From positions 1 through 64,000 of the forward strand of contig JAFYQK010000021.1 in NCBI GenBank assembly GCA_017547165.1: a stretch of DNA of 64,000 bases, written 5' to 3'. The notes under the pieces are model-generated. The model was given only the letters and a program-made list of their open reading frames with translations. It was not told where the DNA came from and made no database searches. This DNA comes from Bacteroidaceae bacterium (lineage in GTDB: Bacteria; Bacteroidota; Bacteroidia; Bacteroidales; Bacteroidaceae). Positions within the stretch are counted from its first letter, which is position 1; each line of letters opens with the position of its first letter. Below, piece by piece: positions 1-64,000 of the stretch. The position numbers and the translations under genes are program-made.

Positions 1-1
1 G

Positions 2-1357
2 ACAGGTCAGCATACAGGTCACACCCATGTGCGTGGCAACAGAGAGTATTGGCGTTCCTCGTCGAGAGCCAATATGTATGGCAACAACTCGGACTATAGT
101 CTCATTGGTCAGGAACCTTACCTGATGAATCACAAGATCATTCCCGAGGTGATGAAGGAGGCAGGATACAACACCGGTATGTTCGGTAAGTGGGCTGGCG
201 GTTATTTCAACACCGATTACCCCAATACCTACCTGCTCGATGCCAATGGCAATAGCGATACCTCCAAGAGTGGACAGAGCAGTAGTGCATCCTTGCCCAA
301 TAAGCGTGGCATTGATTGCTATTATGGCTACATCTGTCAGTTCCAGGCCCATACCTATTATCCCAACTTCCTGAACCGCTATGACCCCGAGAAGTATGGT
401 GATGAGCATGTGGTGGTGGATACTTTAAAGCAGAATATTCAGCATAAGGATGTAGCTTCGGGTCATAAGGACTACGAAAACAGAGAGCAATATGCCAGTG
501 ACCTCATACATCAGTATGCTTTGGAGTGGATAGACCGCCAGAAAGCCGACAAACCTTTCCTGGGTATCTTTACCTACACTCTGCCTCATGCCGAACTATG
601 GCAACCCCGTGATAGTCTGGTGGCGAAATACACCGCGTTTTTTAAGGATCAAGATACTCCCTATGGTGGCAACTTTGGCTCGTGGTATTATCGCAACTAT
701 GCGCGTCATGCCCAGTTTGCCGCAATGGTAAGCCGTTTGGATGCGCAGATAGGGGAGATATTTGACAAACTGAAGGAGAAGGGTTTCGACGAGAACACTC
801 TTGTCATCTTCACCTCGGATAATGGACCTCACGAGGAGGGTGGTGCCGATCCTTCATGGTTTAACCGCGATGGTTTGCTTAAGGGTACGAAGCGCTCTAC
901 TCATGAGGGAGGCATTCGTGTGCCCTTCATCGCCAAGGGACCAGGTGTGCCAGCAGGAAGTATAAACGACCATCAGTTGGCATTCTACGATGTGATGCCA
1001 ACTCTCTTGGACTATGCTGGCTTGGATGGTGATGTTTATAGTTTGGCATCAAGCACTCAGGATTGCAGATACGACGGTATCTCCTTCTGCAATACATTGA
1101 CAGGAAATGATGATTCCCAGCAGAAACATGAGTTCCTCTATTGGGAATTTCACGAAACCAACATGATGGCTTTGCGTATGGGAGATTGGAAACTTGTCGT
1201 TAAGTCGGGTAAACCTTCACTTTACAATTTGGCAACCGACATACACGAGGATTACGACATTGCCTCGCAGCATCCTCAAGTGGTGTCACAAATGATTGAC
1301 ATCATCCGCAGAGAACATAGCGAAAGTCCAATGTTCCGCGTCACCCTGCCTCAGTGA
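2..1357 (+). CDS. Sulfatase (alkaline-phosphatase superfamily), 5' end cut by window
   Basis: The frame is open from the first bases, so the true start and the formylglycine signature (C-x-P-S-R in this family) lie outside the window. The first visible residues, TGQHTGHTHVRGN, match the segment that follows this signature in Bacteroidota sulfatases. Further on, SDNGPHEEGG and the KGTKRSTHEGGIRVP stretch supply metal- and sulfate-binding residues of the family, and the C-terminus carries the usual WKLV and LYNLATD segments. Sulfatases of this type hydrolyse sulfate esters, often on host or algal glycans, and are usually periplasmic. Whether this one has a signal peptide cannot be seen. It converges on the permease gene with only 26 bp between stops. 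Substrate unknown. Confidence 0.9.
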   Translation, partial: TGQHTGHTHVRGNREYWRSSSRANMYGNNSDYSLIGQEPYLMNHKIIPEVMKEAGYNTGMFGKWAGGYFNTDYPNTYLLDANGNSDTSKSGQSSSASLPNKRGIDCYYGYICQFQAHTYYPNFLNRYDPEKYGDEHVVVDTLKQNIQHKDVASGHKDYENREQYASDLIHQYALEWIDRQKADKPFLGIFTYTLPHAELWQPRDSLVAKYTAFFKDQDTPYGGNFGSWYYRNYARHAQFAAMVSRLDAQIGEIFDKLKEKGFDENTLVIFTSDNGPHEEGGADPSWFNRDGLLKGTKRSTHEGGIRVPFIAKGPGVPAGSINDHQLAFYDVMPTLLDYAGLDGDVYSLASSTQDCRYDGISFCNTLTGNDDSQQKHEFLYWEFHETNMMALRMGDWKLVVKSGKPSLYNLATDIHEDYDIASQHPQVVSQMIDIIRREHSESPMFRVTLPQ

Positions 1358-1363
1358 GGTAGG

Positions 1364-1383
1364 GAAACACGGATGTGTGTTTC
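1364..1383. terminator. Short hairpin between convergent genes
   Basis: GAAACAC and GTGTTTC form a 7-bp perfect stem with a 6-base loop in the 26-bp gap between the sulfatase stop and the permease stop. Two G-T pairs could extend it. It is suited to act as a bidirectional terminator, although the T-tract is short. Confidence 0.45.
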
Positions 1384-3204
1384 TTATAGAGAAAAAGAGA
1401 GAACTACTACCATAACCACACCCATGATGAGCTGGAGTGGTAAACCTACTTTGACATAGTCGCTGAAGGTATAGTTTCCGGCATGCATAACGAGAGCATT
1501 GGGCGGCGTGGAGAATGGAGAGGCAAAGCACATGCTGGCACCAAAAGTGACGGCAAAAAGCATGGGGTAGGGATTAATTCCAGTCTCGCTGGCAGCACTA
1601 TAAGCAATAGGAGCCATGAGCACCGCCGTAGCTGTGTTGCTGATAAACATGGTCAGGATTGAGGTGGTGAAGTAGATTCCAGCCAAGAGCATGAGTGGTG
1701 AGATCGTTCCCAATGTTTCTACCAACGAATGGCTTATCATTGAAGATATGCCTGTCTTCTCGAGGGCTGTGGCCATGGGCATCATGGCGGCAATGAGCAT
1801 GATACTTTCCCAGTTGATGGTTTTGTATGCGACACTTATACTTCGGAAACATCCACATATTACCATGAGTAAAGCTGCCGCCATAACGGCCGTAACGGGG
1901 GCAACAGGTATGAAGTCGAACATCATGGTGACTATCATGAGCAACATGATGATAGCGGCCAAGGGAGACTTATAATCAAGGGTAACTCGTTCGGACATCT
2001 CTTTAGGTTGGCCCAACACAACCCATTCATCCTCCTCGTTGTCAATTATGTTGAGGTTCTCCCATTTGCCTTGTACCAAAAGTACGTCGCCTGCATAAAG
2101 ACGTGTGTCGGGAAGATTGTCGCTGATATATTCGCCTTTGCGCTTTATACCTATGATGTTGATGTTGTAGGTTTCGCGAAAACGTAAATCGCGTATTGTT
2201 TGACTTACAAGTTTAGACTCGGGCATCACAACCATCTCTGCCATGCCAAGGTCGTAGAACTCTATGTCGGCCGACTTCTGTTCCTCTACACCACTGAGCT
2301 TTATGAATTGTGCGAGTTGTTCGCTATGTCCTTGAAGATAGAGGATGTCGCCAACGGCAAATAGGCGTTGTGGCGTAGGCAAAAATTGAGATACATTATG
2401 GAATATGCCACCATGCTTCTTGCTATCGTGTCGGATTTCAAGTATTGTGATGCCATAGTTAGCGCGTAGGTTTAAACCTGCAACAGTTTGTCCAACGATG
2501 TTGCTATCCTTAGTCACAAGACAAGCACGCATGTTGTTGGCAAGATTGTATTCTTGTGCCAATTGGTCAAGCGATTTTGTATTGCTCTTGCCACTATTCT
2601 TTTGCTTTTTTTTGAGAAAGAGATTGCTCAATGGAAGCATTACCAAGACTCCCACGGCAATACATATAAGTCCGTAGGGGAAGAGTGAGAAGAATTTTAA
2701 ACCATTGTGCCCATATTCACGCAGAGTCTCATGAATTACAAGGTTGGGAGGAGTACCAATGAGGGTGAGCATACCGCCCATACTGCTTGCAAAGGCAAGA
2801 GGCATGAGTAGTTGTGATGCATTGCGTCTGTTTTGTGTGGCAAGTGATACCACTATGGGCATCATCAATGCAACGGTGCCGGTGTTGCTGACAAAAGCTC
2901 CAATGCCAGCTGTAACAAGTACTACGAGCAAGAATAGCAGTGTGTCGTTGCCTCCAGCTAAAGAAACAATGCGTTGACTCACTACCTTGGCAAGTCCTGT
3001 TTGTAAGATAGCTCCTCCTACAACAAATAGACCAACCATCATAACTATCACAGGATTGGAAAATCCTTCAAGGGCTTCGGTGGGAGTAAGTACCCCTAAG
3101 AGCATCATAATGATAAGAGCTCCCAAGGCAACAACATCGGCACGCACCTTACCAGAAACGAAGAGTATGATGGTGAGTGAAAGAACGATTATAGTTGCTA
3201 TCAT
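1384..3204 (-). CDS. SLC13-family anion permease with two TrkA-C domains
   Basis: The 606-residue integral membrane protein has two blocks of hydrophobic helices, roughly residues 1-210 and 400-606, separated by a soluble region with two TrkA-C (RCK-C) type domains at about 215-385. SNTGTVALMMP in the first block and FISNTATAVLMAPIAY in the second are the paired hairpin motifs of the divalent anion:sodium symporter family, so it probably imports sulfate or a dicarboxylate. The ATG at 3204 was chosen because a longer reading would run 195 bp back through the end of trxB and encodes no membrane-protein sequence. It lies 23 bp after trxB on the same strand. Substrate cannot be read from sequence; sulfate is plausible beside a sulfatase. 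Confidence 0.85.
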   Translation of the reverse strand: MIATIIVLSLTIILFVSGKVRADVVALGALIIMMLLGVLTPTEALEGFSNPVIVMMVGLFVVGGAILQTGLAKVVSQRIVSLAGGNDTLLFLLVVLVTAGIGAFVSNTGTVALMMPIVVSLATQNRRNASQLLMPLAFASSMGGMLTLIGTPPNLVIHETLREYGHNGLKFFSLFPYGLICIAVGVLVMLPLSNLFLKKKQKNSGKSNTKSLDQLAQEYNLANNMRACLVTKDSNIVGQTVAGLNLRANYGITILEIRHDSKKHGGIFHNVSQFLPTPQRLFAVGDILYLQGHSEQLAQFIKLSGVEEQKSADIEFYDLGMAEMVVMPESKLVSQTIRDLRFRETYNINIIGIKRKGEYISDNLPDTRLYAGDVLLVQGKWENLNIIDNEEDEWVVLGQPKEMSERVTLDYKSPLAAIIMLLMIVTMMFDFIPVAPVTAVMAAALLMVICGCFRSISVAYKTINWESIMLIAAMMPMATALEKTGISSMISHSLVETLGTISPLMLLAGIYFTTSILTMFISNTATAVLMAPIAYSAASETGINPYPMLFAVTFGASMCFASPFSTPPNALVMHAGNYTFSDYVKVGLPLQLIMGVVMVVVLSFSL

Positions 3205-3227
3205 AAGTGAAAATACTAAAGCATAAG

Positions 3228-4136
3228 TTATCTCTCCGAAAGATATTTGCGAGCATCCATAGCAGCATGACATCCGCTTCCAGCGGCAGAGATAGCTTGA
3301 CGGTAGATTGGGTCGGCAACATCTCCACATGCAAATACACCAGGGATATTGGTCTCCGTAGTTGGATGCTTCACGATGATATATCCTTCTGCATCGCATT
3401 CAAGAGCGGGACGGAATACATCGCTATTGGGGTGATGGCCGATGGCAAGGAAGAGACCATCGATAGGAAGATTCTCTCCAGTGGAGAGGTGTGCACCCTC
3501 AACTCCGTCCTCTCCGTAGAGACCACGCACCTGAGTGTTCCAAAGTATCTCGATATTTTCTGTCTCCATAACTTTCTTTTGCATTGCCTCGGAGGCACGG
3601 AGAACATCGCGACGCACAATCATGTAGACTTTCTTGCACAGACCCGCAAGGTATTGAGCCTCTTCGCATGCGGTGTCACCACCACCAACTACGGCAACAG
3701 TTTTCTTGCGATAAAAGAATCCGTCGCAAGTGGCACAGGCACTAACGCCAAGACCCTGGTACTTTTTCTCATCATCCAATCCAAGGTATTTTGCAGAGGC
3801 ACCAGTGGAGATGATTACGGTGTCGGCCTCGATGCTGGTGCCATCGTCGATGGTGAGGATGTGTGGGTGGCTTCCGTCCATAGAGAAGTCCACCTCAACA
3901 ATGGTTCCCATGCGGATGTCAGCTCCAAGACGTTCGGCTTGTGCACGTAAATCGTCCATTAGTTCGTTGCCAGTAGTACCCTCTGGGTAGCCGGGAAAAT
4001 TATCTATTTCGGTAGTTTGTGTCAGTTGACCGCCAGGTTGGTTGCCCTCGTAGAGAACTGGTTCTAAACCGCTTCGGCTTGCATATATTGCTGCTGTATA
4101 GCCGGCAGGACCGCTGCCGATAATTACTGTCTTCAT
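3228..4136 (-). CDS. trxB: Thioredoxin-disulfide reductase
   Basis: The 302-residue flavoenzyme passes electrons from NADPH to thioredoxin. The N-terminal FAD motif GSGPAG is at residues 7-12, the redox pair CATC at 134-137, an NADPH-binding GGGDTACEEA near 150-160, and the closing FAD motif GVFACGDV near 270. Length and domain order are those of the bacterial low-molecular-weight enzyme. It is followed 23 bp later by the permease gene and could be co-transcribed with it. No consensus promoter was found in the 125 bp between it and rsgA. Confidence 0.97.
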   Translation of the reverse strand: MKTVIIGSGPAGYTAAIYASRSGLEPVLYEGNQPGGQLTQTTEIDNFPGYPEGTTGNELMDDLRAQAERLGADIRMGTIVEVDFSMDGSHPHILTIDDGTSIEADTVIISTGASAKYLGLDDEKKYQGLGVSACATCDGFFYRKKTVAVVGGGDTACEEAQYLAGLCKKVYMIVRRDVLRASEAMQKKVMETENIEILWNTQVRGLYGEDGVEGAHLSTGENLPIDGLFLAIGHHPNSDVFRPALECDAEGYIIVKHPTTETNIPGVFACGDVADPIYRQAISAAGSGCHAAMDARKYLSER

Positions 4137-4261
4137 TTATTTGTGCTTAAAAAAAATAATTGATTCTTGGTGCCTGTAAAAACGAAAGATTCTTAGAAAA
4201 CTCTAAAAGTTTTAGAAATATAGCATCATTCTATTCTTAAGTCCAGAACCTTGTGTAGTTA

Positions 4262-5239
4262 TTATTGTTTGCTTCGGTATTTGTCTTCATCCTTGTCCTC
4301 AAGCATAGAAAGATAACTATTGTATCGACTCTGTGCTATGCGATGTTCTTTAAGAGCGGCAAGAACAGCACATCCTGGTTCGTGAGTGTGTGTGCAATTG
4401 CCAAATCGGCATTCCTCGCTTATCTCAAAGATTTCACGGAAATAGTGTCCAACTTCTTCGCGCTCCATATCGAAAGTTCCAAATCCCTTGATACCTGGAG
4501 TGTCGATGATTTGTCCGCAATGATTTGTTTTTTCACCATTGGGCGCTGGTAGGTCGAACATTTCGGAGAAGGTGGTTGTGTGCATTCCTGTGTCGTGCGA
4601 GTCGGATATTTCTGCCGTTTTAACGTCCAAACCTGGTATCAGTGCATTGAGCAATGTACTTTTCCCGACACCACTATTGCCAGAAAAGAGAGTGTTTTTG
4701 CCTTGTAGAACATCTCTTAATTTATCTATGCTACACAATCCTTCTTTGTCGTTAAGTGCTGATACACCATAACAAGGATAACCGATGCTTTCGTAAAGGC
4801 GAAAGAAAAGTTGGAGCAGATGGAGATCTTCCTCATCGAGTAGGTCAACCTTGTTAAAGATGATGATAACGGGTACGCGATATGCTTCGGCTCCGGCAAG
4901 AAAGCGATCAATAAAGGTGGTACTTGTTTCGGGGTGGCGCAGTGTGACCAGAAGTGCCGCTTGGTCTACATTGGCCGCAATGATATGACTTTGCTTTGAT
5001 AGGTTCGACGCTTTGCGGATGATGTAGTTGCGACGATCTAGAATTTCTGTAATCAAACCAACTTGCTCGTCTCTAGATTCGGTTGGTGTGATGCGTACGT
5101 GGTCGCCCACGGCTACTGGGTTGGTGCTACGAATGCCTTTGAGGCGGAAGTTGCCTTTAACCTTACATTGGAAAAGCTGGCCATCGTCTGTTCGGACGAC
5201 ATACCAGCTTCCTGTGTTTTTTATGACAATGCCCGTCAT
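4262..5239 (-). CDS. rsgA: Ribosome small-subunit GTPase RsgA
   Basis: The 325-residue circularly permuted GTPase acts in 30S subunit maturation. It has an N-terminal OB-fold, NKVD (G4) at 129-132 placed before the P-loop GNSGVGKST at 187-195, as expected for permuted GTPases, and DTPG at 246-249. A C-terminal zinc site is formed by C277, C282, H284 and C290. Its ATG shares one base with the stop codon of frr (TAATG), so translation is probably coupled and the two ribosome-cycle genes form one operon. Confidence 0.96.
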
Positions 5240-5799
5240 TATACCGTCATGATTTCTTTCTCCTTGTTTGCTAGGAGCTCTTCAACCTTCTTGATGAACT
5301 TATCGTGCATCTTTTGCAAATCGGTTTCGGCATCTTTCTCTAAATCTTCAGATAAACCATCCTTGATGGCTTTCTTGAGCTTATCATTTGTGTCGCGACG
5401 AGCATTTCGGATACTTACTTTAGCTTGCTCGCTCTCCTTTCCGCACTGCTTAACGAGTTGTTTGCGTCGTTCCTCGGTCAGTGGGGGAATAGTAAGACGG
5501 ATGATTTCGCCATTGTTGTCGGGGGTGATACCTACATCGCTATCCATAATGGCTTTCTCAATGGCGCGGAACATGCTCTTGTCCCAAGGCTTGATGGCAA
5601 TTGTGCGTGCATCGGGTGTATTTACGCTTGCAACATTGTTGAGAGGTACCATGCTACCATAACTATCAACGCGGACGCCATCCAAAATCTTTACGTTGGC
5701 TTTGCCTGCACGGATGTGAGCCAATGCCTCGTCAAGATACATTACGGCCTCTTCCATTTTTTCTTCGGCTTCGGCCAGGGTAACTTTTACGTCTATCAT
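5239..5799 (-). CDS. frr: Ribosome recycling factor
   Basis: The 186-residue, highly charged protein has the standard RRF length and layout: an N-terminal helix, a central strand domain with the AIKPWD and [12 protein letters not shown] segments typical of the family, and a C-terminal helical bundle. RRF works with EF-G to split post-termination ribosomes. It is the first gene of a two-gene unit with rsgA and has its own promoter immediately upstream. Confidence 0.97.
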
Positions 5800-5834
5800 T
5801 TTATATTTGCTTTGAATTTTATCTAAAAACTGAA

Positions 5835-5866
5835 CAAAAGTACTTTAATTATTTTAATAATACAAG
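5835..5866 (-). promoter_or_regulatory. Promoter of frr-rsgA
   Basis: Read on the minus strand: CTTG, a 20-base spacer, then TACTTTTG. This fits the Bacteroidota primary sigma form TTTG-N19..21-TAnnTTTG with one mismatch in the upstream box. Predicted transcription start is near 5830, giving a leader of about 30 bases before the frr ATG. Confidence 0.65.
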
Positions 5867-5909
5867 TGGAAAGGTGTTTTTTCTTGCTGTATAAAAGTTT
5901 TTTATGCAA

Positions 5910-6416
5910 CTATTCCATAGGTTTCTCTTGTGGAAGTTCTGCTTTGAACTTCATATTGACATATTCATTGCCTTGTGTGCACCAGATGTATTTTATGTAT
6001 GTGTGTACATTTGCTCTAGATAGTTCTTGTATAATTGCTTCGTGAGAATGAGCATATTGTTCTTTTAAGAGTGATATGCTGTTAGCAAAATTTTGCGAGA
6101 AGGCTTGCTCTGCCTCAATGGCACTTTCGTATGTATTTTTTAGGTTCTGTGACTTATCGATATAAACGAAATTGTCGTTGGCATTGATTATAATGGCATG
6201 CCAAATGGCGCGAATTTGCATGGCGCTCATAGTGGTGTTTGACCCTTCTGCCATGAAGTCGATGTCCTTAATGTTGTCATCGTTGCGGTAGTCATAATTT
6301 ATCTGTTGTATTTCTCCTATGTTAAGTTCATATTTCTCGTTGCTACAACTTGTTGTAAAAAACAAGGTGAATATGGCAAAAAGGAGTGTTAACGGATTTG
6401 ATAATCGGGTATTCAT
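5910..6416 (-). CDS. Small lipoprotein of unknown function
   Basis: The 168-residue protein has a classical lipoprotein signal: a hydrophobic stretch at residues 9-20, then TTSC with the acylated cysteine at C24. The mature part is polar and appears mainly helical, with a central region around IRAIWHAIIINANDNF. No known domain is recognised. It stands alone, with AT-rich spacers on both sides, and no consensus promoter was found upstream. Likely periplasmic or surface-anchored; function unknown. Confidence 0.75.
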   Translation of the reverse strand: MNTRLSNPLTLLFAIFTLFFTTSCSNEKYELNIGEIQQINYDYRNDDNIKDIDFMAEGSNTTMSAMQIRAIWHAIIINANDNFVYIDKSQNLKNTYESAIEAEQAFSQNFANSISLLKEQYAHSHEAIIQELSRANVHTYIKYIWCTQGNEYVNMKFKAELPQEKPME

Positions 6417-6551
6417 AATGTTTATAGTGTGTTTATTTGTTGAATATTAGTTGTTGATGTGTTTGTTGATGAGTTTGGGGCGTTGCTTGTAAGGTGGGCC
6501 ACTAAAACTCTGCTGTTTGAGTATTTGATAGATGTGAGAGCTTCGGTGAAG

Positions 6552-7430
6552 CTATTTGTAGAGCTCTTTTCTGATATTTTGCGGAGAGGCACCTAATTCT
6601 CTTCTGATGAAGGTGCCAAATTGAGATTGGTTGACAACCCCCAGGGATATTGCTACTTCCTTAATAGTCATGTCTGGATCGGCCAGCATTGTCTTTGCTA
6701 AATTGGCAATTTCCTGATTGATGAGTTGACTAGCTTTTTTGCCTGAAACTTGCTTGCAGATGGTATTGAAGTATTTTGGGGTGATGTTCAAACGGTCGGA
6801 ATAGTATTTAACTGTTCGTCCTTCAGGATGCATTTTCAGTATTTGTGCAAAGTTGCGGAAAATTTGTTGCGCAGAGTTATATTTTTTCTTGGAAAGTTGC
6901 AATAGTCCATGCGAAGTGAAAAATTGTGCCATGGTGTAGGCAAAAGCTTGCATCAGTTTGATTACCGCTTCCTCTTTGGTTGAGCCATTGGGGACAGAAT
7001 TGTACGAAGCGATAAGGTTGTAGTAGGTTTGCACAATGAGATGCTCTTCGGGGGTGAGGTGGAGCGTTTCTATTACCTTTTGCATAAGGTATTGGCTCAT
7101 GCTCATTTGGGTGCCATTGGTGATATGGGTGCCAAATTGTGGGGAGATAAGGAAGATGTTGCACATGAAATCAATGCTTACCATGCCACGTTCCAATATA
7201 TTGCCTGGTGCACATATTAGCAGGTCGCCTTTTTCGAGACTTATTTCCTGGCCGTTTACTATGGATGTACAGGTGCCTTGCTGAACGAGCATGACGATGA
7301 AGAATTCATTCATAATGCGTTCGCGTGCCACTTGTATCTGGTGTACATTATTTATCAGCACCATATTGGTGTCGTGGTAGTCGGGACGAATGCCTTGAGG
7401 TATGGGGGTGTTCAGATTGACTTTTTTCAT
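6552..7430 (-). CDS. AraC-family transcriptional regulator
   Basis: The 292-residue cytoplasmic protein has an N-terminal cupin-like sensing domain (about residues 20-180, including NGQEISLEKGDLLICAPG) and a C-terminal pair of helix-turn-helix motifs (about 190-290). The second HTH, around IKEVAISLGVVNQSQFGTFIRRELGASP, matches the AraC signature. It is divergent from lpxB across 153 bp. Such regulators usually control nearby or metabolic genes; the effector and targets are not visible here. The -7 box of its likely promoter ends 4 bases before the ATG. Confidence 0.9.
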   Translation of the reverse strand: MKKVNLNTPIPQGIRPDYHDTNMVLINNVHQIQVARERIMNEFFIVMLVQQGTCTSIVNGQEISLEKGDLLICAPGNILERGMVSIDFMCNIFLISPQFGTHITNGTQMSMSQYLMQKVIETLHLTPEEHLIVQTYYNLIASYNSVPNGSTKEEAVIKLMQAFAYTMAQFFTSHGLLQLSKKKYNSAQQIFRNFAQILKMHPEGRTVKYYSDRLNITPKYFNTICKQVSGKKASQLINQEIANLAKTMLADPDMTIKEVAISLGVVNQSQFGTFIRRELGASPQNIRKELYK

Positions 7431-7434
7431 GTTG

Positions 7435-7442
7435 CAAATATA
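7435..7442 (-). promoter_or_regulatory. -7 box (TATATTTG) of the araC-type gene
   Basis: TATATTTG on the minus strand matches TAnnTTTG and is followed by CAAC and then the ATG. No convincing TTTG box is found 19-21 bases upstream, so the call rests on the -7 box alone. Transcription would start at or one base from the start codon. Confidence 0.45.
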
Positions 7443-7569
7443 GCAAAACTGTTCCTTTTATCTTGTGATGGTGTGTTATTTTGTCTTAAAAAAGCAGGAA
7501 AGTAGTTGTAAAAACTTTAGCATGCAATAAAATAAGGTGTTGGCGTGGATATTGTTGACGCAAAAGTTG

Positions 7570-7577
7570 TATCTTTG
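7570..7577 (+). promoter_or_regulatory. -7 box (TATCTTTG) of lpxB
   Basis: TATCTTTG matches TAnnTTTG and lies 6 bases before the ATG of lpxB. The -33 region is weak. If used, the mRNA would have a leader of 0-3 bases. Confidence 0.45.
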
Positions 7578-7583
7578 TGAGTG

Positions 7584-8726
7584 ATGAAATATTATTTAAT
7601 AGCAGGAGAGGCGAGCGGTGATTTGCATGCGGGACATCTTATGGAGTCTATACGCAAGCATGATGCAAGGTCGGAGGTCCGTTATTGGTATCGTCCCGAT
7701 TTGGCATATATGGGTTTTGTTTCGGTTGTTTTACATCTGCCTCAGATATTGCGAGGTATGAAGGAGTGTAAGGCGGATATCGCAGAGTTTGAACCAGATA
7801 GACTGATATTGGTTGATTATCCGGGATTTAATCTCAAGATGGCATCCTGGTTTTATGATACTTATGTTGCAGGCAGAGGGTCTTCTGTTGCTCCAAAGAT
7901 TGTTTATTATATTCCTCCAAAGATTTGGGCCTGGAAAGAGAAACGAATCGTGCAGATACGTAAATATGTTAATACCATATTGAGTATATTGCCTTTTGAG
8001 GTGGACTGGTATAGAGATAGGGATGTTTCTCAGATTTGCTATGTAGGCAATCCTACCTTAGATGAAATAAGTGTGTTTGATTCTACTCTCACGGAAAAAG
8101 AAATTAAAGCATGGCGACGTTCGTTGAATTTGCCTTCCGAGTCGAGAGTTGTTGCATTGATGCCAGGTAGTCGTAGTCAAGAGATAGAACTAAACTTGCC
8201 TATGATGTTGCGCTCGGCAATGAGAGTGGGTAAAGGATTTTGTTTTGTTATAGCCTCGGCCCCCAATATAGATGTTTCTCTATACGAAAAAATCATAAAA
8301 ACCAATGTTGTTTGTCCAGAGATGATAAGACTTGCGCCATGCGATGGAAGCAAGAGCAGCTTTATGTTGCTCCGAAATGCCTATGCCGCAATGGTTACAA
8401 GTGGAACGGCAACACTGGAGACGGCAATAATGCGTGTGCCTCAGGTGGTGTGTTATGCAATGAGGTGTGCGAAGTTGTTCTCCTTCCTTAGAAGACTGTT
8501 TTTAAGGGTGCCATATGTCTCGTTGGTAAATCTGATAGCTGGTTTTGAGGTGGTGCCAGAACTTGTTGCTGGTGATTTGTCTCAGGAGGGGTTGAATAAT
8601 GTTCTAGGGAAAATCCTGACTGATGAAGAGAGTAGGCAAAAGCAGTTGGAGGGTTATGAATGCGTGCTACAGAAGTTGGGGGAGGTTGGTGCTCCTGACA
8701 GGGCAGCAAGTATTGTGACCGACTGA
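7584..8726 (+). CDS. lpxB: Lipid-A-disaccharide synthase, with an apparent internal deletion
   Basis: The 380-residue GT19 enzyme joins UDP-2,3-diacylglucosamine and lipid X at the inner membrane in lipid A synthesis. Visible family motifs are AGEASGDLH (residues 7-15), LAYMGF (about 40-45), ILVDYPGFN, the PPKIWAWKEKRI stretch, ILPFEVDWY, YVGNPTLDE, MPGSRSQEI and TSGTATLETA. The segment that normally carries the conserved FGG/AG-P-x-M element between the first helix and LAYMGF is missing: the sequence goes directly through RYWYRP (about 33-38), some 15-18 residues short. Total length stays normal because of extra residues near GRGSSVAPK. The ATG at 7584 is preferred over the adjoining GTG at 7581. 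A DUF389 gene follows after 65 bp. Activity is uncertain because of the gap. Confidence 0.9.
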   Translation: MKYYLIAGEASGDLHAGHLMESIRKHDARSEVRYWYRPDLAYMGFVSVVLHLPQILRGMKECKADIAEFEPDRLILVDYPGFNLKMASWFYDTYVAGRGSSVAPKIVYYIPPKIWAWKEKRIVQIRKYVNTILSILPFEVDWYRDRDVSQICYVGNPTLDEISVFDSTLTEKEIKAWRRSLNLPSESRVVALMPGSRSQEIELNLPMMLRSAMRVGKGFCFVIASAPNIDVSLYEKIIKTNVVCPEMIRLAPCDGSKSSFMLLRNAYAAMVTSGTATLETAIMRVPQVVCYAMRCAKLFSFLRRLFLRVPYVSLVNLIAGFEVVPELVAGDLSQEGLNNVLGKILTDEESRQKQLEGYECVLQKLGEVGAPDRAASIVTD

Positions 8727-8791
8727 ATGTTTAGTCGCTTATTGGAGTGAAGTGTCTTGATATGGTATATCGATTAAACTAAAATTGAGTT

Positions 8792-10162
8792 ATGAATATA
8801 TTGCAGGAATTAAGAGATTGGTTAAAAGGAATGTTTCGTCTTGGAGAGGATATGGCTCCAGAGGAAGAAACTATCTCTGCCATAGAAGATGGAGTAGAGT
8901 TTAAAGGCGCCAAATTGTGGATTCTTGTATTAGCTATATTTGTGGCATCGTTAGGTTTGAATACGAATAGTGCTGCTGTTATTATTGGTGCGATGCTTAT
9001 ATCGCCATTGATGGGTCCAATAATTGGTATGGGACTTGGTGTTGGCATAAACAATTTTATGCTTTTTAAGCGAGCAGCTATGAACTATCTTGTTGCCACT
9101 TTGTTTAGTGTTGCTACGGCAGCATTATATTTTCTTATTACTCCCATAGATGATGCTCAATCCGAATTGTTGGCACGCACCTCGCCAACAATCTACGATG
9201 TTGGTATTGCTCTCTGTGGAGGTTTGGCTGGAATTGTGGCTTTGAGTAGTCGTAGTCAACGCATGGGTAATGTGATACCTGGCGTGGCTATTGCTACAGC
9301 CTTGATGCCGCCTTTGTGTACAGTTGGTTTTGGCGTGGCTACTGGGAGCTGGCTTTTTGCATTGGGGGCTCTGTATCTGTATTTAATAAACACCATATTT
9401 ATTTCGTTGGCAACTTTTATTGGTGTACGCTTTGTTGTACGCTATCCTAAAAAAGTATTTGTTGATAAAGCTCGCGAGAAGCGCGTGACGCACATCATTA
9501 CACTTATAAGTATTCTGACTATAATACCAAGTGTCTATATAACTTTCCAAATGGTGCAGGAAACGATTTTTGCAGAAAGATGTCAGGATTTTTGTAGAGA
9601 AGTCGTTCAGACGGATAAGGCTCGTATTATATCTAGCGAATATGATTATGCCCATAAAACCATACGTGTGCTTCTTTTGGGTGAGGAGGTAGATAGTGCA
9701 GAAATAGCGCACATGGTGTCACTACGGCAACAGTATGGATTAAGTGATGTTCATTTGGATATAGTCCAAGGAGCGGGTGGATTAGATGCGGAGAGCGTAC
9801 AGGGTATACTCTCTGTAGAGAAGAATAAATTGCTTGTAACGCAAAAACAATTATCCAATCAAGATGCTGAGATAAAACTCTTGCGTGACAGCATTGAACA
9901 TCTATATGTTGAAAACGGATTGTCCCGCATATTGCTTCCCGAGGTTGTCGCTCTTTTCCCTGAGGTGAAGTCATTGTCTGCTGGTAAGGTACTTCATTCT
10001 TATATGTCCGATTCGATGATGCTTGATAGTTCTGTCTATCTGGTTAGTATATCTACTGATATTCGTATGCGCCAGAATGAAGAACAACGTCTGAATTTAT
10101 GGCTTCAGCAACGACTTGGTCGCAAGGATATAAAGATGGTGGTGTTGCCTATTCGCAGGTGA
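8792..10162 (+). CDS. DUF389 / TIGR00341 family membrane protein
   Basis: The 456-residue protein has a cytosolic N-terminus, six or so hydrophobic helices between residues about 45 and 260, and a soluble C-terminal part of about 190 residues that includes a predicted coiled-coil stretch near 345-375. The block SAAVIIGAMLISPLMGPIIGMG is the DUF389 signature; GVAIATALMPPLCTVG is the matching second-half motif. The biochemical role of the family is not established. It follows lpxB on the same strand and ends at a hairpin terminator. Confidence 0.88.
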   Translation: MNILQELRDWLKGMFRLGEDMAPEEETISAIEDGVEFKGAKLWILVLAIFVASLGLNTNSAAVIIGAMLISPLMGPIIGMGLGVGINNFMLFKRAAMNYLVATLFSVATAALYFLITPIDDAQSELLARTSPTIYDVGIALCGGLAGIVALSSRSQRMGNVIPGVAIATALMPPLCTVGFGVATGSWLFALGALYLYLINTIFISLATFIGVRFVVRYPKKVFVDKAREKRVTHIITLISILTIIPSVYITFQMVQETIFAERCQDFCREVVQTDKARIISSEYDYAHKTIRVLLLGEEVDSAEIAHMVSLRQQYGLSDVHLDIVQGAGGLDAESVQGILSVEKNKLLVTQKQLSNQDAEIKLLRDSIEHLYVENGLSRILLPEVVALFPEVKSLSAGKVLHSYMSDSMMLDSSVYLVSISTDIRMRQNEEQRLNLWLQQRLGRKDIKMVVLPIRR

Positions 10163-10199
10163 AGGTAGATTTTCGTCGGAGCGAATGTCTCAAACTTAG

Positions 10200-10234
10200 T
10201 AATCTCTCGACGAGAGATTATGGTGATTTTTTTT
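10200..10234 (+). terminator. Rho-independent terminator after the DUF389 gene
   Basis: TAATCTCT and AGAGATTA form an 8-bp perfect stem around a CGACG loop (10200-10220), followed by an eight-T run at 10227-10234. It lies between convergent genes. Confidence 0.7.
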
Positions 10235-10259
10235 AGCTGTTGAACAATAGTGTCGGGTA

Positions 10260-11012
10260 TTATTTTGCTTGCTTTAACTTGTTTATTAGAGCATGATTGG
10301 TCATGTCCAGTTTTAAGGGAGTGATAGCTGCCATGTTGTGGTCAATTGCCCAATAATCGGTATCGGTAGCATCTGGTTCTAAATTACAGAAAGTACCCGT
10401 CAGAGTGTATATATTTTTACCTTCTTCATCCTTACCTGCATCAATCCATTCGGTATGCCATAGGCCACGAGCTGTACGGCAAATGTTTTCACCATATAAT
10501 TTGTTTGTTTCAGGGAAATTAATGTTGAGGCAGGTGTCTTGGGGTAATCCCTCGTTGAGAACTTTTTTTGCCCACTTTTCTGTGATTTCGGCATAAGGAC
10601 TAAAGTCGCAATTTTTCTTGAGTGTTCTTAGGCTATAAGCAATGGCAGGTATGCCTTTCATGCATGCCTCAAGTACTGCTCCTACGGTTCCGCTATAATG
10701 CATCGAAATTGAGGCATTGTCGCCATGGTTTATTCCACTGACAACAAGGTCGGGTTTGCAGGGGAGTATTTTCTCTAATGCTATTTTGATGCAATCAACA
10801 GGTGTGCCAGAACAAGCATAGATATTATCTGAAATCTGTTTTATAGTTACTGGGTGTGTGGGGGTGATGCTGCAACCAGCTCCGCTTCGAGCGCTATCTG
10901 GAGCTACCACAACGACGTTGGCGATATTTTGCATCACCTGTGTTAAAAACTGTATGCCTTGAGCCAAATAGCCGTCGTCATTAGTGATGAGTATTGTCTT
11001 TTTTGTATTCAT
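10260..11012 (-). CDS. surE: 5'/3'-nucleotidase SurE
   Basis: The 250-residue metal-dependent phosphatase acts on nucleoside monophosphates. The N-terminal NDDG (D12, D13), PDSARSGAG and SGINHGDNAS motifs provide the metal and phosphate ligands of the SurE family, and YSGTVGAVLEA follows as expected. It is divergent from parA; the 123-bp spacer holds a promoter for each gene. It converges on the lpxB-DUF389 pair. Confidence 0.96.
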   Translation of the reverse strand: MNTKKTILITNDDGYLAQGIQFLTQVMQNIANVVVVAPDSARSGAGCSITPTHPVTIKQISDNIYACSGTPVDCIKIALEKILPCKPDLVVSGINHGDNASISMHYSGTVGAVLEACMKGIPAIAYSLRTLKKNCDFSPYAEITEKWAKKVLNEGLPQDTCLNINFPETNKLYGENICRTARGLWHTEWIDAGKDEEGKNIYTLTGTFCNLEPDATDTDYWAIDHNMAAITPLKLDMTNHALINKLKQAK

Positions 11013-11040
11013 GCAGACTTATTTCTTTTGTGTTTATTTG

Positions 11041-11072
11041 CAAAGGTAGTGCATTTTGGATTTTTAAACAAG
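11041..11072 (-). promoter_or_regulatory. Promoter of surE
   Basis: On the minus strand: CTTG, 20 bases, TACCTTTG. One mismatch from the Bacteroidota consensus. Predicted start near 11036, about 24 bases before the surE ATG. The -33 box is only 6 bases from the -33 box of the divergent parA promoter. Confidence 0.6.
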
Positions 11073-11078
11073 TTTTGT

Positions 11079-11109
11079 TTTGTATTTCCACTGCTTTTGC
11101 TTAACTTTG
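11079..11109 (+). promoter_or_regulatory. Promoter of the parA operon
   Basis: TTTG, 19 bases, TAACTTTG: a full match to TTTG-N19..21-TAnnTTTG. Predicted transcription start near 11114, about 22 bases before the parA ATG. It should drive parA-parB and probably the genes downstream through rel. Confidence 0.75.
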
Positions 11110-11135
11110 TGCGCGAATAATTATCAAAAAAGCAA

Positions 11136-11906
11136 ATGGGTAAAATAATTGCTTTGGCCAACCAAAAGGGTGGCGTTGGTAAAACAACCACAAGTATGAA
11201 TCTGGCGGCTTCATTGGCTGCCTTGGAAAAGAAAGTTCTGCTGATAGATGCCGATCCTCAAGCAAATGCTTCAAGTGGACTTGGTGTTGATAGCACACAG
11301 GTTGATAGCACTGTGTACAATTGTTTGATTGACGGTGTGGATGTCCGTGAGGCAATATATAGTACAGATGTTGAGAATTTGGATATTATTCCCAGTCATA
11401 TAGACTTGGTAGGTGCAGAGATAGAGATGCTTAACAGAACAAATAGGGAGCGCATTTTGAGTAATATGCTTCAACCTATTGTTGCTGATTATGATTATAT
11501 TTTGATTGATTGCAGTCCATCTCTCGGCTTGATAACCGTGAATGCTCTTACTGCGGCCAATAGTGTTATAATTCCTGTTCAGTGTGAGTATTTTGCATTG
11601 GAGGGAATTAGTAAACTTTTGAATACAATCAAGATTATCAAAGCCAAACTGAATCCGCATTTGGAGATAGAGGGTTTCTTGTTGACGATGTATGATAGTC
11701 GCTTGCGTTTGGCTAACCAGATTTATGACGAAGTTAAGCGCCACTTCCGTGAGTTGGTGTTCCGTACTGTTATTCAGCGAAATGTGAAATTGTCTGAGGC
11801 TCCAAGTCATGGTTTGCCTGTGTTGCATTATGATGTTGATTCTGCTGGTGCAAGAAATCATTTGGCTTTGGCTCAGGAGATTATTGAAAAAAACGAGAAG
11901 AAATAA
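11136..11906 (+). CDS. parA: Chromosome-partitioning ATPase ParA (Soj)
   Basis: The 256-residue protein is a deviant-Walker ParA ATPase. The P-loop KGGVGKTTT is at residues 10-18, followed by IDADPQANASSGLG (switch region) and YILIDCSPSLGLITVNAL. The short N-terminus, without an HTH domain, is typical of chromosomal Soj. It works with ParB-DNA complexes to move origins apart. Its stop codon directly abuts the parB start with no spacer, so the two are co-translated. No oriC or parS site was recognised near it. Confidence 0.96.
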   Translation: MGKIIALANQKGGVGKTTTSMNLAASLAALEKKVLLIDADPQANASSGLGVDSTQVDSTVYNCLIDGVDVREAIYSTDVENLDIIPSHIDLVGAEIEMLNRTNRERILSNMLQPIVADYDYILIDCSPSLGLITVNALTAANSVIIPVQCEYFALEGISKLLNTIKIIKAKLNPHLEIEGFLLTMYDSRLRLANQIYDEVKRHFRELVFRTVIQRNVKLSEAPSHGLPVLHYDVDSAGARNHLALAQEIIEKNEKK

Positions 11907-12800
11907 ATGGCTGTCAAGAAGAAATATTCTGCTCTTGGTAGGGGACTGGATGCCCTTATCAGTACAGAAAAAGTTAATACTGCTGGTTCGGGCAGTATAT
12001 GTGAGATTGCTATTGGGCAGATTTATCCTAATCCAAATCAACCTCGTAGAGAGTTTGATGAGGTCGCATTGCAAGAGCTATCAGATAGTATTCGCGAATT
12101 AGGTATTGTGCAACCTATAACTCTTCGCGACCAGGGGGACGGAACATATTTGATTATTGCAGGAGAGCGTAGATGGCGTGCCAGTCAAATGGCAGGTTTG
12201 AAAGCAATTCCTGCGTATGTTCGTACGGTTGACGACGAGAATATGATGGAGATGGCCCTTATTGAGAATATTCAGCGCGAAGACCTGAATGCTCTTGAGA
12301 TAGCTTTGGCCTATCAGCATCTTCTCGAACAATATAATCTTACTCAAGAGCGCTTATCGGAGCGTGTGGGTAAGAATCGTTCTACCATAACCAACTATCT
12401 GCGATTGCTTAAATTGCCTGCGACAATACAGATGGGTTTGAAGGATCGTCGTCTTGATATGGGGCACGCACGTGCATTGCTTTCAATAAACGATCCCAAA
12501 TTGCAGATTCGTGCCTATAATGAAATCATCTCTCAGGGATTGAGTGTTCATAAGGTTGAGGAGATAGTGAAGGAATTGGCCGAGGGTGGCTCTGTGAAGA
12601 CTTCCGATGGTTCTAAGATAAAGGGACGTAGTGCCAAACGTAGCGAAGAATATAATATACTGAAGGAAAGTCTCTCGAATTTCTTCCAGACGCGTGTACA
12701 ACTTACTTGTTCTGAAACAGGCAAAGGTAAGATTGTGATTCCTTTTGCCAACGAGAGAGATATGGAAAGGATTATTGAAATCTTGGATCGTTTGAAGTGA
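11907..12800 (+). CDS. parB: ParB/Spo0J partition protein
   Basis: The 297-residue protein has the N-terminal CTPase/ParB domain (about residues 30-125, with NPNQPRREFD and GERRWRASQMAGLK) and the central HTH (about 145-190, LTQERLSERVGKNRSTITNYLR) that binds parS. The C-terminal part (about 235-297) should dimerise. It abuts parA upstream, and its stop overlaps the next gene's GTG start by four bases (GTGA). Confidence 0.96.
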   Translation: MAVKKKYSALGRGLDALISTEKVNTAGSGSICEIAIGQIYPNPNQPRREFDEVALQELSDSIRELGIVQPITLRDQGDGTYLIIAGERRWRASQMAGLKAIPAYVRTVDDENMMEMALIENIQREDLNALEIALAYQHLLEQYNLTQERLSERVGKNRSTITNYLRLLKLPATIQMGLKDRRLDMGHARALLSINDPKLQIRAYNEIISQGLSVHKVEEIVKELAEGGSVKTSDGSKIKGRSAKRSEEYNILKESLSNFFQTRVQLTCSETGKGKIVIPFANERDMERIIEILDRLK

Positions 12801-13588
12801 GAGCGAAGAGAATTAAATTGGTATTTTTAATTGTTTTTGCCTTGGCTTTTTCTTTTTCAGGGAGAGTTTGGGCAAATTCGTTATGTGCTGACACGGTTTT
12901 AAAAACAATACCTATTGACGAGAAAATGAGGGCTCTGCCCATTGATTCGGTGCATCCTGTCGTTTTGCCAATGGATAGTGTCATGGAGAGCACAAAGGCC
13001 TTGCAAGACTCTACCATAACGGTTTATACCGATTCTTTGCAGAGAACGGTTGGTGACACACTGAAAATAAATCGCTTCAAGGATTGGAAACCCGATCCCA
13101 TCCGTGCCATGTGGTTGGGTATGGTATTCCCTGGTGGCGGTCAGATCTATAATCGAAAGTATTGGAAACTTCCTATAGTTTATGGAGGTGTTGTGGCTTG
13201 TATATATGCTGTCAACTGGAATGCGCAGATGTTGCGTGACTATTCGCAAGCCTATCAGGATATAACTGACAACGACCCAACTACAAATAGTTATCTTGAA
13301 ATGCTCCCTTTGGGATATGATATAACTGGTCGAGAAGCTCACTTTAAGTCTGTTTTCAAACGTAAAAAGGATTTTTATCGCAGATATCGCGATTTAAGCA
13401 TTTTCTTTATCGCAGGAGTGTATGTGCTGAGTATTGTTGATGCTTATGTTGATGCCGAATTGAGCACATTTGATATCAGTCCAGACCTTTCTTTAAGCAT
13501 TGAACCGCAATTTATCTCCGGAGGGGTGTACACGTCTTCAAATCCGTTTTCTGCAACTCCAGCTATTGCTTTCAAATTGAATTACTAA
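12797..13588 (+). CDS. DUF5683 family membrane protein
   Basis: The 263-residue protein starts at GTG inside the parB stop (GTGA overlap). A signal peptide or anchor covers residues 5-27. A proline- and charge-rich linker leads to the DUF5683 core, starting with MVFPGGGQIYNRKYWKLPIVYG (about 112-133), whose two or three hydrophobic segments suggest membrane insertion. A C-terminal strand-rich tail, around FDISPDLSLSIEPQFISGG, may be periplasmic. Function unknown; its position between partition and wall-turnover genes suggests an envelope role. Confidence 0.8.
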   Translation: MRAKRIKLVFLIVFALAFSFSGRVWANSLCADTVLKTIPIDEKMRALPIDSVHPVVLPMDSVMESTKALQDSTITVYTDSLQRTVGDTLKINRFKDWKPDPIRAMWLGMVFPGGGQIYNRKYWKLPIVYGGVVACIYAVNWNAQMLRDYSQAYQDITDNDPTTNSYLEMLPLGYDITGREAHFKSVFKRKKDFYRRYRDLSIFFIAGVYVLSIVDAYVDAELSTFDISPDLSLSIEPQFISGGVYTSSNPFSATPAIAFKLNY

Positions 13589-13606
13589 TTATACGTTCTA
13601 AATCCA

Positions 13607-14881
13607 ATGAAATTTAATATACTGCTTTTTATATTCTTCGTGATTCCCGCTTTACTTGTGGCTCAGAAGACAGTGACTGTTTACGATGACCAAACAGGCA
13701 AGGAGGAGGTGATAGATTTGCCAGAGGGAATGTTGCAGGAGGAGTTGGATAGCATGATGCGTCAATGGTGTGCCCGTACATATCTGACATACGATAGTGC
13801 AACTTGTGAAAGTGGTGCCGCCGATGTATCTTTTTCAGATGAGGATTACATCAGTAGGTTGCAGAAACTTCCTAACGTCATAGAGATGCCATACAATTCT
13901 GTGGTCCGAAAATTTATAGATCAGTATGTGGGGCGCATGCGTCGTGGTTCTGCTATGATGCTGGGGGCAAGCAATTTCTATATTCCAATTTTTGAGGATG
14001 CTCTTGAAGCATATCAGTTACCTTTAGAACTTAAGTATCTGCCTGTAATAGAAAGTGCATTAAATCCATGTGCTACGAGTCGTGCTGGTGCCGGAGGTTT
14101 GTGGCAATTTATGCCAGCAACAGGCAAACGCTATGGTTTAGAGATAACAAGTTTGATTGATGAGCGTAGGGATCCAATTAAAGCAAGTTATGCTGCGGCT
14201 CAAATGCTAAAAAATCTGTATGAGATATTTGGCGACTGGACTCTTGTTATAGCCGCTTACAATTGTGGACCGGGCAATGTGAGCAAGGCTATAAAACGTG
14301 CCAATGGTGAACGTGATTATTGGAAGATTTATCCATATCTGCCTTCTGAGACAAGAGGATATGTACCTGCTTTCATTGCCGCAAATTATATGATGAATTA
14401 TTATTGCGAACATAACATATGTCCAGCAGCTACACGATTGCCTATGGGAACGGATACTTTGATAGTGTCACGCGATATTTTTATGGAGCAGATTAGCGAG
14501 GTCTGCAAAATTTCTATGGAGGAACTTAGAGCACTGAATCCTCAATATCGCACCAATCGTATTCCTGGTAATAGCAAACCTTGTATATTGCGTATGCCAA
14601 TGGATGCCATAAATGCTTTTATCGAAAGTGGAGATAGTATATATAATCATCGCTTAACAGAGCTTGTGAAATCGCGTCCCGTAGTATCCGTGAACGAAGC
14701 GGTTTCTAAATCATCATCTTCTAAGAGTGGCGGAAAGAAAGGTAAAATCGTAACCGTTCGGAATGGTGACACGCTAGGTGCAATAGCAAAACGCAATGGT
14801 ACCACAGTAAATAAGATTAAGAAACTGAATGGCATGAAAGGCAATATGATTCGTGCAGGTCAGAAACTTCGTGTAAGATAA
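13607..14881 (+). CDS. MltD-like lytic transglycosylase with LysM
   Basis: The 424-residue secreted enzyme has a signal peptide at residues 1-19 and an SLT catalytic domain at about 115-275. The catalytic glutamate is E149 in LPVIESALNP, supported by GAGGLWQFMPATGKRYGL and AAYNCGPGNV. A weak LysM-like segment lies at about 295-340 and a clear LysM repeat at the C-terminus (VRNGDTLGAIAKRNG onward), joined by a serine/lysine-rich linker. It cleaves peptidoglycan glycan strands to anhydro-muropeptides. No lipobox is seen, so it is probably soluble in the periplasm. It sits 18 bp after the DUF5683 gene and 12 bp before rel. Confidence 0.92.
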   Translation: MKFNILLFIFFVIPALLVAQKTVTVYDDQTGKEEVIDLPEGMLQEELDSMMRQWCARTYLTYDSATCESGAADVSFSDEDYISRLQKLPNVIEMPYNSVVRKFIDQYVGRMRRGSAMMLGASNFYIPIFEDALEAYQLPLELKYLPVIESALNPCATSRAGAGGLWQFMPATGKRYGLEITSLIDERRDPIKASYAAAQMLKNLYEIFGDWTLVIAAYNCGPGNVSKAIKRANGERDYWKIYPYLPSETRGYVPAFIAANYMMNYYCEHNICPAATRLPMGTDTLIVSRDIFMEQISEVCKISMEELRALNPQYRTNRIPGNSKPCILRMPMDAINAFIESGDSIYNHRLTELVKSRPVVSVNEAVSKSSSSKSGGKKGKIVTVRNGDTLGAIAKRNGTTVNKIKKLNGMKGNMIRAGQKLRVR

Positions 14882-14893
14882 AAGGACTAAATT

Positions 14894-17170
14894 ATGGCTA
14901 TGGATGACGAAAAACTCATACAGGAAGCGTATCAGCATTTGATTGATACATATTTGGCATCACCGCACCGTAAGAAGGTGTCTGTCATCGAAAGGGCTTT
15001 CAAGTTTGCTTGTCAGGCTCACCAAGGAGTACGCCGTCTTTCTGGAGAGCCATATATTATGCATCCGCTTGCTGTAGCACAGATCGTATGCGGCGAGATA
15101 GGTTTAGGTAGTACTAGTATCTGTGCTGCTCTCTTGCATGACGTTGTTGAGGATACCGATTATACCGTCGAGGATATATCAAATATTTTTGGCGAGAAGA
15201 TTGCGAGGATTGTAGATGGAGTGACCAAAATAAGTGGTGGTATATTTGGTAGTCAGGCCTCGGCACAAGCCGAGACTTTTAAGAAACTCCTTCTTACTAT
15301 GAGCAATGACATTCGTGTTATTCTCATAAAGATCAGCGATCGATTGCATAATATGCGTACGTTAGGTAGTCAGTTGCCTGCCAAGCAGTATAAGATTACT
15401 GGTGAAACTCTCTACATATACGCACCTTTGGCTAATCGTCTTGGTTTGAATAAGATAAAGGAGGAGTTAGAGGATTTGTCTTTCCGTTATGAACATCCCG
15501 AGCAATATACACTAATCAAAAATCGTTTGGCTGATCTTAATCAGCATTTGAAGGACTTGTTTGATGAGTTTACTGCTCCAATACGTGAGCGTATGGATCA
15601 AACAAATTTGAAATATACGATAAAGGCTCGCATTAAGTCTCCGTATAGCATATGGAACAAGATGCAGAACAAGAAGGTTACTCTGGATGAAATATATGAT
15701 ATTCTTGCTGCTCGCATAATATTTGATGGTGATGGCAATCAAGAAAATGAAATAACGGATTGTTGGCGCATTTATGCCATTGCCACAAACATATATCGTC
15801 CTCATCCAGAAAGGTTGCGTGATTGGCTATCACATCCTAAGGCCAATGGTTATCAAGCCTTGCAAACCACCTTGATGAGCAAGGGCGGTAGGTGGATTGA
15901 ATTGCAGATACGCTCTCGTCGTATGGATGAGATTGCAGAGCAAGGTTTTGCAGCACATTGGAAATATAAGGATGGAGACAAGACGCATCAGGAGAGTGAG
16001 AACGAACTTGATAGATGGCTTTCTACCATTAAGGAAATTTTGGATGATCCGCAACCTAATGCAATGGATTTTCTTGATGCCATTAAATTGAATCTCTATG
16101 CAAACGAGATTGTGGTAGTTACTCCAAAGGGTGAGTTTAAGACAATGCCTGCTGGGTGTACAGCTTTGGATTTTGCTTTTAGTGTACATACCTCATTAGG
16201 CACCCATTGCATTGGAGCTAAGGTTAATCATCGCCTTGTTCCATTGTCGTATAAGCTTGAAAGTGGCGATCAGGTGGAGATTTTAACAGGACGTAATGTC
16301 CTTGTTTCTACAGAGTGGCTTAATTTTATTACCACTGCTAAGGCAAGAACAAAGATACATGCTATTTTACGCCGACAATATCGTCAGAAACAGAAAGAAG
16401 GAGAGGAAATGTTGCTAGCTTTTTTGAAGGAGCATGATTTGCCTTCCGAAGGTGTTGCGCAAGACCGTTTGGCTCTATATCATCATCTTGAGAATCGGGA
16501 GCAGTTGCATGTGCAGATAGCTTCAAAAATGATAGTTCTTGGGGACGATGATGTGAAACTTTTGAAAGATAAGTCTTCAAATCAAAAGTGGCGTCGTTTT
16601 ATTCCCTTTCTCAAGAAAAATACAGCAACTAATGAGGAGTTGTTTGAAAGAGAACGCAATGCAATTTCAACTGCTCAACAACCTCCAGCAACAGAATCAT
16701 CCAAACAATCTTCTGTTGATAGAAGGAAAACTTTGATACTTACCGAAGATTCTATTTCTAGATATGTAATTTGTGAACATTGCCATCCAATTCCTGGTGA
16801 CGATGTGTTGGCATATCATGATGTCGAGGGCTACATTACCATTCACAAGAGAAAGTGTCCCATAGCAGATCGCTTGAAGGCTGTTGAGGGTAATAATATA
16901 TTGGCTGCGAAATGGGATACACATAAGGTTTTATATTTTCCCGCGGTATTGCATGTTGAGGGTATAGACCGAATTGGAGTTCTCCATCAGATAACTGGTG
17001 TCTTGTCCCAACAGATGAATGTAAATATCTCAAGTCTCAATGTGAGTACAGATAATGGAATATTTGTGGCAGATGTAGTTATGATGGTACATGATCTTCA
17101 GGATCTGAAGGAAATAATTCGTGATATAAAGAAAATCAAGGAGATAGAGAAGGTGGTGCGTACTGGGTGA
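14894..17170 (+). CDS. rel: RelA/SpoT bifunctional (p)ppGpp synthase/hydrolase
   Basis: The 758-residue protein has the full long-RSH layout: HD hydrolase (about 30-190, with HPLAVAQ and the HD pair in LLHDVVEDTD), synthetase (about 240-370, with DILAARIIFDG, PKANGYQALQTT and IELQIRSRRMDEIAEQGFAAHWKYK), TGS (about 395-455), a helical region, a zinc-finger-like CEHCHPIPGD segment near 630, and a C-terminal ACT domain (about 680-758). Both catalytic halves look intact. It makes and degrades the stringent-response alarmone. Last gene of the parAB run; it converges on the merR-type gene with 11 bp between stops. Confidence 0.96.
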   Translation: MAMDDEKLIQEAYQHLIDTYLASPHRKKVSVIERAFKFACQAHQGVRRLSGEPYIMHPLAVAQIVCGEIGLGSTSICAALLHDVVEDTDYTVEDISNIFGEKIARIVDGVTKISGGIFGSQASAQAETFKKLLLTMSNDIRVILIKISDRLHNMRTLGSQLPAKQYKITGETLYIYAPLANRLGLNKIKEELEDLSFRYEHPEQYTLIKNRLADLNQHLKDLFDEFTAPIRERMDQTNLKYTIKARIKSPYSIWNKMQNKKVTLDEIYDILAARIIFDGDGNQENEITDCWRIYAIATNIYRPHPERLRDWLSHPKANGYQALQTTLMSKGGRWIELQIRSRRMDEIAEQGFAAHWKYKDGDKTHQESENELDRWLSTIKEILDDPQPNAMDFLDAIKLNLYANEIVVVTPKGEFKTMPAGCTALDFAFSVHTSLGTHCIGAKVNHRLVPLSYKLESGDQVEILTGRNVLVSTEWLNFITTAKARTKIHAILRRQYRQKQKEGEEMLLAFLKEHDLPSEGVAQDRLALYHHLENREQLHVQIASKMIVLGDDDVKLLKDKSSNQKWRRFIPFLKKNTATNEELFERERNAISTAQQPPATESSKQSSVDRRKTLILTEDSISRYVICEHCHPIPGDDVLAYHDVEGYITIHKRKCPIADRLKAVEGNNILAAKWDTHKVLYFPAVLHVEGIDRIGVLHQITGVLSQQMNVNISSLNVSTDNGIFVADVVMMVHDLQDLKEIIRDIKKIKEIEKVVRTG

Positions 17171-17181
17171 AGAATCTCTAG

Positions 17182-17529
17182 TTAGACAAGATCATTCAGT
17201 TCTTTTCTTAATGCAACAAGCTCTTCGCGAAGACTCATCAGTTCTCCTATGATATCCGAAGTGTCATTGGCTCCCTTCTTGTTTTTAGATAAAACTTCTT
17301 TTGCGGCGTTTATCTTCATGCCACGCACTTTGACAAGATTATATACAACACGGATTTCTTCTATGTCTTCCTGTGTATATTGGCGATTCTTGCCATTGCT
17401 CTTTTTGGGGTGTATGTTGGAGAACTGCTTTTCCCAAAAGCGTAAAAGTGATTCGGCAACACCGAATTGTGATGCTACTTCTGAAATACTATAGTATAAC
17501 TTCAAATCGGTGTTGTTATTCATGCCCAT
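17182..17529 (-). CDS. MerR-family transcriptional regulator
   Basis: The 115-residue protein has an N-terminal winged HTH of MerR type (about residues 12-80: YYSISEVASQFGVAESLLRFWEKQF and the IRVVYNLVKVRGMKINAAKEVL helix) and a short C-terminal coiled coil (about 90-115) for dimerisation. It lacks an effector-binding domain and cysteines, so it is the minimal MerR/HTH_17-like type common in Bacteroidales, with unknown ligand. It is divergent from alaS through mirrored promoters. Confidence 0.88.
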   Translation of the reverse strand: MGMNNNTDLKLYYSISEVASQFGVAESLLRFWEKQFSNIHPKKSNGKNRQYTQEDIEEIRVVYNLVKVRGMKINAAKEVLSKNKKGANDTSDIIGELMSLREELVALRKELNDLV

Positions 17530-17589
17530 CGTACTAGTGTTTGAAAGAGCTGCATTTGAAATGCTGCTAAGTATTTATTTTATGAAATC

Positions 17590-17625
17590 TTTGCAAAGTT
17601 AATCAAAACGGAGTATCTTTGCAAA
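17590..17625. promoter_or_regulatory. Interlocked divergent promoters of merR-type gene and alaS
   Basis: Plus strand: TTTG (17590-17593), 20 bases, TATCTTTG (17614-17621), predicted start near 17626 for alaS. Minus strand: TTTG (17625-17622), 20 bases, TAACTTTG (17601-17594), predicted start near 17589 for the merR-type gene. Each outer TTTGCAAA palindrome is split between the -33 box of one promoter and the end of the -7 box of the other. Both match the consensus fully. Confidence 0.75.
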
Positions 17626-17691
17626 GTTTTTTATAATAAAGTGTCCGTAGGACAAAATTATTTGCAAATAATAAACATAAATCAAAACGAT

Positions 17692-20331
17692 ATGATGACA
17701 GCTAATGAAATCCGCGACTCGTACAAGAAGTATTTTGAGTCTAAGGGTCATTTGATAGTGCCTTCTGCGCCCATGGTTGTAAAGGATGACCCTACGCTGA
17801 TGTTCACGAATGCCGGTATGAACCAGTGGAAGGATATTATTTTGGGTACACGTGATCCAGAACCTCGGCGTCGTGCTGATACTCAAAAGTGTTTGCGTGT
17901 TAGCGGTAAGCATAACGATCTTGAAGAGGTAGGACATGATACCTACCACCATACAATGTTTGAAATGCTTGGCAACTGGAGCTTTGGTGACTATTTCAAG
18001 GAAGGTGCGATTGATATGGCTTGGGAATACCTTGTTGATGTCTTGAAACTGAATCCCGCGGATTTGTATGTTACTGTTTTCGAAGGTGACAAGTCAGAAA
18101 ATCTCTCTCGTGATGACGAAGCTGCCAATTTCTGGCTAAAACATGTTCCTGCTGATCATATCATCAATGGTAATAAGCATGACAACTTCTGGGAAATGGG
18201 TGATACAGGTCCTTGTGGGCCTTGTTCCGAGATTCATCTTGATAGCCGTACTGCTGAAGAAAAGGCTTTGGTTCCTGGACGTGATCTTGTGAATAAGGAT
18301 AATCCACAGGTTATTGAAATATGGAATATCGTCTTCATGCAGTTTGAACGTAAGGCTGACGGACATCTTGAACCTCTTGGTATGAATGTGATAGATACTG
18401 GTATGGGTTTTGAACGTCTCGTGCGTGCAATTCAGGGTAAGCAGTCAAACTATGATACAGATATTTTCCAGCCTATTATAAAAGCTTTGGCAGACAAGAC
18501 TGGTATTGCTTATGGAGAAAGTGAAAAGACGGATATCGCAATGCGAGTTATTGTTGACCATCTTCGTGCAATATCGTTCAGTATTGCTGACGGTCAGTTG
18601 CCCTCTAATGCAAAGGCTGGTTATGTTATCCGCCGTATTTTGCGTCGTGCTGTTCGTTACGGCTATACATTCCTCGGTCAGAAACAGGCATTTATGTACA
18701 CACTGGTTCCTACTCTTGCACAAGAGATGGGTGGAGCTTTTCCAGAACTTGTCGCGCAGAAAGATTTTATCATGAAGGTGATGAAGGAGGAGGAGGATAG
18801 TTTCTTGCGTACCCTTGAGAATGGTATCCGTTTGCTCAATGGTGTTATGGAGGAAACACGCGCAGCTGGCAAAACAGAAATTGCTGGTGATAAAGCATTT
18901 ACCTTGTTTGATACTTTCGGGTTCCCATTGGATTTAACAGAACTCATTTGCCGTGAGAATGGTATGACTGTGGATGAGGCTGGTTTCTCTGTAGAAATGG
19001 AAAAGCAGAAGGCTCGTGCACGCAATGCTGCCCAGGTTGAAATGGGTGACTGGCATGTCGTGACAGAAGCAGAGGAAATCTCTGGTGAAGAGTTGAGTAC
19101 TTTTGTTGGTTATGATTTTACAGAGTATAGTTGCAATATTCTGAAGTACCGCGAAGTTAAACAGAAGAAGGGCGTTGTTTATGAGGCAATTCTTAATCAG
19201 ACCCCATTCTATGGTGAAATGGGTGGTGAAGTTGGCGATACAGGTGTCCTTATCAACGATGAAGAAACTATTAAGGTACTTGATACAAAGAAGGAAAATG
19301 GAGTTTCTGTTCATATTCTTGAGCGCATTCCAACCAATCCCCAAGCGGAATTTATGGCATGTGTTGATGTAGAGCGTCGTCGTGCGATTGAAGCAAACCA
19401 CACTTGTACACACCTTCTTGATGAAGCACTTCGCGCCGTTCTTGGCGATCATGTCGAGCAAAAAGGTTCTCTTGTAACTCCCGATTATCTTCGTTTTGAC
19501 TTCTCTCATTTCGAAAAGGTAACTCCTGAGCAAATTCGTGAGGTTGAGTATATTGTTAATGAGCGTATACGTGAGGATGTGCCTTTGCAAGAATATCGGG
19601 ATACCCCTCTTGAGGAAGCTAAGAAGTTAGGTGCCATTGCACTTTTTGGTGAGAAATATGGAGACAAGGTTCGTGTCGTACAGTTTGGCTCAAGCGTAGA
19701 ATTTTGTGGTGGTTGTCATGCACAAAGCACTGGGCGTATTGGTATGGTTCGTATCATTAGCGAAAGCAGTGTAGCTGCTGGTGTGCGTCGTATAGAGGCT
19801 GTGACAGGTCGTGCTGTTGAAGAACTTATTAACAAGCAACAAGATATGCTTGCTGAGATACGATCTTTGTTCAATAACGTTCCTGATTTGATTACTACAA
19901 TAAATAAGGCTATTAACGAGAGCTCTGATCTTAGAAAACAACTTGATGATTTCAAAGCTCAACGTGCAATTCAGCAGAAGAAGGAACTTATTGAGAAAGC
20001 ACGTGAGATATCTGGTATTAGGGTTATCTCTGATGTTATAATGATGGATCCCCAATTAGTGAAGGACATTGTCTTCCAATTGCGCGCCCAGTTTACTGAA
20101 AACTTGATTATTGCCATAGGTAGCACGTTTGAAGGCAAACCCACTTTAAGTGTTGCATTTTCTGATGATTTGGTGGCATCTGGACTCAATGCAGGCAAGA
20201 TGGTACGTGAGGCAGGGCGACTAATCCAAGGTGGTGGTGGTGGTCAGGCGCATTATGCCACAGCTGGTGGTAAGTCTATAGAAGGTCTTCCTGTAGCAGT
20301 TGATATGGTTGTAGAAGAGGCTACAGCATAA
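17692..20331 (+). CDS. alaS: Alanyl-tRNA synthetase
   Basis: The 879-residue enzyme charges tRNA-Ala. The class II aminoacylation core occupies about residues 1-250 ([50 protein letters not shown]). The editing domain has the zinc ligands HTCTH (around residue 565) and CGGCH (around 670). The C-Ala domain, with [14 protein letters not shown], ends the protein. The ATG at 17692, or the next codon 17695, fits family starts better than the upstream GTG at 17641. The leader from the predicted start is about 65 bases. Followed by a strong hairpin terminator. Confidence 0.97.
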
Positions 20332-20350
20332 TATATACATTATATATAAT

Positions 20351-20390
20351 AATAGTGCCGAATCCAGAGGTCCGGCACTATTTGTTTTAT
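20351..20390 (+). terminator. Rho-independent terminator of alaS
   Basis: AATAGTGCCG and CGGCACTATT are perfect 10-bp arms (20351-20360, 20373-20382) around a 12-base loop, followed by a T-rich stretch. It lies between convergent alaS and the HAD fusion gene and may serve both. Confidence 0.8.
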
Positions 20391-20410
20391 ATGGTGCGGA
20401 AAAAAGCAGA

Positions 20411-21676
20411 CTACCTTTTGCTCATTATGGAGTTGGTCACCGTTACCGAGCTGACAAGCTTACCTGTAGAGGTGAATATCTGCACATTCCAGACATGGCT
20501 GGAACGACCTAAATGTACAGGAGTCGCCACTCCTCTTACGGTGTCACCATCGTGTGCGCTGGAAACATGATTGCCGGAAACTTGCATGCCTACTGCCATT
20601 TCTCCTGGTTTGCATGCAATCATACTGCCTAAGCCTGCCAGGGTTTCAGCTAGGGCTAACGAAGCTCCTCCGGCAAGTATGCCAAATGGCTGTCTGGTCC
20701 TTCCGTCTACTGGCATTGTTGCTTCAACGCGATGTGGACTAGCAAAAGTATATTGCATACCCAAAGCGCCCATCAAGGTGTTTTTGTTCTGTGCGTTCAA
20801 TACGTCCACTGGCACTTCTTGGTCTTCCTCAGGTTTCTCTTGCTCCTCCTCAAATGCTCTTTCTATTGCTATAGCAGCTCCATCTTCGTCATTCGATAGG
20901 GTAGTGTAGTCTGCGCATCGTTTTACCTCTTCCGGAGCATTTGCCATAGCAATACCGGTACCTGCCATTTGTAGCATGTTAATATCGGCAATACCGTCGC
21001 CAAAAGCAAGCACCTCTTTCATGCTAATGCCCAGTTTCTGTACCAATGCACTCATTGCGTAGCTTTTGCCCACTTGATACCCTACTACTTCAAGGTAGTA
21101 AGGGTTGGAATGAATAGTGTCCATTACACCATTCAGGTGTTTCTGCAAATGCTCCTCAATGCCATTTAATATCTGTTCGTCATCATTTACGAAGATTATT
21201 TCTGTTGGCCATGTCTGCTTGTCATCACCAAGTCCTTCCATGGCTTCCGATATGTTGTTGACGTGACGCAATGACATATTGTTCATTTGAGCTTCATCTA
21301 CAATGTGTTCGTTGTTGGTATCGGTGGCAACAACTTCATCATTCTCATAATATGCCAAGGCACACCCACTGCGTTGGGCAACCTTTTCCAAATATGGAAC
21401 CATCTTTGGGTCTATGGTTCTTTCAAAGAGAACTTTTCCTGTACTTGCTTCTAATACCTTTGCGCCATTGTAACTAATTATGAAACCATCGTTGAAATCC
21501 AAATCGATTGCTTTCGCAAAAGGAAGTACACCATATGTGGGACGTCCTGTCGCTAATGCAATTCGTATGCCATTTTGCTGAACTTTCTTCAGGGTTTTTA
21601 TAGTGCGCTCGCTCATCTCACGGTTGTTATTCAGCAATGTGCCGTCAACATCCAGAACAAGAAGTTTGAAATCCAT
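20411..21676 (-). CDS. HAD (Cof-type) phosphatase fused to hotdog thioesterase
   Basis: The 421-residue protein has two domains. Residues 1-275 are a HAD-IIB (Cof) phosphatase: DVDGTLLNNN (9-18) holds the nucleophile, LATGRP (41-46) the second motif and FGDGIADINML (225-235) the third. After an acidic linker (276-290), residues 293-421 form a PaaI/MenI-type hotdog domain, with QPFGILAGGASLALAET (329-345). Glutamate E344 aligns with the catalytic residue of 1,4-dihydroxy-2-naphthoyl-CoA thioesterases, while the usual histidine of the HGG motif is alanine. The thioesterase half may serve menaquinone synthesis; the phosphatase substrate is unknown. An insertion sequence ends 18 bp from the start codon and may separate the gene from its promoter. 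Confidence 0.9.
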   Translation of the reverse strand: MDFKLLVLDVDGTLLNNNREMSERTIKTLKKVQQNGIRIALATGRPTYGVLPFAKAIDLDFNDGFIISYNGAKVLEASTGKVLFERTIDPKMVPYLEKVAQRSGCALAYYENDEVVATDTNNEHIVDEAQMNNMSLRHVNNISEAMEGLGDDKQTWPTEIIFVNDDEQILNGIEEHLQKHLNGVMDTIHSNPYYLEVVGYQVGKSYAMSALVQKLGISMKEVLAFGDGIADINMLQMAGTGIAMANAPEEVKRCADYTTLSNDEDGAAIAIERAFEEEQEKPEEDQEVPVDVLNAQNKNTLMGALGMQYTFASPHRVEATMPVDGRTRQPFGILAGGASLALAETLAGLGSMIACKPGEMAVGMQVSGNHVSSAHDGDTVRGVATPVHLGRSSHVWNVQIFTSTGKLVSSVTVTNSIMSKR

Positions 21677-21693
21677 GTTGTTGTTTTTTATAA

Positions 21694-21702
21694 ATGTCTA
21701 CA
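21694..21702. repeat. Target-site duplication of the IS, left copy
   Basis: AAATGTCTA, identical to 23024-23032 on the other side of the element. Nine bases fits IS4-family duplications. Confidence 0.8.
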
Positions 21703-21798
21703 TTAGTGTCTAATAAAATTGGACGAGTTAATAATTAATCAAATAGTCCTTCAAAATAAGGATAATCAAGTTCTTTGACATCGTTGAAATTAGTCTTA

Positions 21799-22898
21799 TT
21801 AAATTAGGTCTCGCAGGTGAGTTTTATCCGTTAATGAGATGCCGAGAATCTGCAAAACTTCATAAATTGAGCGTTTCAGCTGCATGTCATGTTGGACGAT
21901 GGCTACAAGACAATAAGTGATGATAGCCACACTGATTTGTATGCGGCTGCATTTTCTGTCGTACCCCAAAACCTCTTTATCTTAAGATGCTGTTTGAGCC
22001 ATTTGAAAAACAACTCTACCAACCATCTTTTATTATAGAGATTTGCGACATCTAATGCAGAAAGATGTTTCGCATTCGTCAAAAAGACAAACTCGCGATC
22101 ATCTTCCTCATCGTAGTAGCGAATGAGTCTAAATGATTCAGGATGCTTCTTTTCGGAGAGATAACCTGTTAGCTTTACTTCTGCATCTGTCAGTACATTC
22201 TTCGGTATTCTTCGCTTCCATTTGACCATCTTATATTTCAAGTTCGTTTTGGCTCTGACTACATAAAAGGATTCTGTTAGATGTATTTTATTGAGTTCCT
22301 TGAAGGAGTCGTAAGCTCTATCGAATATGTAATAAGCATTTGGCTCATAGGGAATTGAACGCATTGCTGTAGAGTCATGCTTTGACGCTGTGGTAACAGT
22401 ATATAAGGTTGGAACTTGGGCTTCGATGTCATACAAGACGTGAGCTTTTACTCCACCTTTCTTCTTGCGGAATTTTGCCCATGGAAAAGTTGCAAGACAC
22501 AACGGAATCGTTGTAGAATCAAACGCAAATTTCTTGCCTGGGATATCGAGGATGTTGGTCGCTCTCTTCTCGCAAGCTTCCTTCATCATATAGAAAGCAA
22601 AGTCTTCAAAGGTTCTGTAATCACGATGTTGGTTGGCATATGCAAGAGTTGCTTTTGCTATCGGATTACGTCCTAAACCGAGATGATACAATTTTGCATG
22701 ATGCGTCTCAAAAACGACAATCAAGTCAAGTAAACTCTCTCGGTTACTCAGTTGGCCAAACATCATTGCAAGCATCTGATTCCAACAAGTGAATTGCTTC
22801 ACATAACGATTGCCGTCATACTTGCGAACATAGTTGTTGAACTGAGTTCTATTTAGGAAAGCTGTAAGTTGTGCAAAAACGTATCGGTCTTGAAACAT
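21799..22898 (-). pseudogene. IS4-family transposase, frameshifted near the C-terminus
   Basis: The N-terminal DUF4372-type domain (about residues 1-75) is followed by a DDE domain: first aspartate in FAFDSTTIPL, second in YIFDRAYD, and the IS4 signature Y-(2)-R-(3)-E-(6)-K in YNKRWLVELFFKWLK. One base is missing near 21945. The open frame therefore turns into 15 foreign residues and stops at 21903 (331 residues), while the other frame continues with RIQISVAIITYCLVAIVQH and runs to a stop at 21799. Restoring the base gives a 366-residue protein. All catalytic residues lie before the break. The ATG at 22898 is preferred to an upstream TTG; a -7 box (TAACTTTG, 22921-22928) lies 22 bases before it. 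Confidence 0.88.
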
Positions 22899-23005
22899 AG
22901 CAGTCAAATGATTTTGCCTGCAAAGTTACAGATTCAAGTCCGTTTCATTTTGAAAACCTACTTAATAGACTATATTTCAATTATTTCTAAGAACGATTAA
23001 CTTAC

Positions 23006-23023
23006 TTTTATTGGACAGTAGTG
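23006..23023. repeat. Right terminal inverted repeat of the IS
   Basis: Pairs with 21703-21720 (15 of 18 positions). It is followed directly by the right target duplication, AAATGTCTA at 23024-23032. The remaining 150 bp to the RecD-like gene's stop are AT-rich and show nothing recognisable. Confidence 0.8.
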
Positions 23024-23183
23024 AAATGTCTATGCAAATATATATAAAAAAGCGATACCTTTTAGCGTCTGCATTATAAAATTTGCAGAGTAAATGACTT
23101 GTTAACGTTTTTTGTGTCTTACTTGGCTTGAGGTTAAATAGGTATTTTCGGAAAGCTGGTTAATGGTTTGGATTATTTTTATC

Positions 23184-24611
23184 CTATTCTTCTATTTGTA
23201 CTTCTGGCCAATTGACAAGATATACATGTCTTGTGGCGCGGGTAATAGCTGTGTATAACCATCTGATATAGTCTTCGTTAAGCATATCTTCAGTGATATA
23301 TCCTTGGTCGATATAAACATCTTCCCATTGTCCTCCTTGTGCCTTGTGGCAAGTGATGGCATAAGCATATTTGATTTGTAATGCTCCATAGTGACGGTCA
23401 TTTTTGACAGCCGTCATTAGATCCCTCTTGTTTTTTATTTCTGAATAGTCTTCACAGACCTGTGTGAACAAACTCTGTTGCTGTTCTTTGGTTAAAGCTG
23501 GAGCGTCAGAATGTAGTGTGTCAAGCAACACTACTGTGTTCAATTCTGTCGGAACTCCTTCTTCTTTATTTTCCTCCCCTTGATTGTTGTTCCTATCTAA
23601 AAGTTTCAACGAAGCATCTGCAAATCTAAATCCATAGAGTTCCCTTTCATTGTATATGCGCGTTACTTCTGCCATTTCTCCGTTGGCAATAAGGTCCTTG
23701 TTGTTCAGGTATTTGTTTTTGGCTACCATAACCATATCGCCCCCACCGAGTTCGCAATCATAATCAAGAATACGATTTCTAATGCCCATGTTGTATATGT
23801 TGGCCCTTTTGTTGCTTCTTGTTATAACGATAGTTCCTTCCTTGCTGCAATTCCAATAACTTTGCTCAAGGCTTTCTATTAGTTCTTCACCGCTAACAAC
23901 CGAAATATCAGGAAATGATATACGTATTTTGGGGATTGCATCATAATTTTCTATACATTGTCTCAATGTTGTCGCATTCCATAGAATACCAGACGAATCT
24001 AATTGCCTTACAACCTGTGTCAGTTCTGCGGAAATTACCCTCATTCCATATCCTTCTAATTCTGTTCTTTCTAAGGCGGGAGAGCATATTTCACCTATAG
24101 GAGGTAGCTGTGCAGTATCTCCAATAATAATAAGTTTGCACCCTTGGCACGAATACACAAACTGAATAAGATCATCAAGAATCCTCCCGTCCCCAAATAC
24201 GCTTCCTGCTAGTCCGTCATTTGCAATCATAGAAGCTTCGTCTACTATGTATAAAGTATTTGTCTTCAAGTTTGGAGCAGCGGTAAATCTTTCATCTCCA
24301 AAAGTTTTTTGTCTGTAAATATGCTTATGTATTGTGCCAGCTGGGAACTGGGCATAAGCACCCATAACTTTGGCCGCCCTGCCGGTTGGTGCAAGGAGAA
24401 CTACGCGTTGCTTTAGTATCTGTAGTGTTTTTACTAAAGCACCCACTAACGAGGTTTTGCCTGTGCCAGCATAGCCTTTCAGCAAAAAAATGCTATCATC
24501 CTCTCTGCTCAGCAGAAAGTCGCACCATAAACCAATAACATAATTCTGTTCTTGTGTAGGTTCGTGATGAAAGTTTTCAAGTATTAAGGCTCTGAAATCT
24601 TCACTTATCAT
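23184..24611 (-). CDS. RecD-like superfamily 1 DNA helicase
   Basis: The 475-residue SF1 helicase is close to the RecD/TraA type. The Walker A is GYAGTGKTS (about 44-52), motif Ia LLAPTGRAAKVMGAY, Walker B IVDEASMI, a GDTAQLPPIGE motif III, and a C-terminal UvrD_C_2 part with YAITCHKAQGGQWEDVYID. It lacks the N-terminal extension of RecD2, so it is the short, stand-alone Bacteroidota type. It should unwind DNA 5' to 3' during repair or recombination. The minus-strand sequence TATTTTTG at 24692-24685 may be its -7 box. Confidence 0.9.
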   Translation of the reverse strand: MISEDFRALILENFHHEPTQEQNYVIGLWCDFLLSREDDSIFLLKGYAGTGKTSLVGALVKTLQILKQRVVLLAPTGRAAKVMGAYAQFPAGTIHKHIYRQKTFGDERFTAAPNLKTNTLYIVDEASMIANDGLAGSVFGDGRILDDLIQFVYSCQGCKLIIIGDTAQLPPIGEICSPALERTELEGYGMRVISAELTQVVRQLDSSGILWNATTLRQCIENYDAIPKIRISFPDISVVSGEELIESLEQSYWNCSKEGTIVITRSNKRANIYNMGIRNRILDYDCELGGGDMVMVAKNKYLNNKDLIANGEMAEVTRIYNERELYGFRFADASLKLLDRNNNQGEENKEEGVPTELNTVVLLDTLHSDAPALTKEQQQSLFTQVCEDYSEIKNKRDLMTAVKNDRHYGALQIKYAYAITCHKAQGGQWEDVYIDQGYITEDMLNEDYIRWLYTAITRATRHVYLVNWPEVQIEE

Positions 24612-24708
24612 AAAACTTTAATAAAAAAAAGAGTGAAAATATCGTTAGTTGGATTCTTTTTCTTAACTTTGCGATGCGAATGTACAAAAATAAAATGAAA
24701 TAAAGGAC

Positions 24709-25401
24709 ATGAGAAAACTAATTAATTCGGTATTGACCGTATGTGCTATTGCCTTGGGCATTTTGTGTTGGCGCAGTATTCAGGACGACATTAACTTCGA
24801 AAAGGATGTGGCATATCGTGAAGCACAGGTAAAGGTTCGTTTGCTTCAGATTAAGGCTGCCGAGGAAGCTTACAAGCAACAGCACCCAGAGGGAGCATAT
24901 TGTGCAGACTGGAATGTGTTGATTGAATTTGTTAAGAATGGTAAGTTGCCTATTGTTATCAAGGAAGGTGTTCTTTCTGATTGGCACATGGAGCATGGTT
25001 TGACAGAAGCAAAGGCTGCGGCTATCATCAATAGCGGTAATGCTGAAGAAATAGCTAAGAATTTCCTTACAGGTTTCCGTCGTGATACTATTTGGGTATC
25101 TTTGGTAGATAGTCTTTATAAAGGCTTGAATCTTAATTATGACTCTCTCCGTTATATCCCCTTCTCTCAAGGTGATACTTTTGAAATTATCGCATGTCCC
25201 AATACCACAAAGAGTGGTGCTATCATTCAGGTGATGGAGTGTAATGCCCCTATTTCAAGCTATCTTAAAGGTATGGGTAAGTTAGGCGACAGAATGATTA
25301 AGAACAAGATAGTAGAGTCAGAGGAGCGTGGTTCATATCCTGGCTTAAAAATCGGTGAAGCTGGTAATGCATGGAATAACAATGCCGGTAACTGGGAATA
25401 A
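24709..25401 (+). CDS. Conserved membrane-anchored protein of unknown function
   Basis: The 230-residue protein has a single N-terminal hydrophobic segment (about 5-23), an adjacent helical stretch (25-60, DINFEKDVAYREAQVKVRLLQIKAAEEAYKQ in pieces) that may form a coiled coil, and a soluble domain likely to face the periplasm. The helical layout resembles pilin-like or T2SS-like N-termini only loosely. TAACTTTG at 24664-24671 may be its -7 box. Its last 20 bases overlap the next gene's start. Function unknown. Confidence 0.75.
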   Translation: MRKLINSVLTVCAIALGILCWRSIQDDINFEKDVAYREAQVKVRLLQIKAAEEAYKQQHPEGAYCADWNVLIEFVKNGKLPIVIKEGVLSDWHMEHGLTEAKAAAIINSGNAEEIAKNFLTGFRRDTIWVSLVDSLYKGLNLNYDSLRYIPFSQGDTFEIIACPNTTKSGAIIQVMECNAPISSYLKGMGKLGDRMIKNKIVESEERGSYPGLKIGEAGNAWNNNAGNWE

Positions 25402-26122
25402 ATCTTTATTAAACTATAGCCTGTCCATCCGTCTTTGTACGGATGGATTTTCTTTTCTTGTAAGTAGTCTTGGTTCGGGTCAGACGCTGTTACAAGAAAC
25501 CTTGCGTTGTGGAGATAAAGAGACAATGTCTGAAGCTCTTGTTCGTGGACTTCAACTGCCTCGTATTGCAGGCAGACACTACGAACGTGTTATTCTTTAT
25601 TCTACCTTGCCAAGCACTCGTGTGCCTCTTGACGAATTCCGGCGTGAGGATATGCTAGCGTTGTATCGTCTGACATTTTCAGGGGGGGCGTATCGTCCCG
25701 AGGAAATGTGCTTTCAGGTACTCCCTTCTTTGGAGGTGGTGGAGATATTTCCTCTTCAGATTTCAATTGTGCAAGCATTGAAGCAACACTTTCCTAGTGC
25801 TCTTGTTCAGGGACTTTATGGAGCAATGTTGTGCCATATTGCAGAGATGCAGCAGGGAAGCATGTTGCCGGTGAGTTATCATGCCGTTGTACTTGATGGT
25901 GGAGTATTGATTGCGACGTTGAACCGTGGCAAATTACATTATGCTAACATTTTTCGTGCCGTAGGTAATCAAAACATATTGTATTTCATACTTTATGTAT
26001 GGAAAACTCTGGCATTAGATGCGTGGCACGACTTGTGTACGCTATACTCTGCAGATCAGGATTTATATAATGAGGTTTGCCAATATCTCGCAAATGTGGA
26101 GCTTCGTGATATGAATATTTAA
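25382..26122 (+). CDS. DUF3822 family protein
   Basis: The 246-residue protein begins MPVTGNKSLLNYSLSIRLC, like DUF3822 proteins, which start with a short strand and the SIRL-x-DGFSF segment (here CTDGFSF). DUF3822 proteins have been described as having an actin-like ATPase fold, but no activity is established and no nucleotide motif is evident here. The ATG at 25382 overlaps the upstream gene by 20 bp, so the pair is probably co-translated. A 209-bp AT-rich spacer with no recognised element separates it from rsmD. Confidence 0.8.
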   Translation: MPVTGNKSLLNYSLSIRLCTDGFSFLVSSLGSGQTLLQETLRCGDKETMSEALVRGLQLPRIAGRHYERVILYSTLPSTRVPLDEFRREDMLALYRLTFSGGAYRPEEMCFQVLPSLEVVEIFPLQISIVQALKQHFPSALVQGLYGAMLCHIAEMQQGSMLPVSYHAVVLDGGVLIATLNRGKLHYANIFRAVGNQNILYFILYVWKTLALDAWHDLCTLYSADQDLYNEVCQYLANVELRDMNI

Positions 26123-26331
26123 TATACTCTAATCGCTTTAGGTAGGTTTTAAAAATTACCCTCGTGTTATTTAATGTCTGTTGTGCCGTAGATTAGAACA
26201 AGCATCGTGGTCTATGTGAGTAATTCAAAAGAAAACTAAAAAGATACAAGCAAGAGATATTAAAGAACCGCAGTTATTGGAATTCTACCTTTTAAATTGT
26301 AAACTAATTTATAGAATCTACCTTTATTAAT

Positions 26332-26865
26332 ATGCGTGTAATTACAGGAAAATACAAGGGGCGTCATTTTGAAATTCCTCGTAGTTTTAAGGCAAGACCT
26401 ACCACGGATTTTGCCAAGGAAAACCTATTTAATGTTCTTAACTCCTACATTGATTGGGACGCAGAACCTATAGCTCTTGATTTGTTCGCAGGTACAGGTA
26501 GCATTACTTTGGAACTTCTTTCTCGTGGTTGTTCTCGTGTCATCTGTATTGAGAAAGATCCGCTTCATTTTCGCTTCATCAAAGAGTTTTTAGATAAACT
26601 TCAGGAGTTGTCAGCTATACCTATTAGGGGAGATGTTTTTAAATATATAAGCCAATGTCGAGAAAAATTTGATTTCATATTCGCCGATCCCCCATATATT
26701 CTTAAGGAAATTCCTGAACTGCCAGATATGATTTTGGAGCGCAATATGCTTAAGGAGGGTGGTCTCCTTGTTATTGAACACGGAAAGGATCACAGTTTTG
26801 TAAATCATCCACGTTTTGTGGAACATCGTCACTATGGTAGTGTGAACTTCTCTTTCTTTCAATAG
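26332..26865 (+). CDS. rsmD: 16S rRNA (guanine966-N2)-methyltransferase
   Basis: The 177-residue SAM-dependent enzyme has RVITGKYKGR at the N-terminus, RPTTDFAKENLFNVL (22-36), SAM-binding DLFAGTGSITLELLSRG (50-66) and catalytic FADPPY (117-122). These are all family signatures. It modifies G966 of 16S rRNA in the small subunit. In Bacteroidales rsmD often follows a DUF3822 gene, which agrees with this order. Confidence 0.95.
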   Translation: MRVITGKYKGRHFEIPRSFKARPTTDFAKENLFNVLNSYIDWDAEPIALDLFAGTGSITLELLSRGCSRVICIEKDPLHFRFIKEFLDKLQELSAIPIRGDVFKYISQCREKFDFIFADPPYILKEIPELPDMILERNMLKEGGLLVIEHGKDHSFVNHPRFVEHRHYGSVNFSFFQ

Positions 26866-26955
26866 TTTAATTCTCAAAGGCATGTCATCTTATGTATGCT
26901 ATGCCAAATACTTGTAATTTACCGCTATAATACTCCCCGTTAGTCGTCAATACTT

Positions 26956-26987
26956 TTTGGTGATGTCGGGGATTTTGTGTATATTTG
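26956..26987 (+). promoter_or_regulatory. Promoter of the fusion gene-aroB unit
   Basis: TTTG, 20 bases, TATATTTG: a full consensus match. Predicted transcription start near 26992, about 14 bases before the ATG at 27006. Confidence 0.72.
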
Positions 26988-27005
26988 CACAAAACTGCAT
27001 TAAAA

Positions 27006-30000
27006 ATGAATAGACAAATTGATTGCTTTATTCCTTGGTCTGACGACTCGCAATGTGTTCTTACCAAGCAAGCGTTGATATCCGATAACAATGTTGCCAA
27101 TGTTTTACAGTTAACAGAAAGTGTTGGTGCTACCAAAACAATAAAATATATTGCAGAAACGGCTTCGGCACCATATGTGTTGCTTTACACCAAGTACGAT
27201 ACTTTGCAGCTTGGATTTCATGCTCTTGATCGCATGCTCACTGTGGCTAAAGACTATGATGCCTTAATGCTCTATGCGGATCATTATATAGAATTACCTT
27301 CTGGCAAACGTCAGCCAATGCCATTGATAGATTATCAGGTGGGTAGTGTAAGAGATGATTTTCAGATGGGTAGTTTGCTTCTTCTAAAGACTGAGGTATT
27401 AAAGAGGTATATTTCTCAGCCTAATCTGCATCGTTATCAATATGCTGCCCTATACGATTTGCGCCTCTTCCTGTCACGCGAGAAATTGCCGGTCCATATT
27501 CAGGAGTTTCTTTATACAGAGGTGGAGACTGATACTCGTTTGTCTGGACAGAAACAGTTTGACTATGTGGATCCTCGTAATAGGGTTCGCCAGGTAGAAC
27601 TTGAACGTGCATGTACGCGCCATTTGCGTGCTATCAATGCGTATCTCCATGCCGGAGAGTTTGATACCATCAAGTTTGAGGATTCTGATAAGTTTAATGT
27701 AGAAGCTACTGTTGTAATACCCGTTCGTGATCGTGTTCGTACTATAGCAGATGCTATTGAGAGTGTACTTAAGCAGAAAACCGCCTTTACCTTTAATATA
27801 ATGGTGGTTGATAACGGATCTACTGATGGTACATCTAATGTAATAGAAAAATATACTGCCGACCCTAGAGTTATTCATATCCAGCCTCAACGCAATGACT
27901 TAGGTATTGGTGGATGTTGGAATATGGCTGTTCATGACGATAGGGTGGGACGTTTTGTAGTACAGTTGGATAGTGATGATCTCTATAGTGGGGAAGATAC
28001 TTTGCAGCGCATTGTGGACATGTTCTTCCAAGAGAATGCCGCAATGGTGATTGGAAGCTATAGAATGTGTGATTTCCAACTTGAAACTTTGCCTCCAGGT
28101 TTGATTGATCACCGCGAATGGACTTCTCAAAATGGACGCAACAATGCTTTGCGCATTAATGGTCTCGGTGCCCCACGTGCATTCTATACTCCTGTTTTGA
28201 GGGAATTACAAATTCCCAATACTAGTTATGGCGAGGATTATGCTTTAGGTCTTATGATAAGCCGTCGTTATCGTATCGGACGCATCTATGATGAGTTGTA
28301 TCTGTGTCGCAGATGGGAAGGTAATAGTGATGCGGCTTTAAGTCAGGAGAAAATAAATAGGAACAATTCTTATAAGGATCAGTTGCGTACTCAAGAGATA
28401 CAAGCTAGATGTCTTTTGAATAAATTGTGGCAACACGAAGTAAATGCCGAGGAAGTGGAGAACTTCTTCCAATCAGAAGTGGAGAATTGGGATCTTGCGC
28501 GTGATAATTACGCTAACCTTGATAAGGCAGAAAGCCGCACCCTCGTCCTTAAGTCAGAAGACGGTAGACTTGCTGATAGCCGAGGTCTGCAAGAGATTAG
28601 TCTTGCTGTTCAATGGAATCCTGCCCGTATTGTCTCTACAGGAGCAAGTGTTACACCTGAGGCCATTGAGGCGCGCCCCTGTTTCCTTTGTGATCACAAC
28701 CGACCAAAGCAACAGAGTTCACTTAAGATGGAAAAGCATTACCAAATATTGGTAAATCCATATCCCATTCTTCCTCAGCACTTCACAATTCCTGCGCGTC
28801 GACACACTCCCCAGCAGATATGGACCCATTTTGGGACAATGCGTCATATGGCGTGGACAATGCCTAAACACATCGTATTCTACAATGGTCCGAAGTGCGG
28901 AGCTTCTTGTCCCGATCACATGCATCTTCAAGCTGGTCTGCGTGGCATAGTGCCAATAGAGAGGGATTGGAAGATGTACGAAAACAACCTGCGTAAAATA
29001 TATCCTCTTACAGGCGAACAGACTGCCTCAATGCACGAGGCAGGTAACAATAGCGATAGATGTGGACTATTTGTACTTGAAGGTTATCCATGTCCCGTGT
29101 TTGTTATACGTAGTTTGCCTTCAGATACCGATAGTCTTTTGTGCCAAAGATTATATCAAACATTGCCTGTTATTGAAGGCGAAACAGAACCACGCATCAA
29201 CCTTATTGCATGGCGTCAGGAAGGAGGAATTGGCAGAGAGGACGAAATAGTTACCGTTATTTTCCCACGTAAGAAACATCGTCCCAACTGTTATTATGCT
29301 GATGGCGAAGAACGCCTGGTGGTTTCTCCTGGTGCTTTGGATATGGGTGGTTTGTTGATCACTCCCCGTGAGGAGGATTTTCGTCGCATTACTTCCGAAC
29401 ACTTCGTATGCATATTGCAGGAGGTTAGTTTGACCACTGAAGAGATACAACCTATTATTGCCAGCATTACCGATGCTCCGCAAGAGGAAAAAACATCCCT
29501 TGGATCAATGTCTAATGCCCACCCAGTATCGGTGCCCGGGTATGAACAAGCCGAGGAAACTCAGGTTGCTGTGGGTATTATGAGTGACACTAGAATATCG
29601 TTCCAAATCAATGGAGAATATACAGCTAAAGGACATAATGTCAGTGGTGTCCAAGAGGTGGAACTGGAGGATGGTTCTATCCGCTGGAACGGTCAGTTAT
29701 ATCAAGATCTTACATTCCGTCCAGTAGAACAACCCGATGGCGCGGTATCAAGTTTCTCATTACATAATGTTACCATAGGTGTTAGTTTCCATTGGGAACG
29801 TCAAGAGATGCAGACTTTCCAGGGTATACTTAATTTCACCGTTCACGAAGATAAGATAGTTGCCATAAACAAACTTTCTGTTGAGGATTATCTCTCAAGT
29901 GTCATTTCAAGTGAGATGAATGCCAATTGTCCGAAGGAGTTCCTTAAGGCTGCCGCAGTGATAAGTCGAAGTTGGCTTCTTGCACAAATACAAAAGCGCA

Positions 30001-30803
30001 AGTCACTGGGAGAGCAGAATCAAGCATTTTTTGCTTTCACAAAGACAGATAAAGAGATAGTTCGATGGCGCGATCGTGAGGACCATACCATCTTTGATGT
30101 CTGTGCTGACGATCATTGTCAAAGATATCAAGGCATCACTCGTGCCACCAATCCCCAAGCGCGTGAGGCTGTAGAGTCTACACGAGGCGAAGTACTGGTG
30201 TATGAAGGAGAAATATGTGACGCACGTTTCTCTAAATGTTGTGGTGGTAGAACCGAGGAGTTTAAGTATGCTTGGGAGAATATTCATAAGCCATATTTGC
30301 AAAGTGTTGCGGATCCCTACTGTAATACTCATGATTGGGAACTGTTATCTCGTGTACTCAATAAATATGACCAAGAGACAGAGAATTTTTATGAATGGGA
30401 TTTAACTATAAACCAGAAAGATTTGTCGGTATTGCTGAAAGAGCGATATGGATATGAGTTTGGAGAGATTCTTGCTCTAAATGCTATAGAGCGTGGTCCT
30501 GGAGGTCATCTTTCCAAACTTGAGATAGTAGGCACAGAGCATACCCTTGTTATTGGCAAGGAACTTGAGATACGCCGAGCCTTGAGCAAGACTCACCTTC
30601 TTTCCAGTGCTTTTGAAATTGCTCCGATTCTTGTGGATGGAACAGAGATACCTTGCGGCTTTAATCTTCATGGATATGGCTGGGGACATGGAGTCGGTAT
30701 GTGTCAGATAGGTGCGGCGGTAATGGGCCAGCAGGGACATCCTTATCAAGATATATTGAAGTTCTACTATACTGGTGCCGATGTTGTTAAGGTAATAAAA
30801 TAA
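27006..30803 (+). CDS. Glycosyltransferase - DUF4922 - SpoIID/LytB fusion
   Basis: The 1265-residue protein combines three modules. Residues 1-230 resemble a second, degenerate glycosyltransferase-like domain. Residues 234-500 are a GT2 domain, starting ATVVIPVRD, with [12 protein letters not shown] and a QLDSDD metal motif near 320-325. Residues about 508-850 are DUF4922, with a C559-x-x-C562 pair in RPCFLC and an H-x-H-x-Q triad, HMHLQ, at 638-642, as in the HIT/GalT phosphorylase superfamily. Residues about 855-1265 are SpoIID/LytB, with [14 protein letters not shown] (about 959-972), [10 protein letters not shown] and [15 protein letters not shown] (about 1223-1237). No signal peptide is visible. 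The ATG at 27006 fits the promoter better than the upstream ATG at 26985. aroB follows after 16 bp. Activity unknown. Confidence 0.85.
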
Positions 30804-30819
30804 AAAGTCAATATCCTTA

Positions 30820-31869
30820 GTGAAACAAGATATTCTAATAGCAGAGAACTTAGAGGCAAGTGTCACCTCTTCCATCAATAATGTGAGGTTTGATAAACTT
30901 GTTGTTCTTACCGACACTACTACCAACCAACATTGTTGGCCATTGCTTTCTGCTCTGCCTGTTTTTAAAGGAGCGCATGTGATAACAATCGCCCCAACAG
31001 ATGAGGCGAAAAACCTTGCGACTCTGTCCGATGTGTGGATGGCTCTTCAGCAAGCTGGTGCATCGCGTCATTCTTTGCTTGTCAATTTGGGCGGTGGCAT
31101 GGTTACTGACCTCGGAGGGTTCGCTGCAAGTACCTTCAAGCGTGGTATGGCATACATCAATATTCCTACCACATTGTTGTCACAGGTAGATGCCTCTGTT
31201 GGTGGCAAGACTGGAATAAATTTTGGTGGACTGAAGAACGAGATAGGTGTTTTTAATTGTGCTCGTACTGTAATTTTAAGTAGTGTTTTTCTACGAACAC
31301 TCGACCACGCCAATCTATTGTCGGGATATGCAGAAATGCTCAAACATGGATTGCTCAGTAATAATGAGAACTGGTATGAGTTGTTGTCATTCGATTTAGA
31401 AAATCCCAACTTTGACCAACTTCAGCAGCTGGTGGCAAAGAGCGTGGCCATAAAGGAGTCGGTCGTTAATCAAGACCCCACGGAAAATGGTATCCGCAAG
31501 GCTCTGAACTTGGGACATACAGCAGCACATGCCATTGAGAGTCTTGCCTTGCAAGAGGGGCGTACTGTATTGCACGGATATGCTGTGGCTTGGGGATTGA
31601 TGATGGAATTGTATCTCAGTGTTCGTAAATGTGGTTTCTCGGCTAAAGTTATGCATCAGTTAGAGGCTTTTGTAAAGCAGCACTATGGCAAGTTTCAATA
31701 TGAGTGCAAGCACTATGAGATGCTGTACAACTTTATGACCCACGACAAGAAAAACCAAAGTGGCATTGTCAATTTCACTCTAATGGCCAGTATTGGAGAT
31801 ATCTGCATAAACCAGACAGCTACTCAATATGAAATAGAAGAAATGCTTGATTATTATCGGGAGAACTGA
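30820..31869 (+). CDS. aroB: 3-dehydroquinate synthase
   Basis: The 349-residue NAD- and metal-dependent enzyme performs the second shikimate-pathway step, DAHP to 3-dehydroquinate. Motifs are GGGMVTDLGGFAASTFKRG (NAD-binding), IPTTLLSQVDASVGGKTGIN, a metal-ligand helix LSGYAEMLKHGLL, and NLGHTAAHAIE plus LHGYAVAWG. It starts at GTG 30820; no better in-frame ATG exists nearby. It is 16 bp downstream of the large fusion and probably shares its transcript. Confidence 0.95.
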   Translation: MKQDILIAENLEASVTSSINNVRFDKLVVLTDTTTNQHCWPLLSALPVFKGAHVITIAPTDEAKNLATLSDVWMALQQAGASRHSLLVNLGGGMVTDLGGFAASTFKRGMAYINIPTTLLSQVDASVGGKTGINFGGLKNEIGVFNCARTVILSSVFLRTLDHANLLSGYAEMLKHGLLSNNENWYELLSFDLENPNFDQLQQLVAKSVAIKESVVNQDPTENGIRKALNLGHTAAHAIESLALQEGRTVLHGYAVAWGLMMELYLSVRKCGFSAKVMHQLEAFVKQHYGKFQYECKHYEMLYNFMTHDKKNQSGIVNFTLMASIGDICINQTATQYEIEEMLDYYREN

Positions 31870-31979
31870 TTTCCAATAGACGTTACTTTTAAGATATTAT
31901 AAAGTTTTTTGTATAAATAAATTAAACTTTATTGTCGTTTTCTTGTCACATAAATTAATGTGTCTGATATAATTTTTTT

Positions 31980-34900
31980 ATGAAAAATAAGTTATTTCTC
32001 CTTCTGTCAGCAACTTTTCTAATGTTGCTAAGTCCTGAGATTGCCTTTGCCCAAAAATACACTATAATTGGCAAGGTAACAGAACGTACCACAGGTGAAG
32101 TATTGCCAGGTGCAACAGCAGTATTGCTTAGTCCCAAGGATAGTTCTCAGGTTACAGGTGCAGCAAGTGCCAGCAATGGCGTTTTTACCATCTCCTCTAA
32201 GCAGCCAGGAAAGTATATTCTGCGTGTCAGCTATATGGGTTATCGGACCTTGTGGAAGAATCTTGATATACAAAAGGGTAGGGAAAAAACAAACCTGGGC
32301 ACCTTATCTATGGAAGAGGATGCAAAGCTAATGAAGCAAGCCAATGTTGTGGTAAGATTAGCACAGGTGGAGATGAAGGCAGATACCTTTGTATATAATG
32401 CAGATGCCTATCGTATGCCAGAAGGCGCTGTGCTAGAGGAACTTGTAAAGAAATTACCTGGTGCGGAGGTAACCGAGGATGGTAAGATAACCATAAATGG
32501 TAAGGAGGTAAAGAAAATTATGGTGGATGGTAAAGAGTTTTTTGCCAATGATACCAAATTGTCCATGAAGAATATTCCAACCAAAATGGTTAAGAACATT
32601 AAGGCGTACGATAGGCAGAGTGACTATAGTCGTGTTACTGGTATAGACGATGGTGAAGAAGAAACCGTTCTTGACCTTACGGTAAAGAAGGGAATGAAGG
32701 AGGGTTGGCTTATTGATATTGAAGGTGGTTATGGTACTAAGGGCAGATACATGGGTAAGGTAAATGCCATGCGTATCTTAGATAATCTGCAGTTTGCTGT
32801 TTTTGGAAATTTTGATAATTCAAGCAACAACGGTGGTGTTGTTTCAAATCAGTATGGTGGTGCAAATGTTGCTTGGGAGAATGGGAAAAGGGATTACGAA
32901 GCAGGTCTGTTCAAGATAGGAGGAAGTGTTAGGGCCAACCGTTCTTTCCGTGAAAATCTTTCAAGGAGTAACTCGGAGACATTCTTGCAAGGAGGTGCAA
33001 GTACATGGAGCAACTCTATGAATACAAGTGAGAATTTGAATTGGGGAGTTAATGCCGATCTGCGATTGGAATGGATGCCCGATTCTATGACAAATATGAT
33101 ATTCCGTCCCTCATATTCGCATTCAGAGTCAAAGTCGGAGTCATATAGCGCTTCAGTAACCTTTGACAAGGATCCTTACGAGGCAGGCATGGAGTATCCT
33201 TTAGAGGAGTTTGATTCTTTGGATGCAGACAACCACAGGTTGTACGAAGATATTCTGGTTAACAGCAATGTCAATAGAAATATGTCGCGCAATGTCAGTA
33301 ACAATGCAGGTGCGTCTTTTCAGGTAAACCGTCGATTAGGCAAACCTGGTCGTAATATTACACTGAATTTATATGGTAACTATTCACATTCTAAGAATCT
33401 GTCATGGAGTATATCAGATATCCTGTATTATAAAACCAAGGACAATACATATACTAACAGGTTCAATGATAATCCCAGCACAAACTATAATATCAATACA
33501 CGACTGAGTTATACTGAACCTCTGAACAAATATATGAATCTTCAGGGTAGTTATCAGTTCCAGTATCGTTTCTCTGATAGTGACCGCTCGATGTATGACT
33601 TGCATGAATTGCTGCAGGAACATCCCGAGTTCCCTGATTATATGCCGTTGACCAAGGAACAGCTGTATATGGGTTATATACCTGGGGTGGATACACTTAA
33701 CTGGTTGCTGAATAGGGAGAATTCGCAGTATGCTACTTATAATGAATACAATCACGATGCACAACTGCTTTTGCGATATACTCGTAAGTTTGCCAATGAG
33801 CAGGAGTTGCGTTTTAACTTCGGTGCTTCGTTTCAGCCACAGACCACCCACATGGACTACAAGAAGAATTCGCTAGATACCACTGTGGTGCGAAATGTCT
33901 TTAATTGGGCGCCGCGTATCCATGCTCGTTGGAAGATAAACCAGGGCAGTCAGTTGCAGTTCCGTTACAATGGTCGCATTTCACAACCAAGCATGACGAA
34001 TCTGCTGGAGGTTATGGACAACAGTAATCCTCAGAATGTGAGTATCGGTAACGCGGGTTTGGAGAGCAGTTGGACAAACCGAATCAATTTGAATTATAAT
34101 GCATATGTACAACCAAAGCAGATGGGGTGGGCTGTAAATGCCTCGTATAGTGCAACTGACCGTTCTGTTTCTACTGCTACTATCTACGATGCAGAAACGG
34201 GCAATAGGTACACTCGTCCTATGAATATAGATGGCAACTGGAATACTAGTGCTTACTTGATGTTCAATACGGCTTTGGATACAGCCAAGCATTTTTCGAT
34301 ACATACAACGGCCAACCTAAGATATTCCAATAATGTTGGTTATATCTCCTCGGCAATCAATGGGTTGCAGACACCACAGACTGTTGAGGACATGCAGAAC
34401 TTGTTTAAGGATGCATACAATCGGGGGCTACTTGGCAAATCAACAACAAAGGATTTAGGAATAGGCAGCAACATGCGTCTTAACTACCGTACAGAATGGG
34501 GCGAGACAGGCTCAGTTGAGTTCTCATTGCGTGGTGGTTTCAATTATCAGCATGCCAGGAATGATAACAATGAAAGAGCAAATATGGACACGTGGAACTT
34601 TAACTATGGTGGTGATATGACTATTACTGCACCATGGGGTACAACGCTCAGTACAGATATCGGACCTCAGTATCGACGTGGTTATGCCGACGAGAACATG
34701 AATACCACAGAACTTATCTGGAATGCTCGTCTTCAGCATGCTTTCCTTAAGAAAAGAAATCTCATTGTTAGTGCCCATTGGTATGACATATTGGGCGAGC
34801 GTAGCAACATTTCACGATCAATCTCTGCCACCATGCGCTCTGATACCGAGACCAATGCAATCTATTCTTACGTTATGTTTAAGGTGACGTATAAACTAAA

Positions 34901-34994
34901 TCTGCTTGGAGGCAAGAGTGCCAATTCTGGTCATCGTGGCCCTGGTGGTCATGGTCCTGGTGGCCCACCGCCAGGAATGCACCGTATGTGGTAG
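31980..34994 (+). CDS. Outer-membrane beta-barrel protein, TonB-receptor-like (OMP_b-brl_3)
   Basis: The 1004-residue protein has a signal peptide (1-24), a carboxypeptidase-regulatory-like domain (about 26-110, YTIIGKVTERTTGEVLPGA), a plug-like domain (about 130-235, with AVLEELVKKLPGAEVTEDG and GKEVKKIMVDGKEFF) and a long strand-rich barrel (about 240-980). The C-terminal 25 residues are rich in glycine, proline and histidine, ending HRMW. No N-terminal TonB box is evident. Members of this family are outer-membrane proteins of mostly unknown substrate; no SusD partner is adjacent. Followed by a very strong terminator. Confidence 0.88.
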   Translation: MKNKLFLLLSATFLMLLSPEIAFAQKYTIIGKVTERTTGEVLPGATAVLLSPKDSSQVTGAASASNGVFTISSKQPGKYILRVSYMGYRTLWKNLDIQKGREKTNLGTLSMEEDAKLMKQANVVVRLAQVEMKADTFVYNADAYRMPEGAVLEELVKKLPGAEVTEDGKITINGKEVKKIMVDGKEFFANDTKLSMKNIPTKMVKNIKAYDRQSDYSRVTGIDDGEEETVLDLTVKKGMKEGWLIDIEGGYGTKGRYMGKVNAMRILDNLQFAVFGNFDNSSNNGGVVSNQYGGANVAWENGKRDYEAGLFKIGGSVRANRSFRENLSRSNSETFLQGGASTWSNSMNTSENLNWGVNADLRLEWMPDSMTNMIFRPSYSHSESKSESYSASVTFDKDPYEAGMEYPLEEFDSLDADNHRLYEDILVNSNVNRNMSRNVSNNAGASFQVNRRLGKPGRNITLNLYGNYSHSKNLSWSISDILYYKTKDNTYTNRFNDNPSTNYNINTRLSYTEPLNKYMNLQGSYQFQYRFSDSDRSMYDLHELLQEHPEFPDYMPLTKEQLYMGYIPGVDTLNWLLNRENSQYATYNEYNHDAQLLLRYTRKFANEQELRFNFGASFQPQTTHMDYKKNSLDTTVVRNVFNWAPRIHARWKINQGSQLQFRYNGRISQPSMTNLLEVMDNSNPQNVSIGNAGLESSWTNRINLNYNAYVQPKQMGWAVNASYSATDRSVSTATIYDAETGNRYTRPMNIDGNWNTSAYLMFNTALDTAKHFSIHTTANLRYSNNVGYISSAINGLQTPQTVEDMQNLFKDAYNRGLLGKSTTKDLGIGSNMRLNYRTEWGETGSVEFSLRGGFNYQHARNDNNERANMDTWNFNYGGDMTITAPWGTTLSTDIGPQYRRGYADENMNTTELIWNARLQHAFLKKRNLIVSAHWYDILGERSNISRSISATMRSDTETNAIYSYVMFKVTYKLNLLGGKSANSGHRGPGGHGPGGPPPGMHRMW

Positions 34995-35007
34995 CACTAT
35001 GAAGAAT

Positions 35008-35051
35008 AAACGAGCGGAGCCTTGTCTGATTGGACAAGGCTCCGCTCGTTT
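35008..35051. terminator. Strong bidirectional terminator, 19-bp perfect stem
   Basis: Arms 35008-35026 and 35033-35051 are perfect complements, with AAACGAGCGGAGCCTTGTC on the left and a 6-base loop TGATTG. A-rich and T-rich flanks suit termination in both directions. It lies between the convergent barrel-protein and DUF349 genes. Confidence 0.9.
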
Positions 35052-35074
35052 TATAATCTTGGAGAGATTTACTT

Positions 35075-36769
35075 TTACTTTGTTTCCTTCATCTTTTGGG
35101 CCATGATACTCAACTCTGCCTTCAAGGCATCCACCTTTTTTTGGAGTTGGTCAACAAGTGAATTACCCTTCTTTGATGAGGCGGTGAGGAAACCGATATT
35201 GTTCTCGTAGGTGCGAATTTCGGCTTGCAGCTGTTCGTAGATACGCTGCATGCGCTGACGGTCGCCACCTGCCGATTCCTGAATCTTTTGGAATCTATTT
35301 GCGGTGCGCTCCTGAATACGTGCACTGCGAGAACGCTCGTAGAGTTTATCGCATACCTGGCGGTATTGGCTGTAGCAGCAATCCTTTTCCTTGAAAGGAA
35401 CATGACCAACGGCATTCCATTGAGCCTGAAGTTCCTTTACCTTATCTATATTGATATCGCCTTCTGCTTCGAGAAGACCCTGAAGCTGTGAGGTTATCTC
35501 CTGCTTCTTCAAAAGATTTTGCTTTTGGATGTCGCGCTCTCCGCTGGTAGCCTGTTTCTTGGCATCAAAGAATGTGTCGCAAGCTGTTGTAAACTCCTTC
35601 CATAGTTGGTCGCTGAATTTGCGAGAAACAGGACCGATGCTCTTCCACTCCTTTTGTAGAGCAACAAGTGCTTCTGTTGTGGCGCGCCAATCGGTGCTGC
35701 TGCTCAATTCCTGTGCCTTTGCAACAAGTGCTTTCTTCTTCTCAAGATTTTCTGCCTGTCCTTCCTTAAGGTTCTTGAAGTATTCGGCCTTACGTGTGAA
35801 GAATTGATCGCAAGCCTGACGGAAACGCTCAAAGATAACAGCATTTTGCTTTTGTGGGGCATAGCCAATGGTGCGCCATTGGGCTTGTGACTCAAGAACC
35901 TGTTTTGTAAAAGCTTCCCAGTCTATCTTTTTGTCAGCCTCGCCAATTTGGTTGAGAATAGCTTCGGTTTGTTCACAAAGGGCAGTCTTTTGAGCAAGGT
36001 TTTCTTCCTCGCGAGCCTTGATGCCCTCGAAGTGAGCCTGATGACGCTTGTTGATTTCCGTAGATGCGTTCTTAAAACGGGCCCATAGATCTTCGCGCTT
36101 CTCACGCTCTACAGGACCAGTTTCTTTCCACATCTGGTGGAGTGCCTGCAACTGTCCGAATGCGCTCAATACATCCTCAACATTCTGCAATGCTTCTGCC
36201 TTCTCGCAGAGGTCGGTCTTTATCTCGAGGTTCTTGCGGAAGTCATAGTCGCGCATCTCATGTCCCAACTTCAAAAGATCGTAGAATTGCTCGGTGTAGA
36301 GCTGATAGTTCTTCCAGATTTCAGTGCTTTGTTCGGCTGGAACGGCACCAATTTCCTTCCACTCTTGCTGAAGTTGCTTGAACTTGTCAAAGTTAGCACC
36401 TGCTTCTTCGGGAGTTGTGACCAATTGCTGAATCTGTTCAAGAATGGCAATTTTGCTTTGGAGGTTGCAGGCACGCTCTTCTTGAAGGCGCAATTGCTCA
36501 GCAGCGCGACGCTCGCGTATTGTCTGCATTGCCTGACGAAATGTCTCCTCCAAAGGATCCATGACGGGAACATAAGTGGCTAAATCTCCACCTTGTTCAA
36601 TAAATTCTTGGCGTGCCTGTTGGAGCGCCTGGTTCTGATAACGATAGAAGAGTTGCTTGAGTGTGTCAAGTTCTGCCTTTTCGGCAATAATTTCAGCCTG
36701 TGCCAATTCTTGTGCACGGGCAATAACTTCTTCCTTGTTGTTTAGCTGTATGTTTTCTATTTTTTCCAT
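35075..36769 (-). CDS. DUF349 domain protein, coiled-coil-rich
   Basis: The 564-residue cytoplasmic protein is made of tandem DUF349 units of about 70-75 residues, each with a W-K-x-I/T-G-P/x-V/A-P core: EWKEIGAVP, MWKETGPVE, QWRTIGYAP, EWKSIGPVS and QWNAVGHVP are five such cores. The C-terminal helix (about 515-564) reads as coiled coil. It is very rich in E, Q, K and A. DUF349 proteins are common in Bacteroidales, but their role is not settled. Downstream of the corA gene on the same strand, with a 96-bp gap. Confidence 0.88.
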   Translation of the reverse strand: MEKIENIQLNNKEEVIARAQELAQAEIIAEKAELDTLKQLFYRYQNQALQQARQEFIEQGGDLATYVPVMDPLEETFRQAMQTIRERRAAEQLRLQEERACNLQSKIAILEQIQQLVTTPEEAGANFDKFKQLQQEWKEIGAVPAEQSTEIWKNYQLYTEQFYDLLKLGHEMRDYDFRKNLEIKTDLCEKAEALQNVEDVLSAFGQLQALHQMWKETGPVEREKREDLWARFKNASTEINKRHQAHFEGIKAREEENLAQKTALCEQTEAILNQIGEADKKIDWEAFTKQVLESQAQWRTIGYAPQKQNAVIFERFRQACDQFFTRKAEYFKNLKEGQAENLEKKKALVAKAQELSSSTDWRATTEALVALQKEWKSIGPVSRKFSDQLWKEFTTACDTFFDAKKQATSGERDIQKQNLLKKQEITSQLQGLLEAEGDINIDKVKELQAQWNAVGHVPFKEKDCCYSQYRQVCDKLYERSRSARIQERTANRFQKIQESAGGDRQRMQRIYEQLQAEIRTYENNIGFLTASSKKGNSLVDQLQKKVDALKAELSIMAQKMKETK

Positions 36770-36865
36770 AATCTTTATATAACGATGAGTATGCTCTAGT
36801 CACATCTCCTAAGGAACTTAGCACTTCGTTCCGCCTGTTTAAACAAATGTTGTTCTCCCGTTTGT

Positions 36866-37792
36866 CTAAATCCATTTCTTATGCCTGAAGAACCACCAGA
36901 AGAGTAGTGTTATTAAGGTGGTGAGCACTATAGCCAGCGGGAATCCCCACCACACGCTCTCCATGCCGTTGATCAGGTTCATGCCGAACAACGATGCCAT
37001 CAATGTGGGGAACATCATGATAATGGAGATGGATGTAAGCATCTTCATTACTTGCGACACATTATTGTTGATAAGGTTGGCATATGTGTCCATTGTTGAG
37101 TCCAAGATGTTGGTGTAAATGCCTGCCGTTTCGCGAGCCTGGGCAAACTCGATATTAACGTCCTCAATAAGATCGGCATCCAGCTCGTCAACCTTTAACT
37201 TGAACTTTAGCTTTGAAAGCAAAGTTTCGTTACCTCGGATAGAAGTGACGAAATAAGTCAGCGAATCTTGAAGACGTGACAAAGCTATGAGGTCGGCGTT
37301 GTCTACCTTGCGATCAAGGTTTCTTTTGCTCTGGTCGATAAGCGACTGTATCTGTTTCAGACGCTTCAAGTACCATACTGCACTACTCAGGAACAGACGG
37401 AACACCATATCAACCGAATCGGTGAAACCCAAACCGCGTCTTTGTTGGTAGGTGACAAAATCAATCATCATATTTGTCTCGAAATAACAAACACTGATGC
37501 AGATATCGTCCTTCATGATAATACCCAACGGGATAGTCGTGTAAGGAGTGCGAGAGCGAACCTCCTTGACATAAGGGATACGCAGAATTATCAGCGCCCA
37601 TCCTTCGTCGCGGTCATAGCGAGGCCGCTCATCGGTATCGGCAATGTCACCAAGGAAATATTCGGGTATGCCCAGTGACTGCTGCAGAAACTGAGTGTCC
37701 TCCTCGTTGGGACAAGTTACCTGAACCCAACAGTTTGGAGCCCATTCATCTATGGTGTGTAATCCGTTTTGAGTGTTCCAAAAAGTTATCAC
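36866..37792 (-). CDS. CorA-family divalent-metal channel
   Basis: The 308-residue protein has a long soluble N-terminal part (about 1-245) and two C-terminal membrane helices with the family GMN motif between them, in ASLFGMNLING. The C-terminus is short and basic (FRHKKWI), as in CorA. It probably moves Mg2+ or a similar ion. The start codon is GTG at 37792. TATATTTG on the minus strand (37839-37832) may be its -7 box, 39 bases before the start. Exact ion selectivity is not clear. Confidence 0.9.
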   Translation of the reverse strand: MITFWNTQNGLHTIDEWAPNCWVQVTCPNEEDTQFLQQSLGIPEYFLGDIADTDERPRYDRDEGWALIILRIPYVKEVRSRTPYTTIPLGIIMKDDICISVCYFETNMMIDFVTYQQRRGLGFTDSVDMVFRLFLSSAVWYLKRLKQIQSLIDQSKRNLDRKVDNADLIALSRLQDSLTYFVTSIRGNETLLSKLKFKLKVDELDADLIEDVNIEFAQARETAGIYTNILDSTMDTYANLINNNVSQVMKMLTSISIIMMFPTLMASLFGMNLINGMESVWWGFPLAIVLTTLITLLFWWFFRHKKWI

Positions 37793-38034
37793 TTCAGTAC
37801 GTTTTTAATGCCGTTCAGACAAAATTGCCTACAAATATACTAAAAAGTGCTAAAAAATAAACGCGTGGGAATGTTTTTTTATAAAAGATGTGTCTTTTTG
37901 TGTGGGTGTTGCCCGAAAAATGTGGCGGCATGCCGCATGCCTGTGGTTTGTTATGCATTGTGCTGGCAATGCAAAGGCAGAGAAACATTGCTGTTCCTCT
38001 GCCCATTGTATGCTATTGCTGGAAAAATCGATGT

Positions 38035-40197
38035 TTACCAATCCTGTGCCTTGGCGTACTCTTTGGTTGCCATTTTCCTGTCCAGCGTCTGTCGGCTGAA
38101 ACATGGGAAGATGTAGTCTTTGCCATGTGTGGCGCCAACGTTGCCAAACCATGCGGAATAGTGTTGCTTTTCCTCCTCGGGATACCAGCCCATTACCCAG
38201 TTCATGTTGGGATTGCCACCAGCTTTGTAGTCTTGATTGAAATACTTTATGAAATTGGTATTGTCGTTGAATGGATACTTCCATTCTGTTCCCTGAGAGG
38301 AGGTTATCACCTTGTAGTCGTCGTTCCACTTGTGACACAGGCCAACTGCGGTGATATAGTTGTTGCGGTCTGAATTGGGACCTGCAAATTTCAGACAAAC
38401 CCATTTCTCGTCAATGGCGGGATAGTTCATGCCTTCCTGAGACGAATCTCCACGAGGCGTGTAACCAAATTCGTCTGATTGCTTTTTCTGCAAGAATGCA
38501 ATATTTTCGATGGGAATACATGAATTCTCGTAGTCGAGAGCCACATACCAAAGCTGGTCGGTATTGTCACTTACTGACAGGAAGTTGTTGCTGGAGGTCT
38601 CTACCATCTTGCCCCACTCGTCGGAGTCGTGGAAATTCTTGTTCAGTACCAATGGAATATAGTTGCGCACAACGCCATCAGGGCCTTCAAACTGTCGGTC
38701 AGTAGCAGGCTCCTTGTGTCCGTTTTCGCCTCTTACCATCATGAAATCGGCTACGACAAGACGGTTATTTGTGGTGTCGGCGTTTTCTTTGATGTACTTG
38801 TCGAGATTTTCTTTCAACGCATTTCGGCGAGCCTCGTCGGCAGCAAGGTACCACAGGGGAATCAGGCAGCACATGTTCTCAACGGGACTATAGGACACGA
38901 GTGCAAGGTTGGAGTTTTCGTCGGCTATGCTTGCACTCCAATTGTCGAAGTCGCCAGACTCATTGCCACCACGTACTTCAAATTTGTACTCTTCTTCGCT
39001 TGTTTCCTGAAGATCGGAGTTTGAAGACTCTTTTCCATATTCTAATGTGCCACCTTGCATGGCCTGTGCCTGCAGGTATGACTCCATCCAGTTCTTGGCT
39101 TCGCCCTGTCCCTTCTTCTTGCAAGAGAGAGACAAGCTAAAGTCAGAGGAAGTAGAGGTATAGTATGATGTTGCTTTACGGCGATAGTATGCAGTGAATG
39201 TACCGCCAAACACACCACCAGTTGTGACGTGGGTGCCGTATTTGTCAAGCAATTTAGATATGCCTTCGTAGGTGTTGGGGTAGGCTTGATAGAGAGAACT
39301 TTCGGGGTTGTTTAACAAATCGTAGGCATCTTCTGACATATAAGGGGTATAGAGATCGGGACCAGAATTTTCTTCTGTGAATTTACCTCCCAAATAATAG
39401 GCAACGAAAGTCTTCTTATATATATCTATATGGTATTCGAATTCCTCGGCACTTTTTGTAGACTTGCTCCAGCCTTTAGACAGAGAACCTGTGAACATGG
39501 ACCCCTCCCAAATTTTTTTAGTCCAGTTGTTCGTGCTGCTGATGCCTACGTTGCGGGCTACTTCTGATGTTGCCTCGGAGTATGAGGCATCGCTGATTTC
39601 AGTGCCGTTTCCAACGGGGTTGTGCGATTCCTGCACCTTATTGTCTGCCCACAGAGCTTTTATGCTCAGCAAATCGAAGCGGGGAGTGGCGAGGAGCTCT
39701 CCATTGACAATGTTTACACCCTTGCCAATCTGGTCAAGATAAGGATGGGGGAGAACTACGTTTTTCATGCGCTCTTCGTCCTGACAGATTAGGTAGACTG
39801 TGTCCTTGCTTTCCTCCGATGTTTCGGCACGAGTACTGCCGGGTTTGGGTAAATATACCTTTGTGACGAACGGAGTCATGTCTGACTTGTCCTTTAGCTT
39901 CAGTACCAGGAACTCCTGCTTCTCCCCTTGTCTTACAGAGTATTCGAATCTGTCGTTTTCTGGGTCAATGCCAAGAATAGCTACTGCGTTCAGGGGAATT
40001 GCAATCTCTTCGGTAAGCCAGGGGTTGAACTTAAATACTTGCTTGCTCATGTTGCTGGTGCTTGCAAGCTCAAATTCAGCGATACTCTCCTTTTGTGGGA
40101 TGTAAATCTCTGGGGTGTCCGACTCACAGCTTGTTGTTGCAAGCACGGAGAATGCCAGCACTAATACATAGATGATGTTCGAAAATGATAATTTCAT
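38035..40197 (-). CDS. MACPF (perforin-like) domain lipoprotein
   Basis: The 720-residue protein has a lipoprotein signal with lipobox TTSC and acylated C24. The MACPF signature YGTHVTTGGVFGGTF, around residues 316-330, sits in a larger region (about 190-480) with the strand-turn pattern of perforin folds. The preceding part (about 30-180) is strand-rich and unrecognised; the last 120 residues, with W- and G-rich stretches such as MNWVMGWYPEEE, may be a binding domain. MACPF proteins make pores; in Bacteroidales some are secreted or surface toxins against related strains. It is 27 bp after the DUF3089 gene, so the two form a unit. No immunity gene is recognised. Confidence 0.82.
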   Translation of the reverse strand: MKLSFSNIIYVLVLAFSVLATTSCESDTPEIYIPQKESIAEFELASTSNMSKQVFKFNPWLTEEIAIPLNAVAILGIDPENDRFEYSVRQGEKQEFLVLKLKDKSDMTPFVTKVYLPKPGSTRAETSEESKDTVYLICQDEERMKNVVLPHPYLDQIGKGVNIVNGELLATPRFDLLSIKALWADNKVQESHNPVGNGTEISDASYSEATSEVARNVGISSTNNWTKKIWEGSMFTGSLSKGWSKSTKSAEEFEYHIDIYKKTFVAYYLGGKFTEENSGPDLYTPYMSEDAYDLLNNPESSLYQAYPNTYEGISKLLDKYGTHVTTGGVFGGTFTAYYRRKATSYYTSTSSDFSLSLSCKKKGQGEAKNWMESYLQAQAMQGGTLEYGKESSNSDLQETSEEEYKFEVRGGNESGDFDNWSASIADENSNLALVSYSPVENMCCLIPLWYLAADEARRNALKENLDKYIKENADTTNNRLVVADFMMVRGENGHKEPATDRQFEGPDGVVRNYIPLVLNKNFHDSDEWGKMVETSSNNFLSVSDNTDQLWYVALDYENSCIPIENIAFLQKKQSDEFGYTPRGDSSQEGMNYPAIDEKWVCLKFAGPNSDRNNYITAVGLCHKWNDDYKVITSSQGTEWKYPFNDNTNFIKYFNQDYKAGGNPNMNWVMGWYPEEEKQHYSAWFGNVGATHGKDYIFPCFSRQTLDRKMATKEYAKAQDW

Positions 40198-40224
40198 ATG
40201 TAGAATATTTTAGGGGGGGGATTA

Positions 40225-41223
40225 TTACTGTTCGCTGAAATAAGCGTCTATCCTTTTCTGTGCATTCTCGGCAATGTTGTAATAGTATAGCTTAAAATCG
40301 CACCCATGCAGGGCATATTCGCCAATACCCTGCTCGTTCTCAGGCTGCTCAGGCATACCTACTATAAGAACTTCGTACTTACGTGCGGGGTCGTACATTA
40401 CCTGGGCAGAGTAGCGCTCGCGTGTGCTGAGTGCTCCAAGGTTTCGGGGGTCATCTGCCTCCACCTTCTCGTAGTCGTGCTTCCATGAAATGGGGTTTAT
40501 GGACATGGCCCCTTCGTGGCATACCAGATTGTATGAACCGAATTCTCCGTTTTCCATGCGTTCGCAATTCCATGAGATTACCACACGTGTGTCGGTCTCT
40601 CCTTCGGCAAACTTCAGGTGAGTGTTTTCTTCAAAGTAGTCTTGGGAATAGGAATATCCCAATGGGTAGGCAGCAACCATGCGGCCATACACCTCGGGAT
40701 GGTCTGCCATGTAGTCTGAAAGAAGGTATTTCAGTACATTAGAACCCTGCGAGTGTCCGGCCAGGATAAAAGGACGCCCGCAGTTGTAGTGTTCTAAGTA
40801 GTATTCAAATGCCGCCTTTGCATCTGAATATGGTGTGCCAGCCACCATTTCCTCCTGTTCTTCCAGGGGATAGTTGAGCAGTTTCATGGCATCCAGCTGG
40901 CGATAATAAGGTGCATATACATTGGCAACACTTTCGAAGCATGAAGCCTGTTCTTCATATACGCCTGGAACCTTTGCGCGCATGCTGGCATTGTCTATGG
41001 TATTTATAATATCGTCTTCTTCGGTTGCCTCCCAGCTGGTGGGGTAGAGATAGAACACGTCTACCGCCTTTTCAGCAGTAGAAATCTTTACCCAATTGTT
41101 GGTGTCGGAGTAATCAACGGAAGCTTGTTCGTTGGGTTCTGCCTCATCATTGTCGCAACTGCCCATGGTGAAGCTGAGCATCGCGGCCATAATAACCATT
41201 CCTGTAGCTCTAAATGTCTTCAT
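40225..41223 (-). CDS. DUF3089 lipoprotein, alpha/beta-hydrolase-like
   Basis: The 332-residue protein has a lipoprotein signal with lipobox MGSC and acylated C23. The following DUF3089 region includes DVFYLYPTSW (about 55-64) and a nucleophile elbow GHSQG at 156-160 with S158, as in alpha/beta hydrolases. A C-terminal GCDFKLYYYNIAENAQKR segment completes the family pattern. It could hydrolyse an ester or amide at the cell surface, but no substrate is known. It is the first gene of the unit with the MACPF protein and has a long leader upstream. Confidence 0.85.
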   Translation of the reverse strand: MKTFRATGMVIMAAMLSFTMGSCDNDEAEPNEQASVDYSDTNNWVKISTAEKAVDVFYLYPTSWEATEEDDIINTIDNASMRAKVPGVYEEQASCFESVANVYAPYYRQLDAMKLLNYPLEEQEEMVAGTPYSDAKAAFEYYLEHYNCGRPFILAGHSQGSNVLKYLLSDYMADHPEVYGRMVAAYPLGYSYSQDYFEENTHLKFAEGETDTRVVISWNCERMENGEFGSYNLVCHEGAMSINPISWKHDYEKVEADDPRNLGALSTRERYSAQVMYDPARKYEVLIVGMPEQPENEQGIGEYALHGCDFKLYYYNIAENAQKRIDAYFSEQ

Positions 41224-41571
41224 AATTGTAAAGTTTTATAGAATATGTTTTTTTGTTCAATCTCAATACTATGACGAAAGTTTTATGGCTTGTCATAGAG
41301 GCTTTTCCCGACTAGGCTATCTGTGCTCCAATGGGCTTTAGACCGTTTCGATTATTCAGAATGCCCTCGGAGTTTCAGCTGCTTCTAATGCTTTTGCCCT
41401 TGCAAAATAAGGCAAAAGTATTGATAAGCCTGTCGCTGTTTTACAAAAAGCAGTGTTTCAGTTTTACAAAAGATAGTTTTGAGGATGCCGTTTATATAGT
41501 GTGGTAGAAACAAAAAACGCCCATTTCATGGGAGAAATGGACGATTTGGGGATAAAACTGGCCAAGCAATC
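41224..41571. other. 348-bp control region upstream of the DUF3089-MACPF unit
   Basis: This is the longest gene-free spacer on this strand nearby. It holds a -7 box (41420-41413) and two copies of an 11-bp repeat (below). Between the promoter and the DUF3089 ATG lies a leader of about 185 bases, for which no riboswitch or clear fold was recognised. Confidence 0.6.
41413..41471 (-). promoter_or_regulatory. Promoter and direct-repeat operator of the DUF3089-MACPF unit
   Basis: Read on the minus strand: two copies of TTTTGTAAAAC, at 41471-41461 and 41448-41438, exactly 23 bp apart (about two helical turns), then the -7 box TACTTTTG at 41420-41413. TTTG inside the downstream repeat lies about 23 bases from the -7 box, so it may overlap the -33 position. 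This arrangement is typical of AraC-type activator sites. Confidence 0.5.
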
Positions 41572-42618
41572 CTATTGGTGGCCCTCTGTGGAAGACTCCA
41601 TCCACTTGTGGTAATGCCTCCATGCTGTGGAGCGATGACGGAATCCTGCATGGAAGAAAAGTTCTTGGATATTGGCTTGGGGATTGCGTTTCAACTCTTC
41701 GGCCACATAGGCTATGCGGCGTCTGGAAATGTATTCGCTGAAAGTCATTCCTACATTGCGCTTGAAGGCATCGTTTACGTAGGTGCGGTTGGAGAAGACT
41801 TGCTGCGTCAGGGTTGACAGGTTCATGTCTGGGTTGCGCCACCCCTTGTTGTCATCTATTATCACTAATATCTTCTTCCAAAGATGGTCGTGCTCAAGGT
41901 TCGTATTCGTGCTTTCTTCCAGAAGTTCAGGTTGGGCGGGCATTACAACCAGGCGTTCATTCAGTTCATAATGTGTTATTCCAAAGAAAAAGCCTGTCCA
42001 TGTAATCTGATGAAAGAGTACTAAAATGGGTGCATGAGTCAGCTGTATCAGAAAATGCAGTAGTCCAATCAGGCAGAACCCCATGGCATAGGCCATAATG
42101 AGTTTCTTGTCGACGCTGCTCCGACGCCAATCATAGGGGACAAGAAAGAGAGAAAAACAATAGAATAGCATCGTGCAAATGGCGAATAGACGAAACAACA
42201 CGTTGAACTCGCCAAGGTGCAGCCAAAGGTCGGCATAATTGTTTAAGGTAGTGTACTCGATGCCTGCACACATGCCCACGAACACCAATATAAGCAGGGG
42301 GGCTAACAACAGGGCGTACACCTTGACTTTGCTGATTGACGGCCGGATAACCTCGAGAGGATACAAGAAGAAGGTCATCTGCATGAGCAGTGGCACAAAG
42401 GTATGCTCAGGTTCAAAAAGGGTTGCGTCAACAACTAAGCTCTCGTTCCAGGTGCGAAAAATAAATACGAAGGTAGTCAGGGCAGACAACCAGCTGAATA
42501 TTGCCTGAATGTGGCGGGAATAGTCGCCAGTTTCTTTGCGGCGCCTCCATAGCAAGATGCCGCAGGCGGTGAGTCCTATGGTCATCAGCAATAGGACTAT
42601 TGTGAATATTACTTTCAT
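41572..42618 (-). CDS. Membrane-bound AraC-type regulator
   Basis: The 348-residue protein begins with about seven hydrophobic helices (residues 1-215), followed by a short linker and an AraC-type HTH domain at about 245-348. The HTH has LTQQVFSNRTYVNDAFKRNVGMTFSEYISRRR and NIQELFFHAGFRHRSTAWRHYHKW in pieces. This 7TM-HTH layout is common in Bacteroidales, where the membrane part is thought to sense an external signal. It is the gene just upstream of the DUF3089-MACPF control region, on the same strand, and lies 4 bp after rsmA. It is the likely regulator of that unit (inference). Confidence 0.85.
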   Translation of the reverse strand: MKVIFTIVLLLMTIGLTACGILLWRRRKETGDYSRHIQAIFSWLSALTTFVFIFRTWNESLVVDATLFEPEHTFVPLLMQMTFFLYPLEVIRPSISKVKVYALLLAPLLILVFVGMCAGIEYTTLNNYADLWLHLGEFNVLFRLFAICTMLFYCFSLFLVPYDWRRSSVDKKLIMAYAMGFCLIGLLHFLIQLTHAPILVLFHQITWTGFFFGITHYELNERLVVMPAQPELLEESTNTNLEHDHLWKKILVIIDDNKGWRNPDMNLSTLTQQVFSNRTYVNDAFKRNVGMTFSEYISRRRIAYVAEELKRNPQANIQELFFHAGFRHRSTAWRHYHKWMESSTEGHQ

Positions 42619-42622
42619 GAAG

Positions 42623-43402
42623 TTACTTCTTGGTATCTGCCATGTGTATTGTTATGTCATTGGTCAGCAGTATGAATTGCTCTACGGAAAGTTGCTCCGG
42701 ACGCATGGTTCCAAACGGATGCTCTGCTGGAATCAGCCCCTTCAGCGAGCCTCTCAGCATCTTTCTTCTTTGCTGGAAACTCTGCTTAACTATGCGTGTG
42801 AGCAGCGCGACATCGCACCCGGGGTCGGTGACACCGTTGCGTGTCATGCGTATCACAGCAGAATGCACCTTGGGCGGCGGGTTGAACACACCTGGAGGCA
42901 CGGTGAAGAGGTAATCCACATCGTACCACAGCTGTATGAGCACCGTGATGATGCCGAAGGCCTTTGTGCCGGGCTTGGCAGCCAAACGTTCGGCAACTTC
43001 CTTCTGTATCATGCCCGTACAACATGGGATATAATCCTTGAAGTCAAGCATCTTGAAGAATATCTGTGATGAGATGTTGTAGGGGTAGTTGCCGGTGAGT
43101 ACAAATTTGCCTCCATCGAAGGTGCGGTCAAGGTGCATTTTCAGGAAATCGTCGGCAATGATGTTGTCTTCAAACTCGGGATATGTCTTGCGCAGGTATT
43201 CCACGCTTTCTGAGTCCAGTTCCACCACTTTCAGTGGGCGTGGCTTCTGCATCAGGTATTGGGTCATTACACCCATGCCAGGACCTACCTCAAGTACGGG
43301 TATGTCTGGATATGCGTCAACAGTGTCGGCAATGCGCTTTGCTATGCTGAGGTCTGTCAAAAAATGCTGTCCGAGAAACTTTTTCGGCTTAACGAGGGGC
43401 AT
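42623..43402 (-). CDS. rsmA: 16S rRNA dimethyladenosine transferase
   Basis: The 259-residue enzyme dimethylates A1518 and A1519 of 16S rRNA. KPKKFLGQHFL at 5-15, SAM-binding EVGPGMGVMTQ at 38-48 and the catalytic NYPYNI at 105-110 are family motifs, and RRKMLRGSL lies in the C-terminal domain. The ATG at 43402 matches family starts (MPLVKPKKF) better than an upstream ATG at 43429. The AraC-type regulator gene follows after 4 bp and may be read through. Confidence 0.96.
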   Translation of the reverse strand: MPLVKPKKFLGQHFLTDLSIAKRIADTVDAYPDIPVLEVGPGMGVMTQYLMQKPRPLKVVELDSESVEYLRKTYPEFEDNIIADDFLKMHLDRTFDGGKFVLTGNYPYNISSQIFFKMLDFKDYIPCCTGMIQKEVAERLAAKPGTKAFGIITVLIQLWYDVDYLFTVPPGVFNPPPKVHSAVIRMTRNGVTDPGCDVALLTRIVKQSFQQRRKMLRGSLKGLIPAEHPFGTMRPEQLSVEQFILLTNDITIHMADTKK

Positions 43403-43419
43403 ATATAGGATTTTTTTGT

Positions 43420-43427
43420 ATTTTTGC
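43420..43427 (+). promoter_or_regulatory. -7 box (TATTTTTG) of the flippase-like gene
   Basis: TATTTTTG matches TAnnTTTG on the plus strand. Predicted start is near 43432, about 50 bases before the GTG at 43482. The -33 region shows no clear TTTG. It lies in the 79-bp gap between the divergent rsmA and flippase-like genes. Confidence 0.4.
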
Positions 43428-43481
43428 ATACGAAGATACGGAGATTTAAGTAATGTACCAAAGAAATCGCCTTTTTATTTT

Positions 43482-44474
43482 GTGAAGCAAATCCTGAAAC
43501 ATATACTGAGAATAGTTTTGCCCTTGCTTCTGGCTACCGTGATATTGCACTGGATGTACCGGGGAGTGGACTGGGGTGGCGTGTGGGCTGCCCTGGAGGG
43601 TGGAATGAACTGGTGGTGGATGCTCCTGAGCATGCCCTTTGGCGTGTCGGCACAGCTCTTCCGCGCCTTGCGTTGGAGAGTGGTACTGAAGCCCATGGGC
43701 GAGAATCCGCGCCTGTCTACCTGTTGCAACAGCATCTTCCTTAGCTATGCCTCGTCTTTGGCAATTCCACGTGTAGGCGAGGTGCTCAGGTGTGGTGTGC
43801 TCTCAAAGTATGAGAACATCAGTTTTACACGCCTTGTCGGTTCCGTAGTGAGCGAACGTGTGGTGGACATGAGCATGGTGTTCCTCTTTTCGTTGGTGAC
43901 CATGCTTACGCAGATACCTGTGTTTATGGATTTCTTCGACAAGACGGGCCTCAATCTCGGAGGCTTTCTCTGCAGTCTCACCTCTGCTGGCTATTGGGTC
44001 ACAGGCATTTGTGCTCTGTCGGCTCTGGTGCTTGTATGGTTTCTGGTGAAGAAGCTGAAGCTTTTCTCCCGTACTAAGGAGAAGCTTTCCAAGCTTACGG
44101 AAGGCATGATGAGCGTGGCGCGTTTAAAGAACCCCTGGCTTTTCCTCCTCTACAGCGCTGGCATCTGGCTCAGCTATTATCTGCATTTCTATATAGCCTT
44201 CTATTGCTTTGACTATACCGCAGGCCTCGGTCCTGTGGCGGCTCTTGTAGCTTTTGTGGTAGGGTGCTTTGCCGTGCTGGTTCCCACGCCTAACGGGGCA
44301 GGTCCCTGGCATTTTGTGGTGAAGACCGTACTGGTGCTCTATGGCGTGCAGGACAACGATGCCGCCGTCTTTGCCCTCATAGTTCACACCCTGCAGACCA
44401 TGCTCACCGTGGTGCTCGGGCTTTATGCTCTGGCTGCCCTGGCCATGACGAGAATGAGGAAAACTGAAAGGTGA
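43482..44474 (+). CDS. Flippase-like membrane protein (LPG synthase TM / UPF0104)
   Basis: The 330-residue protein has about eight hydrophobic helices and matches the lysylphosphatidylglycerol synthase TM-region family, with ALRWRVVLKPMG, GEVLRCGVLSKYE and VPTPNGAGPWHFVVKT as landmarks. These proteins are thought to move lipids across the inner membrane; the aminoacyl-transferase domain of full MprF is absent. The open frame extends to 43089, but that part is antisense to rsmA and is not membrane-like. Therefore GTG at 43482 (VKQILKHILRIV) was chosen. pepD follows after 74 bp. Confidence 0.85.
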   Translation: MKQILKHILRIVLPLLLATVILHWMYRGVDWGGVWAALEGGMNWWWMLLSMPFGVSAQLFRALRWRVVLKPMGENPRLSTCCNSIFLSYASSLAIPRVGEVLRCGVLSKYENISFTRLVGSVVSERVVDMSMVFLFSLVTMLTQIPVFMDFFDKTGLNLGGFLCSLTSAGYWVTGICALSALVLVWFLVKKLKLFSRTKEKLSKLTEGMMSVARLKNPWLFLLYSAGIWLSYYLHFYIAFYCFDYTAGLGPVAALVAFVVGCFAVLVPTPNGAGPWHFVVKTVLVLYGVQDNDAAVFALIVHTLQTMLTVVLGLYALAALAMTRMRKTER

Positions 44475-44480
44475 AAACGG
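44468..44480. repeat. 13-bp repeat, left copy flanking pepD
   Basis: AAGGTGAAAACGG is present here across the 3' end of the flippase-like gene and as an exact inverted copy at 46068-46080. The 74-bp spacer that follows is pyrimidine-rich, with repeated CCTCTT. Confidence 0.5.
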
Positions 44481-44548
44481 AAAACCCTCCTCTCAAGTCC
44501 TCTTCCGTCCTCTTCCCCCCCAAAAAACAAAACCTAAAATTAATAAAT

Positions 44549-45994
44549 ATGACTATCAACGACCTTAACCCAAGAGAGATTTGGCAGAACTTCCATCTGC
44601 TTACACAAGTGCCCCGTCCAAGCGGACATTTGCAGAAGGTGCAGGAATTCCTTCTTCAGTGGGCTGCCGAGCGCGGTATAGAGGCATTCAAGGACAATGC
44701 CGAGAACATCGTCATGCGCAAGCCCGCCACACCTGGCAAGGAGAACTGTCGCACTGCTGTGCTTCAAGCCCATATGGATATGGTTCCTCAGAAGACCGAT
44801 GAGAGCACACACAATTTTGAGACAGATCCCATTGAAACTTGGGTAGATGGAGAGTGGCTTAAGGCAAAGGGAACCACCCTGGGCGCTGACGATGGTATTG
44901 GTGTGGCTGCTATCATGGCCGTAATGGAGGCCAAGGATATCGAGCACGGTCCTTTGGAAGCTCTTATCACTGCTGACGAAGAAACATGCATGTATGGTGT
45001 GAACCACCTGAGTGCAGATACTCTTAAGGGTGATATCCTTTTGAATATTGATAACGAGAATATGGGAGAATTTGTCATCGGCAGTGCTGGTGGTGTAAAC
45101 ATTACCGCAACTATGAAGTATCAAGAGGTGGATACCGATGCCGACGATGTTGCTGTAAAGGTTTGCGTAGCAGGTTTGCGTGGCGGTCATTCTGGTCTTG
45201 AAATTAACGAGGGACGTGGCAATGCAAACAAACTTCTTGCTCGCATTGTGCGTCAGGCAATACTTGACGACGAGGCTCGTCTTGCTTCATGGAAGGGTGG
45301 CAATATGCGCAATGCTATTCCTCGCACAGCAGAGGCCGTGTTAACTTTGCCCAAAGAGAATGTTGACGACCTGAAGGAATTGTGCGAGTTCTGCCAGAAA
45401 CAGTTTGTCGATGAGTATCGTGGTGTAGAGCATAGCATAGAGGTCACTCTGCATGAGGTTGCTCTTCCTGCCAAGCAGGTTCCCGTAGAGATTCAGGACA
45501 ATCTCATCAGCGCTATCATGGCATGCCACAACGGCGTGTTGCGTTTCATTCCCAGCATTCCTCGTGTTGTAGAGACAAGCAGCAACCTTGCTATCATTAA
45601 CATTGGCGAGGGCAATGCAGAAATTCTTATTCTTGCCCGTAGCAGTTGTGACACTCAGTTGGAGTTCTTGCAGGAGATGATGGTATGTACCTTTGGTATG
45701 GTTGGCATGAAGGTTGAGTTTGGCGGACAGTATGGTAGTTGGCAGCCCAACTTTGACTCTCCAATCGTAGCTAAAATGGTAGAAGTTTATAAAGATTGTT
45801 TCCATGAGGATGCCAAGGTAGAGGTATGTCATGCAGGACTTGAGTGCAGTATCATCGGCGCTGTTTATCCCAACATGGATTTGGTTAGCTTTGGTCCCAC
45901 CCTGCGTTCTCCTCATACTCCAGATGAGCGTTGCAATATTCCAAGTGTAGAGAAGTTCTGGGTATTCCTCAAGGCCCTGCTGGCAAGCATTTAA
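44549..45994 (+). CDS. pepD: Aminoacyl-histidine dipeptidase (PepD, M20 family)
   Basis: The 481-residue metallopeptidase cleaves Xaa-His and other dipeptides in the cytosol. Metal ligands are seen at AHMDM (H75, D77), LGADDG (D114), ADEE (E144-E145) and the C-terminal CHAGLECS histidine. GLRGGHSGLEI marks the lid domain. Length is typical. The ATG at 44549 was chosen because the upstream frame to 44471 is a C-rich spacer without family similarity. Confidence 0.95.
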   Translation: MTINDLNPREIWQNFHLLTQVPRPSGHLQKVQEFLLQWAAERGIEAFKDNAENIVMRKPATPGKENCRTAVLQAHMDMVPQKTDESTHNFETDPIETWVDGEWLKAKGTTLGADDGIGVAAIMAVMEAKDIEHGPLEALITADEETCMYGVNHLSADTLKGDILLNIDNENMGEFVIGSAGGVNITATMKYQEVDTDADDVAVKVCVAGLRGGHSGLEINEGRGNANKLLARIVRQAILDDEARLASWKGGNMRNAIPRTAEAVLTLPKENVDDLKELCEFCQKQFVDEYRGVEHSIEVTLHEVALPAKQVPVEIQDNLISAIMACHNGVLRFIPSIPRVVETSSNLAIINIGEGNAEILILARSSCDTQLEFLQEMMVCTFGMVGMKVEFGGQYGSWQPNFDSPIVAKMVEVYKDCFHEDAKVEVCHAGLECSIIGAVYPNMDLVSFGPTLRSPHTPDERCNIPSVEKFWVFLKALLASI

Positions 45995-46008
45995 TAGAGA
46001 ACGGTGAT

Positions 46009-46054
46009 CGGTTAGCGTGGAGCGGTAATGTTCGTTCCCCGCTAACCGCTAACC
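46009..46054. repeat. REP-like palindrome with GCTAACC tandem units
   Basis: CGGTTAGCG (46009-46017) pairs with CGCTAACCG (46040-46048). GCTAACC is repeated head to tail at 46041-46054. It lies in the 99-bp spacer between pepD and the threonine ammonia-lyase gene and may act as a terminator or as a dispersed repeat. Confidence 0.45.
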
Positions 46055-46067
46055 GCTCATCCGCTTC

Positions 46068-46080
46068 CCGTTTTCACCTT
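46068..46080. repeat. 13-bp repeat, right inverted copy flanking pepD
   Basis: CCGTTTTCACCTT is the exact reverse complement of 44468-44480. Confidence 0.5.
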
Positions 46081-46093
46081 CCCGTTTGAAAAG

Positions 46094-64000: not shown

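Follow-up and report, generated by a model that had tools for sequence, protein, structure and literature searches.

A transferred block in a Bacteroidaceae genome carries a MACPF lipoprotein gene beside a DUF3089 esterase-family gene and an AraC-family regulator gene: a possible antagonism cassette

The window (the whole 64,000-nucleotide stretch of Bacteroidaceae DNA that was analysed) carries two adjacent genes for predicted lipoproteins, downstream of a regulator gene, and the following features are referred to below.

38035..40197, minus strand: MACPF lipoprotein, 720 aa (Pfam, profile search, residue check, C-terminal model)
40225..41223, minus strand: DUF3089 (family XV esterase) lipoprotein, 332 aa (Pfam, alignment, residue check)
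41413..41420, minus strand: TACTTTTG, possible Bacteroidales -7 promoter element (pattern match only)
41518..41543, minus strand: terminator-like stem-loop directly 3' of the AraC gene (consensus match only)
41572..42618, minus strand: AraC-family regulator, 348 aa, C-terminal HTH_18 at residues 272-343 (Pfam, sequence comparison)
37870..42700, strand not applicable: transferred block between ksgA (42623-43429) and corA (36866-37792) (100-base identity steps; edges approximate)

An earlier note on this DNA had described the MACPF and DUF3089 genes as a pair, and we confirmed both open reading frames on one strand with a gap of 27 bp, as well as the residues it named (Cys24, Cys23, and GHSQG at 156-160). 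The limits that it drew around the unit, 38035..41223, are too short. The AraC gene upstream of the pair also belongs, giving the order AraC-DUF3089-MACPF within a block of DNA of ~4.8 kb at about 37,870-42,700.

In the MACPF protein, Pfam matches PF01823 at residues 309-428 (profile positions 67-183 of 214; 36.9 bits against a cut-off of 21.5 bits; E = 5.5e-9), and the motifs YGTH and GGVFGG stand at 320 and 327. A profile of six homologues matched the solved MACPF protein Mpf2Ba1 over residues 187-465 (whole-sequence E = 7.6e-5). Two Mpf2Ba1 sequences alone reached E < 0.1 in this search of the PDB, and the other 13 matches were mixed, with E of 0.1-0.9 (complement C6 at 0.37; exfoliative toxins; ClpB). 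The single sequence had no match to E 1 among either PDB sequences or NCBIfam. The leader is hydrophobic and ends in LATTSC, with Cys24 invariant across the six homologues when the pattern was read by eye; acidic residues follow directly (CESDTPE), which we read against the consensus of the LES, a surface export signal. In its domain and its predicted signal sequence, the protein thus looks like the BSAP-type MACPF lipoprotein that had been proposed.

We divide the protein into a signal peptide with lipobox Cys24, an N-terminal region (about 25-185) that is still without a recognised domain, as noted before, the MACPF domain (about 187-465), a probable beta-prism (about 477-636), and a tail without domain assignment (637-720). 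Because the Mpf2Ba1 match extends over 187-465, the stretch after the domain comprises about 250 residues, not the 120 previously counted as unrecognised. A full-length AlphaFold model was unusable (mean pLDDT 34), and the best of five models of the C-terminus was weak (mean pLDDT 50.8; the other four, 34-37). Foldseek returned no match to this C-terminal model at E 0.001 or better; beta-prisms were listed for it only in a second look with VIA-align, where this weak model best matched those of Mpf2Ba1 and of the Photorhabdus MACPF protein. Among PDB sequences, a profile built on the C-terminus had no match to E 10, and Pfam gave no credible match. Based on the model, the first 160 residues past the MACPF domain probably form an MABP-like beta-prism, and given this likeness the receptor-targeting role suggested earlier for the C-terminus is plausible. 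Neither Mpf2Ba1 nor Plu-MACPF is known to be a Bacteroidales lipoprotein. A search of viral contigs and plasmids found no relatives of the MACPF protein.

The partner protein has a predicted lipobox at Cys23 and matches DUF3089 (PF11288) over residues 54-249 (159.3 bits, E = 1.2e-46), with a putative nucleophile, Ser158, inside GHSQG. Ser158 is kept in all 58 aligned DUF3089 sequences (that of the window included) and His306 in all 44 that have a residue at this position; position 309 is Asp in 25 and Glu in 19. His306 and Asp309 are spaced as are His341 and Asp344 of Est10, whose catalytic assignment is putative (PMC4431682). Esterase activity has been measured for DUF3089 proteins, serine esterases such as Est10, which favours C4 esters (PMC4431682). 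The cassette protein shares with Est10, Est5S (both from bovine rumen), and other family XV esterases the DUF3089 domain, GHSQG, and a His-x-x-Asp near the C-terminal end, but differs from Est10 and Est5S in being a predicted lipoprotein encoded in an apparent operon with a MACPF gene (PMC4431682). In a tree of 58 DUF3089 sequences, the cassette genes join a clade with hydrolase neighbours at a support of only 0.80. The nearest other DUF3089 genes are 37-49% identical, and some adjoin or are fused to carboxylesterase or amidohydrolase genes; such neighbours or fusions were present at 4 of 4 scanned loci, which were picked by eye, and suggest an ordinary hydrolytic role. Both G000 and G336 carry elsewhere a second DUF3089 gene, 31-32% identical, with no MACPF neighbour. 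DUF3089 also occurs in 15 plasmid records, all at <60% identity and none labelled Bacteroidales.

Hydrophobic segments across the N-terminal two thirds of the AraC-family regulator suggest a membrane-anchored sensor. The terminator-like stem-loop directly after its gene suggests that DUF3089 and MACPF are transcribed separately from it, with the proviso that terminator-like sites number 10 across the region against 5.3 expected. The Bacteroidales -7 promoter consensus is TAnnTTTG, and TACTTTTG stands 189 nt upstream of the DUF3089 ATG. When the regulator was compared with seven AraC genes adjoining other DUF3089 genes, significant matches were confined to the DNA-binding end in all but one case, a weak match over 251 residues (20% identity, E = 0.008); we therefore rejected a common origin of the cassette AraC and these genes.

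The block recurs between ksgA and corA in two further genomes, G336 and G341, making three species-level genomes with the same insertion site. Compared with G336, nucleotide identity is 98.0% for AraC, 97.4% for the intergenic region, 99.1% for DUF3089, and 96.2% for MACPF, but 88.2% for KsgA, 81.9% for CorA, and 79.1% for DUF349. Over most of the block, identity is 95-100%, dipping within MACPF, and at the edges it drops sharply to the 79-88% of the flanking genes. Synonymous divergence follows the same division (dS 0.049 for AraC, 0.020 for DUF3089, and 0.093 for MACPF against 0.63 for KsgA and 2.1, at saturation, for CorA). In G341, the first 294 bases of AraC are 96.6% identical to the window, DUF3089 98.4%, and MACPF 97.6%, with ksgA at 87.2% and corA at 81.0%. 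Directly adjoining ksgA and corA were found at 11 of 20 corA loci compared, and no gene separates the two in the six nearest relatives as judged by CorA. These identities show that the AraC, DUF3089, and MACPF genes moved between species as a single block of DNA. The MACPF alleles differ in clustered segments, the pattern expected of exchanged alleles. Bin contamination was set aside, since the block and its diverged flanks lie on one contig in both G336 and the window, and conversion of the first-locus MACPF of G336 from a second copy was rejected, as that copy is no better a match to the divergent segment.

This second copy lies at another locus in G336 (contig C182), where AraC is about 56-59% and MACPF 73% identical to the cassette, and the MACPF copies of the two loci are near saturation at synonymous sites (dS 1.8-1.9). 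Three large lipoprotein-like genes now stand between AraC and MACPF, and a decayed DUF3089 remnant lies behind AraC and ahead of MACPF. Since a DUF3089 remnant survives here between the same outer genes, the arrangement AraC-DUF3089-MACPF probably arose before the two loci split. The decay also means that a MACPF gene does not strictly need the esterase, although the DUF3089 gene at the first locus of G336 is intact and its product could act in trans. An operator common to both AraC-downstream regions was discarded as a candidate (best local score 21; shuffle mean 20.7, maximum 29).

We then consider how widely the two families are associated. A DUF3089 gene adjoins this MACPF gene in 3 of the 77 DUF3089-protein matches from 139 genus genomes. 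Across 301 family genomes sampled, DUF3089 is present in 74, and the MACPF and DUF3089 families co-occur in 7 against 7.4 expected by chance, a count made by comparing two genome lists by eye. Neither set of genomes showed the pairing outside the lineage of the cassette. The earlier note had let its proposal hinge on conserved pairing across genomes; the pair recurs within the lineage and, in these samples, was not seen beyond it. Its reading of a toxin with a partner likewise holds in part: the pair co-moved with AraC as one block and a decayed partner persists at the older locus, but no pairing is seen outside.

Known pore-formers offer several points of comparison. As far as the available text of the BSAP reports goes (PMC4999547, PMC12853789), BSAP-1 to BSAP-4 resemble the cassette in MACPF domain, predicted lipoprotein signal, variable C-terminal domain, patchy presence, and a co-acquired neighbour gene. 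However, about 140 residues without a recognised domain precede the MACPF domain here, whereas, according to that text, nothing but a disordered tether stands there in >80% of the BSAPs surveyed, and the probable beta-prism is unmatched to the BSAP DUF5648 or D2/D3 groups. BSAP-1 and BSAP-2 genes adjoin a resistant target gene, thought to be co-acquired; such a neighbour is reported for these two and is not required of all BSAPs (PMC4999547). In contrast to this target-gene swap, the cassette is a pure insertion with esterase and AraC partners: the neighbour is the esterase, and the site is empty in the six nearest relatives by CorA. The two-component CDCL toxins of Bacteroidota, of which one pair is neutralised by a surface lipoprotein from the same operon, could work alike, with a pore-former and an upstream lipoprotein gene (PMC11169675, sections available). 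They differ in that the cassette has a single MACPF pore-former gene and an alpha/beta hydrolase partner in place of a 30.4-kDa immunity lipoprotein; PF01289, the domain by which that text finds CDCLs, was not found in the block in a Pfam scan to E 1, and there is no long/short pair. Mpf2Ba1 and Plu-MACPF (PDB 8b6u, 2qp2), the best structure matches, share the succession of a MACPF domain and a modelled beta-prism, and the cassette protein has an additional N-terminal region and an 85-residue tail.

On the likeliest reading of these observations, the MACPF protein is a BSAP-like interbacterial pore-former, inherited together with an esterase that would modify a surface ester, either to protect the producer or for activity. 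We assign a probability of roughly 0.42 to the cassette as a laterally transferred three-gene antagonism unit, the pore-former and esterase roles included. The domains above cut-off (PF01823, PF11288), the Mpf2Ba1 profile match, the transfer as a block, the older gene order, the clustered allele differences, and the BSAP and CDCL precedents speak for this reading, and the conservation of Ser158 and His306 and the C4 preference of Est10 for the esterase role within it. Counting against it are the decay of DUF3089 at the second locus, the hydrolase neighbours of the nearest other DUF3089 genes, the second DUF3089 genes of G000 and G336 that lack a MACPF neighbour, the lack of a family-wide association, the weak model behind the beta-prism, and the absence of antimicrobial activity in several other Bacteroides MACPF proteins tested (PMC4999547). 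The regulator would sense an envelope or neighbour cue and turn on the DUF3089-MACPF transcript, and export would bring both lipoproteins to the cell surface. Once released or presented, the MACPF protein would use its probable beta-prism to dock on some molecule at the surface of related bacteria and oligomerise into a beta-barrel pore. In the least certain steps, the esterase may strip a short acyl ester (e.g., O-acetyl) off a glycan or lipid of the surface, which would leave the producer without the form recognised by the MACPF protein. This enzymatic self-protection, in which the producer's edited surface ester cannot be engaged by the beta-prism, is an unlikely form of the reading when taken on its own.

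Other accounts give the esterase or the pore-former a different role. AraC and DUF3089 could be a small ester-scavenging module with an unrelated MACPF gene hitchhiking on a shared promoter, an explanation that we consider doubtful but worth keeping. Same-clade DUF3089 genes in the genus do have carboxylesterase or amidohydrolase genes as neighbours, along with AraC-type regulators unlike that of the cassette, and the samples show no association with MACPF outside the lineage; however, the three genes co-moved between species, both loci (MACPF dS 1.8-1.9) show the order AraC, DUF3089 or its remnant, MACPF, and none of the seven regulators compared is an orthologue of the cassette AraC. Quite improbable is an offensive helper that deacylates a glycan or lipid of target cells or gut mucus and so unmasks a receptor or membrane for the pore-former. 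Two lipoprotein-like products, probably of one transcript, and the preference of Est10 for short acyl esters (PMC4431682) would suit such a helper, but the decayed DUF3089 at the second locus stands beside a retained MACPF, and no esterase requirement appears in the main text of PMC12853789, where the word esterase does not occur, or in the available sections of PMC11169675.

The MACPF protein might instead act on eukaryotic cells, gut protozoa or host cells, as does the insecticidal Mpf2Ba1 (PMC10344926, in the part available), its best profile match among solved structures. The modelled C-terminal fold points the same way, the MABP domain of MPEG1 binds acidic lipids according to the accessible text of PMC6753088, and two named close relatives (yak, water buffalo) are ruminant colon genomes. 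Yet, like the BSAPs, it is a predicted lipoprotein from a gut bacterium of the Bacteroidaceae, and both its patchy occurrence and the segment-wise differences among its alleles agree with competition between strains; we regard a eukaryotic target as quite improbable too.

On the antagonism reading, the interest lies in how a producer survives its own pore-former. The routes described in the published text available are target replacement (BSAP-1, BSAP-2) or a blocking lipoprotein (a CDCL pair). Here, the pore-former travels with a single other predicted surface product, an esterase whose family is characterised and whose catalytic residues are retained, and since the perforin-like gene, the esterase, and a likely switch gene moved as a block, the esterase is a good candidate for self-protection. 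The cassette offers one gene, one active-site residue, and one substrate class, in a compact block with a known empty site, and a lead to function for DUF3089 proteins generally. Target editing, if true, would be unlike the target-gene replacement of BSAP-1 and BSAP-2. Immunity would then travel with the toxin as an enzyme rather than as a blocker protein or swapped receptor, and one cassette could work in recipients with different surface genes.

Both open reading frames (ORFs) described in an earlier note on this DNA, encoding a MACPF and a DUF3089 lipoprotein, were present on ORF and sequence checks, and the observation was then enlarged: the unit is a three-gene block that also includes an AraC-family gene. 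The MACPF domain of the 720-aa protein exceeds the Pfam cut-off, and the Pfam assignment of DUF3089 is unambiguous. The 348-aa AraC-family protein, encoded upstream of DUF3089 on the same strand, has a C-terminal HTH_18 domain and, N-terminal to it, several hydrophobic segments. The 64-kb window comes from a genome comprising 26 contigs and 2.26 Mb (84.5% complete), and the nearest named MAGs that carry the same genes are Bacteroidaceae RGIG9558 (yak colon) and RGIG7470 (water buffalo colon).

42623-43429: ksgA, flanking gene
41572-42618, (-): AraC-family gene
41543-41518, (-): terminator-like stem-loop after the AraC gene, consensus match only
189 nt before the DUF3089 ATG, (-): possible Bacteroidales -7 element, consensus match only
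40225-41223, (-): DUF3089 lipoprotein
38035-40197, (-): MACPF lipoprotein
36866-37792: corA, flanking gene

Elsewhere in the window, a 1,272-codon ORF (26985-30803, + strand) combines family 2 glycosyltransferase, DUF4922, and SpoIID domains, and a bacterial alpha-2-macroglobulin (1,474 aa) is followed by a DUF4837 protein (49241-54685, + strand). To our knowledge, there is no other example of the former combination. AraC-type regulators 32-35% identical to that of the block precede single genes of ~2,000-3,170 codons, one with Laminin_G_3, at 5 of 7 loci (L234:7162-17714, L235, L237 with one gene intervening, L238, and L240, which is cut by a contig end); the genes following AraC at L236 and L239 have 990 and 469 codons instead.

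The block is also carried by two other sampled genomes, G336 and G341. Per 100 bases, the window and G336 are 95-100% identical between ~42,700 and 37,900, except for dips to 85-93% within MACPF, and 81-93% identical on the ksgA side and 57-87% on the other side (corA, DUF349, and intergenic stretches). By gene, identity is 98.0% for AraC, 99.1% for DUF3089, and 96.2% for MACPF (dS 0.049, 0.020, and 0.093), and 88.2% for KsgA, 81.9% for CorA, and 79.1% for DUF349 (dS 0.63, 2.1, and saturated, with no value computable). Because the block and its diverged flanks lie on one contig in both the window and G336, a binning error is ruled out as the source of this pattern. The window and G341 compare similarly: 96.6% over the first 294 bases of AraC, 98.4% for DUF3089, and 97.6% for MACPF, with 87.2% for ksgA, 81.0% for corA, and 78.2% for DUF349. 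The insertion site in G341 is the same, since the end of its block contig and the start of its corA contig have common sequence and another contig spans ksgA into AraC.

A corA match was found in 128 of 139 genus genomes. Among 20 neighborhoods fetched from the top of that list, ksgA adjoins corA directly in 11, namely, the six nearest by CorA besides the carriers (G334, G340, G259, G302, G180, and G414) and five more distant ones; another gene intervenes in 4, ksgA is out of reach in 4, and 1 is the corA contig of G341. At the six nearest empty sites, the gap after the end of the KsgA alignment is 111-135 bp, which suggests that the block was inserted there and did not replace a resident gene. 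Among the ORFs of the block, none resembles an integrase or is otherwise a plausible candidate, and we infer that the block moved by exchange via homologous flanks.

Differences between MACPF alleles are clustered, at codons 195-245 against G336 (28 of 96 differences in 150 of 2,163 bases) and at codons 5-135 against G341 (25 of 51 in 390 bases); neither cluster was reached in any of 200 shuffles. Uneven constraint could produce such clusters. Since dS between the window and G336 is also uneven along the gene (0.35 at codons 185-305, 0.03 at codons 24-150), the data favor exchange of segments with other alleles, absent from the genomes searched.

The MACPF protein had strong matches in 3 of the 139 genus genomes (4 places) and weak matches in 3. 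The DUF3089 protein had 77 matches in 55 of them, 2 being pieces of one place in G387, and 3 of the 77 adjoin this MACPF; no homologue of this MACPF lay near DUF3089 in 26 further stretches, some contig-truncated, where a distant MACPF could escape. Of 301 genomes from the family, 30 have MACPF (29 above cut-off) and 74 have DUF3089, and by comparing the lists by eye we found both in 7, against 7.4 expected. When 77 stretches surrounding MACPF matches (some overlapping, not covering every match, and leaving out the window's own) were searched with a DUF3089 profile, only 4 matched, all being the block in two genomes; the stretch around a second AraC/MACPF locus in G336 stopped short of a DUF3089 remnant discussed below. 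A pattern scan of a species-genome collection using the MACPF alignment, which depends on conserved peptides and may not cover the window's own genome, returned 4 loci, 3 of them in the two carriers and the fourth in Candidatus Equimonas faecalis (25% identical). The pairing is seen in three carriers and as the second-locus remnant, and is absent from the other loci surveyed.

Candidatus Equimonas faecalis has two neighboring genes for distant MACPF proteins, of 771 and 769 aa, at L146:3023-11971 (L126 is the same place); a 745-codon ORF separates the two genes, and the first protein keeps a DLN motif resembling those reported for the Mpf2Ba1 beta-prism. MACPF genes cluster in twos or threes at L107:2433-10484 (G219) and L110:3477-14001 (G110), each with a protein joining ANF_receptor-like and Peptidase_C13 (legumain-like) domains and, at L107, a Bmp-like protein; a protease encoded beside several pore-formers may serve to activate them. 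The likeness of L105, L109, and L111 to these clusters is by ORF lengths only. Fusions of DUF3089 occur in other genus genomes, with an amidohydrolase at L128:5074-7740 (888 aa) and with a carboxylesterase at L134:3730-6303 (857 aa); an AraC-type regulator is encoded close to them.

DUF3089 is an esterase family: Est10 from bovine rumen is a GHSQG esterase preferring C4 esters, and its nearest relative, Est5S, is likewise ruminal (PMC4431682). GHSQG, with Ser158, is conserved in the window protein, whose C-terminal HGCD places His306 and Asp309 at the spacing of the putative His341/Asp344 of Est10 (PMC4431682). Ser158 is present in 58 of 58 aligned sequences, the window's included; among the 44 with residues at the later columns, His306 is invariant, and 25 have Asp and 19 have Glu at position 309. 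For the MACPF protein, a profile of six homologues matched Mpf2Ba1 among PDB sequences (residues 187-465, whole-sequence E 7.6e-5), every other match having an E of at least 0.1; as a single query it gave no PDB match to E 1.

The earlier note had proposed a toxin with an accessory, processing, or self-protection protein, an interpretation that is partly supported. By analogy with BSAP proteins, a MACPF lipoprotein on the surface of a Bacteroidales cell is most likely a pore-former acting on related bacteria, its receptor being selected by the C-terminal domain (PMC12853789, PMC4999547). Several tested Bacteroidales MACPF proteins are described as lacking antimicrobial activity (PMC4999547), and a transport or nutrient role was suggested for Bth-MACPF (PMC2954219). 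BSAP-1 and BSAP-2 producers escape through adjacent genes giving a non-targeted receptor version (PMC4999547), whereas no gene is swapped in the block; in a CDCL system the pore is blocked by a lipoprotein encoded upstream (PMC11169675), whereas the upstream gene here encodes a predicted esterase. The economical proposal is that this esterase would edit the producer's own target. Alternatively, it may be an offensive helper of MACPF, or may be unrelated to it and merely share its promoter. Among the literature titles and abstract openings listed, which leave absence unproven, none described a MACPF protein partnered by DUF3089 or by an esterase.

The second locus in G336 bears on whether the pairing is accidental. 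There, a second MACPF copy (73% identical) and an AraC 56-59% identical to that of the block enclose three large genes with, by eye, lipoprotein-like leaders:

L232:6624-15985: three consecutive ~1,000-codon genes (1,023, 997, and 991 by ORF call) from AraC to MACPF, the first with a GLUG motif

One of these as a query against eight near genomes gave two short matches only (32-34%). An apparently decayed DUF3089 is located between AraC and the first large gene. Its leader (MKTVRAIGM, MKTFRATGM in the block) is identical at 43 of 60 bases, and from 76 bases past its ATG it matches DUF3089 residues 50-78 at 13 of 29 positions (E 5e-7 when only the intergenic stretch is searched, 0.001 with both loci; 33.1 bits versus a maximum of 23.9 across 500 base shuffles). 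The leader alone would be no evidence, because the same two-locus search also gave, at E 0.003, a match that is just another lipoprotein leader; what counts is that the leader and the match to residues 50-78 occur in the right order where the gene would be expected. Among 757 M-starting ORFs compared, only the DUF3089 genes of the block have at least 7 of the first 10 residues in common. Given this remnant, the genes probably already stood in the order AraC-DUF3089-MACPF when the two loci diverged; the MACPF copies of the two loci differ by a dS of 1.8-1.9. No other finding speaks as strongly as the second locus against an accidental pairing and, equally, against an obligatory one.
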